Of a stretch of 64,000 nucleotides of DNA, positions 1-64,000 are shown piece after piece. The notes below the pieces were generated by a model. It was not told the origin of the DNA, did no database searches, and was given only the letters and a program-made list of their open reading frames with translations. Made by a program: the position numbers and the translations under genes. Source of the DNA: Limnochordaceae bacterium (GTDB lineage: Bacteria > Bacillota > Limnochordia > Limnochordales > DUMU01). Every line of letters starts with the position of its first letter. The first letter of the stretch is position 1. The stretch spans positions 1 through 64,000 of the forward strand of contig JADBKQ010000007.1 of the NCBI GenBank assembly GCA_014896305.1, written 5' to 3'.

Positions 1-610
1 TCCTTATGTGAGTGATCGGTCTCACTTCGGTAAGATTCTTTCGTGAGTTGACACGCGTGGCACTCTGCCGCCCTTGCCACTCCTCGTCAGAGTATACCTC
101 GATCCCTTCTTGCCGCAGGGCAGCGGTGGTCACTCCTTGACCCCGCACCACAAGGCCTGTATGACTACCATCATGTATCTGATGAACCCCACAACTGGGA
201 CTCCCCTCCTTAAGTACGGCCTGCCGCACCCCAGCGGCCCGGGCCACAGCCGCCGCTTGCCTGGCCCCCTGGCGATACGCCTCGGTGACGTCCTGTCCCG
301 ACTGCGTCAACACCCGGCCCTGCCCTTCCCAGACCGCCTGGCCAGGATCTTTGCCGGTAGCGCGGGCGCGGCGGTCCGGCACGATCTCAGCCGGCGGGCG
401 GGGTACCGGCAACCCGCCGGCCATCTCCGGGCAGAAGGGGATGGCCTGGCCATTTTGTACCAGGGCTACAAACTCGGGCCGGGCCCGGCTCAGACCATCA
501 TACCGGCAAAGCCAGCCTGCCAGGCAGGCACTGACAAGAAGTGGACGAGCCTGGCCCGCTGCACCCGGCTGGGGACCACCGAGATCAAAGGAATCGCGGG
601 GGTCAGTCAA
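1..610 (-). CDS. DUF523 family protein (partial, 3' end outside window)
   Basis: The minus-strand frame is open from about 610 to the left edge, so the C-terminus is missing. It carries the conserved blocks of the DUF523 (YbbK-like) family: VSACL and CRYDG near the N-terminus, FCPE, GGLPVPRPPAEI, QDVTEAYRQGA, LKEGSPSCG and IHDGSHTG. The family is small, Cys-containing and of unknown biochemical role. I chose TTG at 610 because GGTGGAG lies just upstream and a promoter-like element ends near 689. An in-frame GTG at 688 would fall inside that promoter. Family identity is secure; start and function are not. Confidence 0.85.
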   Translation of the reverse strand, partial: MTDPRDSFDLGGPQPGAAGQARPLLVSACLAGWLCRYDGLSRARPEFVALVQNGQAIPFCPEMAGGLPVPRPPAEIVPDRRARATGKDPGQAVWEGQGRVLTQSGQDVTEAYRQGARQAAAVARAAGVRQAVLKEGSPSCGVHQIHDGSHTGLVVRGQGVTTAALRQEGIEVYSDEEWQGRQSATRVNSRKNLTEVRPITHIR

Positions 611-688
611 AGGTCTCCACCTACCATTCTGCGCTGCGTGTGAGCGATAGCCCGCGCCGACGTCCTGGTTCGCAATGGTGCCGCTCAC

Positions 689-718
689 ATTGTACCGCCC
701 AGCACATCCGTATGGCAA
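689..718 (-). promoter_or_regulatory. Sigma-A-type promoter for the DUF523 gene
   Basis: Read on the minus strand, TTGCCA (718-713) is followed after exactly 18 bases by TACAAT (694-689). The predicted transcript starts near 682 and gives a leader of about 70 bases before the TTG start at 610. Assigned by pattern only. Confidence 0.5.
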
Positions 719-817
719 ACCGGAGCAGGAACGGTGCAGCCACGCGTGCCGCCCACCTGGCCCTGGCCGGGACGGAGCAGACTCAGTGGCTGGCGTGCCT
801 GGCTCTGGAGCGGAACT

Positions 818-2662
818 CTACGGCTGGCGCCCCGGGCTCTGGATTGGAGCCAGGAGAAGGCGGGTGATTTGGGCGTCCACCTCTTCACCAGGGGTGTCGC
901 CAGCCAGCCACGACGCGGTCAAACCGGCCAGGGCCTGCATCGCTTGTTCCCGGGCAGCTGCGAGCGGCTCTGGCAATAGTGCGGGTGGCGTGAGCCGGTC
1001 GGCCGTCTCCAGCCAATGCTGAACTTCTGGCATTCGCTGCCAGCCCAGCGCTTCCCCCTGCGCCAGCCAGTACTGGCGGGCCCATTCGAGATCGTCACGC
1101 CAGGCGGGGACGAAGGCGAACTCCTGGGCCCCCCAGCGGGCGGTGCGCCGGGCCAACAACAAGGCGAGTTCTTGTGCCAGCTGGCTGCGAAGTGTCGCTG
1201 AACCTGTCGCACGTGAAAACAAAACGTACCCGGAAACCGAGGCCGGCTGGGGCGCTGGCGTCTGCGGGCCCGCAATCGGCACGATGGCCAGGGCGCTCGG
1301 CCCCGAACCGCCCATCCCGCTGTTGCCCCCGGCGCTGGCCGGAGTGACTGGGCTCGCCAGCGAGGGCTGCTCCGTCTCCCCTGCCCATTCGGTGAACACG
1401 AAGGGCCTCAGGAATGCCCGGACGGCGGCTGGTCGTACCGGGCCGGCCAATAGCGGGCGGCCCTCGCGAAGGTTAGGAAGCCATTGAAAGACCTCCTGGC
1501 GAAAGGCATCCCTGGCCATCGTTTGACGTTGGGGATCCGGATAGAGACGGTCCCACCAAGCTTTCCAGGCCGAAAGAATCTTCTGCAGCACCGGGGCAGA
1601 CCAGAGCAACTCAGCCGGGGCAGGGATCGGAGCATCTAGCGTTGGCTCTTTCCACCCATAAGGCGAGGGGACGCGGGCCGCGGTGAGGAAGGCTTCCCAG
1701 CTGTCCGCCGAGAAGCCGAGCTGCAGTACGGGAGGCCGGACGGACCGGGCGCCGCTGCTCCCGACGGCGCGCCGCAGAAAGGTCACCACCTGATCGTAAG
1801 TCCATCCCGTTTGAACCACTGCCGCCAGGTCCATGCCGGCTTTCTGCCAGAACGGCCTGGAGGTGATCCAGAACCGTCCTTCGATCCAGCGCGGGATCAT
1901 CCAGGCGGCTGCCCGTTTGCCGTACGCCGGCAAGGCGATGGCGGGCCAGACCGTGGGCAGCAGATGGCTGTTCAACTCCGTGGTCAAAGCGGAGGAGAGC
2001 CGCAGCGGCCCGTCGAGGCCCAGGAGGGGAGAGGGCAGAGCGGCCACATCTGGCAGTTCCGCCTTGGGGCCGGCCAGCGCTTGCCGCAAGTTTTGGACGA
2101 GATCGGCCTCGTTCCACCAGCGGACTGTCACCTCGACTTGCGGGTACCGCTCCCGAAACTCCTCGATGGCGGCTTGGACCACTTCTTGTTGGGACCGGGC
2201 CGGACTTTGACCAGGGGTCGGCACACGGTACTCCCAGACTACCAGTGGGGAGAGAGCTCGCGCCTGCTCAGAGGAGACAGAAGGGGCGGGTGGCGAGGCT
2301 ACCGAGGCCCCTGGCAACGGGAAGGAGACTTTGGGCGCTTCTGTGCCAGGACGGTCAGTAGAGGAACCGGGCCACAGGAACCAGGACACCGGGCGGCCAG
2401 AGGTGGTAACGGGAACGGCTTGCGGGCCGGTGGGCAGCCCTAGTACAGTCAGCGCCCGGTGCAGCTGCCGGCTGAGCAAGTCGGGCTGGTCGTTGAGGGC
2501 GACCGCCGCATATCCGAGCAAAAGGCCGAGCAGCAGGAATTCAGCCCCGTGCAACAGGCGCCGAATGCGGCGGGCGAGAGGAGAGGGTTGAGGGAGGCGT
2601 GGACTGGGGTCAGTCAGTGAACCCGCTCGCATCACGGTTGGATGGTATCGGCCCTGGTTCAT
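818..2662 (-). CDS. Membrane-anchored solute-binding-like protein (ABC family 1 type)
   Basis: This 614-residue protein has one membrane segment near residues 35-55 (FLLLGLLLGYAAVAL), a Pro/Ser-rich linker, and then a region resembling family 1 extracellular sugar-binding proteins (EEFRERYPQVEVTVRWWN, LPDVAAL, TGWTYDQVVTFLRRAV). It is longer than typical binding proteins and is anchored by a transmembrane helix, not a lipobox. ATG 2662 has GGAGG eight bases upstream. It starts 16 bases after the L,D-transpeptidase ends, so the two are probably co-transcribed. No permease or ATPase is adjacent, so it may be a cell-surface or sensing protein and not part of a transporter. Confidence 0.7.
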   Translation of the reverse strand: MNQGRYHPTVMRAGSLTDPSPRLPQPSPLARRIRRLLHGAEFLLLGLLLGYAAVALNDQPDLLSRQLHRALTVLGLPTGPQAVPVTTSGRPVSWFLWPGSSTDRPGTEAPKVSFPLPGASVASPPAPSVSSEQARALSPLVVWEYRVPTPGQSPARSQQEVVQAAIEEFRERYPQVEVTVRWWNEADLVQNLRQALAGPKAELPDVAALPSPLLGLDGPLRLSSALTTELNSHLLPTVWPAIALPAYGKRAAAWMIPRWIEGRFWITSRPFWQKAGMDLAAVVQTGWTYDQVVTFLRRAVGSSGARSVRPPVLQLGFSADSWEAFLTAARVPSPYGWKEPTLDAPIPAPAELLWSAPVLQKILSAWKAWWDRLYPDPQRQTMARDAFRQEVFQWLPNLREGRPLLAGPVRPAAVRAFLRPFVFTEWAGETEQPSLASPVTPASAGGNSGMGGSGPSALAIVPIAGPQTPAPQPASVSGYVLFSRATGSATLRSQLAQELALLLARRTARWGAQEFAFVPAWRDDLEWARQYWLAQGEALGWQRMPEVQHWLETADRLTPPALLPEPLAAAREQAMQALAGLTASWLAGDTPGEEVDAQITRLLLAPIQSPGRQP

Positions 2663-2678
2663 ACCGTCATCCTCCTGC

Positions 2679-3998
2679 TCACAACTGCGGCAGTGGTCGC
2701 AACCCCAAGAAATGAAGCAGGTCTGCTTCCACTTTGCCGGTCACCGGCCATCCCAACGCCTCCTGCAACGCCCGCACGGCAGCTTCCGTAACGGGCCCAT
2801 AACGGCCGTCAGCCTCGGGGACATCGAGGTTGGCGCGGCGCAGAGCGAACTGTAGACCGACCACATCTTTCCCACTCGACCCTGGCCGGAGCGTGCGCCC
2901 GTAGACAGGGCGGGGATGATCTCCCTGCACGATGACGGGGGTATTGAGGGGGACCCAATCCCAGAGCTCTTCCACGTCCTCGTTGAACATCCGGAAGCAT
3001 CCGTGGCTGGCCCTGGTTCCGATCGACCACGGCTTGTTCGTTCCGTGAATCCCGTAGATTCCCCAGGGCACATTCAGGCCCAGCCAACGAGAACCAAAGC
3101 CGCCACCCCAGCCCTGGTCTTTGTTCACCACTTTCCACTCACCTACAGGGCTGCTGAGCAAGCCTCCTTCACCAACGGCGATCGGATAGGTCTTGAAGGG
3201 CTTACCCTGGCTGAAGAGAGTGAGCGTCAGCTTGTCGATGTCGATCAAGATGGACAAGGGCCCGGGAGGCGCTGGGGGCCGCTGTGGGTGGGTGCCAGCG
3301 GTCTGTTCGTGGTGGCGTTCGCCCAGGAGAGGTTCTCCCAGACGGTACAGGGCGAGCCAGGTGCTCTCTCCCACCACACCGGTGCTGGGCAACCCGGCCA
3401 GGGTCTGAGCGCGGCGGACAGCAGCCACGGTGGCCGCATTGTAGACGCCGTTCACCGGCCCGTTGTACAAGCCCAACTGCAGGAGGCGGGCTTGTAACTC
3501 TTTGACGTCATCGCCGGTGGGCGGAGGCTGGCCGGGCCGCAGTTCACGCACGGTCTCGCAATCGGGCCGTCCCTCGGGGGTCAAGCCGATTCCTTCCGGG
3601 GCTGCTGTCTCCGTACTGAATCCTGGTTCACCGCTGGTTTCCTGTTCGGCAACGGCCGGCGTACCGCCAGCCTCCCGCAGGGCCGAGGGCGGAGCAGAGC
3701 CTTCCGGGGGCGGTATCCGGCTCGGTCCAGGCCCCAACGTCGGCACCGGTGGCAGGGACGGACCCGACCCCCGGCGAGGAGCTGGGGCGGTTGGCCAGAA
3801 GAGGGCTGCCAGGCCGATGACAAGCAGAGTAAGCAAAACGAGACGCCGGTCCCATCGCCCTCCCCAAGCTCCCCAGCGGCTTTGGGAACGGGCGGGCGGC
3901 CAGCGAGGCGGTGAGCTGGGCCGGCTGCCCAGACCGCCAGCGACCGCCTGGGGACGGAAGGAGGGACGAGCTCGAGATGGGGTAGGTATCTTGCGCAT
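2679..3998 (-). CDS. L,D-transpeptidase with two peptidoglycan-binding domains
   Basis: Predicted cell-wall enzyme that forms 3-3 peptidoglycan cross-links or attaches proteins to the wall. A transmembrane helix lies at about residues 52-69. It is followed by a Pro-rich linker, a peptidoglycan-binding domain (DVKELQARLLQLGLYNGPV), a YkuD catalytic domain with IYGIHGTNKPWSIG and the nucleophile motif SHGCFRM, and a second peptidoglycan-binding domain at the C-terminus (SSGKDVVGLQFALRRANLDV). The start at 3998 was preferred over an upstream in-frame start because GGGGGGAG precedes it by four bases. It lies upstream of the solute-binding-like gene in the same direction. The catalytic His and Cys are present. 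Confidence 0.9.
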   Translation of the reverse strand: MRKIPTPSRARPSFRPQAVAGGLGSRPSSPPRWPPARSQSRWGAWGGRWDRRLVLLTLLVIGLAALFWPTAPAPRRGSGPSLPPVPTLGPGPSRIPPPEGSAPPSALREAGGTPAVAEQETSGEPGFSTETAAPEGIGLTPEGRPDCETVRELRPGQPPPTGDDVKELQARLLQLGLYNGPVNGVYNAATVAAVRRAQTLAGLPSTGVVGESTWLALYRLGEPLLGERHHEQTAGTHPQRPPAPPGPLSILIDIDKLTLTLFSQGKPFKTYPIAVGEGGLLSSPVGEWKVVNKDQGWGGGFGSRWLGLNVPWGIYGIHGTNKPWSIGTRASHGCFRMFNEDVEELWDWVPLNTPVIVQGDHPRPVYGRTLRPGSSGKDVVGLQFALRRANLDVPEADGRYGPVTEAAVRALQEALGWPVTGKVEADLLHFLGLRPLPQL

Positions 3999-4177
3999 GG
4001 TGCTCCCCCCGCGGGTTGCCAGTGGACCGCCGCAGATGGCCTTCCAGGAGACCTCGGTCAACCCATGGGTATGGACCAACCCCTGGCGTTATGCCTGCCT
4101 GTTACCGGTACACGGTCCGTGCCAGGCCAATCCCTACCCCGCACTCCCCGCCGATCCCTTCCCTTGCCAACAGCGGT

Positions 4178-4206
4178 TTGACAGGCTGGGGAGGGCCGGA
4201 TATACT
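4178..4206 (+). promoter_or_regulatory. Sigma-A promoter of the metNIQ operon
   Basis: TTGACA (4178-4183), a 17-base spacer and TATACT (4201-4206) form a near-consensus promoter. Its predicted start site lies about 18 bases before the SAM-I riboswitch, so the riboswitch is at the very 5' end of the transcript. Confidence 0.85.
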
Positions 4207-4230
4207 CGCTTCAACAAATGAATAGCGGCG

Positions 4231-4360
4231 CTCTTCTTATCGAGAGAGGCAGAGGGACTGGCCCGATGAAGCCCGGCAACCAGTCAGTTCCGTTGGTGAA
4301 CTGACCAGGTGCCAATTCCTGCCGTAGTCCCGGGGCGGGTCTACGGAGAGATGAGGAGAG
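4231..4360 (+). promoter_or_regulatory. SAM-I (S-box) riboswitch
   Basis: The aptamer contains the invariant core GGCCCGATGAAGCCCGGCAA (from about 4260) preceded by AGAGGGACT, a P3 hairpin (cagttccgttggtgaactg) and a closing helix pairing CTCT at 4231 with AGAG near 4360. SAM-I aptamers bind S-adenosylmethionine and terminate transcription when it is abundant. The downstream genes are a methionine importer, the expected target. Confidence 0.95.
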
Positions 4361-4400
4361 GTCAACCCAGCGGTATGACCTCTACTCAGAGGTCTTTTTT
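4361..4400 (+). terminator. Riboswitch-controlled intrinsic terminator
   Basis: GACCTCT and AGAGGTC pair around a four-base loop (4377-4394) and are followed by six T. The 5' arm can instead pair with GAGGTC near 4357-4362, which also belongs to the aptamer closing helix. This gives the mutually exclusive terminator and antiterminator arrangement expected for SAM-I control: ligand-bound aptamer frees the terminator. Confidence 0.85.
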
Positions 4401-4434
4401 GTTGTCCCAGACGAGAGATTGGACGCCGCTGGAG

Positions 4435-5649
4435 GTGGTCGAAATAGCCACAGAGGTCGTGCCAGCCGCCGCATCCTCAGGCCGTCCCATCATCGAGGTG
4501 GAGCACCTGCGCAAGTCCTTCCGGCAGGCAGACCAGCAGGTCGTCGCCTTGGACGACATCAGCTTTCAAGTTGAACCCGGCGAGATCTTCGGCGTGATGG
4601 GGTTGAGCGGCGCCGGCAAGAGCACCCTGATCCGCTGCATCAACCTCCTGGAGCGACCGGACGGGGGGGTAATCCGGGTAGCAGGTGAGGAGATCACCCG
4701 GCTGCGGGGGCCGGCCTTGATGGCCGCCCGCCGACGGATCGGCATGATCTTCCAGCAGTTCAACCTGATGGCCTCCCGGACGGTCGCTGCCAACGTGGCA
4801 TTTCCCCTGGAGATTGCAGGCTGGCCGCGCTCCCGCATCCGTCAACGGGTAGCCACCCTTCTTGAACTGGTGGGCCTGAGCGATCGGGCCAACGCCTATC
4901 CGAACCAGTTGTCTGGTGGGCAGAAGCAACGGGTGGGCATCGCGCGAGCGCTGGCTCCCGAGCCGGTGGTCCTGCTCTCCGACGAGGCGACGTCTGCCCT
5001 CGATCCGGAGACGACCTTGTCCGTGCTCGGCCTGCTTCGCCGCATCAACCGGGAGATGGGGCTGACCATTCTGATGATCACCCATGAGATGCAGGTGATC
5101 CGGGAGGTCTGCCACCGCGTGGGGGTGATCGACCACGGCCGGCTAGTGGAGGTGGGACCGGTCAGCCAGGTGTTCTCCCGGCCACAAAGCCCGATGGCCC
5201 GGCGGCTCTTGCGGGCTCATCTGTCGAACGATGTGCCGGCCGACCTGCTGGCCCGGCCCCGCAGCGATGGGCGGCAGCTGGTACGCCTCACGTTCCTCGG
5301 GGAGGTTGCCGAGCAGCCGATCGTTGCCCAGCTGGTGCGGGAGTTGCCCGTGCTGGTCAACGTGTTGTACGGCCGAATTGACCGCCTGGGGGGGCAACCC
5401 TGGGGTCGATTGGTCGTCGAACTATCCGGGCCGCCGGCCGCCGTGGCCTCTGCCTGCGCCCGGCTGCGCCGGGAGGGCGTAGAGGTGGAGGAACTGGGCG
5501 TGCCTGAGCCTGCTACCATCCAGCAAGCCGGAGCGAACGGGTTGGGCAAAGACCGGGACGAGCAAGACGAGGCGAACGAGCAGAGCCAGCTGGCTGAGCC
5601 TGTGCCCGGCGTCGCCGCTCGCGCCGACGTGAGAGGAGGTGCAGCGTGA
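4435..5649 (+). CDS. metN: Methionine ABC transporter ATP-binding protein MetN
   Basis: ATPase of the MetNIQ importer. It shows Walker A GLSGAGKSTLIR, the ABC signature LSGGQKQRVGIARAL, Walker B VVLLSDEATSALD, an H-loop (ITHEM), and a C-terminal NIL/ACT-type regulatory domain (QLVRLTFLGEVAEQPI onward) that in MetN homologs binds methionine for transinhibition. The frame is open upstream into the riboswitch, but any start before 4400 would lie inside the aptamer or terminator. GTG 4435 is the first conventional start after the terminator. ATA 4444 has a much better ribosome-binding site (GGAGG, eight bases upstream), and GTG 4459 is another option. A Glu-rich tail ends the protein. The stop overlaps metI. 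Confidence 0.93.
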   Translation: MVEIATEVVPAAASSGRPIIEVEHLRKSFRQADQQVVALDDISFQVEPGEIFGVMGLSGAGKSTLIRCINLLERPDGGVIRVAGEEITRLRGPALMAARRRIGMIFQQFNLMASRTVAANVAFPLEIAGWPRSRIRQRVATLLELVGLSDRANAYPNQLSGGQKQRVGIARALAPEPVVLLSDEATSALDPETTLSVLGLLRRINREMGLTILMITHEMQVIREVCHRVGVIDHGRLVEVGPVSQVFSRPQSPMARRLLRAHLSNDVPADLLARPRSDGRQLVRLTFLGEVAEQPIVAQLVRELPVLVNVLYGRIDRLGGQPWGRLVVELSGPPAAVASACARLRREGVEVEELGVPEPATIQQAGANGLGKDRDEQDEANEQSQLAEPVPGVAARADVRGGAA

Positions 5650-6326
5650 TGGGTCTCGGGGAGCTGATCCGTAGCCCCTACCTGTGGGAACAGTTGCGCC
5701 AGGCCAGTGGCGAGACGCTGGCCATGACCTTCATCAGCTTGGCCCTGGCCGAAGTGATTGGCATCCCCATTGGGGTTTGGCTCACTCTTTCCCGTCCGGG
5801 CCACCTGCGCGCTCACCCGGCGGTCTACCAGGTGTTGGGCACGATCGTGAACGTGGGGCGCTCGTTGCCGTTCATCATCCTGATGGTGGCCATCATCCCG
5901 TTCACCCGTTGGGTCGTCGGTACATCGATCGGCACCTGGGCGGCGATCGTGCCGCTCACGGTGGCAGCCATCCCGTTCGTGGCCCGCCTGGTCGAGACCT
6001 CGCTCAACGAGGTGGAGTGGGGGGTCATCGAGGCCGCCCAGGCGATGGGAGCGTCGCTGCTGCAGATCGTCTGGCGGGTATTGCTGCGGGAGGCCCGGCC
6101 AGGGCTGGTGGCAGGGGCGACGATCACCGCCATCAACCTGATCGGCTATTCGGCGATGGCCGGCGCCATCGGTGGGGGTGGGCTGGGCGACCTGGCCATT
6201 CGCTATGGCTACCAGCGTTTCCAACCGGCGGTGATGTTGGTGACCCTCGTGGTGTTGGTCGTGGTGGTGCAAGGAATCCAGTTTACCGGCGATGTGCTGG
6301 TTCGCCGGCTCGACCACCGGGGGTAG
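5649..6326 (+). CDS. metI: Methionine ABC transporter permease MetI
   Basis: Polytopic inner-membrane subunit of MetNIQ, about 225 residues, the normal family size. Five hydrophobic segments are visible and the cytoplasmic coupling loop EAAQAMGASLLQIVWRVLL contacts MetN. The ATG at 5649 overlaps the metN stop codon and has GGAGGT eight bases upstream. An in-frame GTG at 5646 is an alternative. The overlap implies translational coupling. Confidence 0.95.
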   Translation: MGLGELIRSPYLWEQLRQASGETLAMTFISLALAEVIGIPIGVWLTLSRPGHLRAHPAVYQVLGTIVNVGRSLPFIILMVAIIPFTRWVVGTSIGTWAAIVPLTVAAIPFVARLVETSLNEVEWGVIEAAQAMGASLLQIVWRVLLREARPGLVAGATITAINLIGYSAMAGAIGGGGLGDLAIRYGYQRFQPAVMLVTLVVLVVVVQGIQFTGDVLVRRLDHRG

Positions 6327-6453
6327 GGATAGCCGTGGCAACAGGGTGACGCCCGTCACCCGCAGAGCATTGTGCGTCGGGCCATATCGGGAGACGGTGC
6401 AGCGTCCGGGAACAGAGTACGTACAAGGACTACAGAGAACTGGAGGAGTAAAG

Positions 6454-7353
6454 ATGCAAAATCATTTCGTTCAACAGGTGGAGTCTCATCGGGCTGAAAG
6501 TGGAGTGCGGCCCGCTGGTCTCAGGGCAGCTCTGGCTCTAGCCGGCCGGACCCTGGCGGCAGGACTGAGCGTGGCTCTGGCCGCAGGGTTGGCGGTAGCT
6601 GCCGGGCGAGCGCCGACCGCAGCCGCGGCGGCACGGACCGTACTGAAGGTAGGGGCGACCGCCGTTCCCCATGCAGAGATCCTCAACTTCGTTAAACCTT
6701 TGCTGGCCACAGAGGGCATCGACCTGCAAATCATCGAGTTCCAGGACTATGTGCAGCCGAACCTGGCCTTGGCCGATGGCGAGCTGGACGCGAACTATTT
6801 CCAACACATCCCGTATCTCGAGACCTTCTCGAAGGATCACCATCTGGACCTGACCTACATTGCCAAGATCCATATCGAGCCGATGGGCGTGTACTCCCGC
6901 AAGATCAAGGATCTGAAGCAGTTGCGGGACGGAGCGCAGATCGGCATTCCCAACGATCCGACCAACGGCGGACGTGCCTTGCTGCTCCTGCAGGCGGCGG
7001 GGTTGATCAAGCTGCGCGCGGGAGCGGGCATCACCGCCACCCCCTTTGACATCGCCAGCAACCCGAAGCATCTGGTCATCCGGGAGCTGGAGGCCGCTCA
7101 GTTGCCCCGGGCGCTGCCGGACCTGGACGCGGCGGTCATCAATACCAACTACGCTTTGCAGGCTGGTCTGGTACCGACAAAGGACGCTTTGGTGATCGAG
7201 AACGCCCAGTCCCCGTACGTGAACGTGTTGGCCGTGCGGACACAGGACAAGAACAACCCAGCCTTGCTAAAGTTGGCTGCGGCGCTGCAGCGGCCGGAGG
7301 TGCGGCAGTTCATTCTGGATAAGTACAAGGGAGCGGTTGTACCCGTTTTCTAG
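6454..7353 (+). CDS. metQ: Methionine-binding protein MetQ (NlpA family) without lipobox
   Basis: Substrate-binding component of MetNIQ. The mature domain matches the NlpA/MetQ family: LKVGATAVPHAEILNFVKP, FQDYVQPNLALADGELDANY, FQHIPYLE, IGIPNDPTNGGRALLLLQ and INTNYALQAGL. ATG 6454 follows GGAGGAG at good spacing. The N-terminus is a hydrophobic Ala-rich signal sequence with a probable signal peptidase I site after the AAAAA run. Unlike most MetQ proteins it has no lipobox cysteine, so the mature protein should be soluble outside the inner membrane. Confidence 0.93.
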   Translation: MQNHFVQQVESHRAESGVRPAGLRAALALAGRTLAAGLSVALAAGLAVAAGRAPTAAAAARTVLKVGATAVPHAEILNFVKPLLATEGIDLQIIEFQDYVQPNLALADGELDANYFQHIPYLETFSKDHHLDLTYIAKIHIEPMGVYSRKIKDLKQLRDGAQIGIPNDPTNGGRALLLLQAAGLIKLRAGAGITATPFDIASNPKHLVIRELEAAQLPRALPDLDAAVINTNYALQAGLVPTKDALVIENAQSPYVNVLAVRTQDKNNPALLKLAAALQRPEVRQFILDKYKGAVVPVF

Positions 7354-7404
7354 GAAGACGGCCCGTCGCTAAGTCACACATCGAGTTTGTCAGACCGCCA
7401 TCGC

Positions 7405-7434
7405 CCGCTGCCGCCTACCACGGCAGCGGTTTTT
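7405..7434 (+). terminator. Intrinsic terminator of metNIQ
   Basis: CCGCTGCC (7405-7412) and GGCAGCGG (7422-7429) form an eight-pair GC-rich stem followed by five T. It lies 52 bases after the metQ stop. Confidence 0.85.
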
Positions 7435-7547
7435 GCCTGACCGGCTTTCAGGGCTGGCCGCGACGGGAAGAAAGGCGCCGGCAGGCCGCCAAGTGGTTGC
7501 AAAACCCGAAGTGCGCTGCTCCCGTCGGTGCCAGCCCATCGACTGGT

Positions 7548-8744
7548 TCAGTTTAGCGATGGATTCCTGTAGGGATGCACCGGTACGTTGAAACGACCTC
7601 TGCCCGGGTTGGTCCTGCCATTGTCAAAGCTGGAGATGTCTCTGCCCGCAGACACGTAAAGCAGACGCGGGTTGGCCAGCAACCGCTGTTCCCAGGCGGC
7701 CCAAGTCCAGGCGCGCTCAGGCGGGGAGACCAGTGTGGGGTCGACAACCTGGATACGGGGTACAAAGTACGGGTGAAACTGCGGGCTGTAAGGAGACGCC
7801 GCCGGTCCCGAGCCGACTAGCAGTGCCCCGATGATGTGGTAGGGCTGTCCATCCACCACGCCGCTCCACACGTGACTATCCGCCAGCTGGCGATCAAACG
7901 CGCCAAACGGGTATGCCAGGGTCTGGACGTGGTAGCCCGGCGCGACCGTTTGCACCCAGGCCGCCACTCCCCCGATCTCGGCCTCCGCCTGTTTGGCATC
8001 CACCCGGTTCAGAAACACATGATGAAGAGTATGGTCGCCCACTTCGAACCCGTGCGCGACCAACCAGCGTACCTTGGCCGCGCTGTCTTGACCAAATGGA
8101 TGGGCATTGACGTAGAACGACGCTTTGAGGGCCCAATCCGGATGCTGCTCGTGAAACTGCCAGAGGATCCCCACCGCACACTGGGGATCGGGGCGGCCGG
8201 GCTGCCCCGGAGCCCACGAAAACTGCGAAGGATCGCCATCGTCGAAAGTGAGCACGACCGGGGCGTACCCTCGCCCCAGCGAGATATGGCCGGTCACCAC
8301 GTCGACGAAATTGACGGGCCGAAAGCCGTGTCTGTACAGATCGTCGATCACCTGTGCGAACGCAGCGCTCGTCAGTTGCCAGCGCCCCATCCGCGCTCCC
8401 AGCCGGTGAAACTCGAGAATGGGAATGCTCCCCATCCGATTGGGGGTGAAAGGCCCCTCGGGAGTCAACTCACTGCCTGGCTCAATCCCGTGCCCGCTGC
8501 GACCTCCAGCTCCTCTCCCCAGGGCGTCATAGCCTTCGCCCCCGCTAGCAGGAGGCCCGGCGGGCCGGCCGGGCGAACCGCCAGCTCCAGCCGGCGGCAG
8601 GCTCTTGGCCTGAGCCCTCACCGAATTCGCCCCGGCTATTCCCCATGGCAACAGGGCGACCAAAGCCACTGCAACCCCGAGGCTCAAGATGCCCATAGCT
8701 ACCTTAACCCATCCACTATACCGTCCCCACCGTGACGCCCGCAT
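7548..8744 (-). CDS. Polysaccharide deacetylase family protein (NodB domain)
   Basis: Secreted or membrane-anchored carbohydrate esterase 4-type protein. A transmembrane segment near the N-terminus (VAMGILSLGVAVALVALLPWG) precedes a low-complexity Gly/Pro linker and a NodB domain with IPILEFHRLG, VVLTFDDGDPSQ (catalytic Asp and metal-binding Asp), HGFEVGDHTLHH (metal-binding His pair) and LAYPFGAFDR. Such enzymes remove acetyl groups from peptidoglycan or exopolysaccharide. I placed the start at ATG 8744; a GTG at 8768 extends the frame by eight residues, and the ribosome-binding site does not decide between them. It converges with metNIQ. Confidence 0.85.
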   Translation of the reverse strand: MRASRWGRYSGWVKVAMGILSLGVAVALVALLPWGIAGANSVRAQAKSLPPAGAGGSPGRPAGPPASGGEGYDALGRGAGGRSGHGIEPGSELTPEGPFTPNRMGSIPILEFHRLGARMGRWQLTSAAFAQVIDDLYRHGFRPVNFVDVVTGHISLGRGYAPVVLTFDDGDPSQFSWAPGQPGRPDPQCAVGILWQFHEQHPDWALKASFYVNAHPFGQDSAAKVRWLVAHGFEVGDHTLHHVFLNRVDAKQAEAEIGGVAAWVQTVAPGYHVQTLAYPFGAFDRQLADSHVWSGVVDGQPYHIIGALLVGSGPAASPYSPQFHPYFVPRIQVVDPTLVSPPERAWTWAAWEQRLLANPRLLYVSAGRDISSFDNGRTNPGRGRFNVPVHPYRNPSLN

Positions 8745-9033
8745 TTCCTCCACCGCCCTTCGCCTCACCTGGCCTCATTTTGGCACCGCTTGGGGAGATT
8801 GTCACTCCTGAGCAGGCTGGCGTGCGGCAGACGATTCTATCCTGCTTTGCTGCGGCTTTCTGGGGTCCCGCTGGATTCCAGGCCCAGGTAGTTGGCGCCC
8901 CCGCGCGATTCTTAAGGCTGCCTCAGGAGACTTCCATCTGGGTTTCAGGATCGCCTTGCCTACCACGAACGCTGAAGGAGTTCAAGGACGACGCTGCTCG
9001 CGGTGGCAAGTTGCCTCTCCGGCTGGATTCATC
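8745..9033. other. Intergenic region without a recognisable gene
   Basis: Between the divergent deacetylase and copA genes. A 102-codon plus-strand frame (8732-9040) has no ribosome-binding site, no family resemblance and overlaps the deacetylase start, so I do not call it. The copA promoter begins at 9034. Confidence 0.6.
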
Positions 9034-9063
9034 TTGGTAACAGTAGCTGGTTAGGAGTACAAT
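9034..9063 (+). promoter_or_regulatory. copA promoter
   Basis: TTGGTA (9034-9039), an 18-base spacer and TACAAT (9058-9063). The predicted start site falls at the upstream edge of the palindromic operator at 9071-9094. Confidence 0.6.
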
Positions 9064-9070
9064 GGGGCTG

Positions 9071-9094
9071 CAGGGTACCCGTGAGGGTACCCTG
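9071..9094. promoter_or_regulatory. Perfect palindrome, CsoR-type copper operator
   Basis: CAGGGTACCC, four bases (GTGA), then GGGTACCCTG: a perfect 10+10 inverted repeat. Its core TACCC-N4-GGGTA matches the operator pattern known for the copper repressor CsoR in front of copZA/copA genes. It starts about eight bases after the -10 box, so a bound repressor would block early transcription. There is no T-run, so it is not a terminator. No csoR gene is in the window. Confidence 0.65.
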
Positions 9095-9193
9095 ACTGGC
9101 CCTCCTGATCGCTGTCGACCCCACTGGATGGACCACCGATGGGGGATCCTGAGGCGGAGAAGGGCTGGGGATCCGGAGAAAGAGGGTAGTCGC

Positions 9194-11791
9194 ATGAACG
9201 ATGCGAATCACTTGGCCGTAGCCACAGGCCGTGCAACGAAGGAGCAGGCGAGAGAAGTTACGCGGGTGACGTTGCCGGTACAAGGAATGACCTGCGCTAC
9301 TTGCGTTCATACGATAGAAGAGGGCTTGAAGGAACTCCCCGGCGTCCTGCAAGTCAACGTGAATCTGGCAACCGAGCGGGCTCTGGTCGAAGTCGATCCT
9401 CACCAGGTGAAGCCCGAACAGCTGGTCGCCACCGTCGAGGACCTTGGCTACAAAGTACCCACCGAGCGAGTGAAGTTGGCGGTGACCGGCATGACCTGTG
9501 CCAGCTGTGTGGCGCATGTGGAAGAGGCACTCCGCAGCGTGCCGGGGGTGGCTAAGGCGACGGTCAACCTGGCGACGGAAACCGCGTTCGTTGACCTGAT
9601 TCCCGGTACAGCGACGGCTCACCAGCTCGAAGCGGCCGTGGAGGATGCCGGTTACCATGCCGTGGCCGTCGCCCCTGCCGGGACGAGGGAGCGGGAAGGC
9701 CAGTCGAGAGTGGACACCCAGGCCCCCGGGCGTGATGTGGAACGGGAGGCCCGCGAGCGGGAGATCCGCTACCAGAAGCTACGGCTGGCGGTGGCGACCG
9801 TCTTCTCAATTCCTCTGGTCGTGGCCATGCTGGGTCACATCTTTATGGTAGAGACTGCCTGGATGCACGGGTTGCAAAACGGGTGGGTGCAATGGGTGTT
9901 GGCCACGCCGGTCCAGTTCTGGGCCGGTTGGGCCTTCTACCGGGACTCGTATTTCAATCTTAAGCACCGCAATGCCAACATGTCCGTCCTGGTGGCGCTG
10001 GGCACGTCGGCGGCTTATCTCTACAGCTTGGCCGGAGTACTCTGGGGGACTCGGATCGGCATCACCGGCCTATATTTCGAGACCAGCGCCATCCTGATCA
10101 CCCTTGTCATCCTCGGCAAGCTGCTCGAAGCGCTGGCCAAAGGCCGGACCAGTGAAGCGATCCGCAAGCTGATGGGGTTGCAGCCGCGCACCGCCCGGGT
10201 GATTCGAACCGATCCAGCCACGGGGCAGCAGACCGAGCAGGACGTGCCCATCGAAGAGGTGCAGGTTGGCGACCATATCGTTGTCCGCCCGGGGGAACGA
10301 ATTGCCGTGGACGGGCGGGTTGTTTCCGGTTCGTCAGCGGTGGACGAGTCTATGCTGACGGGGGAGAGCTTGCCAGTGGAAAAGGCGCCGGGCGACGAGG
10401 TCATTGGGGGCACGATCAACAAGAGCGGGTCGCTGACCTTCACTGCTGAACGAGTGGGCAGCGAGACGGCGCTGGCTCGTATCATCCAGATCGTGCAGGA
10501 CGCCCAGGCGAGCAAGGCGCCGATCCAGCGGTTAGCTGACGTGGTCTCGTCCTACTTCGTCCCCGGCGTCATCGTGGCGGCCGTGCTCACCTTCATTGGG
10601 TGGTACCTGGGCAGCGGGGACTTCACCCGCGCCCTCCTCAACATGACGGCGGTGCTGGTGATCGCCTGTCCTTGCGCCCTGGGCCTGGCCACCCCGACGG
10701 CGATCATGGTCGGCACCGGGCTCGGAGCGGAGCACGGCATCTTGTTCAAGAGCGGGGAACACCTGGAGTTGGCGCACAAGGTGCAGGCGGTGATCTTCGA
10801 TAAGACGGGAACGCTTACTCGCGGCGAGCCGGCGGTAACGGATGTGGTACTCCTGGATGGGCTGGGGGGCGGATCGCTGGACCAGGATCCAGACCCGGGT
10901 CCGGGTCGGGCGCAGGAGGAGCAGCTGTTGCGCTGGGCGGCGGCCGTGGAGCACCTATCCGAACACCCTCTGGGCCAGGCGATCGTCCACGAGGCGACGC
11001 GGGCGGGTGGGCAACTGCTGCCGGCCGAGCAGTTCCAGGCAGTACCCGGCCAAGGCGTGCAGGCTCGGGTGGAGGGCCGGCAGATCCGGGTCGGTTCACG
11101 GCGGCTAATGGAGTCGGCTGGACTCTCCCCGGAGGCGGCCGAGCCGGTCGTAGCGCAGTTGGAGGCCGAGGGAAAGACCGCCATGCTGGTCGCGGTGGAC
11201 CGCCGGGTGGCCGGAGTCATCGCCGTAGCCGACACGGTCAAGGAAGGTGCGGCGGATGCCATCGCCCAGCTGCTGGCGATGGGAGTGCAGACCTTCATGA
11301 TCACGGGGGACAACCGACGGACCGCCCAGGCCATCGCTGCGCAGGTGGGCATCACGCCGGATCACGTTTTGGCAGAGGTGTTGCCCGAGCAAAAGGCGGA
11401 ACAGGTAAAGAAGCTGCAACAGCAGGGGTTGACCGTCGCCATGGTAGGCGATGGGATCAATGATGCCCCTGCCCTGGCTACGGCCGACCTGGGGATCGCG
11501 ATCGGTACAGGCACCGATGTGGCCATGGAAGCAGGTGACATCACGCTGATGCGGGGCGAGCTGGACGGTGTGGCGGCCGCGATTCGGCTCAGCCGCCAGA
11601 CGATCCGTAAGATCCGCCAGAACCTATTCTGGGCGTTGGTCTATAACACGGTGGGCATTCCGGTCGCGGCGGCTGGCCTGCTCAACCCGATTATCGCCGG
11701 GGCGGCCATGGCGTTCAGCTCGGTTTCGGTGGTGACCAACGCCAGCCTGCTCAAGCGGTATGACCCGACCGCCAGGGCAGGAGAGCATTGA
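9194..11791 (+). CDS. copA: Copper-exporting P1B-type ATPase CopA
   Basis: Cu(I) efflux pump of 865 residues, normal for CopA with two metal-binding domains. The two HMA domains carry GMTCATC (Cys 34/37) and GMTCASC (Cys 102/105). The membrane domain has the copper-binding motif CPC at 492-494. The phosphorylated Asp is D536 in DKTGTLT. Later motifs are the HP pair in [24 protein letters not shown] and [10 protein letters not shown], and the C-terminal membrane helices carry YN and [12 protein letters not shown], typical of the Cu(I) subgroup. ATG 9194 was chosen over an upstream GTG-initiated extension because GAGGG lies eight bases before it. A CsoR-type operator precedes it. Confidence 0.97.
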
Positions 11792-11794
11792 CGC

Positions 11795-12235
11795 CTATGC
11801 AGGCAAGAGCTGCTCCGGTGTGGCGACTACGACGCCAGGGATCCCCTCGAAAGCGGCACGGTCGTAGGTACAGATCGTGTCGATCCGGTGGGCTCGCATC
11901 TGCGCCGCCAGAAACAGGTCAAAAATGTGTTGGCCAGCTACCTTCCGCTCGGAAACGAACCGGCCCAGAGCATCGAGAGTGTCCGAGATAACCGGTAGGA
12001 CCGGAATGCTCGCCCGTAGGGCGGTCACCTCGTTCCATGCTGTCTCCGGATCCAAAGGGTGCTCGACCCGGCGCGGGCAGGTGATGACCGCATAGAACTC
12101 CAGCAGTACCTGCGGAACCAGGATGGCCGGAAGCTGGCGGCGCAATGCGCTTTCGAGGACAGCCCGACTGGCCGGGTGTTGCGGGACATCCGCATTGATG
12201 GCGTAGACCAGTACGTTTGTGTCGAGGAGGATCAC
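11795..12235 (-). CDS. PIN-domain ribonuclease toxin (VapC-like)
   Basis: 146-residue PIN domain. The acidic residues expected to hold Mg2+ are visible: D5 in MILLDTNVLVYA, E in LLEFYAVI, D in HIFDLFLAA and D in ICTYDRAAF. PIN toxins of VapBC modules cleave RNA and are neutralised by a cognate antitoxin. It begins at a GTG that overlaps the stop of the upstream antitoxin-like gene (GTGA), so translation is coupled. It ends four bases from the convergent copA stop, and the two genes share no visible terminator. Confidence 0.85.
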   Translation of the reverse strand: MILLDTNVLVYAINADVPQHPASRAVLESALRRQLPAILVPQVLLEFYAVITCPRRVEHPLDPETAWNEVTALRASIPVLPVISDTLDALGRFVSERKVAGQHIFDLFLAAQMRAHRIDTICTYDRAAFEGIPGVVVATPEQLLPA

Positions 12236-12447
12236 CTTTCCAGGCGCTCCTCATAAAGGTCACTGCGAACCCACGATTTTACCTTTCCCAAGTGGAACTG
12301 GCCAACGGAGGGAGTAAGGGTTGTTAGATGCTGCTCCAGAGCCGCCAGGACGATCTCATTCTTGGGCCGTCCCGTTGTCTTGGAGACAGTTTCCAATACG
12401 TTGAGCAGGTGCTGTTTGTCTGCCGGAACGTACAGGTTGAGTTGCAT
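12232..12447 (-). CDS. Ribbon-helix-helix antitoxin-like protein (VapB partner)
   Basis: 71-residue protein starting MQLNLYVPADKQHLLN, with a short beta strand followed by two helices (VSKTTGRPKNEIVLAALEQHL). This is the layout of CopG/ribbon-helix-helix antitoxins. ATG 12447 has GGGAGG eight bases upstream; an ATG-rich extension to 12471 lacks one. It is directly upstream of and overlaps the PIN toxin. By analogy with VapB it should bind the toxin and repress its own promoter, but sequence alone does not prove this. Confidence 0.75.
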   Translation of the reverse strand: MQLNLYVPADKQHLLNVLETVSKTTGRPKNEIVLAALEQHLTTLTPSVGQFHLGKVKSWVRSDLYEERLER

Positions 12448-12466
12448 CACGACCGCCTCCCAGGCG

Positions 12467-12495
12467 AGCATACCATAGTGCCTATCGGCTTACAA
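12467..12495 (-). promoter_or_regulatory. Promoter of the VapBC-like pair
   Basis: Minus strand: TTGTAA (12495-12490), a 17-base spacer and TATGCT (12472-12467), about 20 bases upstream of the antitoxin start. Confidence 0.5.
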
Positions 12496-12804
12496 TAGGG
12501 CCTTGCCACTGACCGCCAGGTCGACGCTAAGGCGGCGAAGAGGTGTGCGGCAGGTCTGGGGGACGGTAGCCGTTCCTTCCAACCTAGTGTGACCTGGGTG
12601 AGTAAAGGGTTTGTGGGTGACCTGGCGGAAGTTGACAAGGTCGCCCCTAAAGCGGTAGAGAAGTAGCATTGGAACTTTGACCGCCCGAACGGGCGTTGCA
12701 GGGACGGCAGTTGGTGATGCCCACAGTGCGGCACGGGCCGGTGTGCTGGCAGTGCGCCGGCGCTGGCGGGAACGAGCGGCCGGGCAGGAAGGGGGCGAAG
12801 GGCG
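12496..12804. other. Intergenic region upstream of the fumarase genes
   Basis: No credible ORF. TTGACA is present at 12632-12637, but the hexamer 17-18 bases downstream (TAGAGA) is a poor -10, so the fumarase promoter is uncertain. GTGACCTGG occurs twice as a short direct repeat (near 12590 and 12617), and GCCCGAACGGGC near 12684 is a small palindrome. Confidence 0.4.
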
Positions 12805-13647
12805 ATGAGAGAGCTAGACGTGGCCCGGGTGACCGAAGCTGTGGCTGAGTTGTGTCAACGGGCCAATACTCTGCTGCCTGCGGATGTGACCAGGGCGTTG
12901 CGCCAGGCGGAGCGGGCGGAAGAGTCGGCGGTGGGGCGGGAGATTCTAGGGCAGATCCTGGAGAACGCTTCGCTCGCCGCGCAGCAGCGAGTGCCCATGT
13001 GCCAGGATACCGGGATGGCCGTGGTCTGGGTGGAGGTTGGGCAGGAGGTTCACCTGGTGGGCGGCTCGCTGGAGGAAGCGGTCAACGCTGGCGTACGGCA
13101 AGGGTACGTGCAGGGCTACCTGCGCAAGTCCGTGGTGGCCGACCCCTTCGGGCGGCAGAACACCGGCGACAACACCCCCGCCATCGTACACTTTCGCCTC
13201 GTGCCCGGTGACCAGGTGCGCATAACGGTGCAGCCCAAGGGGGCCGGGGCGGAGAACATGAGCCGGCTCGAGATGCTTACCCCGGCCGATGGCGTGGAAG
13301 GGGTACTCCGCTTCGTCGTGGAAACCGTTGACCGGGCCGGTCCGAACGCGTGCCCGCCGCTGGTCGTGGGGGTGGGGGTGGGGGGCACGATGGAGAAGGC
13401 TGCCCTACTGGCCAAGCAAGCTCTCTTGCGGCCGGTGGGCCAGCATCACCCCAGCCCGGAGATGGCCCGGCTCGAACAGACGCTTCTGGAACGAATCAAC
13501 CGGCTAGGGGTAGGGCCGCAGGGGCTGGGCGGCAGGGTGACGGCCCTGGCGGTTCACCTGGAGGTGTACCCGACTCACATCGCTTGTTTGCCGGTGGCGG
13601 TCAACCTGCAATGCCACGCCGATCGACACGCAGCGACGGTGCTGTAG
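12805..13647 (+). CDS. Fumarate hydratase class I, alpha subunit
   Basis: 280-residue N-terminal subunit of the two-subunit, oxygen-sensitive [4Fe-4S] fumarase (FumA N-terminal half / TtdA type), which interconverts fumarate and malate. Motifs include VPMCQDTGMAVVWVEVG (first cluster Cys), ADPFGRQNTGDNTPA, PKGAGAENMSRLEML and a second Cys region around NACPPLVVGVGVGGT. The partner beta subunit follows 26 bases later and malic enzyme after that. L-tartrate dehydratase alpha is a close relative that cannot be excluded, but the neighbours favour fumarase. Confidence 0.92.
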   Translation: MRELDVARVTEAVAELCQRANTLLPADVTRALRQAERAEESAVGREILGQILENASLAAQQRVPMCQDTGMAVVWVEVGQEVHLVGGSLEEAVNAGVRQGYVQGYLRKSVVADPFGRQNTGDNTPAIVHFRLVPGDQVRITVQPKGAGAENMSRLEMLTPADGVEGVLRFVVETVDRAGPNACPPLVVGVGVGGTMEKAALLAKQALLRPVGQHHPSPEMARLEQTLLERINRLGVGPQGLGGRVTALAVHLEVYPTHIACLPVAVNLQCHADRHAATVL

Positions 13648-13673
13648 CCGAACGCTGGATAGGGGGGGAGCAG

Positions 13674-14369
13674 GTGAATACAGCAGTCCAGCGGGCCGCC
13701 GAGGGGCCGGGGGGAGGGTCTTCTTCCCAGGACTGGACGCGAGTGGAGACGCCGCTGGCGGAAGAGGCGGTGAACTCGTTGCGGTGCGGCCAGCGCGTCC
13801 GGATCCATGGCTGGGTGTACGCCGCCCGGGATGCGGCTCATCAACGGTTGTTCCAGTTGTTGCAGGAGGGGCGACAGCTTCCGATTGACCTGCGCGGCGC
13901 GGTCATTTTCTATGTTGGTCCGTCACCAGCCCCGCCCGGCCGGCTGCTGGGGGCGGCCGGCCCGACGACCGCGGGGCGGGTGGATCGGTTCACACCGGCT
14001 CTCTTGCGAGCGGGTTTGCGAGGGATGATCGGCAAAGGCTATCGTAGCGAAGCCGTCAAGCAGGCCATGCAGGAGTATGGCGCAGTCTACTTCGCGGCGG
14101 TGGGCGGGGCGGGGGTTTTGCTGGCCCAGCACATCGCTGCCGCTGAGGTGGTTGCCTATCCCGAGCTCGGCCCGGAGGCGATTCGGCGGCTGCGGTTGGT
14201 CAATTTCCCCGCGATCGTGGCGGTGGATCGCTATGGCGGCGACCTGTACCAGATCGGGAAGAGCACCTATCGACGAGACGGGGCGGGGGAGCCATACAGA
14301 CACGACGGCCCGGAGCGGCCCGGGCCCGGCGAGGGTGCCCTCTCTGGCCAGGCGGATACGAGCGAATAG
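13674..14369 (+). CDS. Fumarate hydratase class I, beta subunit
   Basis: C-terminal subunit of class I fumarase. It shows the family pattern LRCGQRVRIHGWVYAARDAAHQRL, LRGAVIFYVGPSPAPPG, GPTTAGRVDRFTPALL, GMIGKGYRS and the active-site region GAVYFAAVGGAGVLLAQ, ending with the VDRYGGDLYQIGK block. I set the start at GTG 13674 just after GGGGGAG. The frame is open further upstream within the alpha gene, but that part is a shadow. It is in line with the alpha subunit and 23 bases ahead of malic enzyme. Confidence 0.9.
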   Translation: MNTAVQRAAEGPGGGSSSQDWTRVETPLAEEAVNSLRCGQRVRIHGWVYAARDAAHQRLFQLLQEGRQLPIDLRGAVIFYVGPSPAPPGRLLGAAGPTTAGRVDRFTPALLRAGLRGMIGKGYRSEAVKQAMQEYGAVYFAAVGGAGVLLAQHIAAAEVVAYPELGPEAIRRLRLVNFPAIVAVDRYGGDLYQIGKSTYRRDGAGEPYRHDGPERPGPGEGALSGQADTSE

Positions 14370-14392
14370 CCGGGGGCGAGGGAGTGGCATAT

Positions 14393-15799
14393 ATGGACAT
14401 GAACGAAACGGGCGACGCTGGCCAGCTGCCCGCGCGACCCCAGGGTGGACGGGCAGCCGACGGCGCGCTGAGTGCCGAAGCGTTGCGCTTGCACGAGTAC
14501 TATCACGGGAAAATCGAAACGGTGGCTCGCTGCCCTGTTCGGCCCGGGCAGGGGGACTGGGCGGTCTGGTACACGCCGGGGGTAGCGGCGGCTAGCCGGG
14601 CGGTTCAGCAGGATCCACAGGCGGCTTACCAGCTCACGTGGAAGGGGAACAGCGTGGCCATTGTGAGCGACGGGACACGGGTACTGGGCCTGGGCAATAT
14701 CGGCCCTCACGCCGCTTTACCCGTGATGGAGGGCAAAGCACTGCTCTTCAAATACCTGGGGGGTATCGACGCCGTTCCCATCTGCCTGAAGACAGAAGAC
14801 CCAGACGAGTTTGTGCGCACGGTTCAACTGCTTGAACCCTCTTTCGGCGGGATCAACCTCGAGGATATTGCGCAGCCCAAGTGCTTTCGCATTCTGGACA
14901 CGTTACGACGGACAATGCCGATCCCGGTATGGCATGACGACCAGCAAGGAACGGCCACCGTGATTCTGGCCGGGCTGCTGGGAGCACTGCAGGTGGTGGG
15001 CAAGCGGCTGGACCAGGTGAGGATTGCCCTGATCGGGGTGGGTGCGGCCGGTACCGCCACGGCCCGGTTGTTGCTCGCGGCCGGCGCTGATGCGGAGCGA
15101 ATGATCCTGTGTGATGTGCACGGCATCCTGCACCGGGGGCGCACGGATCTACGGGCGGAGTATCCGGTGCAGTGGGAACTGGCCACTCGCACCAATGCCG
15201 AGCAACGCCAGGGGGGGATCGCTGAGGCGATGCGGGGAGCGGACGTGGTCGTGGCCGCCTCGAAGCAAGGGCCAGGGACGATTCTGCCGGAGTGGGTCCG
15301 GCAGATGGCAGACGATCCCATCGTCTTTGCCTGTGCCAATCCCATTCCCGAGATCTGGCCTGACGAGGCAAGGAACGCGGGAGCGGCGGTGGCGGGGACG
15401 GCCCGTTCCGATTTCCCCAACCAGGTCAACAACTCTCTGGTTTTTCCCAGTATCTTCCGGGGAGCGCTGGACGTGCGGGCCCGGGCGATCACGGACGGCA
15501 TGTGCATTGCTGCCGCTCGTGAACTGAACGCCTACGCCTGCGAGCGGCTGGGCCTGCGGCCGGACCGGATTCTGCCTACCATGGACGATACCGAGGTGTT
15601 TCCCCGGGTGGCGGCGGCTGTGGGCGTGCAAGCCGTACAAGAAGGGGTGGCCGCCGTCCCCGCTACCGCGGCGCTCCGCCGCCAGCTAGAGGAACGAGCC
15701 CGGGCCATCATGACCCGGGCTCGTAAACAGGTGGATGTGCTTCTGCAGACCGGGGTGATCCCTGCCTGGCCCTCCGCACCGGCTGAGCGCCAGACCTAG
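14393..15799 (+). CDS. NAD(P)-dependent malic enzyme
   Basis: Converts malate to pyruvate and CO2 with NAD(P)+. It is a short bacterial malic enzyme of about 468 residues. Motifs are YYHGKIETVARCPV, WYTPGVAAASRAV (catalytic Tyr), GLGNIGPHAALPVMEGKA (catalytic Lys), LEDIAQPKCF, VWHDDQQGTATVILAGL (metal-binding Asp), the Rossmann motif IGVGAAGTATARLLL, ACANPIPEI, and FPNQVNNSLVFPSIFRGALD. ATG 14393 follows GAGGGA with suitable spacing; GTG 14384 is possible. With the two upstream genes it makes a fumarate-to-malate-to-pyruvate unit, probably one operon. Cofactor preference cannot be read reliably. Confidence 0.93.
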   Translation: MDMNETGDAGQLPARPQGGRAADGALSAEALRLHEYYHGKIETVARCPVRPGQGDWAVWYTPGVAAASRAVQQDPQAAYQLTWKGNSVAIVSDGTRVLGLGNIGPHAALPVMEGKALLFKYLGGIDAVPICLKTEDPDEFVRTVQLLEPSFGGINLEDIAQPKCFRILDTLRRTMPIPVWHDDQQGTATVILAGLLGALQVVGKRLDQVRIALIGVGAAGTATARLLLAAGADAERMILCDVHGILHRGRTDLRAEYPVQWELATRTNAEQRQGGIAEAMRGADVVVAASKQGPGTILPEWVRQMADDPIVFACANPIPEIWPDEARNAGAAVAGTARSDFPNQVNNSLVFPSIFRGALDVRARAITDGMCIAAARELNAYACERLGLRPDRILPTMDDTEVFPRVAAAVGVQAVQEGVAAVPATAALRRQLEERARAIMTRARKQVDVLLQTGVIPAWPSAPAERQT

Positions 15800-15903
15800 C
15801 AGGCCTAGCGCTTCTTACCGGGGGATCGCCAAGCCCAATCCCTCTTCGCCGGCAGGTCGCCAGGCTTGCCCTACTGCCTCACCTGACCTCGTCCAGGCCT
15901 GAC

Positions 15904-16758
15904 CTAGCCTTGCAGATCGCGCCGCACGTCGGCCAGCACCTTGCGTACATAGGCAATGTCCTCGGCGGCGGCCCGGGCAGGATCGCCCGCCCCGCAATAC
16001 TCGATGGTCATCGGGCCGGCATAGCCTATCTCGGCCAGAGCCTTGAAGATCCGGTAGTGGTCCAGATCGCCCTCTGCGAGTGTCCAGGAGTAGTCGTAGG
16101 TGTTTGTACCGGGGATACGACGGCAGTTCTTCAAGTGAACGTAGCCCAGGTGTTTGCCGAGCAAGGCCACGGCGGCGGTCGCCTCTTCCGCGTGGGGAGT
16201 GGCATACATGTTGCCCGCGTCCAGGTTGGCCACGACATGCTGAACCCCGCTCTCCTGGATCAGGCGCAGGGTGGTTGCTGCCGTGTCGTGCACCGAGTTC
16301 ATGTGAATCTCGAGTGTAACCTTTACGTGTGCTTCGGCGGCAGCTTCATCCAGTGCCTTGAGCCCTTCCTCCACCCATGCGTACGTCTGATCTGTTGCCA
16401 AGCGGCTGCCGTTGTCGCCGTACGCATCCCAGCGGGGGCCGACCAGACCGGCCACACCCCCGTTCACGAGCGGGATTCCCAGCTGCCCGGCCGTCCGGAT
16501 GAACCGGATGGCGTTCTCGAGACTCTGCTGCCGAGCCGCGGGATCGGCTTGCGCCAGTTGAGCGCCGAAGCTGAGCGCGCCCACTGGCACGCCGTAGCGA
16601 CGGGCCAGATCGACTGCTGCCGGCACGGCGGCCAGGGGGTTGTCGGCCGGCAGGTGGACGGTCGACAGCTCCAGGCCGGTGTAACCAAATTCAGCAGCTT
16701 TCTCGACTGCCCGCCGCCAAGGATACCCGCGAAATGTGTAGCTGTGCATCCAGATCAA
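15904..16758 (-). CDS. Sugar phosphate isomerase/epimerase-like TIM barrel protein
   Basis: About 284 residues of the AP endonuclease 2/xylose isomerase-like fold. Typical blocks are FRGYPWRRAVEKAAEFGYTGLEL, VTLEIHMNS (metal-ligand Glu), HVVANLDAGNMY (metal-ligand Asp), LGYVHLKNCR (His) and AGPMTIEYCGAGDPA (Glu). Such enzymes isomerise or epimerise sugars and inositol derivatives; the substrate is not evident. TTG 16758 has AAAGGGG about ten bases upstream, while ATG 16749 is nine bases further and poorly spaced. It has no functional neighbours and faces a kilobase of noncoding DNA with palindromic operator-like sites. Confidence 0.8.
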   Translation of the reverse strand: MIWMHSYTFRGYPWRRAVEKAAEFGYTGLELSTVHLPADNPLAAVPAAVDLARRYGVPVGALSFGAQLAQADPAARQQSLENAIRFIRTAGQLGIPLVNGGVAGLVGPRWDAYGDNGSRLATDQTYAWVEEGLKALDEAAAEAHVKVTLEIHMNSVHDTAATTLRLIQESGVQHVVANLDAGNMYATPHAEEATAAVALLGKHLGYVHLKNCRRIPGTNTYDYSWTLAEGDLDHYRIFKALAEIGYAGPMTIEYCGAGDPARAAAEDIAYVRKVLADVRRDLQG

Positions 16759-17080
16759 TTCGAGGAGACCCCTTTCTTCCTGTTGCTGGCCGGACCAGCC
16801 AGCGTACTCTTCTACGGCTGCGACTGATTCGGCAGGGCGGAGAGCCGCTCCTTCTCTGGCCCCAGCCAGGGGCAGATCCCTGCGCCAGTTCGATGTGCAG
16901 GTTCTCTCCCCTCTTCCCCACCGTGCCCCCCAGCTTGTTCTGCCAGAAGTAGAGCGACGGCTGATTCTCATGGGGGTGACCGAAGATCCCTGTAGCTTCC
17001 GATAGGTTGGTCATTGGGTAAATCGGTCAATTGGGAGAGCACTGCCTCGACTGGGTCTCAGTCGTCGGTATATCCTGAGA

Positions 17081-17134
17081 AGCCCATGATTACAGTATCC
17101 AGCAAGATCCTACTGGCCTGATGGGCTATTTTTG
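17081..17134 (+). terminator. Hairpin with structured loop followed by a T-run
   Basis: AGCCCAT (17081-17087) pairs with ATGGGCT (17121-17127) and is followed by ATTTTTG. The 33-base interior holds a second possible helix (CCAG with CTGG). It could be a terminator or the end of a small structured transcript. No plus-strand gene lies directly upstream. Confidence 0.4.
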
Positions 17135-17174
17135 AGTGTTCTCCTGGGATGGCTGACTGGGGGCGCGTGGAAGG

Positions 17175-17224
17175 GGAAAAATTGTTACCTATCCAAAAGA
17201 GCTGCGGTTGGCAATTTTATTGCC
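17175..17224. repeat. Operator-like palindrome pair A
   Basis: Two 15-base sites begin exactly 35 bases apart: GGAAAAATTGTTACC (17175-17189) and GGCAATTTTATTGCC (17210-17224). The second is a near-perfect inverted repeat, GGCAA-N5-TTGCC. The same motif recurs in pair B. Confidence 0.6.
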
Positions 17225-17440
17225 AACTCCCGCCCGGGAGTCGGTTGGGCAGACCGGAGGGATCGGCTCCTCGGTTGTGAGCTGGGCAAATGCCAGGCTA
17301 GGCGTGAGCTCGCCTCGCTCACACCAGTTGGCGCGGATGGCTGGTGAATTAGCTAGCTGGGGCTAAGATTTGGGCAGCTACGGTTCGGTCGCGTTCTAGC
17401 TGCACTTTTTGAATTTGGGAAGGTGGCGTCAGGTGGAGGT

Positions 17441-17490
17441 GGCAATATAGTTACCCATGAATTTCGGAAACGGTGGGCAATTTTCTTGCC
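17441..17490. repeat. Operator-like palindrome pair B
   Basis: GGCAATATAGTTACC (17441-17455) and GGCAATTTTCTTGCC (17476-17490) again begin exactly 35 bases apart, matching pair A in motif and spacing. A weaker fifth copy ends in ATGTTGCC at 17679. Confidence 0.6.
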
Positions 17491-17780
17491 ATCGTATGAA
17501 AGCAGGACCGGAGTGGGAAGTCCTGTCCTTGGGATGCCCCGGCGGCTGAGCGCCGGTTGATTCAGCGCTCTCACTTCGTGCGGTGTCTCCGGATCTGAGC
17601 TCTGCCAGCGGGTGAACAGGTCCCCGAGCCCCGGGAGGGAATGCTTGTCCTGCTGGCAGCAAGGAAGTAAAATGTTGCCATGAACTTTGGTGCGGTGCGC
17701 CACGGCCCAGGTGCGCGGCTGCCGAGCCTGAAGCCTGAAGCCCGAAGCACGAGATCCAGGGGAGAGAGGAGGGGCAGGCG

Positions 17781-19097
17781 GTGGAGGCGTGGGCGAGCCA
17801 GCGGGTGGACAAGATCTTCAAAGATCCGGTGCACGACTCGATTCCGGTCGTCTGGCGTCTGATTCAGGATTTGATCGATACGCCCGAGTTTCAAAGACTC
17901 CGCCGCATCCGCCAGCTGGGCACCGCCGCCGGTGTTTACCACGGCGCTGAGCAGAGCCGTTTCGGCCACTGCCTGGGGGCCATGCATATCATGAACCGGG
18001 TGGTGTCCCACCTGCGGGAGACGGGCACAGGTATACCTGACGACGTCGCTTGCGAAGCGGCAGCTGCCGCACTCCTCCATGACCTGGGCCACGGCCCCTT
18101 CTCCCACGCACTGGAATCGGTGCTTACCCCATTCACTGATCACGAAGCATGGACGGCTCGCATTCTGACGAGTCCGGACACCATGGTGCATCAGGTTCTG
18201 GCGGCGGCCGACCCGGCGCTACCGCAACGTCTGGTTGAGGTCTTGAGGGGGCAAGTGACGGCTCGGTGGAACGAGTATCCGTATCTGGTCTCCCTGGTCG
18301 CGAGCCAGGTTGATGTCGACCGTATGGATTATCTACTCCGGGATTCGCTGTATACCGGTACGCTATACGGCGCATTCGATCTCGACCGCGTGATTCACAC
18401 CTTGACCGTCCGTGGGGATCAGATCGTCTTTATGGAGAAGGGGGTTCCATCCGCAGAAGAGTACGTATTGGCTCGTCACTACATGTACTGGCAGGTCTAT
18501 TTCCACAAAACCACCCGGGGAGAGGAGCTTTTGTTGCGGGCGGTTTGGCGGCGGGCGTACGAGCTGGCACAGGCCGGCCAGTTGCCCCTGGCCCAGACTC
18601 CCGCCTCCCTGCACGTCTTTTTCCAGGGTAAGCCGATGCTGTCCGACTTTTTGCGGCTCGATGACACGGACATCGTGATGGCCCTCAAACTGTGGCGACA
18701 CAGCGACGGCGACCCAGTCCTGGCCGACCTCTCCCGTCGCCTGCTCGACCGGGACCTGCTCAAACCAGTCTTCAAAGGGCATCGCAGTTATATGCCGATG
18801 GACCGGTTGCCGGCGGCGATGGAGATCGTGCAGCAGGCCGGGTTCGACTCCCGCTACTACTGCTTACCCGACACGGCGGCCGATGTGGCCTATGATTACT
18901 ACACCGAAGAGGAAAGGGGCGGCGGCAAAGGGAAGCCCCAGGCCATCTTGGTGGTGGACGAGCGGGATCATCTGCGCGAGCTGTCGAAGTTGTCTGAGGT
19001 AATCCGAGCGCTGGTCAGCCGGCAGCGGACGGCCGTCAACCTGTTTGTTCCAGCCCGTTGCCGGCAGCAGGTACAGCAGCTCTTTGAGGAAGGGTGA
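17781..19097 (+). CDS. HD-domain phosphohydrolase (dNTPase-like)
   Basis: 438-residue protein of the SAMHD1/YwfO-like group. The N-terminus KIFKDPVHDSIPV is diagnostic, followed by QRLRRIRQLGTAAGVYHGAEQSRFGHCLGA (split across the first metal His), the HD pair in LLHDLGHGPFSHALE, and LVASQVDVDRMDYLLRDSLYTG with the final metal Asp. Relatives hydrolyse deoxynucleoside triphosphates or other phosphoesters; the substrate here is not known. GTG 17781 follows GAGGAGGGG. An SDR gene starts 11 bases after the stop, so the two are probably co-transcribed. Confidence 0.87.
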   Translation: MEAWASQRVDKIFKDPVHDSIPVVWRLIQDLIDTPEFQRLRRIRQLGTAAGVYHGAEQSRFGHCLGAMHIMNRVVSHLRETGTGIPDDVACEAAAAALLHDLGHGPFSHALESVLTPFTDHEAWTARILTSPDTMVHQVLAAADPALPQRLVEVLRGQVTARWNEYPYLVSLVASQVDVDRMDYLLRDSLYTGTLYGAFDLDRVIHTLTVRGDQIVFMEKGVPSAEEYVLARHYMYWQVYFHKTTRGEELLLRAVWRRAYELAQAGQLPLAQTPASLHVFFQGKPMLSDFLRLDDTDIVMALKLWRHSDGDPVLADLSRRLLDRDLLKPVFKGHRSYMPMDRLPAAMEIVQQAGFDSRYYCLPDTAADVAYDYYTEEERGGGKGKPQAILVVDERDHLRELSKLSEVIRALVSRQRTAVNLFVPARCRQQVQQLFEEG

Positions 19098-19107
19098 ACC
19101 AGACCCT

Positions 19108-19920
19108 ATGGATCTTGGCATCGCAGGCCGGCAGGCGCTGGTCACCGCCGCCTCCCGCGGCTTGGGGCTGGCCATTGCCCGCCGCCTTTATGAAGAGGGC
19201 GCCGATGTAGCCATTTGCGCTCGTCATTCAGCCCCCCTCGAACAGGCCGCCTCCCAACTGCGGCAGTGGGGCAGGCAAGCCGGGAGGGACGAGTCAGCCC
19301 GCGTGATTCCCGTCGTGGCCGATGTGAGCCGGGCTGCGGACGTCCGTTATCTGCTGGACCAGGTTCAACAGGCAATGGGGGCGGTGGATATCTTGGTGGC
19401 CAATGCGGGTGGGCCGCCGCCCGGTGCGTTTGAATCCATCACAGAAGAGCAGTGGTGGGCGGGCCTGCAGCAAAACCTGTTGAGTACGATCCGCCTGTGC
19501 CGGGGCGTGGTGGAGGGCATGAAAGAGCGCCGGTGGGGGCGGTTGGTGGCCCTCACGTCGATCGGAGCCAAACGACCGTTGCCGGACTTGATGGTTTCCA
19601 ACACGGCCCGGGCCGGTGTGCTGGGATTCATGAAGAGCCTGGCCCGGGAGGTCGGGCCGTATGGGGTGACAGCGAACGTGGTTTGCCCCGGATACACACT
19701 GACCGAGCGGTTGCAGGAGTTGGCGGCGGCTCGCGAAAAGGCCGGCCTGGGTTCACGGGAGGAGACGTTTCGCCTGTGGGAGCAGAACATTCCCCTGGGA
19801 CGCTTGGGACGGCCAGAGGAGCTGGCGGATGTGGTGGCCTTCCTTGCCTCTGAACGAGCCAGCTACGTGACGGGCACGGTACTGCAGGTGGACGGGGGTT
19901 GGGTAGAGAGCCTGTATTAG
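19108..19920 (+). CDS. Short-chain dehydrogenase/reductase with atypical active site
   Basis: 270-residue Rossmann protein of the FabG/beta-ketoacyl reductase-like type. The nucleotide-binding region reads VTAASRGLGLAIARRLYEEG in place of the usual TGxxxGxG, and NAGGPPPGAF matches the NAG motif. At the position where SDRs have YxxxK, this protein has SNTARAG (Ser and Arg replace Tyr and Lys), while GVTANVVCPGYTLTERL is normal. A divergent SDR subgroup is known to lack the catalytic tetrad, so a standard oxidoreductase role is doubtful. ATG 19108 is the start; the frame runs further upstream only as a shadow of the HD gene. Confidence 0.85.
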   Translation: MDLGIAGRQALVTAASRGLGLAIARRLYEEGADVAICARHSAPLEQAASQLRQWGRQAGRDESARVIPVVADVSRAADVRYLLDQVQQAMGAVDILVANAGGPPPGAFESITEEQWWAGLQQNLLSTIRLCRGVVEGMKERRWGRLVALTSIGAKRPLPDLMVSNTARAGVLGFMKSLAREVGPYGVTANVVCPGYTLTERLQELAAAREKAGLGSREETFRLWEQNIPLGRLGRPEELADVVAFLASERASYVTGTVLQVDGGWVESLY

Positions 19921-20050
19921 GACTGGGGTGGGGACAGAGGCTGACCTCGCGAAACCCGATCCGATCTTACCGCACCGTACCAACCCCGGCAGCCACCGCG
20001 ACCCCTCCGTTCTCATCGTACCGCGGGCAATGCGGAAAGGAGCAGAAAGA

Positions 20051-21733
20051 ATGGCAAACGCCAAACGTCCGGCACATCCGGGTGCCACGGCGATCACCCG
20101 CCCACCCGAGCCGTCCGCCGCCGGTTCGAAAGCGGAGCGGGCCGGGGCGGTCTCCCAACGCCGCTTTTTCGAAGTGTTCTTGTTTGTCTGTGGGATGGCG
20201 GTGATGATCGTGGAGTTGGCTGCCTCCCGCCTGCTTGCTCCCTTCTTCGGAGACTCGCTGGTGGTCTGGGCCAACCTGATCGGCATCATCATGCTGGGAC
20301 TGACCCTTGGTTACTACTGGGGCGGTCGCTATGCAGATCGCCACCCGCATGTGCGGCCGTTGCTGGTCGTGGTGGCGGTGGCGGGCGTCTGGGTAGGGCT
20401 GCTCCCGCTCCTGTCCCGTCCTCTTTTCCGCTTGCTGCAAGCCGGCATTTTCGGCACCCCCGCCGGACTCATCGTCCTCTCGTTTTTTGGTGCCACCCTG
20501 GCATTCCTTCCCCCCGTCATCTTGCTGGGGTGGGTCAGCCCGTATGTGTTGCGGCTCTTGAACCGTTCCGTCGAGGAGTCGGGTCAGCTGGCCGGCCGGC
20601 TGTATGCCATCTCCACCCTGGGGAGTCTGGCCGGAACGTTTCTGCCCTCGCTGGTCACCATTCCCCTGCTAGGCACGACTGCCACCTTTGCCATCGCTGC
20701 GGCGGCGTTGATTCTGGTGAGTGCGTGGGGCTGGTTGGCGACCCTCTCCCGACCTCGCTCCTCCCGCCTGTTCGCGCGTTTGCCCGCCCTACTGGTTTTC
20801 CTGGTTCTACTGGGAGTCCCTGGAGTCGTCGGCTTCCGCCTGACCGGCCCTCTCAAGCCTGTCCCTGGCCTGGTGGCGGAGGTGGAGACACCCTACCAGT
20901 TTGCCCAGGTGATCCAGGCGGGGGATACCCGCTACCTGACGGTCAACGAGGGCGGCGGAATCCAATCTCTCTATCGCCCCGGTTCACCCTATGGCACGGG
21001 TTTCTACTATGACTACTTTGCTCTCCTGCCCTACCTCCTTTCCCTGAACCACTCGCTGGCGGAGAGACGGCAGGCACTGCTGATCGGTTACGCTGGCGGC
21101 ACGGTGGCGCGGCAACTGGTGGAGCTTCCAGCTGCCTACCGCATGCAGGTGCAGGCAGTCGAGATCGATCCCGCCTTGCTGCGTCTCGGCCGGGAGTATA
21201 TGGGAGGCATTCCGCCGCAGGTCAGCGTGGCGGTGGGCGATGGCCGCATCTGGCTGAGCGCCGACCGGCGCCGGTACGACCTGATCATCGTGGATGCTTA
21301 CGCGCAAGAGATGTACATTCCGTTTCAGCTGTCGACCCAGGAGTTTTTCACCGAGGCGAAGAAGCGACTGAGTCCTGACGGCATTTTGGCGATCAATGTC
21401 AACGCCACCCAAACCGGCGGCCTTTTGGCTTCGTTTTACCGCACCCTGGCCAGAGTCTTTCCCTACGTATACTGGTCGCGGGCTGGCGGGGTGATGAACT
21501 GGCTCCTCATAGGTAGCAGCAAGCCTTTGACGCCCGCCGGCCTGGCCGAGCGAGTTCGCCGCGACGGCCCGGTGCAACTGGCGGAGGTGGCGAGGCAACT
21601 GGAGGCGGGGTGGCGCAGTACCCCTCCTTCCGGCCGGGCTGTGCTCTTGCGGGATGATCGGGCGCCGGTCGAACTTCTGACGGATTGGATGATCTTTACC
21701 TACCGAAACCCTGCGTCGCCGCCCGCCCGGTAG
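20051..21733 (+). CDS. Membrane protein with C-terminal spermidine synthase-like domain
   Basis: 560 residues. The N-terminal half holds several transmembrane helices, beginning FLFVCGMAVMIVELAASRLL and LIGIIMLGLTLGYYWGGRYA. The C-terminal half is a spermidine-synthase/methyltransferase-like Rossmann domain (LLIGYAGGTVARQLVE, VEIDPALLRLGREYM, VAVGDGRIWL, YDLIIVDAYAQEMYIPFQL). Fused proteins of this type are widespread. Whether they make polyamines is unclear, since the classical GGGDG motif is altered to GYAGG here. ATG 20051 is preceded by a GGAG-containing site. It lies in a plus-strand run with the SDR and HAD genes. Confidence 0.82.
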   Translation: MANAKRPAHPGATAITRPPEPSAAGSKAERAGAVSQRRFFEVFLFVCGMAVMIVELAASRLLAPFFGDSLVVWANLIGIIMLGLTLGYYWGGRYADRHPHVRPLLVVVAVAGVWVGLLPLLSRPLFRLLQAGIFGTPAGLIVLSFFGATLAFLPPVILLGWVSPYVLRLLNRSVEESGQLAGRLYAISTLGSLAGTFLPSLVTIPLLGTTATFAIAAAALILVSAWGWLATLSRPRSSRLFARLPALLVFLVLLGVPGVVGFRLTGPLKPVPGLVAEVETPYQFAQVIQAGDTRYLTVNEGGGIQSLYRPGSPYGTGFYYDYFALLPYLLSLNHSLAERRQALLIGYAGGTVARQLVELPAAYRMQVQAVEIDPALLRLGREYMGGIPPQVSVAVGDGRIWLSADRRRYDLIIVDAYAQEMYIPFQLSTQEFFTEAKKRLSPDGILAINVNATQTGGLLASFYRTLARVFPYVYWSRAGGVMNWLLIGSSKPLTPAGLAERVRRDGPVQLAEVARQLEAGWRSTPPSGRAVLLRDDRAPVELLTDWMIFTYRNPASPPAR

Positions 21734-21795
21734 GTGCTGTGTACGGACGCTGACACTCGCTTACGAGCAGGGATGCAAAGGAGAACGGCAACAGA

Positions 21796-22713
21796 GTGGT
21801 CAAGGAGACACAGAAGGAGACGCAGTTTACTAGCTGGCAGAACCCGTCCGGTTCGGCGAAGAGCCCGCAGCCGCAGGCGTTCATTTTGGACCTGGATGGG
21901 GTGGTGTACCGCGGCAATCAGGTGATCCCGGGGGCGCCTGCCTTTTTTGAACGGGCGGCCGCTCATGGCTGCTGCTGGATCTTTGTGAGCAACAACTCCA
22001 CCCGCACACCGGAAGCCTTTGCGGAGAAGCTGACCCGGATGGGCATACCTACCCGCGCTGAGCAGGTGGTCACGTCCGGCCAGGTGACCGCTGAGTTCGT
22101 CCGCGACGAGCTCCGCCGGGAGCTGGAGCAGCCCCCTCGGCTCTTCGTCATCGGGGAGGAAGGGCTGCGCACCCTGCTGTTGGCTGCCGGTGCCGAACTG
22201 GTAGAGACTCCTGAATCGTGGCAGGAGCTACCGCCCCCCGTCGATGCGGTGGTGGTCGGCCTGGACACGGCCTTCACCTTCGCCAAGCTGCGGGCCGCCT
22301 GCCATTGGATTCGGCAAGGAGCCCGGTTCATCGGGACGAATCCTGACCGGACCTTCCCATATCCTTCTGGAATTGGCCCGGGCGCGGGAACGATTCTGGC
22401 GGCTGTTCAGGCGTGTACCGACGTGGAGCCGCTGGTGATGGGTAAGCCGTCGCCGCCAATCCTGCGGGCGGCGCTGCGCCGTTTGGGGGTGGCCGGGCCG
22501 GCAGCGGCTGCCGAAGTCTGCCTCGTGGGCGACCGGCTGGACACGGATATTGCTGGGGCCCATAGCGTGGGACTGTCCTCCTGCCTGGTGCTGACCGGCG
22601 TCACCAGTGCGGCGCAGGTGGCCGACCCGGGGCAGCTGCCGGCTGCCTGGCGGCCGAGCCGGGTGGTGGAGAGTCTGGCCGTCCTGGCCGATCAACTGTG
22701 GGGCAACGAGTAG
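21796..22713 (+). CDS. HAD-IIA family sugar/nitrophenyl phosphatase (NagD-like)
   Basis: HAD superfamily hydrolase of subclass IIA, about 305 residues. Motif I is FILDLDGVVYRG (nucleophile and acid Asp), motif II FVSNNSTRTP, motif III Lys in VMGKPSPPILRAAL, and motif IV VGDRLDTDIAGAHSVG. The cap domain sits between motifs II and III, as in NagD and p-nitrophenyl phosphatases. These enzymes dephosphorylate small phosphoesters such as nucleotides or sugar phosphates. GTG 21796 has AAGGAG about 12 bases upstream, somewhat far. It converges with the Nudix gene. Confidence 0.88.
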   Translation: MVKETQKETQFTSWQNPSGSAKSPQPQAFILDLDGVVYRGNQVIPGAPAFFERAAAHGCCWIFVSNNSTRTPEAFAEKLTRMGIPTRAEQVVTSGQVTAEFVRDELRRELEQPPRLFVIGEEGLRTLLLAAGAELVETPESWQELPPPVDAVVVGLDTAFTFAKLRAACHWIRQGARFIGTNPDRTFPYPSGIGPGAGTILAAVQACTDVEPLVMGKPSPPILRAALRRLGVAGPAAAAEVCLVGDRLDTDIAGAHSVGLSSCLVLTGVTSAAQVADPGQLPAAWRPSRVVESLAVLADQLWGNE

Positions 22714-22794
22714 CTGGCGGAGCCAGGTGGGCGCAGTACGGCTGCCCAGCAGGCGATGGACCATGCAAAACCAGGCCGCTCCCGCCCCCGGGGT

Positions 22795-23289
22795 TCACGA
22801 ATGGGAGCGAAGATGCGTGTGCAGCAGGAAAAGGGCAGCCAGGGTCTTGGCATCTTGAATGCGGCCCTCCCGCGCGCCGGCATCCAGTTCGGCGAGACTC
22901 CACCATTCGACGGGAGAGATCTCTTCGTTGGCTTCAGGGTGCGCGCCAGCCGGCTCGTCTTCGGCTGCTTCAGCCAGAAAGATGTGCATGAATTCAGAGG
23001 AGTACCCTGGGGCAAGAAAGAAGCTGCCTAGTTCTATCCATTGGCCAGCCTGCAGTCCGGTCTCTTCGGAAAGCTCCCGCTTCGCACAGGCCAGCGGGGG
23101 CTCGGGAGGATCGATGGTTCCGGCAGGAAACTCCAGGATCTCGCGATCGATGGCGGGACGGAATTGGCGGATCAGGCCGTAGCGATTGGCACGGCTGGGC
23201 ACGATGGTGACAGCGCCCGGGTGGTCGATGACCGTGTACAGATGGGTGTGGCCGTTCACCGTATGGGGCTTCTGGACAACGTGAAACAC
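22795..23289 (-). CDS. Nudix hydrolase (ADP-ribose pyrophosphatase-like)
   Basis: 164 residues with a perfect Nudix box: G-x5-E-x7-REUxEExGU is satisfied by GTIDPPEPPLACAKRELSEE followed by TGL. HLYTVIDHPGAVTIVPSR at the N-terminus and SSEFMHIFLAE after the box match ADP-ribose pyrophosphatases, which split ADP-ribose to AMP and ribose 5-phosphate. I chose GTG 23289 because AAAGGAG is eight bases upstream and the protein then begins at the usual domain border. The open frame continues another 50 codons upstream without a comparable site. It is downstream of thiamine pyrophosphokinase on the same strand. Confidence 0.87.
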   Translation of the reverse strand: MFHVVQKPHTVNGHTHLYTVIDHPGAVTIVPSRANRYGLIRQFRPAIDREILEFPAGTIDPPEPPLACAKRELSEETGLQAGQWIELGSFFLAPGYSSEFMHIFLAEAAEDEPAGAHPEANEEISPVEWWSLAELDAGAREGRIQDAKTLAALFLLHTHLRSHS

Positions 23290-23444
23290 GGGAAAGACTC
23301 CTTTCCACAGTTTGAACAGGTCGCCAGCTGCCAGGCCGGCGGCTTCAGCGTAACTCCAGTATAGCCTGAGGGCAGAAAGCATGATCAGGGCTGACGCGGT
23401 GCAGGGGATAGGGATCCCCTCTACTTTCGGCGCAAGCACTTCAC

Positions 23445-24149
23445 CTAGTCGTGCCTGTGCTCGACGACGACAAGCATCTCCCCTTGTTCCAGTTCCACCT
23501 GCACCTGCTGCTCCACACTCACATTACTGATTCCTCGTGAACTGCCGGCGGCCAGGTAGGCCCCCTCCAGCGGCCAGCGCAGCCCGGCGAGAGTGACGCC
23601 GCGGCAGTCGGTCCACGGGACGAGGTTGACGGTCTCCCCAGGCGGGCCGGCCCAGGCCATTCGTTGCGGCCCGGACAGAAACCAGATGGTCTCGCCCGGT
23701 TCTTCGACCCGGGCGGCCAGGCCCGCCTGTGCGGCTTGCCGAAGAAGCATCAGGTTGCCCAACCACTGCGAAGTCCGTCCCCCACGCACCCCCGTAAGGA
23801 TTACGCCCGGGGCTGGCCGGGCCAGCTCGGGAACAAGGCGCAGCGCCAGTTCGCCGTCGGTCGCGTCTTTTTCCCGGGGGTAGCGCCGGACCTGGCCACC
23901 GGACCTTTCGATCAGGCCAGGCAGGGTCTCTTGCAGCTCCAGCGGCAACGAGTCAAGATCGCCCACCAGATAGTGGGGGAGTAACCCCGCCTGCCAGAGG
24001 GCCGCCGCCCCTTTGTCCACCCCAATCCACCAGCGTTGGCCAGAGGCGAGGCGGGCCAACCAGTCTGCGGGTGGAGGGGTCCCGCCAAGGACTAACAACG
24101 CATTAGTTCGGGCCTCATGGGACTCACCTGCTCGCTTATCTGGCCTCAT
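23445..24149 (-). CDS. thiN: Thiamine pyrophosphokinase
   Basis: Transfers pyrophosphate from ATP to thiamine to make thiamine diphosphate. The 234-residue protein contains the family signatures WWIGVDKGAAALWQAGL, HYLVGDLDSL (catalytic Asp), YPREKDATDGELAL and LTGVRGGRTSQWLGNLMLL; the last has QWLGN where most homologs have the DH.L.N pattern. ATG 24149 follows AAAGGAGG by eight bases; 24 upstream in-frame codons lack a site. In Bacillus and relatives this enzyme lies in the rpe-spoVM region; here it is beside a Nudix gene. Confidence 0.88.
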   Translation of the reverse strand: MRPDKRAGESHEARTNALLVLGGTPPPADWLARLASGQRWWIGVDKGAAALWQAGLLPHYLVGDLDSLPLELQETLPGLIERSGGQVRRYPREKDATDGELALRLVPELARPAPGVILTGVRGGRTSQWLGNLMLLRQAAQAGLAARVEEPGETIWFLSGPQRMAWAGPPGETVNLVPWTDCRGVTLAGLRWPLEGAYLAAGSSRGISNVSVEQQVQVELEQGEMLVVVEHRHD

Positions 24150-24498
24150 ACCTGGTCCTCCTTTTCCGCGGTACATACAATCCGGACAATCCGGCCACAC
24201 GTCACCCGTACGGACAGCCACACGGAAACCATACAGGCAGCTACAACCTGACTCGTGCGGGCGTCGTCAATGGTTGCCATGGGGCGTGGACAGCGGACGG
24301 ACCACGGGGGAGATCCTTCCAAGCCTAACCTGTCTTCGGTAGAGACGCAATGGTGCTGGGGCTGTGGCGTTCTCTCCCGGGACAAGGGCTGCTGCCTGCG
24401 GGGGTGGAGTTCGGCACCGCGGAAGGGGGTTCACCATAGGATAACCGGGCAGGCCCGGACCCGCCGGCCTGCAAACGGATGGCGGTGGGGTAGACGAG
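24150..24498. other. Divergent intergenic region, thiamine pyrophosphokinase / ytaF
   Basis: No credible ORF. ACAATCCGG is tandemly repeated at 24177-24185 and 24186-24194, 28 bases before the thiN start, where it could be a regulator site. I looked for a yybP-ykoY Mn riboswitch ahead of the MntP-related ytaF and for a TPP riboswitch ahead of thiN and did not see either core. Confidence 0.4.
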
Positions 24499-25251
24499 AT
24501 GATCAGCTTGACGTGGACTCAGTGGGGTCAGCTTTTGCTGCTCACCGTGGTTTTGAGCCTGGACGCGTTGGCGGCCGGGGTGGCTTACGGATTACGCCGC
24601 ATCCGGGTGCCGATGCCGTCGTTGCTGCTGATGAGCGGGGGCTGTGGCTTGCTGTTTGCGGGTGCCAATAGCATCGGGCATGTTCTGACCTGGGCGCTGG
24701 GAACGACGGCCAGTCACTGGCTGGGCGGGATCCTGTTGATCGGTCGGGGTGTCTGGATGGGTCTGCAGCCCCGTCCTGAGCAGAACGGAGCGGTGGCAGC
24801 CACGGCGGAGGGCGCGGGCGGGGAAAGCGCCACGGCCGCACGCCCCTGGGTTCACCTGGAGATGAAGCTGCGCTCGGTGGGGCTGGTCATTCAGATCCTG
24901 CGCTACCCGGACACATCGGATCTCGATCGTTCGGGGTTGATTAGCGGTGCAGAAGCGGTGTTGATGGGTTTTGCGCTGGCCCTGGATTCGCTGGGGGTGG
25001 GGATGGCGGCGGCGTTGGGCCACGACAACGGGTGGCTCGCTCCTGTCTTGCTGGCGGCTGGGACGGCTCTGGCGCTCTGGCTGGGCAGCTGGTGGGGTGG
25101 ACGGGCGACCCGCCGTTGGTGGGGACGACGGACCGGGGAACCGGCGGCGCGCGGCGAGCCATCCCAGGCGTTGATCCTCGCTCAACAATGGCTGGCGGCG
25201 GCCGTGCTGGTGGGGCTGGGGGCAGCCCGGCTGCTGGCCATGCTATGGTAA
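24499..25251 (+). CDS. ytaF: Sporulation membrane protein YtaF (MntP-like family)
   Basis: Polytopic membrane protein of 250 residues, with two related halves of three helices each, as in YtaF and the manganese exporter MntP. The repeated acidic motif is visible: VVLSLDALAAGVAYGLRRI in the first half and LMGFALALDSLGVGMAAALG in the second. The halves are joined by a charged loop. YtaF is a sporulation-associated protein of endospore formers, which supports a spore-forming ancestry. ATG 24499 is preceded by a GGTGGGG-type site. The gene stands alone. Confidence 0.82.
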   Translation: MISLTWTQWGQLLLLTVVLSLDALAAGVAYGLRRIRVPMPSLLLMSGGCGLLFAGANSIGHVLTWALGTTASHWLGGILLIGRGVWMGLQPRPEQNGAVAATAEGAGGESATAARPWVHLEMKLRSVGLVIQILRYPDTSDLDRSGLISGAEAVLMGFALALDSLGVGMAAALGHDNGWLAPVLLAAGTALALWLGSWWGGRATRRWWGRRTGEPAARGEPSQALILAQQWLAAAVLVGLGAARLLAMLW

Positions 25252-25290
25252 TGGTAGAGGAGGAAACCGCCAGCTTGGACGGTTGCGAGT

Positions 25291-25380
25291 CTTGAGGTGA
25301 TTGGAACGTTTGGATTGGGTGCGGCGACGGGATGGAGGAATGTATGTCTGAGCAAGGCTTGAGGTGATTGGGGCGTTTGG
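25291..25380. repeat. Direct repeat upstream of the metK promoter
   Basis: A 23-base unit beginning CTTGAGGTGATTGG and ending CGTTTGG occurs at 25291-25313 and 25358-25380, 67 bases apart, with 21 of 23 bases identical. The second copy ends seven bases before the -35 box of metK, so it may be an activator or repressor site. Confidence 0.6.
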
Positions 25381-25386
25381 GAAGCA

Positions 25387-25415
25387 TTGACACTGGGGGA
25401 GGGGTATGCTACCAT
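25387..25415 (+). promoter_or_regulatory. metK promoter
   Basis: TTGACA (25387-25392), a 17-base spacer and TACCAT (25410-25415). The predicted transcript begins near 25422 and runs straight into the terminator-like hairpin. Confidence 0.7.
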
Positions 25416-25430
25416 CTGGACCTGGACAAC

Positions 25431-25474
25431 CCCCCAACAGGAGAGGGAGAGCACCCTCCTCTGGGGCTTTTTTT
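25431..25474 (+). terminator. Terminator hairpin in the metK leader
   Basis: CCCCA (25432-25436) pairs with TGGGG (25462-25466), and AGGA-GGG pairs with CCCTCCT inside it with a small bulge. Seven T (25468-25474) follow. It lies between the metK promoter and the metK start, so metK transcription must pass it. It looks like an attenuator, but no SAM-I core is present. Confidence 0.75.
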
Positions 25475-25518
25475 GTCGAGAGGAGCGGGCCGCAGAAGGA
25501 CGAGGAGGAGCGTAGGCC

Positions 25519-28079
<2,561 letters not shown>

Positions 28080-28111
28080 GTTAGTGCAAGGCTGAACGGC
28101 GGCTCGTTGAC

Positions 28112-28144
28112 GTTCCCGGTCACTCAGGTGATCGGGAACTTTTT
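28112..28144 (+). terminator. Intrinsic terminator of metK-ahcY
   Basis: GTTCCCGGTCAC and GTGATCGGGAAC form a stem of about 12 pairs around a short loop, followed by five T, 32 bases after the ahcY stop. Confidence 0.9.
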
Positions 28145-28249
28145 GTTGAACCGGCTCCTTTCGACAGACAGAGGAAGGTGTTTCCTGTTACGATAGGGCG
28201 TGCCTGTATAGTCCAGAATTGGGTTTAACAACCAAAGGGAGGGATCTGG

Positions 28250-28888
28250 ATGAGTCTACAGGAGAAATGGCAGCGAATGGGTCGAGGTATGGGGGAGTAT
28301 GGCAGGTGGCGGTGGAGAGACCAGGGGTCTTGCCATTCCAGTGGGGGAAGGGGCTCATCCCTGGCCGCCGTTCTTGCCGCTGGCGTCATGTTGGGAGCAT
28401 GGCTGGGCTACGCGCCGCCCACACGGGCGGTTGGGCCTTCCATCAGCGGTCAGACCGTGATCAGCGTCCGCATTGCCCCGTCCATCGAGGTGGACATGTG
28501 GCCAAGCCCGCTCATCTCGCTCGCCGCGGCCATCCCGCAGCGTCCGGTGGTCTCGTCTGCCTTGACTCTGCGAGTGCGTGCCAATGCCGCCTGGGGTGTG
28601 CAGTTGTCCACCGATCACCCTGGGGGACTGTTACGGCCCTGGAACGGTTCTTCCTACGTACCGGACGGCAAACCGCTCTCCCTGCCGCTGGAGTGGGGCA
28701 CGAGCCCGGCCGGCCCGTGGACACCCTTTACAGGGACCGCCGCCGCGTGGCTGACCAACCAACCAGCTACGGGGGACCAGCCCGCCGAACGCACATTTTA
28801 TGTCCGCTTTACGCCGACGTTTGCGGACATGGCAGGGGAGACCGAGTACCGGGTCGGTGTCACCATGGCCGCGGGGGTGGGCTACTGA
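28250..28888 (+). CDS. Secreted beta-rich protein, pilin-like (first gene of four-gene cassette)
   Basis: 212 residues with a signal sequence (LAAVLAAGVMLGAWLGYAPP) and a mature region of alternating beta strands. The order of blocks (SALTLRVRANAAWGVQLSTD, LSLPLEWGTSPAGPW, ERTFYVRFTPTFADMAGETE, YRVGVTMAAG) recalls spore coat U/Csu-type pilin domains but lacks their conserved cysteines, so no family is assigned. ATG 28250 is preceded by GGGAGGG. The next gene's ATG overlaps the stop (TGATG). A TATAGT element near 28207 could be the -10 of the cassette, but no good -35 accompanies it. Confidence 0.7.
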   Translation: MSLQEKWQRMGRGMGEYGRWRWRDQGSCHSSGGRGSSLAAVLAAGVMLGAWLGYAPPTRAVGPSISGQTVISVRIAPSIEVDMWPSPLISLAAAIPQRPVVSSALTLRVRANAAWGVQLSTDHPGGLLRPWNGSSYVPDGKPLSLPLEWGTSPAGPWTPFTGTAAAWLTNQPATGDQPAERTFYVRFTPTFADMAGETEYRVGVTMAAGVGY

Positions 28889-29913
28889 TGCGACCAGCTG
28901 ACAGGCGGGGGGAGCGTTCGGTCTCCCCCGTTCATTCCTGGTGGCGAACGGTCGGTCGCCTCATCCTGGGCGTTTCGGTCGTGACTGCGTCCAGCCTGGC
29001 CATGAGCCCTTGGGCCACCGCAGGTGTGGAAGTCTCGCCGGCCCGTCTCTGGGTGCAAGTACGACCCGGGGAGTGGCTGCCTCCCGTGCACGTCGTGAAC
29101 CACACGGAACGGGCGATCCAGCTCACCGCGCTTCTAGGGCCGGGCGGACATGACGAGACAGGCACTCCTTTGTATCAAGGGGAAGTGCGGACGCCGGAAG
29201 AGAGTGCCTATCCCCTGCGGGTACTGGTTCATCCGCTGCAGTTGGAACCGGGAGCGACTGCACTCGTTTCCATCCAGGTTCTAGCAGACGCGCAGCGCCT
29301 CTATTCCGGTGGTTTGTACCCCATCCTCTATCTGAAGGTGTCGCCGGCCGGTGATCTGCAGCCGGATTCGCCGTTTCGAATCGCCATTCCGGTGCTGGTC
29401 ACGTGGAAAGATGGCCCCCCTCCAGCGGACGTCACAGTGTTAGCCGCGGGCCTCGACCGGCCGGAGTCGGGGGACCCAGCAGCGCCAGTTCGGGCCTGGG
29501 TACGGGTGCAAAACCAGGGGTTGAGCTTGGGTCAAGTGCAAGCTCACTTTCGCCTCGAAGACTCAGTGGGACACGAGCTCGCCCAGGCCTTCTGTGAACC
29601 GCAAACAAGCCTGGTGTTGCCAGGGTACACCCGGCGATTGGTGTCCACGCCTTGGGCGGCCTTGCCAGCTGGGAGGGAAGCTCAACTACGAGTCACCCTC
29701 TGGGTGGACGGGCACCGCTTGCCCGTGACCGTGTGGCCCGTAGCGGAGGCGGAGCGGAGGGGGGGTGGCTCGGATGACCGCCTGCCGGGTCAGAGCTGGC
29801 CGACACCCCGACCAGAGCCAACGTGGGAGGGGCGTCTACAATACATCCCTGACCTTCCTGGTCTGCCTCCTGCTCCTGGTCGCTACCGCGATGGCTCCGG
29901 CGAGCCAGGCTGA
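28888..29913 (+). CDS. Secreted immunoglobulin-like protein, fimbrial-chaperone-like
   Basis: 341 residues. After a signal sequence (LILGVSVVTASSLAMSPWATA) the protein begins VEVSPARLWVQVRPGEWLPP, VHVVNHTERAIQLTALL. It then contains further beta strands such as GLYPILYLKVSP and FRIAIPVLVTWK. This two-domain Ig-like layout is like periplasmic pilus chaperones and DUF916-type surface proteins, but no decisive motif was seen. The ATG overlaps the stop of the upstream gene. The last 45 residues overlap the start of the next gene in another frame and are Pro-rich, so they may not be conserved. Confidence 0.65.
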   Translation: MRPADRRGERSVSPVHSWWRTVGRLILGVSVVTASSLAMSPWATAGVEVSPARLWVQVRPGEWLPPVHVVNHTERAIQLTALLGPGGHDETGTPLYQGEVRTPEESAYPLRVLVHPLQLEPGATALVSIQVLADAQRLYSGGLYPILYLKVSPAGDLQPDSPFRIAIPVLVTWKDGPPPADVTVLAAGLDRPESGDPAAPVRAWVRVQNQGLSLGQVQAHFRLEDSVGHELAQAFCEPQTSLVLPGYTRRLVSTPWAALPAGREAQLRVTLWVDGHRLPVTVWPVAEAERRGGGSDDRLPGQSWPTPRPEPTWEGRLQYIPDLPGLPPAPGRYRDGSGEPG

Positions 29914-32446
29914 ACAAGTTCGGATGGCGTGGAATGGTGGGTGGGTCGAGCCGGGCCAGACCAAGGAGATCGGAGTGTTGACCCTCGGTGTCCAGTACAC
30001 TTACCGGTTGAAGCTATGGGTATGGTGGGATAGCCAGGCCCAGGGAGCAGGCTACCGTATCCCTGCTGAGCATGTGGAGATATTCGTTACGGCCCTGGAT
30101 GCCCGGAAGGGAACGAGGTTGGACATGGGAGGGTGGCTTCCCTTGCCGGCCAGTCGCGGCGAGCCGATCGCCTTTCCGGATACCTTGACCGACGGCTCTG
30201 TTTCCATACGGTTCCGCCTGACTGCACCTTCACAGACGGAATTAGGGCTGGCATTTGTCGGCTTTCGCTTCGAATTGGCGGCGGGAATGTACGGTTGTAG
30301 CGAGGCCGTGTGGACCGATTACACGGTGATCACTGCTTCCACCCCCAACCCCGTCCGGGTGCATTATCATGCGGACAGCCTTTTTCTGGACAAGCCGGAG
30401 ACGCGACTACAGACGCGTGTGGTGGTGACGGGCGGATCGGTCACGTACGACCTCGGACGTCTGCAGCCAGAATCTGTTCCACACGAGTTTTACGTGGACT
30501 GGGACCGCTCACAAATTCAGGTGCCGGATGGCGACTACGTGATACGGGTCACCGGACCTGTCAGCTGGCATGCGGAGACTCCAATCTCTGTTCGACAGTC
30601 TGGATCGGGAATGGGACTCGCCTTCGAAGCGGAGCAGCCTGCACGCCGCCCTCCCCGGATTTCCAACGACAACGGCGAGCCGTCCCGTAACGACGGGCCA
30701 GCATCGCCGGCAGTGAGTATCTACGCCCATACCCCACGGCTGGTGGCTGGGACGGATCTGTTGGCGTGGGACGTGGAGATTACTAACCTGGGCTATGAGC
30801 CGGTCCAGCTCGATCACGTCCACGGGGCAGGACCGCTGGCAGATGCAGTCTGGCGTCCAGAGTCGTCCGGCCCGGCGAGTACCTGGCTCGCCCCTGGTGA
30901 ACCACTCCGTGGCCAACTGCTGGCTCCCATCTGGCTGGCCGCTGGCCACGAGCACCTGTCGCTGTGTGTCGAATACCGATCAGTCGCTGCGCCCGGTGGC
31001 CTTACGGCCGGCGTCCCTGGCCCGCAGGACTCCTGCCCCTCCCTGGGCCCGCCGGTTCGTTGCATGGCAGAGGTACCACCCTGGCAAGAGGAAGGTTCGT
31101 ACTCAACGGCAGCATCTGCCTGGGGAGGACCTCCGCGGATCGCCATCCAGGGGGTTTCGGGATCCGGTAGCCGTCCTACGGCTGTTACGGGCAGCTGGTC
31201 TGTCCGCTGGCAACAGCCTGGATCCGTGCCCTGGACCTCCCCGTCGAGGCGGGAGCAGGGGCAGTGGTTGGCCGGGGCATGGAGCAGTGACGGTCAACTC
31301 CGCCTGATCGAGCCGGCCGGCATCCGGTGGGCAGGTCGCTGGCAAGAGGGGGCTGCTGACGCAACCTGGGAAAACTGGCGTGCGTGGGAAGGAAGTGAGG
31401 GATGGAGTGTCCGGCTCGGGCTGAACCAGGGGGGATCATCCTGGGAGGCACAGGTGACGCATCAGGGTGGCGCACGGATGCTCCTCCGCCGCCGCGGTAC
31501 CGAGGTGTCTGGTGTGGAAGTGACGGTAGAGGCAGGGCGCTGGAGCGCGTCTGCCTTGTCGAAGGAGTATGTCTGGGAGCAGGCGTCAGGCAACCCAATG
31601 GGTTTGCGCTGGCAGGTGGGGGGCATGGGGTCATTCTCCAGGAGTCCGTCCGGATCCTGGAGTCTGGAAGCGGTACCCCTTTTTCGCAGCAGATTCATCC
31701 TTCCCTGGCGTCTGGGGGTAGATGTCCGGTTGGATCCAATGGAACCCCGGTGCCGTCTGGAGTGGGGTAACCCTGAGGCGGCTGGAACGGGCCGACCCGC
31801 GGCCGAACATGGGTGGCTGGAAGTGTCTAGCCAGCGGTCGGAACGGGTCATCGAACTGGGCTGGAACCGTGCTGGTTCGCAACTGAGTTGGCGTTGCCAG
31901 CAGGATGGACCGCAGACCACGTGGAGTCTCAGTCTGGATGTGGGTGACGCAACGCAATCCTGGCATTGCTCGCTGGCTCGGCAAGAGTCCCAGGACGCAG
32001 TTGAACCCTCTTTGAGCAGGATGGCGGCGGGTGTACCGATCCGCTCCGATCAGTGGCAATGGGAGATTGCACGAAAAGGGGCGATAGGAAGGATCCAGTT
32101 GATGGCCAACTGGCGAGAGGCTGCCTGGTTACCCCAAGGCTGGTGGCGTTCGCTTCATTGGTGGGGGGAGTGGGAGTCGGTTGCCGCCGGCACGATCGAC
32201 CTTCGGTACGAGCGGACTACCCTGACTCTTCCGGCCGCCTCGACAGGTCCGGCTGCAGCGGGTCAATGGCAGCGAATGCTGGTGAGTTGGACGAGCCCCG
32301 AACATCGCTTCCATCTGCCAGGGCTCTCCTGGAACTGGCGCTGGGGGCTGGCCTGGGCTGGTCGCTGGGGCCGGCTGACGCCGTGTGAGACGAGCTGGTA
32401 CCCATTTGTGTCGATCTATACCCCCTTGTCTTCAAAACCGCAATGA
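29774..32446 (+). CDS. Large secreted beta-rich protein, possible beta-barrel or usher-like
   Basis: 890 residues. The signal sequence TSLTFLVCLLLLVATAMAPA lies unusually far in (about residues 24-48) because the only credible start is ATG 29774, which has GGAGGGGGG about nine bases upstream. The first 450 residues look like beta-sandwich domains, including a CARDB-like stretch (LLAWDVEITNLGYEPVQL). The last 400 residues are short alternating strands rich in Trp and Tyr (WSLSLDVGDATQSWHCSL, VIELGWNRAGSQLSW), as in outer-membrane barrels. No usher signature was recognised. It overlaps its upstream neighbour by 140 bases, and its stop overlaps the open frame of the next gene. Confidence 0.65.
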   Translation: MTACRVRAGRHPDQSQRGRGVYNTSLTFLVCLLLLVATAMAPASQAEQVRMAWNGGWVEPGQTKEIGVLTLGVQYTYRLKLWVWWDSQAQGAGYRIPAEHVEIFVTALDARKGTRLDMGGWLPLPASRGEPIAFPDTLTDGSVSIRFRLTAPSQTELGLAFVGFRFELAAGMYGCSEAVWTDYTVITASTPNPVRVHYHADSLFLDKPETRLQTRVVVTGGSVTYDLGRLQPESVPHEFYVDWDRSQIQVPDGDYVIRVTGPVSWHAETPISVRQSGSGMGLAFEAEQPARRPPRISNDNGEPSRNDGPASPAVSIYAHTPRLVAGTDLLAWDVEITNLGYEPVQLDHVHGAGPLADAVWRPESSGPASTWLAPGEPLRGQLLAPIWLAAGHEHLSLCVEYRSVAAPGGLTAGVPGPQDSCPSLGPPVRCMAEVPPWQEEGSYSTAASAWGGPPRIAIQGVSGSGSRPTAVTGSWSVRWQQPGSVPWTSPSRREQGQWLAGAWSSDGQLRLIEPAGIRWAGRWQEGAADATWENWRAWEGSEGWSVRLGLNQGGSSWEAQVTHQGGARMLLRRRGTEVSGVEVTVEAGRWSASALSKEYVWEQASGNPMGLRWQVGGMGSFSRSPSGSWSLEAVPLFRSRFILPWRLGVDVRLDPMEPRCRLEWGNPEAAGTGRPAAEHGWLEVSSQRSERVIELGWNRAGSQLSWRCQQDGPQTTWSLSLDVGDATQSWHCSLARQESQDAVEPSLSRMAAGVPIRSDQWQWEIARKGAIGRIQLMANWREAAWLPQGWWRSLHWWGEWESVAAGTIDLRYERTTLTLPAASTGPAAAGQWQRMLVSWTSPEHRFHLPGLSWNWRWGLAWAGRWGRLTPCETSWYPFVSIYTPLSSKPQ

Positions 32447-32556
32447 AACCTAGGAGTATCTCGATTTGTCTGGGGAGGGAGCAAACCATGGGAATCGAAC
32501 TACTAGCCCTCGTATGTAGCTGGAATTACCTTCGTAGAGGAGGCAGAGAGGGCTGC

Positions 32557-33591
32557 GTGGTCCCACCCGGACCCCGGGGTCTGGCTCGAAGGGCAGGATG
32601 GTTTCTCACGGCTGGCCTCGTGATGGTTGCCTTGGCGGGCTGCGGGGTGCGGCGCCTGCCCAGCCCGGGCGCGGCAGGGCAGGTGCAAGTGCAGGTGGTC
32701 GCCCAGGCCATGGTACAACCCGGGTCAGGGGAGACAGTGGTGGCAGTGCTTCAAAAAGATGGTTTGGAACTGCGGACGACATTAGCGCCTGACCCAGGGG
32801 GCACGGGGTGGGCTGGTTCCTTTGCTAGCGTACCCATTGGGCGCTGGCGGCTCACTGTCACGTTGGCGGACGGAGCCGGAGCTGCCCGGTATGTGGGTAG
32901 CACAGACGTCGAGGTGGACGCCAATCAGACCAGCATGGCACAGGTGCGCCTGCAGCCGGCGCCGACCCAAATCCGCATCCAAGTGGACCTGGCGGGTTTC
33001 CCAGCGAGGGAGCGGGTGCGCATGATCGCGGTTCGAACCTACCCCAGCGTGGGAACGTCCACCAAGATTCTCCCGAGCGAGTCGGGTCGGTACGAGGTGA
33101 CGTTATCCGTTCCGCCCCGGACCTACGACATGAGCCTGGAGCTGTATGAGGGAGAGAACTTGAGCGACCCGCTGCTGTACGCGACGCCGTGGCGGCAAGT
33201 GAAGGCGGAATCGGGGACGTCGATGACCCTGGTGTGGACTCTGGATGGCGGAGGGGTGCACGTGGGTGGGCAGGTTGACGACAGCCCCCCTGCCCCTGTC
33301 CGGCTGACAGCCCAGATGATTCCTGCTGGGGTTGAGTTGGCCTGGCAGATTCCAGAGAACGCAGCTGCCGATGCCCGGGAATACATCATCTATCGACGAC
33401 GTGACCGATTCGGCCCGTATGACGAGGTTGGGCGGGCCGAGGGGAGTAGCCGTACCTTCATTTACCGGCCTTCCTCGTCGGATCGTGGGCGTACACTCTG
33501 GTTTGCGGTGAGCGCATGGGACGGTTTCAACGAGAGCGTGAGGAGTCCCGAAGTAGAGGTGTTGGTTGCAAATGAGACAAAGGCGAATTGA
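32557..33591 (+). CDS. Lipoprotein with fibronectin III-like domain
   Basis: 344 residues. The GTG start gives a classic lipoprotein signal, RAGWFLTAGLVMVALAGC, with the lipobox cysteine following LAG. Beta-rich domains follow, and the C-terminal part (VRLTAQMIPAGVELAWQIPE through YIIYRRRDRFGPYDEVGRAE and LWFAVSAWDGFNES) is a fibronectin type III-like domain. GTG 32557 follows AGAGGG; ATG 32488 with GGGAGGG upstream is a strong alternative but would bury the signal sequence. It is the last gene of the secreted cassette. Its role is unknown; a tip or anchoring subunit is a guess. Confidence 0.68.
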   Translation: MVPPGPRGLARRAGWFLTAGLVMVALAGCGVRRLPSPGAAGQVQVQVVAQAMVQPGSGETVVAVLQKDGLELRTTLAPDPGGTGWAGSFASVPIGRWRLTVTLADGAGAARYVGSTDVEVDANQTSMAQVRLQPAPTQIRIQVDLAGFPARERVRMIAVRTYPSVGTSTKILPSESGRYEVTLSVPPRTYDMSLELYEGENLSDPLLYATPWRQVKAESGTSMTLVWTLDGGGVHVGGQVDDSPPAPVRLTAQMIPAGVELAWQIPENAAADAREYIIYRRRDRFGPYDEVGRAEGSSRTFIYRPSSSDRGRTLWFAVSAWDGFNESVRSPEVEVLVANETKAN

Positions 33592-33739
33592 GCTTGGATG
33601 AGGTCAGAAACATTCAGAAAGGAGATTCGGCTTGACTGGATGCCCAATATCGCTGAGAATACTATCAAGGAGCGGTTCGAGAGCGGAGCGGAACCGCGTT
33701 CCCCGGCACGACCACGGCAACCAAAGAGGGGTCGTCACG

Positions 33740-33940
33740 ATGGGTCTAGGGGGACAAGCACGGACGGTGATAGCACCAGCGGAGCGAAAAGCGAAACTTG
33801 AGGAATTGGCCAAGTCCATCGAGGAACTCCGACAACAGTTGTACCGAGTCGAGGCCGAACGCGATCTGGACAAGCTTAAGCAGGTCGAAGCCGGGTTGGA
33901 CCGGTTGATTGCCGAATACATGTGGCTTCAACGGGGCTAA
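33740..33940 (+). CDS. Spo0E-like sporulation phosphatase family protein
   Basis: 66 residues, mostly two helices: ELAKSIEELRQQLYRVEAE and LKQVEAGLDRLIAEYMWL. This matches the helical-hairpin pattern of Spo0E aspartyl-phosphate phosphatases, which remove phosphate from Spo0A. The family signature is usually SQxLD; here the Ser position is not serine (VEAGLD), so activity is uncertain. ATG 33740 follows AGAGGGG by about nine bases. The family is restricted to endospore formers and relatives. Confidence 0.6.
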   Translation: MGLGGQARTVIAPAERKAKLEELAKSIEELRQQLYRVEAERDLDKLKQVEAGLDRLIAEYMWLQRG

Positions 33941-34053
33941 GGGGAAGGCGATGGCTCAACGGGACCGCTCCTTCTTGACGCTTGGCTACTACGTTGAGCT
34001 TGCAACGTTTTAATCCCTGATCCAAGCAACGTTTACAACCGTCGGAGGAAAGC

Positions 34054-34407
34054 ATGAGGTTACGTGGAGCGATTCGGGTAGAGTTCGATCTGAGCGAGCT
34101 TCTTCAGGAAGCAGCACAGCCGTCCAACGGGGTGGCTCCTGAGCCGACAGAGGGTAGCCTGATTCCTTTGTCTCCTGTTTGGTTCGATGACGGGGCGGAG
34201 GGTCAGGCAGTCACCCTGCGAGAAGAGGTTTGGCCCGCAATCCTGCAACAGCTGGCTCGCCGAGTCGATCTAGGCCTCTTATCCTCGCTGATGTTGTATC
34301 GTTCGGGTTCCACAGTGCATGCAGTGGGGTTGCTCGGAGAGCCACGGGCTGAACCATCCCTTCCGCCGCGGGCGGCTGAACCAGTCAGCCGCTGTCACTG
34401 CCGCTAG
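34054..34407 (+). CDS. Hypothetical protein
   Basis: 117 residues, not recognised. It starts MRLRGAIRVEFDLSELLQEA, has a central region with LREEVWPAILQQLARRVDLG and ends in a Pro/Ala-rich tail with two cysteines (CHC). GGAGGAAAGC directly precedes the ATG, so translation is likely. GCAACGTTT occurs twice in the 55 bases upstream. It lies between the Spo0E-like gene and a hairpin that precedes a glycosyltransferase. Confidence 0.55.
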   Translation: MRLRGAIRVEFDLSELLQEAAQPSNGVAPEPTEGSLIPLSPVWFDDGAEGQAVTLREEVWPAILQQLARRVDLGLLSSLMLYRSGSTVHAVGLLGEPRAEPSLPPRAAEPVSRCHCR

Positions 34408-34488
34408 GGTGGACGGTACGGCAGGGGTGCTTCCTGTAGGAGAGATCACAAGCGGCTCCTTCTAGATGGAAGAGTGAGTGGAAGGGTC

Positions 34489-34523
34489 GGAAGCCCCCCG
34501 GACACGCGGGGGGCTTCCCTTTT
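34489..34523 (+). terminator. Strong hairpin, probable terminator
   Basis: GGAAGCCCCCCG (34489-34500) pairs perfectly with CGGGGGGCTTCC (34507-34518), followed by CTTTT. It separates the hypothetical gene at 34054 from the glycosyltransferase operon. Confidence 0.7.
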
Positions 34524-34623
34524 GGCTGCCCGATCGATTACCATGGTGGGTAGTCTTTGTCTGCAGAATGCCCCCCAGGAAGCGATGGCGAGGGGCGCAG
34601 CCACGGGTCAGGGAGGTGGGTTC

Positions 34624-35373
34624 ATGGACGATGCCCTAGTAATAATTCCTGTTTACAATGAGGCGGCCTCGGTCCAACGCGTGCTGGCCCGAGCACGGGA
34701 GTGCTTTGCGGGGCCGATTCTGGCGGTGGACGACGGGTCGACCGATGGCACGGGCCGGTTGCTTTCTCAGGTACCGGATATCGTAGTATTGCGCCATACA
34801 ACCAACCGTGGTTACGGCGCTTCGTTGAGGGACGGGTTTGCCTATGCGCAGTCGCAAGGGTACCGTTACGTCATTACGTTGGACGCGGACGAGCAGCACG
34901 AACCCTGCCGAATCGGAGACTTCCTGTCCGTTCTGGCCCAGGGCGAAGTCGATATCGTCTCTGGCAGCCGTTATCTGACTCCGCCTCCCCCGGGAAGTGC
35001 TGTGCCGCCCGAGCGCCTGCGCTTGAACCGATTGATCACCAGCCTTCTCAATGAGCTGACCGGCTGGCAGCTGACCGACGCCTTCTGCGGGTTTAAGGGT
35101 TACCGGGTGGAGAGCTTACGCCGGCTGACCTTGACGGAGCCGGGCTATGCACTCCCCCTGCAACTGTGGATTCAAGCATGGAAGGCTGGCCTACGGATCA
35201 CGGAAGTGCCGGTGGACTTGATCTACAAGCCCAATTTCGAGCGCCGGTTCGGTGGTGGCCTGGACGATCCGGCGGCTCGCCTGCGGTACTATCTTCAAGT
35301 GATCGGGCGGGAGCTCCAAGATGAGCCCATGGCGGCGGCACAGCAGGCGCACGAAAGGGAAGTGAGCGCATGA
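34624..35373 (+). CDS. Family 2 glycosyltransferase (dolichol-phosphate mannose synthase-like)
   Basis: 249 residues with the GT-A fold: ALVIIPVYNEAASVQRVLAR, ILAVDDGSTDGTGRLL, HTTNRGYGASLRDGFAYA and VITLDADEQHEP (DAD metal-binding motif). This pattern fits polyprenyl-phosphate mannose/glucose synthases, which load a sugar onto a lipid carrier. No transmembrane tail is present. ATG 34624 follows GGGAGGTGGG; the longer open frame includes the upstream terminator and is rejected. Its stop overlaps the bshB1 start (ATGA), so they are co-transcribed, although a bacillithiol role for this protein is not implied. Confidence 0.88.
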   Translation: MDDALVIIPVYNEAASVQRVLARARECFAGPILAVDDGSTDGTGRLLSQVPDIVVLRHTTNRGYGASLRDGFAYAQSQGYRYVITLDADEQHEPCRIGDFLSVLAQGEVDIVSGSRYLTPPPPGSAVPPERLRLNRLITSLLNELTGWQLTDAFCGFKGYRVESLRRLTLTEPGYALPLQLWIQAWKAGLRITEVPVDLIYKPNFERRFGGGLDDPAARLRYYLQVIGRELQDEPMAAAQQAHEREVSA

Positions 35374-36053
35374 TCGATATCCTGGCCATCGGTGCCCATC
35401 CCGACGATGTAGAAATCGGCATGGCGGGTACAATCTTGCGGGCACAGGCCGAGGGGTTGCGGGTGGGCGTGGTCGACTTGACCGACGGCGAACCCACCCC
35501 GTACGGTTCGGTGGAGACGCGCTTGCGGGAGGCCGAGGCGGCCGCTGCTGACCTGGGCGTGGTGTTTCGGGAAACGTTACCATTTCCCAATCGCTTTCTT
35601 CAGGACACGGTGGAAGCCCGGAAAAGGCTGGCCGAGATCATCCGCCGGGAGCGGCCGCGCTGGCTGTTCGTTCATTACTGGGAAGATGCCCACCCCGACC
35701 ACCTGGCCGCGCAGCAAATCTCGGAAGCAGCCCGCTTCTATGCAAAGTTGACCAAGACCGAGATGACTGGAGAACCCTGGTGGCCAGAAAGGGTTTTTCA
35801 CTTTTTCAGCGTCCACATCCGCAAGCACCCCGACCCGGCGTTCATCGTGGATATCTCGCCGTATCTGGAACAGAAGCTGGCGATTTTGCGCCGCTACGAA
35901 AGTCAGTTTATCGTAAGACGCCCCCAGAATCCATTTTTCGACCGGGTCCGAACACGGGCTGCCTATTGGGGCGAGCTGATCGGTGCGGCGGCCGGGGAGC
36001 CGTTCGCCACCCGCGAGAAAATCGGGGTGAGCCAGCTACGAGCGTTGATGTGA
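35370..36053 (+). CDS. bshB1: Bacillithiol biosynthesis deacetylase BshB1
   Basis: PIG-L family zinc deacetylase of 227 residues. It removes acetyl from GlcNAc-malate, the second step of bacillithiol synthesis. IGAHPDDVEIGMAGTI supplies the zinc ligands HPDD, HYWEDAHPDHLAA supplies the third His, and LTDGEPTPYGSVETRLREA matches the BshB1 subgroup. The start overlaps the glycosyltransferase stop and the stop overlaps bshC. bshA is not in the window. Confidence 0.92.
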   Translation: MIDILAIGAHPDDVEIGMAGTILRAQAEGLRVGVVDLTDGEPTPYGSVETRLREAEAAAADLGVVFRETLPFPNRFLQDTVEARKRLAEIIRRERPRWLFVHYWEDAHPDHLAAQQISEAARFYAKLTKTEMTGEPWWPERVFHFFSVHIRKHPDPAFIVDISPYLEQKLAILRRYESQFIVRRPQNPFFDRVRTRAAYWGELIGAAAGEPFATREKIGVSQLRALM

Positions 36054-38059
36054 TGGAGATGGGGAGTGGAGTGAGCGTGGAAAGGTGGGGGAAGGTCTAC
36101 CGGGTTCCCCGGCAGGACGGGGAGCTCCTTTGCGACCCGGCCTGGCCGGAGTGGCCACGGGTAGTGGCCGCCGGGGCACGAGAACGGGGTGGGGAAGCAG
36201 GGAGTTTAGGACCCGCCGGCTGGCCGCTGCCTCTGTTTCGCCAGCAGTGTCGCCAGACGGTGCGACGTCTAGCCGCCTGGTACACGCGGCAGTTGGACGG
36301 GGCGGGGGGTGTTTCCCGCTGGGCGATTGACCAGAGCAACGGAGTACGCGGTCGCCCACGGCGGTACGAGGTGGACCGCGACCCCCAGGCAACCTTTCTA
36401 GTGACTGGCCATCAGCCCCTCTTCGCCCACCCCGGAATCTGGGCGAAAAACGTGCTGGTCGCTTTGGCCGCCCAGCGTTGGCCTGCCTGGACAGGGCGAC
36501 CCGCGTACGCGTTGAACCTTGTAGTGGACTCCGACGTAGCGGACGATCCTGCTCCTCTGGTTCCCAGCTGCCAGGGGTTGGCCACGGTAGGGGAGGCGAG
36601 CAGGAGCGGGGGCGATCGCGGCGAGGTGAGCAGAAGCGGGGTCGCCCAGTACGACGCGGGCGAGGTTCCCTCCAGCCAGCTGAGTCATGCGAAGGTGGCC
36701 TGGAGAGGTCTCAAGGCTGGGGTATGGGAGGAACTGCCGATCCCGACCTGGGATAGTCTGGACGGTTGGCTCGACCAGCTCACGCACTCCTTCCAGGGTC
36801 TCGAAACGGAGCGCATACTGGCCCAATGGCAAGCCCACCTGCCTCTGCTGGCGGCCGCCTGGCAACAGGACGGAGCGCTACCGGTCTGGACCACCCGTGC
36901 CCGAAGACTGTGGGAAAAGCTGGCGAGCCCTTCGTTCTCACACTACGATGAGCTACCCGTCTCCTGGCTCTCTCGAACCCGCTGGTTTTTCTGGTACATG
37001 CTGGATCTGGCCGGACGAGCTGCTCACTTCCAGCAGATTTACAACGCCGCCCTGGCTTCCTACCGGCAAGTGCACCGGCTGCGAACTCGGGCCCTGCCGT
37101 TTCCCGACTTGCAGCAGGCGGAGGGATGGGTTGAGCTGCCGTTTTGGGTAAAGCCCCCGCAGGCAGAAGCCGGGTCCGGTCGCCGCCGGACCCTGTGGGT
37201 GAGCGAAGGGGGCAAAGATGGGGAGCTTCAACTTGCGGCCGGAAATGAGGAAGGACCGGATCTGGCCTTTGGGGTCGTGCGTATTCCCCGGCCCTCGTCG
37301 TCCCTGTCTTGGGCCGCCTGGCGCGCCCTGGCCTGGCAACGGTGGCGGGCCAGTGGCTGGCAGGTACGGCCCAAGGCGCTGACCCTCACTCTCTTTGCCC
37401 GGCGCTATCTGGCGGATCTTTTCGTCCATGGGGTGGGTGGGGGACAGTATGACCAGGTGACCGAGCAGGTCGCCGTCGAGCTGGACCGTACGCCCCTCGC
37501 CCCTATGGCAGTGGTTTCGTTCACCAGCCACCTGCCCATTGAGCACCAGACGGGTGTGGAGGAGCAATATCGGCGGCTGCAGTGGCTGCGGAGGGACCTT
37601 CGCTACAACCCTCAGCGCCATCTGGAGCGTCTGCACGACGGCAACCTGCGGGAGATCGCCGAGCGTTGGGCGCAGGAAAAGGAGAGACTGATCACGGCCC
37701 TGGCGGCGGCCCCTACCCGCCGTGCCCGCCGCCGGGTTCACCGGCAGCTGACCGAGCTGACACGCCGATTGGCTCGTCTTTTCGAGGCAGACCGCGAGAG
37801 CTGCGACCAGCAGCTGGCGGCGCTCGCAGTGGAGCTGCGGCGAAAGGAGATCGCCACGGAGCGGGAGTATCCCTTCTTTTTGTACGACCCGGCGCAGCTG
37901 TATGCCCGTATCGTTCGGCAAGCGGATACTCCAGCCGCGTGCCCTGCTCATACCCGTCGCACGACCGGGTCACCCACGGAGGGCGAAGGAGAGAAAAACG
38001 ATGGCGAAGCAGATCGATCCAAGCGATGTACATGCACCTGTGGCGGCCAACCCCGCTAG
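36053..38059 (+). CDS. bshC: Putative cysteine ligase BshC (bacillithiol)
   Basis: BshC adds cysteine to glucosamine-malate in the last step of bacillithiol synthesis. Recognisable blocks are VTGHQPLFAHPGIWAKNVLV, SFSHYDELPVSWLSRTRWFF, LTLFARRYLADLFVHGVGGG, YDQVTEQVAVEL and FFLYDPAQLYARIV. At 668 residues it is longer than the usual 540 or so: it has a Ser/Gly/Arg-rich insertion (about residues 175-205) and a charged C-terminal extension that overlaps the next gene by 59 bases. The ATG overlaps the bshB1 stop; later starts (ATG 36059, GTG 36071) are possible. Confidence 0.9.
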   Translation: MEMGSGVSVERWGKVYRVPRQDGELLCDPAWPEWPRVVAAGARERGGEAGSLGPAGWPLPLFRQQCRQTVRRLAAWYTRQLDGAGGVSRWAIDQSNGVRGRPRRYEVDRDPQATFLVTGHQPLFAHPGIWAKNVLVALAAQRWPAWTGRPAYALNLVVDSDVADDPAPLVPSCQGLATVGEASRSGGDRGEVSRSGVAQYDAGEVPSSQLSHAKVAWRGLKAGVWEELPIPTWDSLDGWLDQLTHSFQGLETERILAQWQAHLPLLAAAWQQDGALPVWTTRARRLWEKLASPSFSHYDELPVSWLSRTRWFFWYMLDLAGRAAHFQQIYNAALASYRQVHRLRTRALPFPDLQQAEGWVELPFWVKPPQAEAGSGRRRTLWVSEGGKDGELQLAAGNEEGPDLAFGVVRIPRPSSSLSWAAWRALAWQRWRASGWQVRPKALTLTLFARRYLADLFVHGVGGGQYDQVTEQVAVELDRTPLAPMAVVSFTSHLPIEHQTGVEEQYRRLQWLRRDLRYNPQRHLERLHDGNLREIAERWAQEKERLITALAAAPTRRARRRVHRQLTELTRRLARLFEADRESCDQQLAALAVELRRKEIATEREYPFFLYDPAQLYARIVRQADTPAACPAHTRRTTGSPTEGEGEKNDGEADRSKRCTCTCGGQPR

Positions 38060-38849
38060 AGCCGAGATTGGCATTTTCGGAGGTTCAGGCTTCTACCATT
38101 TTCTGGATAATGTAGAAGAGATTTGGATGGAAACACCGTACGGGCCGCCCAGTGAGCGGGTTGCCATCGGGACGATCGCGGGCAGAAAAGTGGCGTTCTT
38201 GCCGCGCCACGGTAAAGATCATCGCTACCCCCCCCATCGGATCAATTACCGGGCCAATCTCTGGGCGATGAAGAGCCTGGGAGTGCAGCGGGTCATCGGC
38301 CCCTGCGCCTCCGGTAGCCTGCAACCGCAGGTCCGCCCGGGAGACTTTGTCTTCTGTGATCAGTTTGTCAACCGGACCTGGGGGCGTGCGGACACCTTTT
38401 ACGACGGTCCTATTACCACTCACGTCAGTGCGGCGGATCCCTACTGCCCCGAGATGCGAGCAGTCGCGATCGAACAGGCTCGTCGCCTGGGGCTGACCTA
38501 CCATGAACGGGGTACCGTGGTGGTCGTGCAAGGCCCACGTTTTTCCACTCGGGCGGAGAGCCGCGAGTTTCATGACCACGGGTGGGATGTGATCAACATG
38601 ACGCAGTATCCCGAGGTGATTCTCGCCCGGGAACTCGGCCTGTGCTATCTCAATGTCTCGTTGATCACCGATTATGACGTAGGGCTCGAGGGTCAGCCTG
38701 GCATCGTCCCCGTTTCGCACGAAGAGGTCATGCGGGTCTTCGCCCGTAACAACGAGCGACTCAAGGAATTGTTGTGGGCCGTGGTGCAAGCCCTGCCCCC
38801 TCAACCCGCCTGCACTTGCGCCCAGGCCCTGGCAGGAGCGCGGGGCTAG
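38001..38849 (+). CDS. mtnP: S-methyl-5'-thioadenosine phosphorylase
   Basis: 282 residues of the PNP/MTAP family. It cleaves methylthioadenosine to adenine and methylthioribose 1-phosphate in methionine salvage. Motifs are IGIFGGSGFYHFL (phosphate site), FLPRHGKDHRYPPHRINYRA, VIGPCASGSL, GTVVVVQGPRFSTRAES and WDVINMTQYPEVILARELGL with the NMTxxPE specificity block, followed by VSLITDYDVGLE. ATG 38001 follows GAAGGAG and lies inside the end of the bshC frame. It fits with metK, ahcY and metNIQ as part of sulfur amino acid recycling. Confidence 0.93.
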   Translation: MAKQIDPSDVHAPVAANPARAEIGIFGGSGFYHFLDNVEEIWMETPYGPPSERVAIGTIAGRKVAFLPRHGKDHRYPPHRINYRANLWAMKSLGVQRVIGPCASGSLQPQVRPGDFVFCDQFVNRTWGRADTFYDGPITTHVSAADPYCPEMRAVAIEQARRLGLTYHERGTVVVVQGPRFSTRAESREFHDHGWDVINMTQYPEVILARELGLCYLNVSLITDYDVGLEGQPGIVPVSHEEVMRVFARNNERLKELLWAVVQALPPQPACTCAQALAGARG

Positions 38850-39274
38850 CCTGGCTTTATGCGAAGGGCAACCTCCTGGTGTGTCCGTCAGAGCGTAACC
38901 CGGAGATCCATCTCCTGGTCCTCGCGCACGCGTTTCGTAGTGCAACGTGCTCCAAGACGACGACGAAGTAGGAATCGAGAAGTACTTTTCGGCAGCGGCC
39001 GCATACAATGAGGTACCCCCTACCCCAAACCCCTGGAAGGGACGCCGGATGTCAAGTAGACCGGCGTCTCTTCGCGTCTTGTGCGAACAGGGGGCCTCGG
39101 TCCCACACACTTGCCCAGCAGGCTGAGTACTATGGATAGACAGATCGGACGGGATGTCCTGAGGCTATGGCGGGTGCAAAACGGGCGGGGTGAACGAGGA
39201 GGGGGCGCTCCGCTTCTAGGATTCCAGCTGCCCGTTCACAAAGGGCCGGGCTGGATCCGGTGGGAGGAGGAGCT
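38850..39274. other. Intergenic region between mtnP and the LuxR-type gene
   Basis: No credible gene. TACAAT at 39004-39009 could be a -10 but has no clear -35. A plus-strand frame at 39081-39407 lacks a ribosome-binding site and overlaps the LuxR gene out of frame. A hairpin lies at 39041-39068. Confidence 0.4.
39041..39075 (+). terminator. Hairpin downstream of mtnP
   Basis: GACGCCGG (39041-39048) pairs with CCGGCGTC (39061-39068) around a 12-base loop, followed by a weak pyrimidine run (TCTTCG). It could end the bsh-mtnP transcript or shape the leader of the next gene. Confidence 0.45.
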
Positions 39275-39568
39275 ATGCATCGAGACGACCGGTCTGAACG
39301 AAAGCCGATCGTGCAGCCGCTGCCAAACCCGGGGGCAACGGGGTCTTCCACCGTGGATGAAGGGCTTTACTCGCTCACTCCCCGGGAACGGGAAGTGCTG
39401 GCGCTGATGGCTCGGGGGATGAATAACCGGGAGATTGCCAATACGCTGTTCATCAGCATGCATACGGTGAAGAATCATATTAGCAGTATCTATCGGAAGA
39501 TGGGGAGCGGGGACCGGACCCGGGTCGTGCTTACCGCGATTCGCAAGGGGGTGGTACCGTTTGAGTAA
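39275..39568 (+). CDS. LuxR/GerE-type HTH regulator
   Basis: 97 residues consisting almost only of a LuxR C-terminal helix-turn-helix: YSLTPREREVLALMARGMNN, REIANTLFISMHTVKNHISS and IYRKMGSGDRTRVVLTAIRKG. There is no receiver or sensor domain, as in the sporulation regulator GerE, which is also a stand-alone HTH. ATG 39275 follows GGAGGAGGAGCT. The genome's sporulation genes make a GerE-like role plausible, but the family is large. Confidence 0.85.
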   Translation: MHRDDRSERKPIVQPLPNPGATGSSTVDEGLYSLTPREREVLALMARGMNNREIANTLFISMHTVKNHISSIYRKMGSGDRTRVVLTAIRKGVVPFE

Positions 39569-39647
39569 CAGTGGCTGTATCCTGTGCAATGAACCGGGCG
39601 CGAAAAGGAAGATGGCCGATGCCGCCGAATGAGGCTGCTAACTGGTA

Positions 39648-42251
39648 ATGGTGAGACAGGGGGGCGGCAGATTGTCGGCACCAACAGTCCTGGAAGGGGA
39701 GGTCGAGCGGATCACCTTTCACGATGAAACCAGCCTGTTCACGGTGGCCCGGCTGCGCCCGGACCCCCCCGGGGGGCCGGTTTGTGTCATCACGGGCTCG
39801 TTCGTCTCCCTGCATCCTGGCGACCGACTGCGCCTATGGGGCGACTGGCAGACCCACCCGCAGTATGGCCGCCAGTTCCTCGTCGACGAATATCAAGTTT
39901 TGGCACCAGAAACCCTGAAAGGCATCGAAGCCTATCTGTCCTCTGGTCGGATCCCGGGCTTGGGGCCGGTGACGGCCCGCCGGCTGGTGAAAGCGTTTGG
40001 CCTCAACACGTTGCGGGTGCTGTGGGAGACTCCCGAACGGCTGACCGAGGTGGAGGGAATCGGACCCCGGCGGGCTGCTCGCCTCGCTCGTAGTCTGCAG
40101 CGGGAGAAGGCCTTGCAGCAGGTGCTCATCTTCCTGCAAGGGCACGGGGTCAGCAGCGCCTATGCCCTGCGCATCTATCGCCGGTACGGTGAACAGGCGG
40201 TGGAGGTCGTCCGCCATGATCCCTACCGCCTGGCCCGGGATGTGCCCGGGATCGGATTTCAGACGGCGGACCGGATAGCCCGGGGGCTAGGCTTTGCGGC
40301 TGATGCGCCGGCGCGCCTGGCGGCCGGCCTGCATTACGCTCTCTACCAGGCCTCCGAGGCGGGCCATCTCTATCTTCCCGCTGGTGAGCTGGTGAAGGTC
40401 ACGACCGGGAATCTCTTGCGTTTGCCCGACCCCACCGGCGTCCGGCAGCAATTGGAGCAAATGGCCGCTAGCCGGGAACTGGTCGCCCTGGAGCAGCCGC
40501 TCACAGACACCACCCCCGTTTTTCTTCCGCACTGGAACGACCTGGAGGCGGAGGTCGCGCAGCGCCTGCAACGGCTGGCCCAGCGCCCGCTGCTGTTGTC
40601 ACTGCTGCGCCTCCCCAGCCAGCGGGAGAAAGCGCTGGCGGAGTGGGAAAAGCAGGAGGGGTTGACCCTGGCCCCGGAGCAGAGACAGGCCATTTTGCGG
40701 GGGCTGGGCGAGGGGTTGCTTCTGATCACGGGCGGCCCAGGTACGGGCAAGACGACGCTCCTTCGCTGTCTGGTTCACCTGGCTGAGGAGGAGCAACTGC
40801 GGGTGGCCCTGGCTGCCCCCACGGGCCGGGCAGCCCGGCGCTTGCAGGAGAGTACCGGCCGGCCGGCCCGGACGCTCCACCGGCTGCTGGAGTTTGGCCG
40901 GCGCAGTGACGGAAGGGGTTATGGTTTTCGCCGGGACGCCAACCATCCGCTCAACGTGGACCTGTTGATCGTGGATGAAAGCTCCATGCTCGATTTGGAA
41001 CTGGCGGCTGCCTGTTTGCGGGCGATCCCCGACTCGGCCCGCCTGGTGCTGGTAGGGGATGCGGACCAGCTGCCGCCGGTAGGGGTGGGGCAGTTTTTCC
41101 AGGATGCGCTGGCCAGCGGCGTGGTACCGACGGTGCGGCTCACCCATATCTATCGCCAGTCCGAGGAGAGCGGGATCGTTCTCAATGCTCACCGGATCAA
41201 CCAGGGGCAGATGCCGCAGTGGGGGTTCCGTGACTTTTTCCTGGTCAATCGCAGAGACACGGCGGAGATCGCCCGTTTGGTGGTGGACTATGCCGCCCGC
41301 CGTATTCCCCGGGTGATGCACTGGGGCCGTTCGGAAGCATTGGAAGCCGTTCAGGTATTGGCCCCGTTGCGGCGTGGTGCGACCGGCGTGGACCAGCTCA
41401 ACCAGCAACTCCAGCAAGAGCTCAATCCCCCGGCAGCGGACAAGCCCGAGCTGGTCAGCGGCGGTCGAGTGTTGCGGGTTGGCGACAAGGTGATGCAGGT
41501 CCACAACGATTATCGTCTACGCTGGGTTCGGCCGCAGGAGGGGCAGACGTCTGCCTCGCTTTCCACATTCCATCCTGGGGACCCGGCGCTCTGGCCCTGG
41601 CTGCGGGCGCTGTGGACGCATGTGCGGGCTGCGAGCGGAGCGTCGCCTATGGCCGGTGAGGCCGGAGAGCAGGATGAGGATCTGGGTGATACCGCCCTTG
41701 ACCTGGCGGATCCCGATGGGGACGAAGAAGAGGAGGCGGACGAAGGGGAGGGTCCTGACCGGTACGGCTTCGAAGAAGCGGAAGATCCCGGGCCGGCCGA
41801 CGGGAATCGCCAGGCCGGTACCGCACCAGACAGGCTATGGGGGAGAGCGGCGACCGGGGCCGAGTTCGGCGAAGGGGTGTTCAACGGGGAGCTCGGCCGG
41901 ATCCTCTGGTTGGACCCGCAGCGGGGGCGGCTCGTGGTGGGTTTCGACGACGGGCGTCTGGCCTGGTACGACCGGGACCGTCTGGCGGCGTTACAGCTGG
42001 CTTATGCGACGACGGTACACAAGAGTCAGGGCAACGAGTTTGCTGCAGTCGTGTTTCCGGTGCAGTTCACTGCGCCTGCCTTGATGAGCCGGCACCTGCT
42101 GTATACCGCTATCACCCGGGCCAAAAAGCTTTGCGTTTTGGTGGGGGATATCCGGGCCTTGGCCACGTACATTCGGCGGGGAGAGGCGGAGAGACGGTAC
42201 ACCTTGTTGGCCAACCGGTTGCGGGCCGGTCGACCTGCGGGGCAGCCATAG
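39648..42251 (+). CDS. recD2: ATP-dependent RecD2-like DNA helicase
   Basis: 867-residue SF1 helicase of the stand-alone RecD2 type. The N-terminal domain (VLEGEVERITFHDETSLFTV) and helix-hairpin-helix region (IPGLGPVTARRLVKAFG, VEGIGPRRAARLARSL) are typical. Motor motifs are Walker A LITGGPGTGKTTLLRCL, Walker B LLIVDESSMLDLE, LVGDADQLPPVG, YATTVHKSQGNEFAAVVFPV and LLYTAITRAKKL. An acidic insertion of about 115 residues (DNA about 41515-41880) separates GDKVMQVHNDY from GVFNGELGRI. ATG 39648 is used; TTG 39672 has a better-placed GGGGGG site. Confidence 0.93.
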   Translation: MVRQGGGRLSAPTVLEGEVERITFHDETSLFTVARLRPDPPGGPVCVITGSFVSLHPGDRLRLWGDWQTHPQYGRQFLVDEYQVLAPETLKGIEAYLSSGRIPGLGPVTARRLVKAFGLNTLRVLWETPERLTEVEGIGPRRAARLARSLQREKALQQVLIFLQGHGVSSAYALRIYRRYGEQAVEVVRHDPYRLARDVPGIGFQTADRIARGLGFAADAPARLAAGLHYALYQASEAGHLYLPAGELVKVTTGNLLRLPDPTGVRQQLEQMAASRELVALEQPLTDTTPVFLPHWNDLEAEVAQRLQRLAQRPLLLSLLRLPSQREKALAEWEKQEGLTLAPEQRQAILRGLGEGLLLITGGPGTGKTTLLRCLVHLAEEEQLRVALAAPTGRAARRLQESTGRPARTLHRLLEFGRRSDGRGYGFRRDANHPLNVDLLIVDESSMLDLELAAACLRAIPDSARLVLVGDADQLPPVGVGQFFQDALASGVVPTVRLTHIYRQSEESGIVLNAHRINQGQMPQWGFRDFFLVNRRDTAEIARLVVDYAARRIPRVMHWGRSEALEAVQVLAPLRRGATGVDQLNQQLQQELNPPAADKPELVSGGRVLRVGDKVMQVHNDYRLRWVRPQEGQTSASLSTFHPGDPALWPWLRALWTHVRAASGASPMAGEAGEQDEDLGDTALDLADPDGDEEEEADEGEGPDRYGFEEAEDPGPADGNRQAGTAPDRLWGRAATGAEFGEGVFNGELGRILWLDPQRGRLVVGFDDGRLAWYDRDRLAALQLAYATTVHKSQGNEFAAVVFPVQFTAPALMSRHLLYTAITRAKKLCVLVGDIRALATYIRRGEAERRYTLLANRLRAGRPAGQP

Positions 42252-42322
42252 GGGCAAGGTGCGTCCCCCGCCGCCTCCAACATTCATTGCTGCGCCTTGT
42301 GACTAGTTGTGTGTGAAAGTGT

Positions 42323-42354
42323 ACACCCACGCGCGCAGGTGCTGCGCTGGGTGT
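42323..42354. terminator. Hairpin between convergent recD2 and cysK
   Basis: ACACCCA (42323-42329) pairs with TGGGTGT (42348-42354), with an inner helix GCGCAG/CTGCGC. It sits between two convergent genes and may stop both transcripts, although neither strand has a real U-tract. Confidence 0.45.
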
Positions 42355-42388
42355 GCGCGGCAATCCCTGCAGTTGGACGTCGGAAGCT

Positions 42389-43342
42389 TTAGAGGCTGGC
42401 AGAGGGTTCTTCTCCCTCAAACAGTAAGGGGGTGGACAGATACCGTTCCCCCGTGTCCGGAAGGATGACGACCACCCACTTACCCCGGTTTTCCGGCCGG
42501 CTCGCCACTTTGCGGGCTGCGGCCGCGGCGGCGCCGGAGGAGATGCCGACCAGCAGTCCTTCTTCGCGGGTGAGCTGGCGGGCAGTGGCGAAGGCCTCTT
42601 CGTTGGCAATCGGAATCACTTCATCCAGAATGGCACGGTTCAAAACTTTCGGTACGAACCCAGCTCCAATTCCCTGAATCTTGTGCGGCCCGGGTTTGCC
42701 CCCCGAGAGGACAGGCGAGGCGGCCGGTTCGACCGCGACCACTTTGACGCTGGGCTTACGCTGCTTGAGGACTTCGCCGACGCCGGTGATCGTGCCTCCC
42801 GTGCCCACCCCCGCCACGACAATGTCCACCTTGCCGTCGGTATCCTCCCATATCTCTTCCGCCGTGGTCTTCCGATGGATCTCCGGGTTGGCCGGATTTT
42901 CGAACTGCTGGGGGATGAAGGCGCCCGGGGTCTGTTCCGCAATTTCCTGGGCTTTGCGGATAGCCCCCGGCATCCCCTCGGGGCCGGGCGTGAGGACCAG
43001 CTCGGCACCGTACGCGCTGAGCAGCTTGCGTCGCTCGATGCTCATTGTCTCTGGCATCGTCAGGATCAGGCGGTAGCCGCGAGCGGCGGCCACGAACGCC
43101 AGCGCAATACCGGTGTTGCCGCTTGTTGGCTCCACCAGCACGCTCTTACCGGGCTGGATGCGCCCGGCTTTTTCTGCTGCGACGATCATGGCCAGGCCGA
43201 TGCGGTCTTTCACACTTCCAGCGGGGTTGAAATACTCCAGTTTGCCCAGAATTTCTGCCCCCGTCGCGTCACTGAGATGGTTGAGTCGCAGAAGGGGCGT
43301 CTTCCCGATCAGGTCTGTCAGATTCCGATAAATGCGAGCCAC
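42389..43342 (-). CDS. cysK: Cysteine synthase A (O-acetylserine sulfhydrylase)
   Basis: PLP enzyme making cysteine from O-acetylserine and sulfide, 317 residues. Motifs are [30 protein letters not shown] with the PLP lysine in [25 protein letters not shown] (substrate loop TSGNTG), [18 protein letters not shown] (phosphate-binding loop), [12 protein letters not shown] and [13 protein letters not shown]. It starts at GTG 43342 with AAAGGAAG upstream. A CymR-like palindrome lies just upstream of its promoter, consistent with control by cysteine status. Confidence 0.96.
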
Positions 43343-43449
43343 GCTACCAGCTTCCTTTCGTTCGGCGGGTCCGGTGGAATGAGGACTGACCGTTTTTGTT
43401 GCATCAATCCCGACTCCCAGAGCCCCCTGCGGGCCCTGAGACTGCTTTC

Positions 43450-43493
43450 ATCTTACGTTGCCAGCAGAGAAAATACAAGTATTCCGATAGGAT
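43450..43493 (-). promoter_or_regulatory. cysK promoter with CymR-like operator
   Basis: Minus strand: TTGTAT (43478-43473), a 17-base spacer and TAAGAT (43455-43450). Adjacent upstream, ATTCCGATAGGAT (43481-43493) is an imperfect palindrome resembling the TTCCNATNGGAA core described for the cysteine repressor CymR. The remaining divergent DNA up to 43712 holds no gene I can support. Confidence 0.5.
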
Positions 43494-43712
43494 TTTTGGA
43501 ACAGCAGCTTCGAACGGCGTCGACACCATTCGACTTGCGATGCGCCAGAGGGGGGGATACAGTGGGAGAGAGGGAAAGTCTACCCAGGTGGATTCACGAG
43601 TGCCGGCCAGGGCTTCGGCATTCGTTCACGTGGCGGCGCAGGTGGGAACCGGCGGCGGTCCTGGCCAGGAGCAAGTGGCTACAGTAGGCCGCGGTAGGGA
43701 GGCACAAGAGGC

Positions 43713-44417
43713 ATGTGGACGGCGGATGAGTTCTTCAGTGATTGGCACACCCTGGAGGCTGCGTCCCTGTTTGAGGGTACAAAGTGGGTATGGGAGGCGC
43801 TGGAACGGCTCCCCGCATGGTTGGAGGAACGCATTGTCCTGGCCCAGGAAAAGGGTTGGCCCTCCGGGGAGGTGGCGACGGGTGCTTGGCTGGGCCCGCA
43901 AGTTTACGTGGCGCCGGGAGCGGTGGTGGAGCCGGGAGCCTACATCGTTGGCCCCGCCTGGGTTGGGGCTGGTGCACGCATACGCCACGCGGCGTACGTG
44001 CGAGAGAACGTTTACGTGGGGCCGCACGCTCTCGTGGGTCACGCGAGCGAAGTGAAGGGATCGATCCTGCTCGATGGGGCGCAAGCACCGCACTTCAACT
44101 ATGTGGGAGACAGCATCCTGGGAAGAAAGGTCAATCTGGGCGCCGGCACCCGGTTATCCAACCTCAAAAACGACGGCACACCGATTCGCATCCCAGCCCC
44201 GGACGGGCAGCGGATCGACACGGGACGGCGCAAGTTGGGAGCCATCCTGGGTGATGAGGTCATGACGGGGTGTAATACGGTGGCCAATCCCGGCACCCTG
44301 GTCGGTCCTGGCACGCACATTTACGCCGGGGCTCTCCTGCGGGGTTGGGTACCGGGCCGACAGCTGGTCAAGGTTCGCCAGACCCAGGAGGTTGTCGGCC
44401 GCCGGGCGGCCAGCTAA
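43713..44417 (+). CDS. Hexapeptide-repeat transferase-like protein (GlmU C-terminal-like)
   Basis: 234 residues dominated by a left-handed beta-helix of hexapeptide repeats: ATGAWLGPQVYVAPGAVVEP, GAYIVGPAWVGAGARIRHAA, ENVYVGPHALVGHASEVKGS. The block HFNYVGDSILGRKVNLGAGT resembles the acetyltransferase half of GlmU. A helical N-terminal domain of about 55 residues replaces the usual nucleotidyltransferase domain. It could acylate a nucleotide sugar; the donor and acceptor are unknown. GGGAGG lies upstream of the ATG, somewhat far. The Nudix gene follows. Confidence 0.8.
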   Translation: MWTADEFFSDWHTLEAASLFEGTKWVWEALERLPAWLEERIVLAQEKGWPSGEVATGAWLGPQVYVAPGAVVEPGAYIVGPAWVGAGARIRHAAYVRENVYVGPHALVGHASEVKGSILLDGAQAPHFNYVGDSILGRKVNLGAGTRLSNLKNDGTPIRIPAPDGQRIDTGRRKLGAILGDEVMTGCNTVANPGTLVGPGTHIYAGALLRGWVPGRQLVKVRQTQEVVGRRAAS

Positions 44418-44523
44418 ACATTACATTGCACCGCCGCAGGGCCGTGGCAGCCTGCCGCCCCACTGGACCGAAGGAAATGCACGGGTAGCTGGATCCGCAC
44501 CGGGAGAAAGGACAAAACGACAG

Positions 44524-45213
44524 ATGCCTGGAGTACACGAATTTGCGGGCCTCCTCCGAGACTACCTGGGTCAACTTCAGTTGCCCCTCGACATTGAGCA
44601 ACTCGGCAGCTCGCCCGCACAGAAACTGGCGTCGATCGGGTGGATCGAAAGGGGCGGCCGGGTCTTGCTGGTGCAGCGACGGCAAGAGCCATTTGCCGGG
44701 CGCTGGACCGCACCCGGGGGAAAATTGGAACTAGGCGAGACCCCACCTGCAGCCTTGATCCGGGAGATGGGCGAGGAGACCGGGCTGATCGTACGCCGTT
44801 TCCATCTACGCCTCATCACCTCGGAAACGGGTCGCGCCGGTTACAACTGGGTGACGTTCGTTTTCCGCTGTCCTGTAACGGAACAGCCCGCTCACATGTC
44901 CTTCCGACCCGAAGGGGTCCTGGCGTGGGTGCCGCTCCCGGTCGTCCCCCAGCGTTGCCTTCCTTCCGTTGACCGCCTTCTGCTGCCGTACATTTTCCCT
45001 GGCGTCTGGCGGCCAGAGGACGTGATCGCCGCTGGGCGCGGGTGCGAACCGGACCAGGGTGCAGGGTTGGCCCGCCTTTTCAGTCATGATCTTCCAATCC
45101 CGGATCCGGCGGCCGTCTACTTTGCTCAGATTCGTTACGGTGACGATCAGCAAGTGGAACAGCTTCAGATTTGTCCCTTGCGCCCGGCCCTGAGCCGATC
45201 CCCCAATCCGTAG
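44524..45213 (+). CDS. Nudix hydrolase
   Basis: 229 residues. The Nudix box reads GGKLELGETPPAALIREMGE followed by ETGL and is complete (catalytic Glu residues present). The preceding strand, GRVLLVQRRQEPFAGRWTAP, resembles MutT-type enzymes acting on nucleotides. About 40 N-terminal and 80 C-terminal residues extend beyond the domain without a recognisable motif. ATG 44524 has AAAGGA some 12 bases upstream; an open frame extends upstream into the preceding gene but is not used. The substrate is unknown. Confidence 0.82.
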   Translation: MPGVHEFAGLLRDYLGQLQLPLDIEQLGSSPAQKLASIGWIERGGRVLLVQRRQEPFAGRWTAPGGKLELGETPPAALIREMGEETGLIVRRFHLRLITSETGRAGYNWVTFVFRCPVTEQPAHMSFRPEGVLAWVPLPVVPQRCLPSVDRLLLPYIFPGVWRPEDVIAAGRGCEPDQGAGLARLFSHDLPIPDPAAVYFAQIRYGDDQQVEQLQICPLRPALSRSPNP

Positions 45214-45356
45214 CGAACGGCCAGTCCCTGTGCGAGAGCTCAGGGATGGCACATCACCGACTTGCTGAGCTTCGTTTCTCGCGATGAGATCGGTCCGAGA
45301 TTACTCCGGTCGACGGGGAACAGGCAACAGGCTTCAGGAGGGAGGGAACCGGAGAG

Positions 45357-46148
45357 GTGGGATGGGCACGGTGGCAGTCCTTCCTCACGGACCTGGGCGA
45401 AGGAATCCAGAGCCTTTTTGTTTCTCCAGGGGGTACCTGCCCTTTTTGCGGGCGCCAGATCGAAGGCGAAGCTGGTGAGCGTTCATCCTGGGCGGCATGG
45501 CTCTCCGAATGGGTTTGCCCTGACTGCCTGGAGCGGTTTCCGTTCGTGGTGCCGCCGCTTTGCCAGCAATGCGGCCGGCCTTTGCGCCAGACGAGTGGGA
45601 CCCACTGCCAGGACTGTTTGCGGTTTCGCCGCTTTTTCTCTTGCTGCCGGGCGCTGGGAGTGTATGAGGGAGCGTTGCGGGAATGGATCCACCTGCTCAA
45701 GTATGGCGGACGGCTCGATTTCGGCCAGGCGCTGGGGAGGATGATGGCCGACATGGTCCAGCGTGACCGCCAATTGGCAGAGGCTGATTGCGTGCTGGCC
45801 ATCCCTGCCAGTGCGGACCGGGTGACCGCCCGCGGGTACGACCAGGCATGGATCTTAGCGCAAGAGTGCGCCTGGCAAACCCGCTTGCCTGTGGCTAACG
45901 AGGTGGTGGCCAGAGTGGGGTCGGCTGCACCCCAGAGCTTGTTGCCCACGCACGCTCGCCGGCGCAATGCCTTTGGGCAGTTTGCGGTGGCCCAGCCGGG
46001 CAGGATCGCTGGACGCACTGTTTTGCTGGTCGACGACATCTTCACGACGGGTGCCACTCTGTCCGAGGTGTCCCGCGTCCTGTTGCGAGCCGGGGCCAGG
46101 CGAGTTGTGGCGGTAGTGGCAGCGATCGGGGTTCAACGGGGGGATTAG
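45357..46148 (+). CDS. comFC: ComF family protein (phosphoribosyltransferase-like)
   Basis: 263 residues. The N-terminus has a zinc-ribbon-like set of cysteines (CPFCGRQ, CPDCLERF, CQQCGRPL, CQDCLRF). The C-terminus is a PRPP-binding domain, VLLVDDIFTTGATLSEVSRV, with the ARGYDQAWILA segment typical of ComFC. In Bacillus ComFC is needed for DNA uptake during transformation, and comF lies immediately upstream of the flgM operon, exactly as here. GTG 45357 is close to GGAGAG. No other competence gene is in the window. Confidence 0.9.
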   Translation: MGWARWQSFLTDLGEGIQSLFVSPGGTCPFCGRQIEGEAGERSSWAAWLSEWVCPDCLERFPFVVPPLCQQCGRPLRQTSGTHCQDCLRFRRFFSCCRALGVYEGALREWIHLLKYGGRLDFGQALGRMMADMVQRDRQLAEADCVLAIPASADRVTARGYDQAWILAQECAWQTRLPVANEVVARVGSAAPQSLLPTHARRRNAFGQFAVAQPGRIAGRTVLLVDDIFTTGATLSEVSRVLLRAGARRVVAVVAAIGVQRGD

Positions 46149-46176
46149 AGGATGCCAGGCCGCCCGGCAAGGAGTT

Positions 46177-46203
46177 TAAGTCCGGGCGGGGAATTGCCGA
46201 TAC
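46177..46203 (+). promoter_or_regulatory. Sigma-28 (SigD/FliA) promoter of flgM
   Basis: TAAG (46177-46180), exactly 15 bases, then GCCGATAC (46196-46203), close to the consensus TAAA-N15-GCCGATAA. It lies 33 bases upstream of the flgM start, so the anti-sigma factor gene is under the sigma factor it inhibits. Confidence 0.85.
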
Positions 46204-46236
46204 CGAATACGGTCAGGATGAGGGGAGGGACTCGAG

Positions 46237-46548
46237 CTGAAGATCTCAATAAACCAGATCGCCAGCGTTTACCGCCTCTACCGTATAGAGCAGCAGACTT
46301 CTCACACCACGGTTCAGGCGACCCGTGAGGCGGGGGCGCCGGCTGACCAGGTCACGATCTCAAAAGAGGCTCAGCATTTGCGGGAGCTACACCAGAAAGT
46401 GCAAGCCCAGCTGGCGTCTGTTCCCGAGATCCGCTCCGACCGGGTGGCTGAGCTGCGCGCTGCGTTGCTGAAAGGCACCTACCAGGTGCCGGCCTCGGCG
46501 GTGGCGGAGAAGATGCTCGGACGTGCCCTGGCGGATCGCCTGCGCTAG
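46237..46548 (+). CDS. flgM: Anti-sigma-28 factor FlgM, CTG start
   Basis: 103 residues. It begins KISINQIASVYRLYRIEQQ after the start codon. The C-terminal half reads DQVTISKEAQHLRELHQKVQ, ASVPEIRSDRVAELRAALLK and GTYQVPASAVAEKMLGRAL, the typical FlgM sigma-binding region. The frame has a stop at 46219 and no ATG, GTG or TTG before the conserved part. The only plausible initiator is CTG 46237, which has GGAGG exactly eight bases upstream. FlgM holds sigma-28 inactive until the hook is complete. It is preceded by a sigma-28 promoter and followed by flgN. Confidence 0.9.
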   Translation: MKISINQIASVYRLYRIEQQTSHTTVQATREAGAPADQVTISKEAQHLRELHQKVQAQLASVPEIRSDRVAELRAALLKGTYQVPASAVAEKMLGRALADRLR

Positions 46549-46718
46549 CCTTCTCGTCTCCTGACCAAGCCAGCCGGGGGGAGAGTTCCGCCCTCCGGCC
46601 GCGCCTTCTCTACAGGCCTGGGAAAGCCTGGCGAGCGCCGGGGAAGGGGGAGCGCCAGTTTGCGGCTGGGCCGAGCGGCGGCGTCACGGACAGGTTCAAC
46701 GCCAAGAAAGGGAGAACG

Positions 46719-47126
46719 GTGAGAATGCGGTATCTGCCTGGTTCACCCGAACGGCCAGCGGTACGGCTCGCGACTCGCAGGGAAGATCCCACCCGTAAGG
46801 CGACGATGCTAGATGCGGGCGCAGATCCGGACCTGGCAGAGCTACAAGAGGGGGTGGTGCAGCTCCAGGCCGCTCTGAGCCGGAGGGATTTGGCTGCCAT
46901 CCAGGCACTTTTGCCGAAGCTGGCCACTCTGGCGGCCGTTTGGGAGCGTAAGTCGGCCACTCCTTCGACGCACCAGGCGTTGACGCAGCTTCGCCCCCTG
47001 CTGCGAGCCTGCCGGAACATGGCTCAAGATCATCTCGACCTGTTGGAGTTTGAACGTCAACTGTTCGTTCGCTGGGCAGGTGAGCCTCAGAGTCCCCCCC
47101 AGACCGCAGTAGACCGGCTGGTGTAA
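46719..47126 (+). CDS. flgN: FlgN-like flagellar export chaperone
   Basis: 135 residues, largely alpha-helical from residue 37 (DPDLAELQEGVVQLQAALSR through FERQLFVRWAG). FlgN proteins are poorly conserved helical chaperones for FlgK and FlgL; assignment rests on length, helix content and position between flgM and flgK. The basic N-terminal 30 residues may not be translated: the GTG 46719 has a GGGAG site, but an internal ATG (residue 30) could serve. No alternative family was recognised. Confidence 0.65.
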   Translation: MRMRYLPGSPERPAVRLATRREDPTRKATMLDAGADPDLAELQEGVVQLQAALSRRDLAAIQALLPKLATLAAVWERKSATPSTHQALTQLRPLLRACRNMAQDHLDLLEFERQLFVRWAGEPQSPPQTAVDRLV

Positions 47127-47216
47127 CTGGGTCGCGCCTGGGCCGCAGGGAGGCGGCCGGTCATGGTGGCCACTGCCGTCTGCGTGGGCCCGCAGCAGTA
47201 AAGGAGTGAGACCCGA

Positions 47217-48695
47217 GTGTCTTTGATGGCAGGACTTCTGGCAGCACGCCGCGGTTTGTCTACCCAGACCACCCGCATGGCGGTGATCTCGCAAAACGTA
47301 GCCAATGCTGACAACCCGGATTACTCCCGCCAGAAAGTGGTAGACCAGTCTGTCCCGGCACCTTACCCATCAGGGGGAGTGTTAGGCCAGGGCGGCCCGC
47401 TGGTCGGGGGGGGCGTCAGTGCGGTGGCGGTGCTGCGGGAACGGGCGTCCTGGATCGAGGCCCGGCTGCGCCAGGCGGCCGGCGAAACCGCCGGGGCGCA
47501 GGTTCAGCAAGAGGCTTTGAAGGCGCTGCAGGAAGCGTGGGGTGAACCGGGGGATGATGGGAGTCTCAGCCATCTATTCCAGGAATGGGGCGCGGCCGTC
47601 AACGATTGGAGCGGTCATCCCGACGACAAGGGCGTCAAACGGGTGGTGGTGGAGCGTTCGGAGGACCTGGCCGCAGGAATACGGCGGCTGGCGGGCTTGG
47701 TGGACCAGACCCGGGAAGACCAGAATGCAGGGCTGGAGTCGGATGTGAAACGGGTGAACGAGCTGCTCCACCAGCTGGCGGAGACCAACCATGCCATCAT
47801 CGCGGGGGAGGCTGGCAGCGAGGCGACGGGACAGCTCCGGTTGGCCAACGATGCCCGCGACCGCCGGGATGCCTTGCTACGGGAACTGGCCCAGTATGCG
47901 CCCTTCCGGGTGGTGGCCGGGGCCGAAGACCAAGCCCGGGACGGAGCGTTTCGGCTGGAGTTGGGTGGGGCCGTTCTGGTCGACGGCGACCAACTCCTGG
48001 GAGAGTTCCAGCTGAACCGGGCGGGTGCCACGGCCGATGACCCCCGTGCGGCCACGCTGGAGTGGCATGCACTCCCGGGCCAACCTCCTGCTAACCAGCG
48101 GTTGGACGGAGAGGTCCTGGGGAAAGCTGGGCGCTGGGCGGCCCGGCTGGAACTGCGGGACCAGATATTGACCAATTATGCCCAACATTTGGACACTTTG
48201 GCCCAGAATCTAGCCGATGGCATCAACGCGTTCCAAACGAACCCCGTCCTGTTTGTGGGTAGCGCTGGCACAACGGAGCAGGTGCGGGCGGCCGACATCC
48301 ATGTGAACGGCAGCCGCCCGGGCGACAGCGGTGACTTGTTTGTTGACCCAGACAAACTGGATCCAGGTGCCGGCAACGGCAAAGTGCTGGATTGGCTGGG
48401 GTGGATCAAGCCAGAAGCGACTTCGCCGCAAGCCACTGCCACCTGGTTTCAGTCTTACTCCGCTCTGGTCGCTCAGTTGGGGGCGGATGTACAGCGCAGT
48501 GACGGGATGGTCACCACCACCACGTTGCGGCAGGACAACTTACAGTCGCTTCGTCAGGCGCGCAGTGGCGTTTCGCTCGATGAGGAGATGGCCGACCTGA
48601 TGAGCTCCCAGCGGGCGTATACTGCGGCGGTGCGGGTCCTGCAAACGCTGGACCAGGCCCTGGGAGACGTAATCGACCAGTTGGGCGGCCGCTGA
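47217..48695 (+). CDS. flgK: Flagellar hook-associated protein FlgK
   Basis: 492 residues. The conserved N-terminus GLLAARRGLSTQTTRMAVIS, QNVANADNPDYSRQKV (the rod/hook consensus) and the C-terminus SGVSLDEEMADLMSSQRAYT, AAVRVLQTLDQALGDVI identify FlgK, the first hook-filament junction protein. The central part carries HAP1-type helices (QLRLANDARDRRDALLRELA). GTG 47217 follows AAGGAG. It precedes flgL as in most flagellated bacteria. Confidence 0.95.
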   Translation: MSLMAGLLAARRGLSTQTTRMAVISQNVANADNPDYSRQKVVDQSVPAPYPSGGVLGQGGPLVGGGVSAVAVLRERASWIEARLRQAAGETAGAQVQQEALKALQEAWGEPGDDGSLSHLFQEWGAAVNDWSGHPDDKGVKRVVVERSEDLAAGIRRLAGLVDQTREDQNAGLESDVKRVNELLHQLAETNHAIIAGEAGSEATGQLRLANDARDRRDALLRELAQYAPFRVVAGAEDQARDGAFRLELGGAVLVDGDQLLGEFQLNRAGATADDPRAATLEWHALPGQPPANQRLDGEVLGKAGRWAARLELRDQILTNYAQHLDTLAQNLADGINAFQTNPVLFVGSAGTTEQVRAADIHVNGSRPGDSGDLFVDPDKLDPGAGNGKVLDWLGWIKPEATSPQATATWFQSYSALVAQLGADVQRSDGMVTTTTLRQDNLQSLRQARSGVSLDEEMADLMSSQRAYTAAVRVLQTLDQALGDVIDQLGGR

Positions 48696-48741
48696 GGCGG
48701 CAGGCCGGTTAGGGTCGGGCGGGAAGTAGGGGGGACGGACC

Positions 48742-49563
48742 GTGAGAATCACCTCACTGGCACTACAGGATCGCTGGCTGCGGGCGTTGAATCGCCACAA
48801 CGAACGGATCGGGGAGACGGTCAGCCAGATCTCCGCGGGACGCCAACTGCTGCGGCCGGCCGATGGGCCGGGGCAGATGCCGACCCTCCTTGACGGGCAG
48901 CAAGCCCTGGCCATGCTGCAGGCGTACCGCCGCCGGGCCGCAGAGGCGCAGGGCTGGATGGAAGCGACCGACCAGGTCCTGGCGAGCACGGGCGATGTCC
49001 TGCAAAGAGCCCGAGAGTTGACCGTCCTGGCCGCGAGCGACTCCATAAGCCCGGAAGGTCGGGCCGGCATACGGGTCGAAATGCAACAGCTGGCGGATGA
49101 GGTTGAGCGTTTGGGGAAAAGCCAGTTGGATGGCCGCCCTTTGTTTGACGGGAGCACGATGCAGTTGCGGCTGAGCGATGAGCAGACGGTGGATCTCAAC
49201 TTGGGGCCGGCCGGGCAGCAGTTGTTTACTGATCTCAAGGCAACGTTGGATAAGGTCTTGGAACACTTGGGCGACAGCGGCTCGGCCCAGGATCTCAGTG
49301 CAGACCTGCAGAATCTCGATGATAGGTTGAGCGAGCTTCTGGAGCAACGTTCGGTCAATGGCGTCCGGCAAGCTCGGGTGGAGCGGGTCATCAGCCAGTT
49401 GGACCAGCTGGAGGTCCGCTTGAATCAGCACCTGACCGACACCGATGGATTCGACGTGGCGAAAGCTGCTGCCAAACTCAGCTCTGAGCAGGCCGCCTAC
49501 CAGGCGACGCTGGCAGTGGTGGCTCGGCTGAGCAACCTCTCGCTGGTGGACTATCTGCGGTAG
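48742..49563 (+). CDS. flgL: Flagellar hook-associated protein FlgL
   Basis: 273 residues, second junction protein between hook and filament. Flagellin-like ends are present: MRITSLALQDRWLRALNRHN with SQISAGRQLLRPADGPG at the N-terminus and DGFDVAKAAAKLSSEQAAYQ, ATLAVVARLSNLSLVDYL at the C-terminus. GTG 48742 is used. It is slightly shorter than most FlgL proteins. It could be confused with flagellin, but position and the absence of a typical flagellin N-terminus favour FlgL. Confidence 0.93.
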   Translation: MRITSLALQDRWLRALNRHNERIGETVSQISAGRQLLRPADGPGQMPTLLDGQQALAMLQAYRRRAAEAQGWMEATDQVLASTGDVLQRARELTVLAASDSISPEGRAGIRVEMQQLADEVERLGKSQLDGRPLFDGSTMQLRLSDEQTVDLNLGPAGQQLFTDLKATLDKVLEHLGDSGSAQDLSADLQNLDDRLSELLEQRSVNGVRQARVERVISQLDQLEVRLNQHLTDTDGFDVAKAAAKLSSEQAAYQATLAVVARLSNLSLVDYLR

Positions 49564-49681
49564 GTGCTGTGGGCTCGGGGAGCTGGTGAGTGCAGTCGTG
49601 GACTCAAGGAATACGGCAGAGTTGCAGAGAGTTCCAAAAAGACTTGAGGAGACTGGTAGGGGGCAATGGTAAGAAGGGGGA

Positions 49682-50134
49682 ATGGGTGTGCCGACGCTGG
49701 TGGGCCGGTGGGGCATGGTAGAATATGCGCAGGAGGATGTCCTCTCGTTTCCCCGGGGAATCATTGGCTTTCCCGAAGCGAAACAGTATATTCTTACAGC
49801 GTTGCCAGGGACCATGTTCAGTGCCTTGCAGGCGGTGGATCGGCCCGGGCTGGCATTCATACTGGTTGAAGCTGCGGTTTTCGGGGAAGGGTATGGGGTG
49901 AAAGGCTCGGACGGACGGGACGGCAGCGCCATATATTGTATCGTGACCATACCTGATGACCCGGCCCAGATGACAGCCAACCTGCGAGCGCCGGTGATCA
50001 TCGACAGGCAACGTCGTCATGGCGAACAGATCATTCTCGACGAACCGTACCCTGTTCGCTTTCCGCTGGTTTTCCCTCAAGCCGGGCCGCAAGCGCCAGC
50101 TTCGAAGCTTGTGGCGAAAGCCCGGACGGGATGA
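49682..50134 (+). CDS. fliW: Flagellar assembly factor FliW
   Basis: 150 residues. EEDxxxFPxGIIGFxE is matched by [20 protein letters not shown], and [34 protein letters not shown] match the rest of FliW. FliW binds flagellin and sequesters CsrA, so that flagellin translation is matched to export. It is directly upstream of csrA. ATG 49682 is used; GTG 49688 has better spacing to GGGGG. Confidence 0.94.
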
Positions 50135-50196
50135 CGGGACAAAGACGGCTGGGGCTGCGCAGGTGGACTGGGGCAGGGTCCAAGGAGGGACTCAGC

Positions 50197-50580
50197 ATGT
50201 TGGTGCTGACGCGCAAGATCGACGAAAGCATCATGATCGGGGATGAGATCAAGATCACGGTGGTAGGGGTTCGGGGCGACCAGGTAAAGCTGGGAATCGA
50301 GGCCCCTCGCCAAATCCCAGTCCACCGCGAAGAGATTTTCCGGGAAATCCAGGAAGAGAACCGTCGAGCCGCCTTGCAGGCCGGCCCCCCAGATGTGGAG
50401 CGTGCACGTCTGGGCCAATTCGCCAACGGGGGGGTAGCCGCACCCAACCCAGGTGTCGCTCAGACGGCCGATGGTCACGGCGCTGCCGAGAAACAAGGGC
50501 CGGGAGTGCTGCCGCCGGCGGGGACGGCGCCGGGCCAGACCAGCATGCTTCCGCCCGGAGCTCCAATCCCTCCAGGCTGA
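50197..50580 (+). CDS. csrA: Carbon storage/translation regulator CsrA with C-terminal extension
   Basis: RNA-binding repressor of translation. The core [40 protein letters not shown] and [16 protein letters not shown] is textbook CsrA. At 127 residues it is nearly twice the usual 60-75, with a Pro/Gly/Ala-rich tail of about 60 residues after the core. AAGGAGGGA is eight bases before the ATG; the longer frame upstream is rejected. It forms the FliW-CsrA switch with its neighbour. In Bacillus its target is hag mRNA, but no hag follows here. Confidence 0.95.
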
Positions 50581-50648
50581 GGGGTTGTTGCACGGGATCT
50601 GCAGCTTTTGTAGCTTTAGCGAATCACGCCACCCAAGATCCCCGGATA

Positions 50649-50681
50649 AGCGAACGCGTGCGAGAAGCGCGTTCGCTTTTT
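50649..50681 (+). terminator. Intrinsic terminator after csrA
   Basis: AGCGAACGCG (50649-50658) pairs with CGCGTTCGCT (50668-50677), followed by TTTT. It separates the flgM-csrA unit from fliM. Confidence 0.88.
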
Positions 50682-50718
50682 GGTCCTGTCCCTGGCAGAC
50701 GTCGCTCGAGCTAGGGCT

Positions 50719-50745
50719 TCAGATCCGTTCGCCGCTGGCCGATGA
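50719..50745 (+). promoter_or_regulatory. Possible sigma-28 promoter of fliM-fliY
   Basis: TCAG, exactly 15 bases, then GCCGATGA (50738-50745). The -10 matches 7 of 8 consensus positions, the -35 only partly. It lies between the csrA terminator and the fliM start. Confidence 0.4.
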
Positions 50746-50768
50746 CCGGACAGAGGGGGGACGCGAGC

Positions 50769-51944
50769 GTGGACGATACGCTCTCCCAGTCCGAGATCGA
50801 CCGGCTGGTGAAACAGTTTCGCAGCGCAGGGGGGGAAGTGCCGGCGCCAGAGCCCTCGTCGTCCAAGGCGGAAGTGGCTGGGCCAGAGCCAGGGTCCCCC
50901 AGGGTGCAGCTGGGCGAGGCGTCTGCCACGGCATCATCTTCGAGCCCGGATGAAAGGGACGGTGGCGAGCCGACGGGCAAACCTCGGCGCCGCCGGGAAG
51001 GTTCTGCACTGCTGCCCCGGGGCGCGTCGTTTCCGGTGTACGACTTCACCCGCCCGCAACATGCTCCCCAGTTCACGCGAGATCAACTGAGGATCCTTCG
51101 CAAGATGTCGCAGGAGTTTTCGTTGGAAGCGGGCAACCTTCTCTCCGCCCGGCTCCGCATGAACGTTTCCCTAGACCTGACCAACCTCCAGCTGATCCCA
51201 TTCCATGATAACTTCCGCTCCCTGCCGAACCCGACGGTGATCTGCACTCTGCGTGTCCAGATCGGCACGAGCGAGGAGAACCGAAATGAGACCGTCTGCC
51301 TGCTGCAGACCAGCATTGACCTGGCCATGGTGGTCTTTTCCTTGTTGTGCGGCGGCAGGACGGAGAACCAGGGGGCGGTGCGAGAGCCGACGCGCTTGGA
51401 GCAGCGCGTTTTGCAGCATCTGTTTTTTGAACCGCTCACGGATGCGCTGCGTACCGCCTGGAGTCGGGTGGTGCCGGTCGACGTAGAGTTCAAGGGTCTC
51501 GAGACTAATCCTGTTTATTTGTCTACCGGAATCGAGCAAGACCTGGTCGCCGTGGCCACATACAACGGCACTTTCGGTTCCTACAGTGAACTCATCACGA
51601 TTGCCCTGCCGTATGCGGCCTTGCGCTCTTTCTCGCAGGACATGGCCCGGGGAGAGGTCGGTTGGTCCCAAGCCAGTAACCCGGCGGATCGGATCAATCT
51701 CCGCCAGCATCTGGAACGGGCCTCGGTGCGGGTCGAGGCGTTTCTCGGCAAGACCGAAGTGACGGTGGCCGAGTTGTTGGCCCTGGAACCCGGGGATCTG
51801 GTCGTGCTGCCCGTTCCGGTGGGGCAACCCGTTGAGGTTCGGGTCGGGGGAGACCCGCGTTTCCTCGGTGAACTGGGGCGGGAGGGCCAGCGGGTGGCTG
51901 TCCGGATCAGCGAGGCAGGCTGGCTGGAGAGGGAGAGCGTATGA
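50769..51944 (+). CDS. fliM: Flagellar motor switch protein FliM
   Basis: 391 residues. The N-terminal CheY-binding motif is MDDTLSQSEIDRLVKQF. A Pro/Ser-rich linker of about 60 residues follows, longer than usual, then the FliM core (VYDFTRPQHAPQFTRDQLRI, LRKMSQEFSLEAGNLLSARL) and the C-terminal SpoA/FliN-like domain (VRVEAFLGKTEVTVAELLAL, EPGDLVVLPVPVGQP). GTG 50769 was chosen over ATG 50742 because it starts the conserved motif and follows a GGGGGG site. It overlaps fliY (ATGA). FliM is part of the C-ring that sets rotation direction. Confidence 0.95.
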   Translation: MDDTLSQSEIDRLVKQFRSAGGEVPAPEPSSSKAEVAGPEPGSPRVQLGEASATASSSSPDERDGGEPTGKPRRRREGSALLPRGASFPVYDFTRPQHAPQFTRDQLRILRKMSQEFSLEAGNLLSARLRMNVSLDLTNLQLIPFHDNFRSLPNPTVICTLRVQIGTSEENRNETVCLLQTSIDLAMVVFSLLCGGRTENQGAVREPTRLEQRVLQHLFFEPLTDALRTAWSRVVPVDVEFKGLETNPVYLSTGIEQDLVAVATYNGTFGSYSELITIALPYAALRSFSQDMARGEVGWSQASNPADRINLRQHLERASVRVEAFLGKTEVTVAELLALEPGDLVVLPVPVGQPVEVRVGGDPRFLGELGREGQRVAVRISEAGWLERESV

Positions 51945-53266
51945 GCGGCGAAGAGAGCACTGCCAGGCCATCGGAGCTGACGCCGACGGAGAGCGACGCG
52001 GTCCGCGAGATCGGCTCCATTTTGATGGGGGCAGCGGCGACGGCCATCTCGGAAATGGTCAACCAGCGGGTGGACGTCTCCGTTCCGGTATTGCGGCAAA
52101 TCTCCTGGGATGAGTTGGAGGAGCTCTATCCATACCCCTGCTTTCTCGTCCAGGTAGGCTTCCGGCAAGGGTTCACGGGCGAAGGGCAACTGGTTTTGGG
52201 GGAACCGGACGCTCGTCTTCTGGCACACCTGCTGCTTCAGCGGTTCACCGGAGAAGGCGAAGAGACCGGCGAGCCCCAGGCAGGCCAGGGGGGCGGTTTG
52301 ACCGAGATGGAGACCAGCGCCCTGGCCGAGGCCATGAACCAGATGATGGGAGCCTCGGCCACAGCCCTCTCGACCCTGTTGGCCAAGCGGGTCAATATCG
52401 TGCCTCCGCGCTCCACCCGGGTGGAGCAGGGGAAATTGGTAGCCGCCGTGCAGGCTACCATCGGGGGAGAGGCCGGCGACCACGTGGTTGTCGTATTATG
52501 CGATTTCCATCTCGAGCACGGCCCTGGCTTCAATATGGGGTTGTTGCTTCCCCTGGCCCTGGGGCGCTCAATGGTAGCGGATTTGTTGGGGCCGGACGCA
52601 GCCACCCAGCGGGAGAAAAGAGTCGCGATCGATTCCTCGACTGTTCCAGCGGGGAAGGGAGAGGCAGTCCTGCCCACCAGCGAGGTCTCCCCGGAAACCC
52701 GTAGCAATGTGGCGTCGACCGGCTCGCTGACGTCGTCTTCTTCACCCCCTTCATCCTCATCGTCATCCTCTCCATCATCCTCATCAGCTTTGTCTAGAGT
52801 GTCTGCACCTCCCGCAGCCCCTACACCCGTCTTGCCTGTGGCCCATGCGGAGCGGGGGCGGCACCGGCGGGTGAAATCGGGGGCAGGCAAGGCTGTTCGG
52901 GAGAACGGGGAGAAACGGCGGGCCAGGGAGCGGGAGGAAGGGCAAGCGCTGGCGAGCGAGGCGATGCCAGCTGCCAACCGGCCAGGGGACCTGGGAAACC
53001 TCAGCATCGAGCTGATTCGGTCCGTGCCGGTGGAGCTGGACGTGCGGGTGGGCAGCGTGGTGTTGCCGATGCACACGGTGATGCACCTGGGGGCAGGAGG
53101 GGTGATTGCCTTTGCTCAGTCGGTTCGTGAGCCGGTAGAAGTGCTGGCCAATGGACGGCTGGTCGCTTATGGGCAGGTCGTGGAGGTGGATGGCAATTAC
53201 GCGGTGCGCATCACGCAGCTGGCCACCAGCCAGGAACGGCTGGCTGCCCTGCGGCGAAGCGGATAG
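51941..53266 (+). CDS. fliY: Flagellar motor switch phosphatase FliY
   Basis: 441 residues: a CheC-like phosphatase part and a C-terminal FliN domain, the FliY type of many Bacillota. Two CheC-type helices are visible, DAVREIGSILMGAAATAISE with MVNQRVDVSVP and MNQMMGASATALSTLLAKRV. Both have departures from the E-x3-N catalytic pattern, so phosphatase activity is not certain. The FliN domain is LSIELIRSVPVELDVRVGSV with LLANGRLVAYGQVVEVD-like strands. A Ser-rich linker with repeated TCC/TCA codons lies at about residues 262-285. The ATG overlaps the fliM stop. Confidence 0.92.
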   Translation: MSGEESTARPSELTPTESDAVREIGSILMGAAATAISEMVNQRVDVSVPVLRQISWDELEELYPYPCFLVQVGFRQGFTGEGQLVLGEPDARLLAHLLLQRFTGEGEETGEPQAGQGGGLTEMETSALAEAMNQMMGASATALSTLLAKRVNIVPPRSTRVEQGKLVAAVQATIGGEAGDHVVVVLCDFHLEHGPGFNMGLLLPLALGRSMVADLLGPDAATQREKRVAIDSSTVPAGKGEAVLPTSEVSPETRSNVASTGSLTSSSSPPSSSSSSSPSSSSALSRVSAPPAAPTPVLPVAHAERGRHRRVKSGAGKAVRENGEKRRAREREEGQALASEAMPAANRPGDLGNLSIELIRSVPVELDVRVGSVVLPMHTVMHLGAGGVIAFAQSVREPVEVLANGRLVAYGQVVEVDGNYAVRITQLATSQERLAALRRSG

Positions 53267-53330
53267 CTCCGGACAGAGTGACCGATGGCGCTAGTTGACC
53301 GGTCTGTGACAGCTCAAGGAGGGGACGTGG

Positions 53331-55067
53331 ATGCTTCAGATTGGCGGGTTGGCTTCAGGCCTGGACACTCAAAACCTCATCGATCAGTTGATGCAGGTGG
53401 AGGCCCAGCCCCTCAACCTGTGGAAGAAGCAGCAGGAGCAACTGCAGGAAAAGGCGACAGCGTGGAAAGACATCCAGGGACGGTTGTCTTCTCTACAGAG
53501 CCGGGTGAACGATCTTACAGATCTGACGCTGTTCCGAGCCCGGATAGCCAGCTCCACCAACGAACAGGTGGTATCGGCCGCCGCCAGTACCGGGGCGACC
53601 GCGGTCACGTTGGATGTTGTAGTGGATCGGCTGGCGACAGTTCACCGCCTGGCAGGCTTGCATGCAAGCGATCCCACCGCCGCTTTGAATCAGACAGGGA
53701 CGGTCACGGTGACTGTAGGAGGAGTCAGCAAGAGCTTGGATATTACGGCCACGGATTCGCTCACGGCCGTTCGCGACAAGCTCAACGGGCTAGGGCTGAA
53801 CCTGCGGGCGGCTCTGGTCAACCAGACCCTGGTGATTGAAGGGACGCAGACGGGCTCCAGCCAGCGAATCACTGTCAGCGACAACAGTGGTGGGCAGCTC
53901 CTCCAGGCCTTGGGGCTCCGGAAAGACCTGACACGGGTGGCGGGCGTGACCACCGCGAGCTGGCGGTCGGCGACTAGTTTGTCGTCACAGACCGAGGCAG
54001 CGGCTGTCTTGGATAGCAATCCAACCACCTATTGGGAAGGTAATCCAAACGATCGGCTGGATGTCCGGCTGGGAGGCAGTCGGTACGTCGATCAACTCAC
54101 GTTCGATACGGCGTCGAGCGGGGCCAGCTTCACCTACCATGTAGAATACCTGCCGGCCGGGGCACAGGCAAATGACCCGGCAGCCTGGGTGAAGACCGCC
54201 ACGGCCACCGCAGTGGCCGGTTCCCAGACGATCACGGTCGATCTGGGCGGTCAGTTGGTGCAAGAGGTTCGCGTGGTCATCGACTCGGGGACGGCGCAGG
54301 TGTCTGAGTTGGCGGTTCACGGCGAAGAGACTCTCCAAGCTCCCGGCGACGCACAAGTCCGGGTAAACGGGTTGACGGTTACTGCCAGCACGAACCAACT
54401 CACCGGCATCAGCGATGGGCTGACCCTCAACCTGTCGGGCCTGGGTCAGGCCCAGGTAAGCGTGAAGACCAACGTCGACCAGATCGTCAGCCGGGTAAAG
54501 GCGTTCGTGGATCAGTACAACTCCACGTTTGGCCTCATGCAGGACAAGAGTGGCAAACAGGCTGTCTTGCAGGGGGACATCAGCTTGATGCAGTTGATGA
54601 CCAACCTGCGGTTCAAGACGACGGGACCGGCGGAGGGAGTATTGCCGGCCGGCCAGGCCAGCACGCTGGCGCAAATCGGGGTGCAGATCGACCGGAGCGG
54701 CGTCATGAGCCTGGATGAGACCAAACTCCGGCAAATGCTGGCCGATAATCCGGATCAGGTGCGGCTGCTGCTCCAGGCTAATGCCGGTACGGACGGGTTT
54801 ACCGGTGTCGCCCAGCGCCTGTCCGATTTCTTGCAGCGCACGCTGGACCCTGTCTCAGGGCTGACCGTGACGAGTCAGAATGCGATTCAAAGCCGGGTGG
54901 ATGACCTCGACAAACAGATGGAGGCATTCCAAAAACGGTTGGATCAGCGCCGGGAGGAGCTGGTTCGCCAGTTTACCGCCCTTGAACAGGTGATCAACAC
55001 ACTGCAAAGCCAGAGTAACTGGCTGGCAGGGCAACTCAAGCAGCTGGGAGGGGGCACCGCCAAGTGA
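53331..55067 (+). CDS. fliD: Flagellar filament cap FliD with inserted discoidin-like domain
   Basis: 578 residues. The N-terminal LQIGGLASGLDTQNLIDQLM and C-terminal coiled coil (SRVDDLDKQMEAFQKRLDQR, NTLQSQSNWLAGQLKQLG) identify FliD, the cap that guides flagellin folding. About residues 206-330 are an insertion resembling an F5/8 type C (discoidin) carbohydrate-binding domain: AAAVLDSNPTTYWEGNPNDR, LDVRLGGSRYVDQLTF, ITVDLGGQLVQEVRVVIDSG. AAGGAGG precedes the ATG. fliS starts in the stop codon. Confidence 0.94.
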   Translation: MLQIGGLASGLDTQNLIDQLMQVEAQPLNLWKKQQEQLQEKATAWKDIQGRLSSLQSRVNDLTDLTLFRARIASSTNEQVVSAAASTGATAVTLDVVVDRLATVHRLAGLHASDPTAALNQTGTVTVTVGGVSKSLDITATDSLTAVRDKLNGLGLNLRAALVNQTLVIEGTQTGSSQRITVSDNSGGQLLQALGLRKDLTRVAGVTTASWRSATSLSSQTEAAAVLDSNPTTYWEGNPNDRLDVRLGGSRYVDQLTFDTASSGASFTYHVEYLPAGAQANDPAAWVKTATATAVAGSQTITVDLGGQLVQEVRVVIDSGTAQVSELAVHGEETLQAPGDAQVRVNGLTVTASTNQLTGISDGLTLNLSGLGQAQVSVKTNVDQIVSRVKAFVDQYNSTFGLMQDKSGKQAVLQGDISLMQLMTNLRFKTTGPAEGVLPAGQASTLAQIGVQIDRSGVMSLDETKLRQMLADNPDQVRLLLQANAGTDGFTGVAQRLSDFLQRTLDPVSGLTVTSQNAIQSRVDDLDKQMEAFQKRLDQRREELVRQFTALEQVINTLQSQSNWLAGQLKQLGGGTAK

Positions 55068-55450
55068 ACCCATTGGCCAGGGCGTATGAACAATACCGCC
55101 GGGTGGATGTGGAAACTGCCAGCTCCGGCAAGCTGATTCTGATGCTCTACGACGGGGCGATCCGCTTCTGCCGGCAGGCGGCCTCCGAATGGAGGGAGGG
55201 GAAGGAGGCCCAGGCACGTTCCCACGTATATCGGGCCCAGGACATCTTGGCGGAGCTGATCGGTTCGCTCAATTTCGACGCCGGCCCGCTGGCTACCAAT
55301 CTATTTCAGTTGTACGAGTACATGAACTACCGCTTGATCCAAAGCGGTCTACGGCGTGATCCGGCAGCAGCGGAGGAAGTGGCCCATCTACTGGAGGAGT
55401 TGAGGCAGACATGGGCACAGGTGCTGACCAGCTCAGCCTCCCAGGCTTGA
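55064..55450 (+). CDS. fliS: Flagellin export chaperone FliS
   Basis: 128-residue helical bundle. AYEQYRRVDVETASSGKLIL, MLYDGAIRFCRQAASE and LFQLYEYMNYRLIQSGLRRD match FliS, which binds the C-terminus of flagellin before export. GTG start overlaps the fliD stop (GTGA), giving tight coupling. The presence of fliS implies a flagellin gene elsewhere in the genome. Confidence 0.94.
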   Translation: MNPLARAYEQYRRVDVETASSGKLILMLYDGAIRFCRQAASEWREGKEAQARSHVYRAQDILAELIGSLNFDAGPLATNLFQLYEYMNYRLIQSGLRRDPAAAEEVAHLLEELRQTWAQVLTSSASQA

Positions 55451-55806
55451 TCGAGTGGCTCCGTGAGCGGACTCGTTCGTACCATCGCCTCTGCACGCAG
55501 CAGGCCTGGGAGCAGTTACGGCTGGCGATGAACGACCCTGAGGAGCAGGCGGCCTGGAGAAGACTCCAGGAGTGTCTGGAGTCGGCGGACATAGAGGCGA
55601 CCCAATCGGCGCAGCCGGCTGGATCAGTCAGTTGGGTTACTGTCCTCCAGAATCTGTATTCCGAGCGTCGAAAGTTGCAGGCAGGGTTGGAGGAGCAGAA
55701 GGCCCATACTCTTGCTGCTTTGCTGGCGCTTCAGCGAAGCCGGCCATGGTCGGGACACCAAGGCTCGATAAGCTCTCTTGGGCAGAGGTTGGACCAGCGG
55801 GGGTGA
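55411..55806 (+). CDS. FliT-like protein / flagellar hypothetical
   Basis: 131 residues, mostly helical (LSLPGLIEWLRERTRSYHRL, NLYSERRKLQAGLEEQKAHT). It overlaps the fliS end by 40 bases, in the place of fliT in Bacillus. FliT proteins are too divergent to confirm by eye. The last 170 bases overlap a convergent MerR-type gene on the other strand, so its 3' end may not be fully coding. Confidence 0.55.
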   Translation: MGTGADQLSLPGLIEWLRERTRSYHRLCTQQAWEQLRLAMNDPEEQAAWRRLQECLESADIEATQSAQPAGSVSWVTVLQNLYSERRKLQAGLEEQKAHTLAALLALQRSRPWSGHQGSISSLGQRLDQRG

Positions 55807-56611
55807 GATCTCCGGGAAGCTGGGGGGGCTGCCAGCGGGGGAGTGACCAGGCTGATAGTTCCCGGCGCTTATAGATCCGGGGGGTGGCCGGGCTGGCTGA
55901 GATGTCCGAATCATCATGCAAGTCTTTGGTAGGGGGCAGAGTGGGAGAGGTGCCGAGCGCACCGGACTCTGGCTGATGGGTGAAGGACGGGAAGGCGGGC
56001 ACGACGTGCGTCTCTTCCAACAGAGTCAGGAGTTGACCCAGTAGCTCTTCGAGGTTCCCGATGTCTTCGCGCAGGCTTTCTATTCCCCGGGAAATGGTGT
56101 CGAGGTGGCGGTGGATCTCCACCCAGTTGGGATCGGTCTCCGCAGCTCCTACTGATGGGTGGGTTGCTGCGGCCGCCGCTGCTGGCGCTACCAGGTCAGT
56201 ACGCGTCCCAGCCTGTTCAGTGTCCATCATCACCTCGACTGGTTCAGTCTCCGTTCCGGTGGCTGCCGGTCCGGGCTTTGTGGCGGGAGCGACATGTGGG
56301 ATGGAAGCGATACTGCCGGCATAGGACTGAAGTGCCTGCAGCCGTCTTCGCACCACCTCTTCGCTCTCGTCCTCCTCGGCCAACCAATGGGATGCCTCCT
56401 GCAAGAGGCGAATCTGGCGAAAAGTGAAGAGGGGATCTCCGTCCGACTGCCGCACACAACCCAATTCGTTGCGGAAACGCGCCTCCCAGTACCGCAGGCG
56501 AGCGGGTGACCAGCCTAACTGCGCAGCTGCGTCCAGGACAGTGTAAAGCGTGGGAGCAGGGCTGGATGAGTCCGTAGGAGCGAGGGTGCTATCATCCGGA
56601 AGAGAAGGCAT
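55637..56611 (-). CDS. MerR-type HTH protein with coiled coil
   Basis: About 324 residues. Residues 20-90 form a MerR-like winged helix (LYTVLDAAAQLGWSPARLRY, WEARFRNELGC, LFTFRQIRLLQEASHWLAEE). A later amphipathic stretch (EIHRHLDTISRGIESLREDI, GNLEELLGQLLTLLEE) looks like a coiled coil. This layout is seen in RacA-like and DUF3967-type proteins, not in classical metal-sensing MerR regulators. ATG 56611 has GGGAGG nine bases upstream; the open frame continues to 56860 without support. The low-complexity C-terminus overlaps the flagellar gene at 55411-55806. Confidence 0.7.
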   Translation of the reverse strand: MPSLPDDSTLAPTDSSSPAPTLYTVLDAAAQLGWSPARLRYWEARFRNELGCVRQSDGDPLFTFRQIRLLQEASHWLAEEDESEEVVRRRLQALQSYAGSIASIPHVAPATKPGPAATGTETEPVEVMMDTEQAGTRTDLVAPAAAAAATHPSVGAAETDPNWVEIHRHLDTISRGIESLREDIGNLEELLGQLLTLLEETHVVPAFPSFTHQPESGALGTSPTLPPTKDLHDDSDISASPATPRIYKRRELSAWSLPRWQPPQLPGDLTPAGPTSAQESLSSLGVPTMAGFAEAPAKQQEYGPSAPPTLPATFDARNTDSGGQ

Positions 56612-56919
56612 CCATGCCCACCTCCCTGTGGATTCGATGTCCGTGATCACCGGCGTTGACTGTTCTTGCCCCATTGCGATATTCCCAACAGTTCGCCAGA
56701 CACCGGGGACATCCTTTTGCTTTGGGCGGGATTTGAGCGGGTCGGTTGGCAGGCTGGGCGGCTCGACCTGGGCCGCGCGACTGGATCGACGCCCCCGGGG
56801 GGAGCCTGCCAAAAGGGCAGGGGGATAAGGTGCGTCGACAACGGCTATGGCTGGAGTCACCTGCGACCATGGTTGTGCGGCACGTGTGAGTGCTCAAGCC
56901 CCGGGGCACAGTAGGGAGT

Positions 56920-58275
56920 ATGGGAGAAGTCTACCGTTTACCGAAAGGCATCGGGGCCAGAGAAGCCCAAGGGCCTCCCCAGCAGGAACAGGCGGGGCGT
57001 GGGGCGGCGGTGGAGGGGGCGTGCGACGAGCGGGGCGGGGTCGGGAGGGCACAGAACAGCTCCGAGAGACCGGCTTGGCCTGGGGAGGGCCATGGCCAGC
57101 GCTGCCGCTGGCAAGGGGCATGGCTAGTTCACCAGCGATGGGTGCGGCGGATACGGGAGCTGGTTGCCGGGGCAGCGCGGGTGGGTAGGAGAACCCGGGC
57201 AGTCTGGCGGCGGCACTTGGTCTACCGACGGTTGCTAGCGACTCTCCGCCCCCTGGGGCTGGGCACGGAGGCGTTGAACTGGCTGCCGCAACTCGGGCGG
57301 ATTGCGGGTGTCTGGATTGATGATGGGCTCGTCCTCGACGTCGCCCAGCGACGGCTGCAAGAGGTTTGGACGCCGGCCCTGGGACAGGCAGGGCAAAGAC
57401 TGGAGCAGGCCGCCCGGCAGCTGTTCCGGGCAAGCGTGCAGGCTCTACCCATCGGCCCTGAAAATGCTGTTCTCGGCCATGAGGAAGATGGACAGGAAGG
57501 CCGGTTCGAACCCGGGAGTCAACGGGAATTCGAGAGGACAGGCGCGACTGCGTCTGTGTGCGGCCACTGGGCTCGCCTGGGGGTATGGATAGCGCCACAG
57601 GTGGAGCGGGTTTACTGTACCCACCACCTCTGGACGCCAGCCGGTGAACCCAGGCGTACCTACTATGTGTCCATCCTCCGGGGGGCGTGGCCCGTGGTGT
57701 CCCCTTATTGTGCCTGGACCTGGGATGAGGCAGGCAGAGTCTGCCCCCTGGATGATTTGCGCACGCGGGTATGGCAGACGCAATGGGACCGGTGGATAGG
57801 TGAGGGGTTGTTGCCTGTGGCCCTGGCCATACGGCCTTGGTGGCAGCCACCGGTCCATTGGGTGGAAACCCGCCGGATGGCCGGGGCTGCTTTGACCGCT
57901 TTGGCCGCCTTCACCAACCCGCTCGCTTCCCAGGTTGCCGCGGGCGTGGCGCACCTGCGCAGTCTGGGGTTGCGCGTGATCTGGCAAAGCCAGCTGGGAT
58001 CGGGGGTGGCACGGGCGGTGGCGGCCGCCATGCCGGGGCTGGAGGTAGACGGTGAGTGGCATAGCAGCAACGCCTTCCCCGCCGGAGCATCCATTCCGGA
58101 GCCGCCCGTATGGGTCCGGCTGCAGCGACTGCCAGACGGTTCTGTCTTGCTGCGGTGGTGGGGCGCTGGTGAACTGGGCAGCACTCATGTGCCGGTCGTC
58201 TGGCAACCCGGACGGGGAGTTCACCCGTTGCTAGAGCTTGGAAAGTTGTGCCGTTTGGGGAAGGCATTCAATTAG
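56920..58275 (+). CDS. Hypothetical protein with weak P-type-ATPase/HAD-like segment
   Basis: About 450 residues, not recognised. The first 100 are rich in Gly and Arg. The middle has repeated Ala/Arg/Leu helices. Near the C-terminus, ASQVAAGVAHLRSLGLRVIW with GVARAVAAAMPGLEVDGEW resembles the HAD region of P-type ATPases, but the catalytic Asp motifs are absent, so any relation would be to a degenerate form. Start is uncertain: ATG 56920 lies too close to its GGGAG, and GTG 56890 lacks a site. It is divergent from the MerR-like gene and ends 26 bases before the ABC transporter promoter. Confidence 0.6.
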   Translation: MGEVYRLPKGIGAREAQGPPQQEQAGRGAAVEGACDERGGVGRAQNSSERPAWPGEGHGQRCRWQGAWLVHQRWVRRIRELVAGAARVGRRTRAVWRRHLVYRRLLATLRPLGLGTEALNWLPQLGRIAGVWIDDGLVLDVAQRRLQEVWTPALGQAGQRLEQAARQLFRASVQALPIGPENAVLGHEEDGQEGRFEPGSQREFERTGATASVCGHWARLGVWIAPQVERVYCTHHLWTPAGEPRRTYYVSILRGAWPVVSPYCAWTWDEAGRVCPLDDLRTRVWQTQWDRWIGEGLLPVALAIRPWWQPPVHWVETRRMAGAALTALAAFTNPLASQVAAGVAHLRSLGLRVIWQSQLGSGVARAVAAAMPGLEVDGEWHSSNAFPAGASIPEPPVWVRLQRLPDGSVLLRWWGAGELGSTHVPVVWQPGRGVHPLLELGKLCRLGKAFN

Positions 58276-58298
58276 GGCTTCCCGCCGGCCAGACTTTC

Positions 58299-58327
58299 TG
58301 GTATAATTCCCCACGAATAATTATCAA
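58299..58327 (+). promoter_or_regulatory. Extended -10 promoter with possible ARG box
   Basis: TGGTATAAT (58299-58307) is a perfect extended -10; no good -35 is present. Directly downstream, CGAATAATTATCAA (58314-58327) matches 11 of 14 positions of the ArgR/AhrC pattern TGAATWWWWATTCA. It precedes an amino-acid importer. Confidence 0.45.
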
Positions 58328-58417
58328 TTCTTGCAATTTCACGGGCAGGAGACCGCGTCAGGGCGCAGAATCATAGGACGCAGCGCATGAGAGGGTTTCC
58401 AGAGGAGGTCTTTTTGG

Positions 58418-59176
58418 ATGCGGAAATGGTACGGAGTGAGTTTATTCATTGCGACGTTGAGTATATTCATAGCGATAGCCCTGGTTGGCAGCACCCAGGC
58501 GGCCGACCGGCCGGTGCTGCGGGTAGGGACGGATGCCACGTTTCCACCGTTTGAGTTCGTCAACGAAAAGGGGCAGTACGTCGGGTTTGACATGGATCTG
58601 ATCCGGCTGATCGGTGCCGAACTCGGAATGGACGTGCGAATCGTCAATACCTCGTTTGACGGGCTGATTCCCGGGCTCATGGCCAACCAGTTCGACTGCA
58701 TCATCGCCGGGATGACGGTTACCGACGAGAGGGCCAAGTCGGTGGCCTTTTCTACGCCGTACTTCAATGCCGGACAGGTTATAGTAGTCCGGACGAACGA
58801 CCAAAGCATCCACGGTGTAGGCGATCTCAAAGGCAAGGTCGTCACGACGCAGATAGGCACCACCGGGCAGTTGGTGGTGGATAAGATGACGGGACTCAAG
58901 GAGCACCGCGTGTTTAACACCGTCCCGGAGGCGGTGCAAGAAGTGCTACAAGGCCGGGCGGATGCGGCCGTGATCGATCTGCCAGTGGCTGCGGACTTCC
59001 TGCGGAGCCAGCCAGGGAAGTTCAAGATCGTCGGTAAGCCGTTCACGAACGAGGTGTACGCGATCGCGGTCCGCAAGGACAACCCGGCTCTTCTGGCCAA
59101 GATCAACCAGGCGTTGAAGCAGATCGAGGCTAGCGGGAAGTTCGATGCTTTGTATAAGGAATGGATCATGCAATAG
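58418..59176 (+). CDS. Amino-acid ABC transporter substrate-binding protein (no lipobox)
   Basis: 252 residues of the family 3 solute-binding proteins for polar amino acids. Motifs are LRVGTDATFPPFEFVNEKGQ, YVGFDMDLIRLIGAELGMDV, FDGLIPGLMANQFDCIIAGM and VTDERAKSVAFSTPYF. The signal sequence FIATLSIFIAIALVGSTQA ends in a signal peptidase I-type site with no cysteine, so the mature protein is not a lipoprotein. GGAGG lies well placed before the ATG. Ligand is probably Arg, Gln or a related amino acid; an ARG-box-like site upstream would favour Arg. Confidence 0.92.
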   Translation: MRKWYGVSLFIATLSIFIAIALVGSTQAADRPVLRVGTDATFPPFEFVNEKGQYVGFDMDLIRLIGAELGMDVRIVNTSFDGLIPGLMANQFDCIIAGMTVTDERAKSVAFSTPYFNAGQVIVVRTNDQSIHGVGDLKGKVVTTQIGTTGQLVVDKMTGLKEHRVFNTVPEAVQEVLQGRADAAVIDLPVAADFLRSQPGKFKIVGKPFTNEVYAIAVRKDNPALLAKINQALKQIEASGKFDALYKEWIMQ

Positions 59177-59349
59177 GCGAGGAGGAAGAGAACGGGCTCG
59201 GTAGAACCCAAGATGGCGACGACAGGGGTCTGCTAGGTACAGGCGAGCGTCGCACGTGTAGTGGGGGGAGCGGGTCGCCCGGTAACGGGGCGATCTGCTC
59301 TCGCTGTGTGTAGGAAACGGGACGAACTCCGGAGGGATCATCGCAAGAA

Positions 59350-60111
59350 ATGGTAGGCCTGATGGGAATTCCGGCATTGGCATTCGATTTCAAGCTAGTC
59401 TGGGAGACGTTACCTACCTTGCTGGCAGGAGCGGGTGTGACACTACAGCTGACCGCGGCTGGGGTCGGTATCGGGCTGGTTCTCGGCACATTACTGGGGA
59501 TCTGTCGCACCAGTCCCTATCGGGTGCTCTCAGTGCCGGCCAGTATCTACGTGGAGTTCGTCCGGGGAACACCCCTGCTGGTGCAGATCTTCATCATCTA
59601 CATGGGTGTGCCGGCCGTCCTGTCCATCTCCTTTGATCGGATGGTGGCTGCCATTGCGGCGCTGGGACTCAACTCCGGAGCATACGTCGCCGAAATCGTT
59701 CGAGCGGGGATTCAGGGGGTGGACATGGGACAGGTCGAAGCCGCCCGCTCCCTGGGGATGAGCGGCAGTCAGACCATGCGGTATATTGTGCTACCCCAGG
59801 CGTTTCGGAAAGTGATTCCCCCGCTGGTGAACGAGTTCATCGCGCTGCTAAAGGATTCGTCCCTGGTGGCCGTCATCTCCCTCGAAGAGCTCTTTCGGAA
59901 AGCCCAGTTGGTGCAGGCCCGGACCTTCCGTCCCTTTGAGATGTACTTCTCGGTCGCCATCATCTACCTCGCAATGACCCTGTCCTTGTCTGCCCTGGCT
60001 CGATACCTCGAGCGCCGCCTGGACCTGGCCCGGAGGGGTCGAGAAGTGGCTGAGCAAGGCGTTCCGCCGGTGGACGTTGAGCCGTCTTCGGTGGCGACAA
60101 GTAGTATATAA
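59350..60111 (+). CDS. Amino-acid ABC transporter permease (HisMQ/GlnP type)
   Basis: 253 residues with about five membrane helices. Family blocks are LLAGAGVTLQLTAAGVGIGL, YVEFVRGTPLLVQIFIIYMG, GLNSGAYVAEIVRAGIQGVD and the ATPase-contact loop GQVEAARSLGMSGSQTMRYI. It partners the substrate-binding protein 173 bases upstream. No ATP-binding subunit follows, unlike most such operons. ATG 59350 is 13 bases after GGAGGG; ATG 59362 is possible. The C-terminal 25 residues are a soluble tail. Confidence 0.93.
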   Translation: MVGLMGIPALAFDFKLVWETLPTLLAGAGVTLQLTAAGVGIGLVLGTLLGICRTSPYRVLSVPASIYVEFVRGTPLLVQIFIIYMGVPAVLSISFDRMVAAIAALGLNSGAYVAEIVRAGIQGVDMGQVEAARSLGMSGSQTMRYIVLPQAFRKVIPPLVNEFIALLKDSSLVAVISLEELFRKAQLVQARTFRPFEMYFSVAIIYLAMTLSLSALARYLERRLDLARRGREVAEQGVPPVDVEPSSVATSSI

Positions 60112-60167
60112 TTGGGACAGGGGTAGGGAACGGCCTTCCCAAGGGTGTTCCGAAGGAGGTTACGGCG

Positions 60168-60731
60168 ATGAAGCTCACGGTGTCAGGACGGAACCTCGAG
60201 GTTACTCCGGCCTTGCGCGCTTATGCAGAGAAAAAGGTCGGCAAGCTAGAGCGCTTCCTAAACGCCCACAGCGAGCCGGCTGCTGCGGTGCTGATGCGGA
60301 CGGAGCGGGAGAACCAGATCGTGGAACTTACCTTAACCTCCCAGGGTCTCTTGGCTCGGGCCGAGGGGCGGACGCCGGATATGTACGCCTCGGTGGACGA
60401 GGCCGTTGAGAAGATCGAACGGCAGATTCACAAGGCACGGAACCGGTGGAAGCACCAGAAACAAAACCGCACGAAGGTCAGCATGGCGCTGGCCGGGGTG
60501 TCGGAGGACGGCATCGGCGTTGATACCACCCCGGCGGAGGACGAAGAGGAGCTGGCGCAAGTCGTGCGAGTCAAGCGTTACGCGTGGAAGCCGATGTCGG
60601 TGGAGGAAGCCTTGACGCAGATGGAGTTGCTGGGGCACGATTTCTTTGTTTTTACGAATGCCGAGACGGAAGAGGTCAACGTGGTCTACCGGCGCAGGGA
60701 TGGAAACTACGGGCTCATCGAGCCGGAGTGA
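60168..60731 (+). CDS. hpf: Ribosome hibernation promoting factor, long form
   Basis: 187 residues. The N-terminal YfiA-like domain reads MKLTVSGRNLEVTPALRAYA, EKKVGKLERFL and DMYASVDEAVEKIERQIHKA. The C-terminal dimerisation domain reads VVRVKRYAWKPMSVEEALTQ, MELLGHDFFVFTNAETEEVN, VVYRRRDGNYGLIEP. Long HPF pairs 70S ribosomes into 100S dimers in stationary phase. GAAGGAGG precedes the ATG. TATAAT occurs near 60105 at the end of the permease gene and may be its promoter. In Bacillus this gene (yvyD) also follows fliDST. Confidence 0.95.
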   Translation: MKLTVSGRNLEVTPALRAYAEKKVGKLERFLNAHSEPAAAVLMRTERENQIVELTLTSQGLLARAEGRTPDMYASVDEAVEKIERQIHKARNRWKHQKQNRTKVSMALAGVSEDGIGVDTTPAEDEEELAQVVRVKRYAWKPMSVEEALTQMELLGHDFFVFTNAETEEVNVVYRRRDGNYGLIEPE

Positions 60732-60738
60732 GAAAGCG

Positions 60739-62016
60739 GTGGGTTCAGGAAGCAGGACGGCCGGGGCGTACAAAGAGCCCGGAGACAGTCTGGATGAGAA
60801 GTGGCGGCTGGCGGAGCCGGTCGCCCTTTTGATATTCGAGGGCGATCGCCCCACCGTAGCTGTGGAAGAGTGGCTGGCCGAGGCCCGCCAACGCATGGTG
60901 CTTGATGTGTTGCAGCGGGCGGTAAAGGTACCGGCCATCCGAACCCGGCTGGTGGTGACCAACCGTACCGGGTTGGCGGAAATGCTGGCAGATGGCCGTT
61001 TGGCCGAGGTGATCGTTGAACGGCCGGCCGGCGCCGGGCCCGCGAAAGATCCGTGGGACTACCATTTTGGACAGGCGTTTGCCCGCGTCGTACTGGAACG
61101 CTCGCTGCAGAACGTCTTCTATTGCGGGGGTGGGGCCTGTCCCTTGATCTCCGTAACGGAGATCGAAGAGATTGTACGGCGGCTGCAGGAAGAGAAGAAT
61201 CTGGTCGTGACCAATAACCCGTACTCCGCCGACCTGGTCGGCTTTTCCCCAGGGGAGGCTATCAGCCGAATCGAGCCGCCGGTAGTGGATAATACACTGC
61301 CCCTGTTGCTCCACCAACAGGCCGGACTCCGGTTGGTGCAATTGCCGCGCACCCTGGGGATCAACTTTGACATCGATACACCGACGGACCTGATGATTCT
61401 GGCGATTCACCCGGATACCGGGCCATCGACTCGGGAGTATCTGGGCCACCTGCCGCTGAAACTGGAGCGTTTCGAAAAGGTGCGGGACATCCTCCTGAAC
61501 CCGGAGGCCCAGGTACTGGTCTACGGGCGTGTGGGAGCCCCCCTCTTCGGCTACTTGGACGAGAAAACCCGTTGTCGGTTGCGGCTGGTTTCGGAGGAAC
61601 GAGGGATGAAGGCCAGGGGACGAGACGAACGGGGCGAAGTCGTTTCGCTGCTGGGACTGCTCTGGCAGCAGACCACACCATCCCGGTTCTTCCGTTGTTT
61701 GGCCGACCTGGCGGATGCGGCCGTCCTGGACACCCGGGTTATTTTTGCCCACCTGTTTGGCCGGGTGCAGCGGGCGGACCGGTTTTACTCGGACCTGGGT
61801 GAACCCGGCAAGATCGCTGACCCGCGGGTGCGCGAGTTCACCCAGGCTGCGCTGGAGGCTCCGATTCCCGTCTTGCTGGGCGGACACTCGCTGGTATCAG
61901 GCGGCCTTTGGGCGCTGCTCGACGCAGCCTGGCGGGGATCTGCGCGACCCGTTCTGCTGGACGGCTGGACTTTGGCCCCCACTCCAAACTACCAGACATA
62001 CGGCCCGGAAGGTTGA
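60739..62016 (+). CDS. Hypothetical protein with nucleotidyltransferase-like fold
   Basis: 425 residues. The segment RTRLVVTNRTGLAEMLADGR, LQNVFYCGGGACPLISVTEI and LGINFDIDTPTDLMILAIHP resembles MobA/CofC-type GT-A nucleotidyltransferases, especially the DTPTDL block. The N-terminal nucleotide-binding loop of those enzymes is not evident. The C-terminal half is not recognised. GTG 60739 is seven bases after the hpf stop with GGAG upstream; the open frame starting at 60646 is a shadow of hpf. Probably co-transcribed with hpf. Confidence 0.7.
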   Translation: MGSGSRTAGAYKEPGDSLDEKWRLAEPVALLIFEGDRPTVAVEEWLAEARQRMVLDVLQRAVKVPAIRTRLVVTNRTGLAEMLADGRLAEVIVERPAGAGPAKDPWDYHFGQAFARVVLERSLQNVFYCGGGACPLISVTEIEEIVRRLQEEKNLVVTNNPYSADLVGFSPGEAISRIEPPVVDNTLPLLLHQQAGLRLVQLPRTLGINFDIDTPTDLMILAIHPDTGPSTREYLGHLPLKLERFEKVRDILLNPEAQVLVYGRVGAPLFGYLDEKTRCRLRLVSEERGMKARGRDERGEVVSLLGLLWQQTTPSRFFRCLADLADAAVLDTRVIFAHLFGRVQRADRFYSDLGEPGKIADPRVREFTQAALEAPIPVLLGGHSLVSGGLWALLDAAWRGSARPVLLDGWTLAPTPNYQTYGPEG

Positions 62017-62286
62017 GACGCTGCTGCCCTGGCCTGAAGGTCGCCCGTTGCAGTTCACGCTGGTAGTCCTCCAAATTCTCCCCGTTACTTTGAGGCTGTT
62101 GGCAGGAGTTTTGCGACTCGCCACGAATTGGTTACCCGAGTTTTCCATAGGACGGCAGGTCCCTCCAGATCCCCAGATCCATGGAGAGAAGTTCGGGGGG
62201 GCCGTTCGCTGGTGTAGTGGCGTGTCTCCCTTGAAGCAGAGGCCGAAGCCTTTCTTCTCACAACAGTTTGCTGTCACAGGGGGAGC

Positions 62287-62985
62287 ATGATGGGTAATTC
62301 AGACGTGGCCATTCCGCCAGAAGGGGTGCAGGTACTTCAGACAAGTATCGAGGGGCTGCCTGGGGTGCGCTCTTGCCGCATCGTGGTAGGGGCGGACGGC
62401 CGGGTGGAAGAGGTACATGTTCTGGCGGAGCAACGACCGGCACGGCAAGTGGCACAGGATGTAGTGGCCGTATTCCAGGTTCAGACGGGGCAACCCATCG
62501 AGATGGAGAAGGTCTCGGTGGCCGTGCTGGAACCGTCGCCGGCTCATCCGCTTCGCGCAAGTCGGCTGGAGCTGCAGTCATTGTCCCTGACGAGGCGGGA
62601 GGAGGGGGTTCGAGTCCGGGTAGAGCTGGCCCTTGGCACGAACCTTTTCCCAGGAGAAGCCGCCAGTACTCAGACCGACCGGGGGTTACTCGAAGCAGTG
62701 GCTCGAGCCACTTTGCAGGCAGCCGAAGAGGCTATGCCCAAGGGTATGGCGAGGCATTTCCGGCTCGAAGAGGTCCGACAAGAAGAGGTGGATCACCAAC
62801 CGGCGGTTCTGGTGGCCTTTACCTCGGTGGGAGAGGTCGAGAAGGCGCTGCTGGGAGGGGCGCCGCAACGCCGGGATGCAGCGGAGGCGGTAGTTCGGGC
62901 TTGCCTGGATGCTCTCAATGCAGAGCTGCGGGCTCGGTACCGACTGTTGCACCTGGCGGAAGCCGCTGCCACAGGCGAGAAATAG
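62287..62985 (+). CDS. Hypothetical protein
   Basis: 232 residues. The N-terminal 70 (LQTSIEGLPGVRSCRIVVGA, DGRVEEVHVLAEQRPARQVA, QDVVAVFQVQTGQPIEMEKV) look like a small beta-alpha-beta domain I have the impression of seeing in other thermophilic Firmicutes proteins of unknown role. The rest contains two more alpha/beta segments (REEGVRVRVELALGTNLFPG, PAVLVAFTSVGEVEKALLGG). No signal sequence. ATG 62287 follows GGGGGAGC. The preceding 270 bases contain no gene I can support. Confidence 0.65.
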   Translation: MMGNSDVAIPPEGVQVLQTSIEGLPGVRSCRIVVGADGRVEEVHVLAEQRPARQVAQDVVAVFQVQTGQPIEMEKVSVAVLEPSPAHPLRASRLELQSLSLTRREEGVRVRVELALGTNLFPGEAASTQTDRGLLEAVARATLQAAEEAMPKGMARHFRLEEVRQEEVDHQPAVLVAFTSVGEVEKALLGGAPQRRDAAEAVVRACLDALNAELRARYRLLHLAEAAATGEK

Positions 62986-63138
62986 TAGATGGATGAACAG
63001 TGGGGGGTTGTGGCCGAGGCAGCGTAACAGAGGTTTTACCTGTACCGGTGGGCCAACGGCAAAGGCAGGATGGAAGCGGAGTGAACCGATGGATCTTCAG
63101 CGCAGGGTCCCAGAGTGATGATCTGGGAGGGAAACGTA

Positions 63139-63216
63139 ATGAAGAGCCGTCTGGTTTTGGTCGTCCTCAGCCTCATTAGCCTCGCTTTGCTGGGCGCCAA
63201 CTACACGTGGGACTAG
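63139..63216 (+). CDS. 25-residue secreted-peptide-like small ORF
   Basis: ATG at 63139 with GGGAGG about eight bases upstream, 25 codons and TAG at 63214. The product begins MKSRLVLVVLSLISLALLGA and ends NYTWD: a basic start, a hydrophobic core and a short polar tail after LLGA, like an export signal with a five-residue C-terminal peptide. It lies 43 bases upstream of a polytopic membrane protein gene. Too short for routine gene prediction; could be a peptide signal precursor or a leader peptide. Confidence 0.5.
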   Translation: MKSRLVLVVLSLISLALLGANYTWD

Positions 63217-63259
63217 TTTCTGGCTGCTGTCCCACCGGTACCCTTTTTGGAGGGGCGGG

Positions 63260-64000
63260 ATGCTTAGGTTTCTTTGGCAGTGGCGAACGCACAGTCTGGC
63301 GGTGGGCCTTTACATTGGGGCCACCGTGGCCGCTTCTGTTCTCTGCTTTGCAGTTTCTCCCGGCTCACTGGTGGGAGGAACAACCACCCCACTGACTCTC
63401 CTCACCTTTGCGGGATTACTCTTTGCAGCGGAGCTAATGGCGGTGCGGTTGCCACGGGGAGGAGCGGTGTCGGTCAGCTTAGCTATCAGTCTGGTATCCG
63501 TGGCCCTTTTCCCACCACGCTGGGCCTTGGCGGTGAACGCGGCAGGCGTGATGCTTGCCAAACTACTGTGGAAGCGTCCCCTGGACGTGGTGGCGTTCAA
63601 TGGGTCGCAGATTGCTCTGTCCACTGCGGCGGGACAGGTGGTAATGCACGCGTTAGACAGGGGACATGCATTCTCATATCCTCATTCCGTTCTGCCCTTC
63701 CTGGTCGGAAGCCTTGCTTACGTTATTGCCAACCTATCATTGAACGCAGGAATACTGCTGATTGAGCGCAAAGGAAGCTTTTTGGACATTTGGTGGTTCA
63801 ACCTGAGAGCAACTCTGCTGCCCTTTTTGACATTGACGGCGTTGGCCCTCTTGTTGGTGGTTGTTTACTTGAGTCCGTTGCGAGTACTGGGAGTGTTATT
63901 GCTGTTCGGACCGTTGGCGCTAGCCCGGTACTCGCTACTGGAGTACGTCAAACTGCGGGAGAGTCACGTAGAGACCATCGAGGCGTTGGCAGCCGCCCTG
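63260..64000 (+). CDS. Polytopic membrane protein, N-terminal part of a sensor (partial)
   Basis: The frame is open from ATG 63260 to the right edge (247 codons). GGAGG lies six bases before the start. It encodes about seven hydrophobic segments (VGLYIGATVAASVLCFAV, LLTFAGLLFAAELMAV, FLTLTALALLLVVVYL, VLGVLLLFGPLALARYSL), followed by a charged helix (KLRESHVETIEALAAAL) that looks like the linker into a cytoplasmic domain. The LPRGGAVSVSLAISLV and VVAFNGSQIALSTAAG blocks resemble membrane sensor regions found ahead of HD-GYP or GGDEF domains. The output domain is outside the window. Confidence 0.75.
   Translation, partial: MLRFLWQWRTHSLAVGLYIGATVAASVLCFAVSPGSLVGGTTTPLTLLTFAGLLFAAELMAVRLPRGGAVSVSLAISLVSVALFPPRWALAVNAAGVMLAKLLWKRPLDVVAFNGSQIALSTAAGQVVMHALDRGHAFSYPHSVLPFLVGSLAYVIANLSLNAGILLIERKGSFLDIWWFNLRATLLPFLTLTALALLLVVVYLSPLRVLGVLLLFGPLALARYSLLEYVKLRESHVETIEALAAAL

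Follow-up and report, generated by a model that had tools for sequence, protein, structure and literature searches.

The locus and its genes

We examined a window of 64,000 nucleotides, comprising positions 1 to 64,000 of contig JADBKQ010000007.1 of a Limnochordaceae bacterium (assembly GCA_014896305.1), with attention to a very short gene and its neighbors near the right-hand end (Table 1). An earlier note, made from the sequence letters, had picked out a 25-codon ORF with a good ribosome-binding site and a polar tail, NYTWD, and had proposed that it encodes a secreted peptide sensed by the membrane protein that begins 43 nt after its stop. The ORF, its Shine-Dalgarno (SD) sequence, its tail and the 43 nt between its stop and the ATG at 63260 were all confirmed. 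Genes as short as this one are usually missed by annotation. Searches of Pfam, NCBIfam and PHROGs gave no match to the micropeptide, although these libraries rarely include models for genes of this size, and a phage origin, for which PHROGs was among the libraries searched, was looked for and not found. A profile built from eight copies and run over whole genomes in six frames detected the micropeptide once per genome, at the HD-GYP locus, and above E ~1e-3 gave virtually no matches off this locus (73 and 399 whole genomes). Weaker off-locus matches were rejected as further micropeptides, HD-GYP being absent there; several fall at the beginning of longer ORFs for membrane proteins.

Table 1. 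Positions of the micropeptide module's features on the contig
Feature	Position	Strand	Remarks
Upstream protein UP, 232 aa	62287..62985	+	Usual left neighbor of the module
Closing stem P1, 5' strand, GTACCGGTGGG	63042..63052	+	Exact complement at 63231-63241
5' structured RNA domain	63073..63141	+	Model R1: GAGCGRAGCGG, UAGCGG-loop hairpin, SD
Shine-Dalgarno GGGAGGG of micropeptide gene	63125..63131	+	7 nt from ATG
Micropeptide gene, 25 aa, MKSRLVLVVLSLISLALLGANYTWD	63139..63216	+	ORF read, and conservation in relatives
Closing stem P1, 3' strand, CCCACCGGTAC	63231..63241	+	14 nt past the ORF stop
Terminator-like U-run, CCTTTTT	63242..63248	+	Directly after P1
MASE9-like sensor and predicted HD-GYP c-di-GMP phosphodiesterase, 471 aa	63260..64000 in the window, to contig position 64675	+	
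DUF5317 gene	~64769-65374 on the same contig (118 kb)		After the HD-GYP gene

The note had also described the next gene as a seven-helix protein breaking off in what looked like the linker to an output domain. Extension along the contig supplied the remainder: about seven membrane helices and a linker are followed by an HD-GYP domain (PF13487, E 3.8e-39). The metal-binding HD residues and the GYP motif that define this class are both present. Among 96 orthologues, H289, D290, H318, H342, H343, G350, P352 and D371 are invariant and Y351 is nearly so, and therefore the protein should be an active c-di-GMP phosphodiesterase. The AlphaFold2 model is confident (pLDDT 90), and its output domain resembles solved HD-GYP structures, with matches to PDB entries 4r8z and 9rbz. 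Against MASE9 (PF20972), the window protein falls just below the cut-off (20.4 vs. 24.3 bits), whereas its orthologues exceed it (31-46 bits). The modeled membrane domain (residues 13-230) is similar, at TMt 0.62-0.67, to the S components of ECF vitamin transporters; several of these matches have a probability of 1.0, yet E-values of only 0.03-0.3. The S component-like fold suggests that the sensor domain has a small-molecule ligand.

The upstream protein UP matched no family in Pfam or NCBIfam and had no convincing relative among solved structures. Its family, of ~215 aa, is widespread and carries the motif EIHVLA..R.PKQIVRDIES..FG...DHKKISVAQ (e.g. L060:710-1366). The fold of DUF5317 likewise yielded no relative in the PDB. 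The genes after DUF5317 we take, by eye from their translations, to be secA and then prfB; a secA-like gene also lies a short way downstream in the same module region of loci L076 and L244.

Conservation of the micropeptide and its linkage to HD-GYP

A search with the sensor domain recovered relatives that have the same small ORF in their upstream regions. A scan for UP, covering 84,980 named species genomes, added Desulfosporosinus, Thermincola, Carboxydocella, Symbiobacterium, Geosporobacter, Thermosediminibacter, Caloranaerobacter and many uncultured Bacillota, and nearly all UP-scan loci having HD-GYP carry the micropeptide. The apparent absence in L083 was due to a mis-called neighbor, the micropeptide being present in fact, and that in L088 to an assembly gap inside the micropeptide. 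After removal of duplicates the set held 131 loci, with 119 distinct micropeptides, from Bacillota and relatives. The earlier note had made its proposal depend on conservation of the ORF upstream of orthologous sensors and on purifying selection on the peptide tail. The ORF is conserved in this way throughout the 131 loci, always paired with a polytopic sensor; it lies immediately upstream of the same gene, encodes 23-31 aa (mostly 24-29 aa), and is preceded by an SD-like 4-mer in 131/131 loci. The core consensus is L..LvLAGGA, then x-[FYW]-[KR]-W. Its AGGA core is near-invariant, in most copies the tail is preceded by small residues at -3/-1 (GGA, SGA), and the distance from the core to the stop varies from ~3 to 10 residues.

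Selection on the tail is also present, although it is weaker than on the hydrophobic body. Pooled pN/pS values for the tail were 0.48 in Desulfosporosinus and 0.15 in the f9 clade, against 0.12 and 0.04 for the body; the pairs are non-independent, and in certain other clades changes are too sparse for a judgment. The window's own family offers a single comparable pair, with a body pN/pS of 0.30 and too few changes in the tail. Within the micropeptide, conservation is lowest in the tail by the stop, while the body is under the strongest selection. Tails differ among species of one genus, with the aromatic-basic-W pattern kept. To judge from these patterns, the 25-codon ORF is a real, selected gene, and selection at the level of translation on the peptide indicates that it is translated. 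A chance ORF was ruled out by the conservation and the linkage to HD-GYP.

This linkage was followed in 38 informative DUF5317 loci, namely loci of the phylum sample in which the first profile had missed the micropeptide. With HD-GYP the micropeptide is present in 24/24, and without HD-GYP in 0/14. UP loci without HD-GYP (Moorella and others) have no micropeptide, which ruled out a tie to UP, and a tie to every MASE9-HD-GYP protein was ruled out by paralogues outside the module, which are without the canonical micropeptide. Across the loci compared, the linkage of the micropeptide to HD-GYP is obligate. In one locus (L215:3142-4953) a MASE9-HD-GYP protein is fused to DUF5317 in a single 604-aa ORF.

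Genomes without any DUF5317 (7/7 checked) keep HD-GYP and have a deviant micropeptide; these deviants amount to about three independent cases. In family f33 the peptide has 19-20 aa and a short hydrophobic run (e.g. MKKVMRIVARLLSGGSNFMW), interrupted by Arg in several copies, and is unlikely to form a membrane helix. HD-GYP is retained in f33, as is the C-terminal end of the peptide, with small residues, then an aromatic residue and a final W. L236 encodes MKGFVRNLVSGLVDVLTVGAGFRLD, and L016 a signal-peptide-like micropeptide with an ALA site. The same signal-peptide-like form occurs in L021, but there DUF5317 accompanies the other copy in the genome, the canonical one. There are hints here that the membrane-helix form of the micropeptide serves DUF5317 or a joint complex. 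At L021 (1255-1356), and at L016 on the reverse strand in the interval separating UP from HD-GYP, the peptides VKKRIIAILFTVALTLGHAVVALADTARFRWPR and MKRVMAIIFTLALTLGHAIVALADTARLR occupy the homologous place in front of a divergent HD-GYP gene, and each has a classical signal-peptidase site.

Structured RNA around the ORF

As judged by its base pairing in relatives, the ORF sits inside a conserved folded RNA with terminator-like features. A segment ~100 nt ahead of the ORF base-pairs with one directly following the stop, so that the resulting stem, P1, encloses the ORF. P1 was taken at each locus as the best complementary pair, with shuffles handled identically, and in 106/128 loci no more than one of 20 dinucleotide shuffles yielded an equally good stem. 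The 103 good stems comprise 84 different 5' strands, with pairing preserved. In the window, the two copies of the P1 sequence GTACCGGTGGG are the only ones in 64 kb, the P1 score was reached by 3/500 shuffles, and 11 nt separate the ORF stop from the extended stem. The median distance from the stop to the start of P1 is 11 nt (IQR 8.5-13.5). The U fraction after P1 is 0.51 vs. 0.28 (85 loci), most clearly in G+C-rich genomes.

Upstream of the ORF lies a 5' domain with the consensus GAGCGRAGCGG...CCUG...UAGCGG...CAGAG...AGGGGG(SD). Its internal hairpin, P3, covaries in 6/6 pairs with a score of 0.743, compared to 0.255 +/- 0.028 for shuffled controls and 0.221 for the best slid version. The covariance model R1 matched 54/399 genomes at E<1e-3, once each and at the micropeptide locus wherever checked; many of the 54 are training sites, and the f33 genomes and several others, outside the training set, scored 48-64 bits. 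The window copy reached only 17.6 bits (E 0.086) though it was in the training set: in its clade the 5' domain is weak and P1 strong. The SD tends to be paired (0.74 vs. 0.61 with shuffled upstream sequence). The R1 element went undetected in the f9 loci and those related to them; there the peptide hardly varies, and conservation is confined to its codons, with third positions free to change. Therefore, the peptide appears to be conserved without the RNA in f9, and the RNA where the peptide body has decayed in f33. The earlier note had named a translational leader as the plain alternative to a secreted peptide, and the covarying RNA structure around the ORF has lent this alternative unexpectedly strong support.

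Two clades differ in the detail of the 3' side. In f9 loci, including L012-L015, a local hairpin (GCCGAAGTCTAGC...GCTAGACTTCGGT) lies between the micropeptide stop and the HD-GYP start, in the place where P1 ends in other clades. In f33 (L237, L244, L256-L258) the closing stem is a poly-G/poly-C pairing followed by a U-run, and in several copies it directly flanks the 19-20-codon ORF. TRAP-like (G/U)AG repeats were considered and dropped, as the motif is often AAG and lies within the covarying hairpin. Rfam covariance models gave no match over the leader. Across the loci they found only a tRNA and, far upstream in L123 (Geosporobacter subterraneus), a raiA RNA (1181-1425) and a c-di-GMP-I riboswitch (1633-1718), the latter two ~2.5-3 kb upstream of the module. 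The RNA, the peptide and UP are absent from all family libraries searched.

Possible roles of the peptide and its RNA

The explanation that we tentatively prefer, and which we would put at close to an even chance, is that the ~25-codon micropeptide gene lies in a structured, terminator-like leader RNA, ahead of a MASE9-HD-GYP gene after which DUF5317 usually comes, and encodes a membrane partner of the sensor/HD-GYP protein and DUF5317. The peptide would be a single-pass membrane micropeptide, with its N-terminus inside and its aromatic/basic tail at the outer membrane interface, a topology that we infer from the N-terminus being basic and the outer end having both aromatic and basic residues. 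It would join a sensor/HD-GYP/DUF5317 complex as a small partner or regulator and thereby tune c-di-GMP breakdown, the direction of this regulation being likewise what we infer. The surrounding RNA would set the levels of both the peptide and the downstream enzyme, perhaps through limited SD access and putative termination at P1. In favor of a membrane partner are the selection on the protein, including the codons conserved in f9 where the RNA is undetected, together with the HD-GYP linkage, the L215 fusion and the deviant peptides of genomes without DUF5317. The role given to the RNA draws on P1, on the covariation of P3, on the R1 matches at E<1e-3 being confined to the micropeptide locus wherever checked, and on the U-run and the constrained distance from the stop to P1. 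However, the f33 peptide is unlikely to be a membrane helix although HD-GYP remains, and covarying RNA before an enzyme gene usually means cis-regulation, for which a leader peptide alone could serve. A fuller version, in which a new RNA class embeds and controls a micropeptide that binds the phosphodiesterase and sets its activity with DUF5317, is possible but doubtful. If it were true, one leader element would regulate the enzyme in cis as an RNA and also as a protein subunit.

The main rival is a leader-peptide attenuator, in which translation of the ORF, or stalling on it, only controls P1 formation and hence HD-GYP expression, the peptide having no function of its own. As in known attenuators, a short and apparently translated ORF lies upstream, with a terminator-like structure before the gene. 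Attenuation gives the best account of the RNA and of the spacing: P1 surrounds the ORF and starts approximately where a terminating ribosome would have its edge, with a U-rich run after it. The tendency of the SD to be paired, and the C-terminal residues kept in f33 despite the loss of the hydrophobic body, agree with it as well. It is less at ease with the peptide, as the strongest selection falls on the body and the weakest conservation next to the stop, and the core-to-stop distance is variable, unlike that of arrest peptides. In f9, where the RNA element is undetected, the peptide scarcely changes, though another hairpin follows it. Moreover, attenuation needs no hydrophobic membrane-helix sequence, yet one is conserved across dozens of families. 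We consider a pure attenuator unlikely, while regarding it as a serious candidate.

A secreted signal, as the earlier note had proposed, would have the hydrophobic part exporting the peptide and a released tail of 3-8 residues sensed by the MASE9 domain. The small residues at -3/-1 would suit signal peptidase, the tail varies between congeneric species within a fixed pattern, in L021 and L016, ahead of a related HD-GYP, a canonical ALA site precedes DTARFRWPR / DTARLR, and the sensor fold is of a ligand-binding type. However, the invariance of GGA goes far beyond what a signal-peptidase site requires, several tails are just three residues long, export of the f33 peptides by the same route is hard to envisage, and vitamins, not peptides, are the usual ligands of the S-component fold. 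A membrane helix would account at least equally well for the AGGA core and for an aromatic/basic tail at the interface. The part of the proposal that placed a real, selected peptide beside a sensor has stood, whereas secretion gained no support, and we regard it as possible but less likely, indeed rather improbable. Membrane-associated type I toxins are hydrophobic, usually cationic peptides of <60 aa (PMC8309996), and a small hydrophobic peptide whose ends are basic and aromatic, on an mRNA locked by a 5'-3' long-range stem, recalls them. A toxin-like peptide is nevertheless very improbable: the gene is strictly syntenic, inherited with HD-GYP phylum-wide in one copy per genome, unlike mobile toxin loci, and the f33 copies do not resemble membrane helices.

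Known systems each share part of this arrangement. MgrB/PhoQ, CydX and KdpF represent small membrane-protein regulators or subunits of 20-50 aa with a single helix. The micropeptide resembles them as a single predicted hydrophobic helix conserved with one membrane partner, f33 being the exception; it differs in that the putative partner is a c-di-GMP phosphodiesterase and the gene lies in a structured RNA. SHP/Rgg, Phr/Rap and ComS/ComR are peptide-signaling systems with cytosolic receptors. They are alike in having the peptide gene beside a putative receptor, a hydrophobic N-terminal part and a short polar tail, but the gene next door here encodes no cytosolic Rgg, Rap or ComR receptor; the neighbor and putative receptor is a polytopic membrane HD-GYP enzyme. 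RNAIII, which encodes delta-haemolysin, and VcdRP (PMC8672173) are dual-function RNAs. With this kind the module shares a structured RNA of ~200 nt coding in addition for a 25-30-aa peptide; it differs in that its RNA lies in cis, in an operon leader, with no known base-pairing targets. Leader-peptide (uORF) attenuators include tnaC and, in Corynebacterium, the ilvB-II uORF (PMC10272879). They too have a short translated upstream ORF, conserved RNA and a terminator-like stem, but the stem of the module encloses the whole ORF, and the hydrophobic body of its peptide is conserved phylum-wide and tied to HD-GYP and DUF5317. Attenuators, small membrane regulators and dual-function RNAs thus each match in part and none in full.

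In a review of c-di-GMP sensing (PMC8846402), 'small protein' does not occur and MASE occurs once, as MASE1 only. The literature searched, which covered few subscription papers, contained nothing on DUF5317, nothing on HD-GYP in combination with micropeptides and one unrelated match on MASE9, so that an earlier description is possible. The module would provide c-di-GMP phosphodiesterases of this kind with a concrete candidate partner and a concrete RNA, and points to a possible function for DUF5317. It offers a clean natural case for weighing a conserved upstream ORF as peptide against the same ORF as leader, and would be a new, testable control module for bacterial signaling, spread over much of the phylum.

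Finally, the enzyme itself resembles the MASE9 (PF20972) plus HD-GYP phosphodiesterases, in that the orthologues pass the MASE9 cut-off with HD and GYP motifs intact; it is the canonical micropeptide that sets the module apart from paralogous MASE9-HD-GYP genes elsewhere. In L198, L207, L228 and L174, two tandem HD-GYP frames lie behind a single micropeptide gene.
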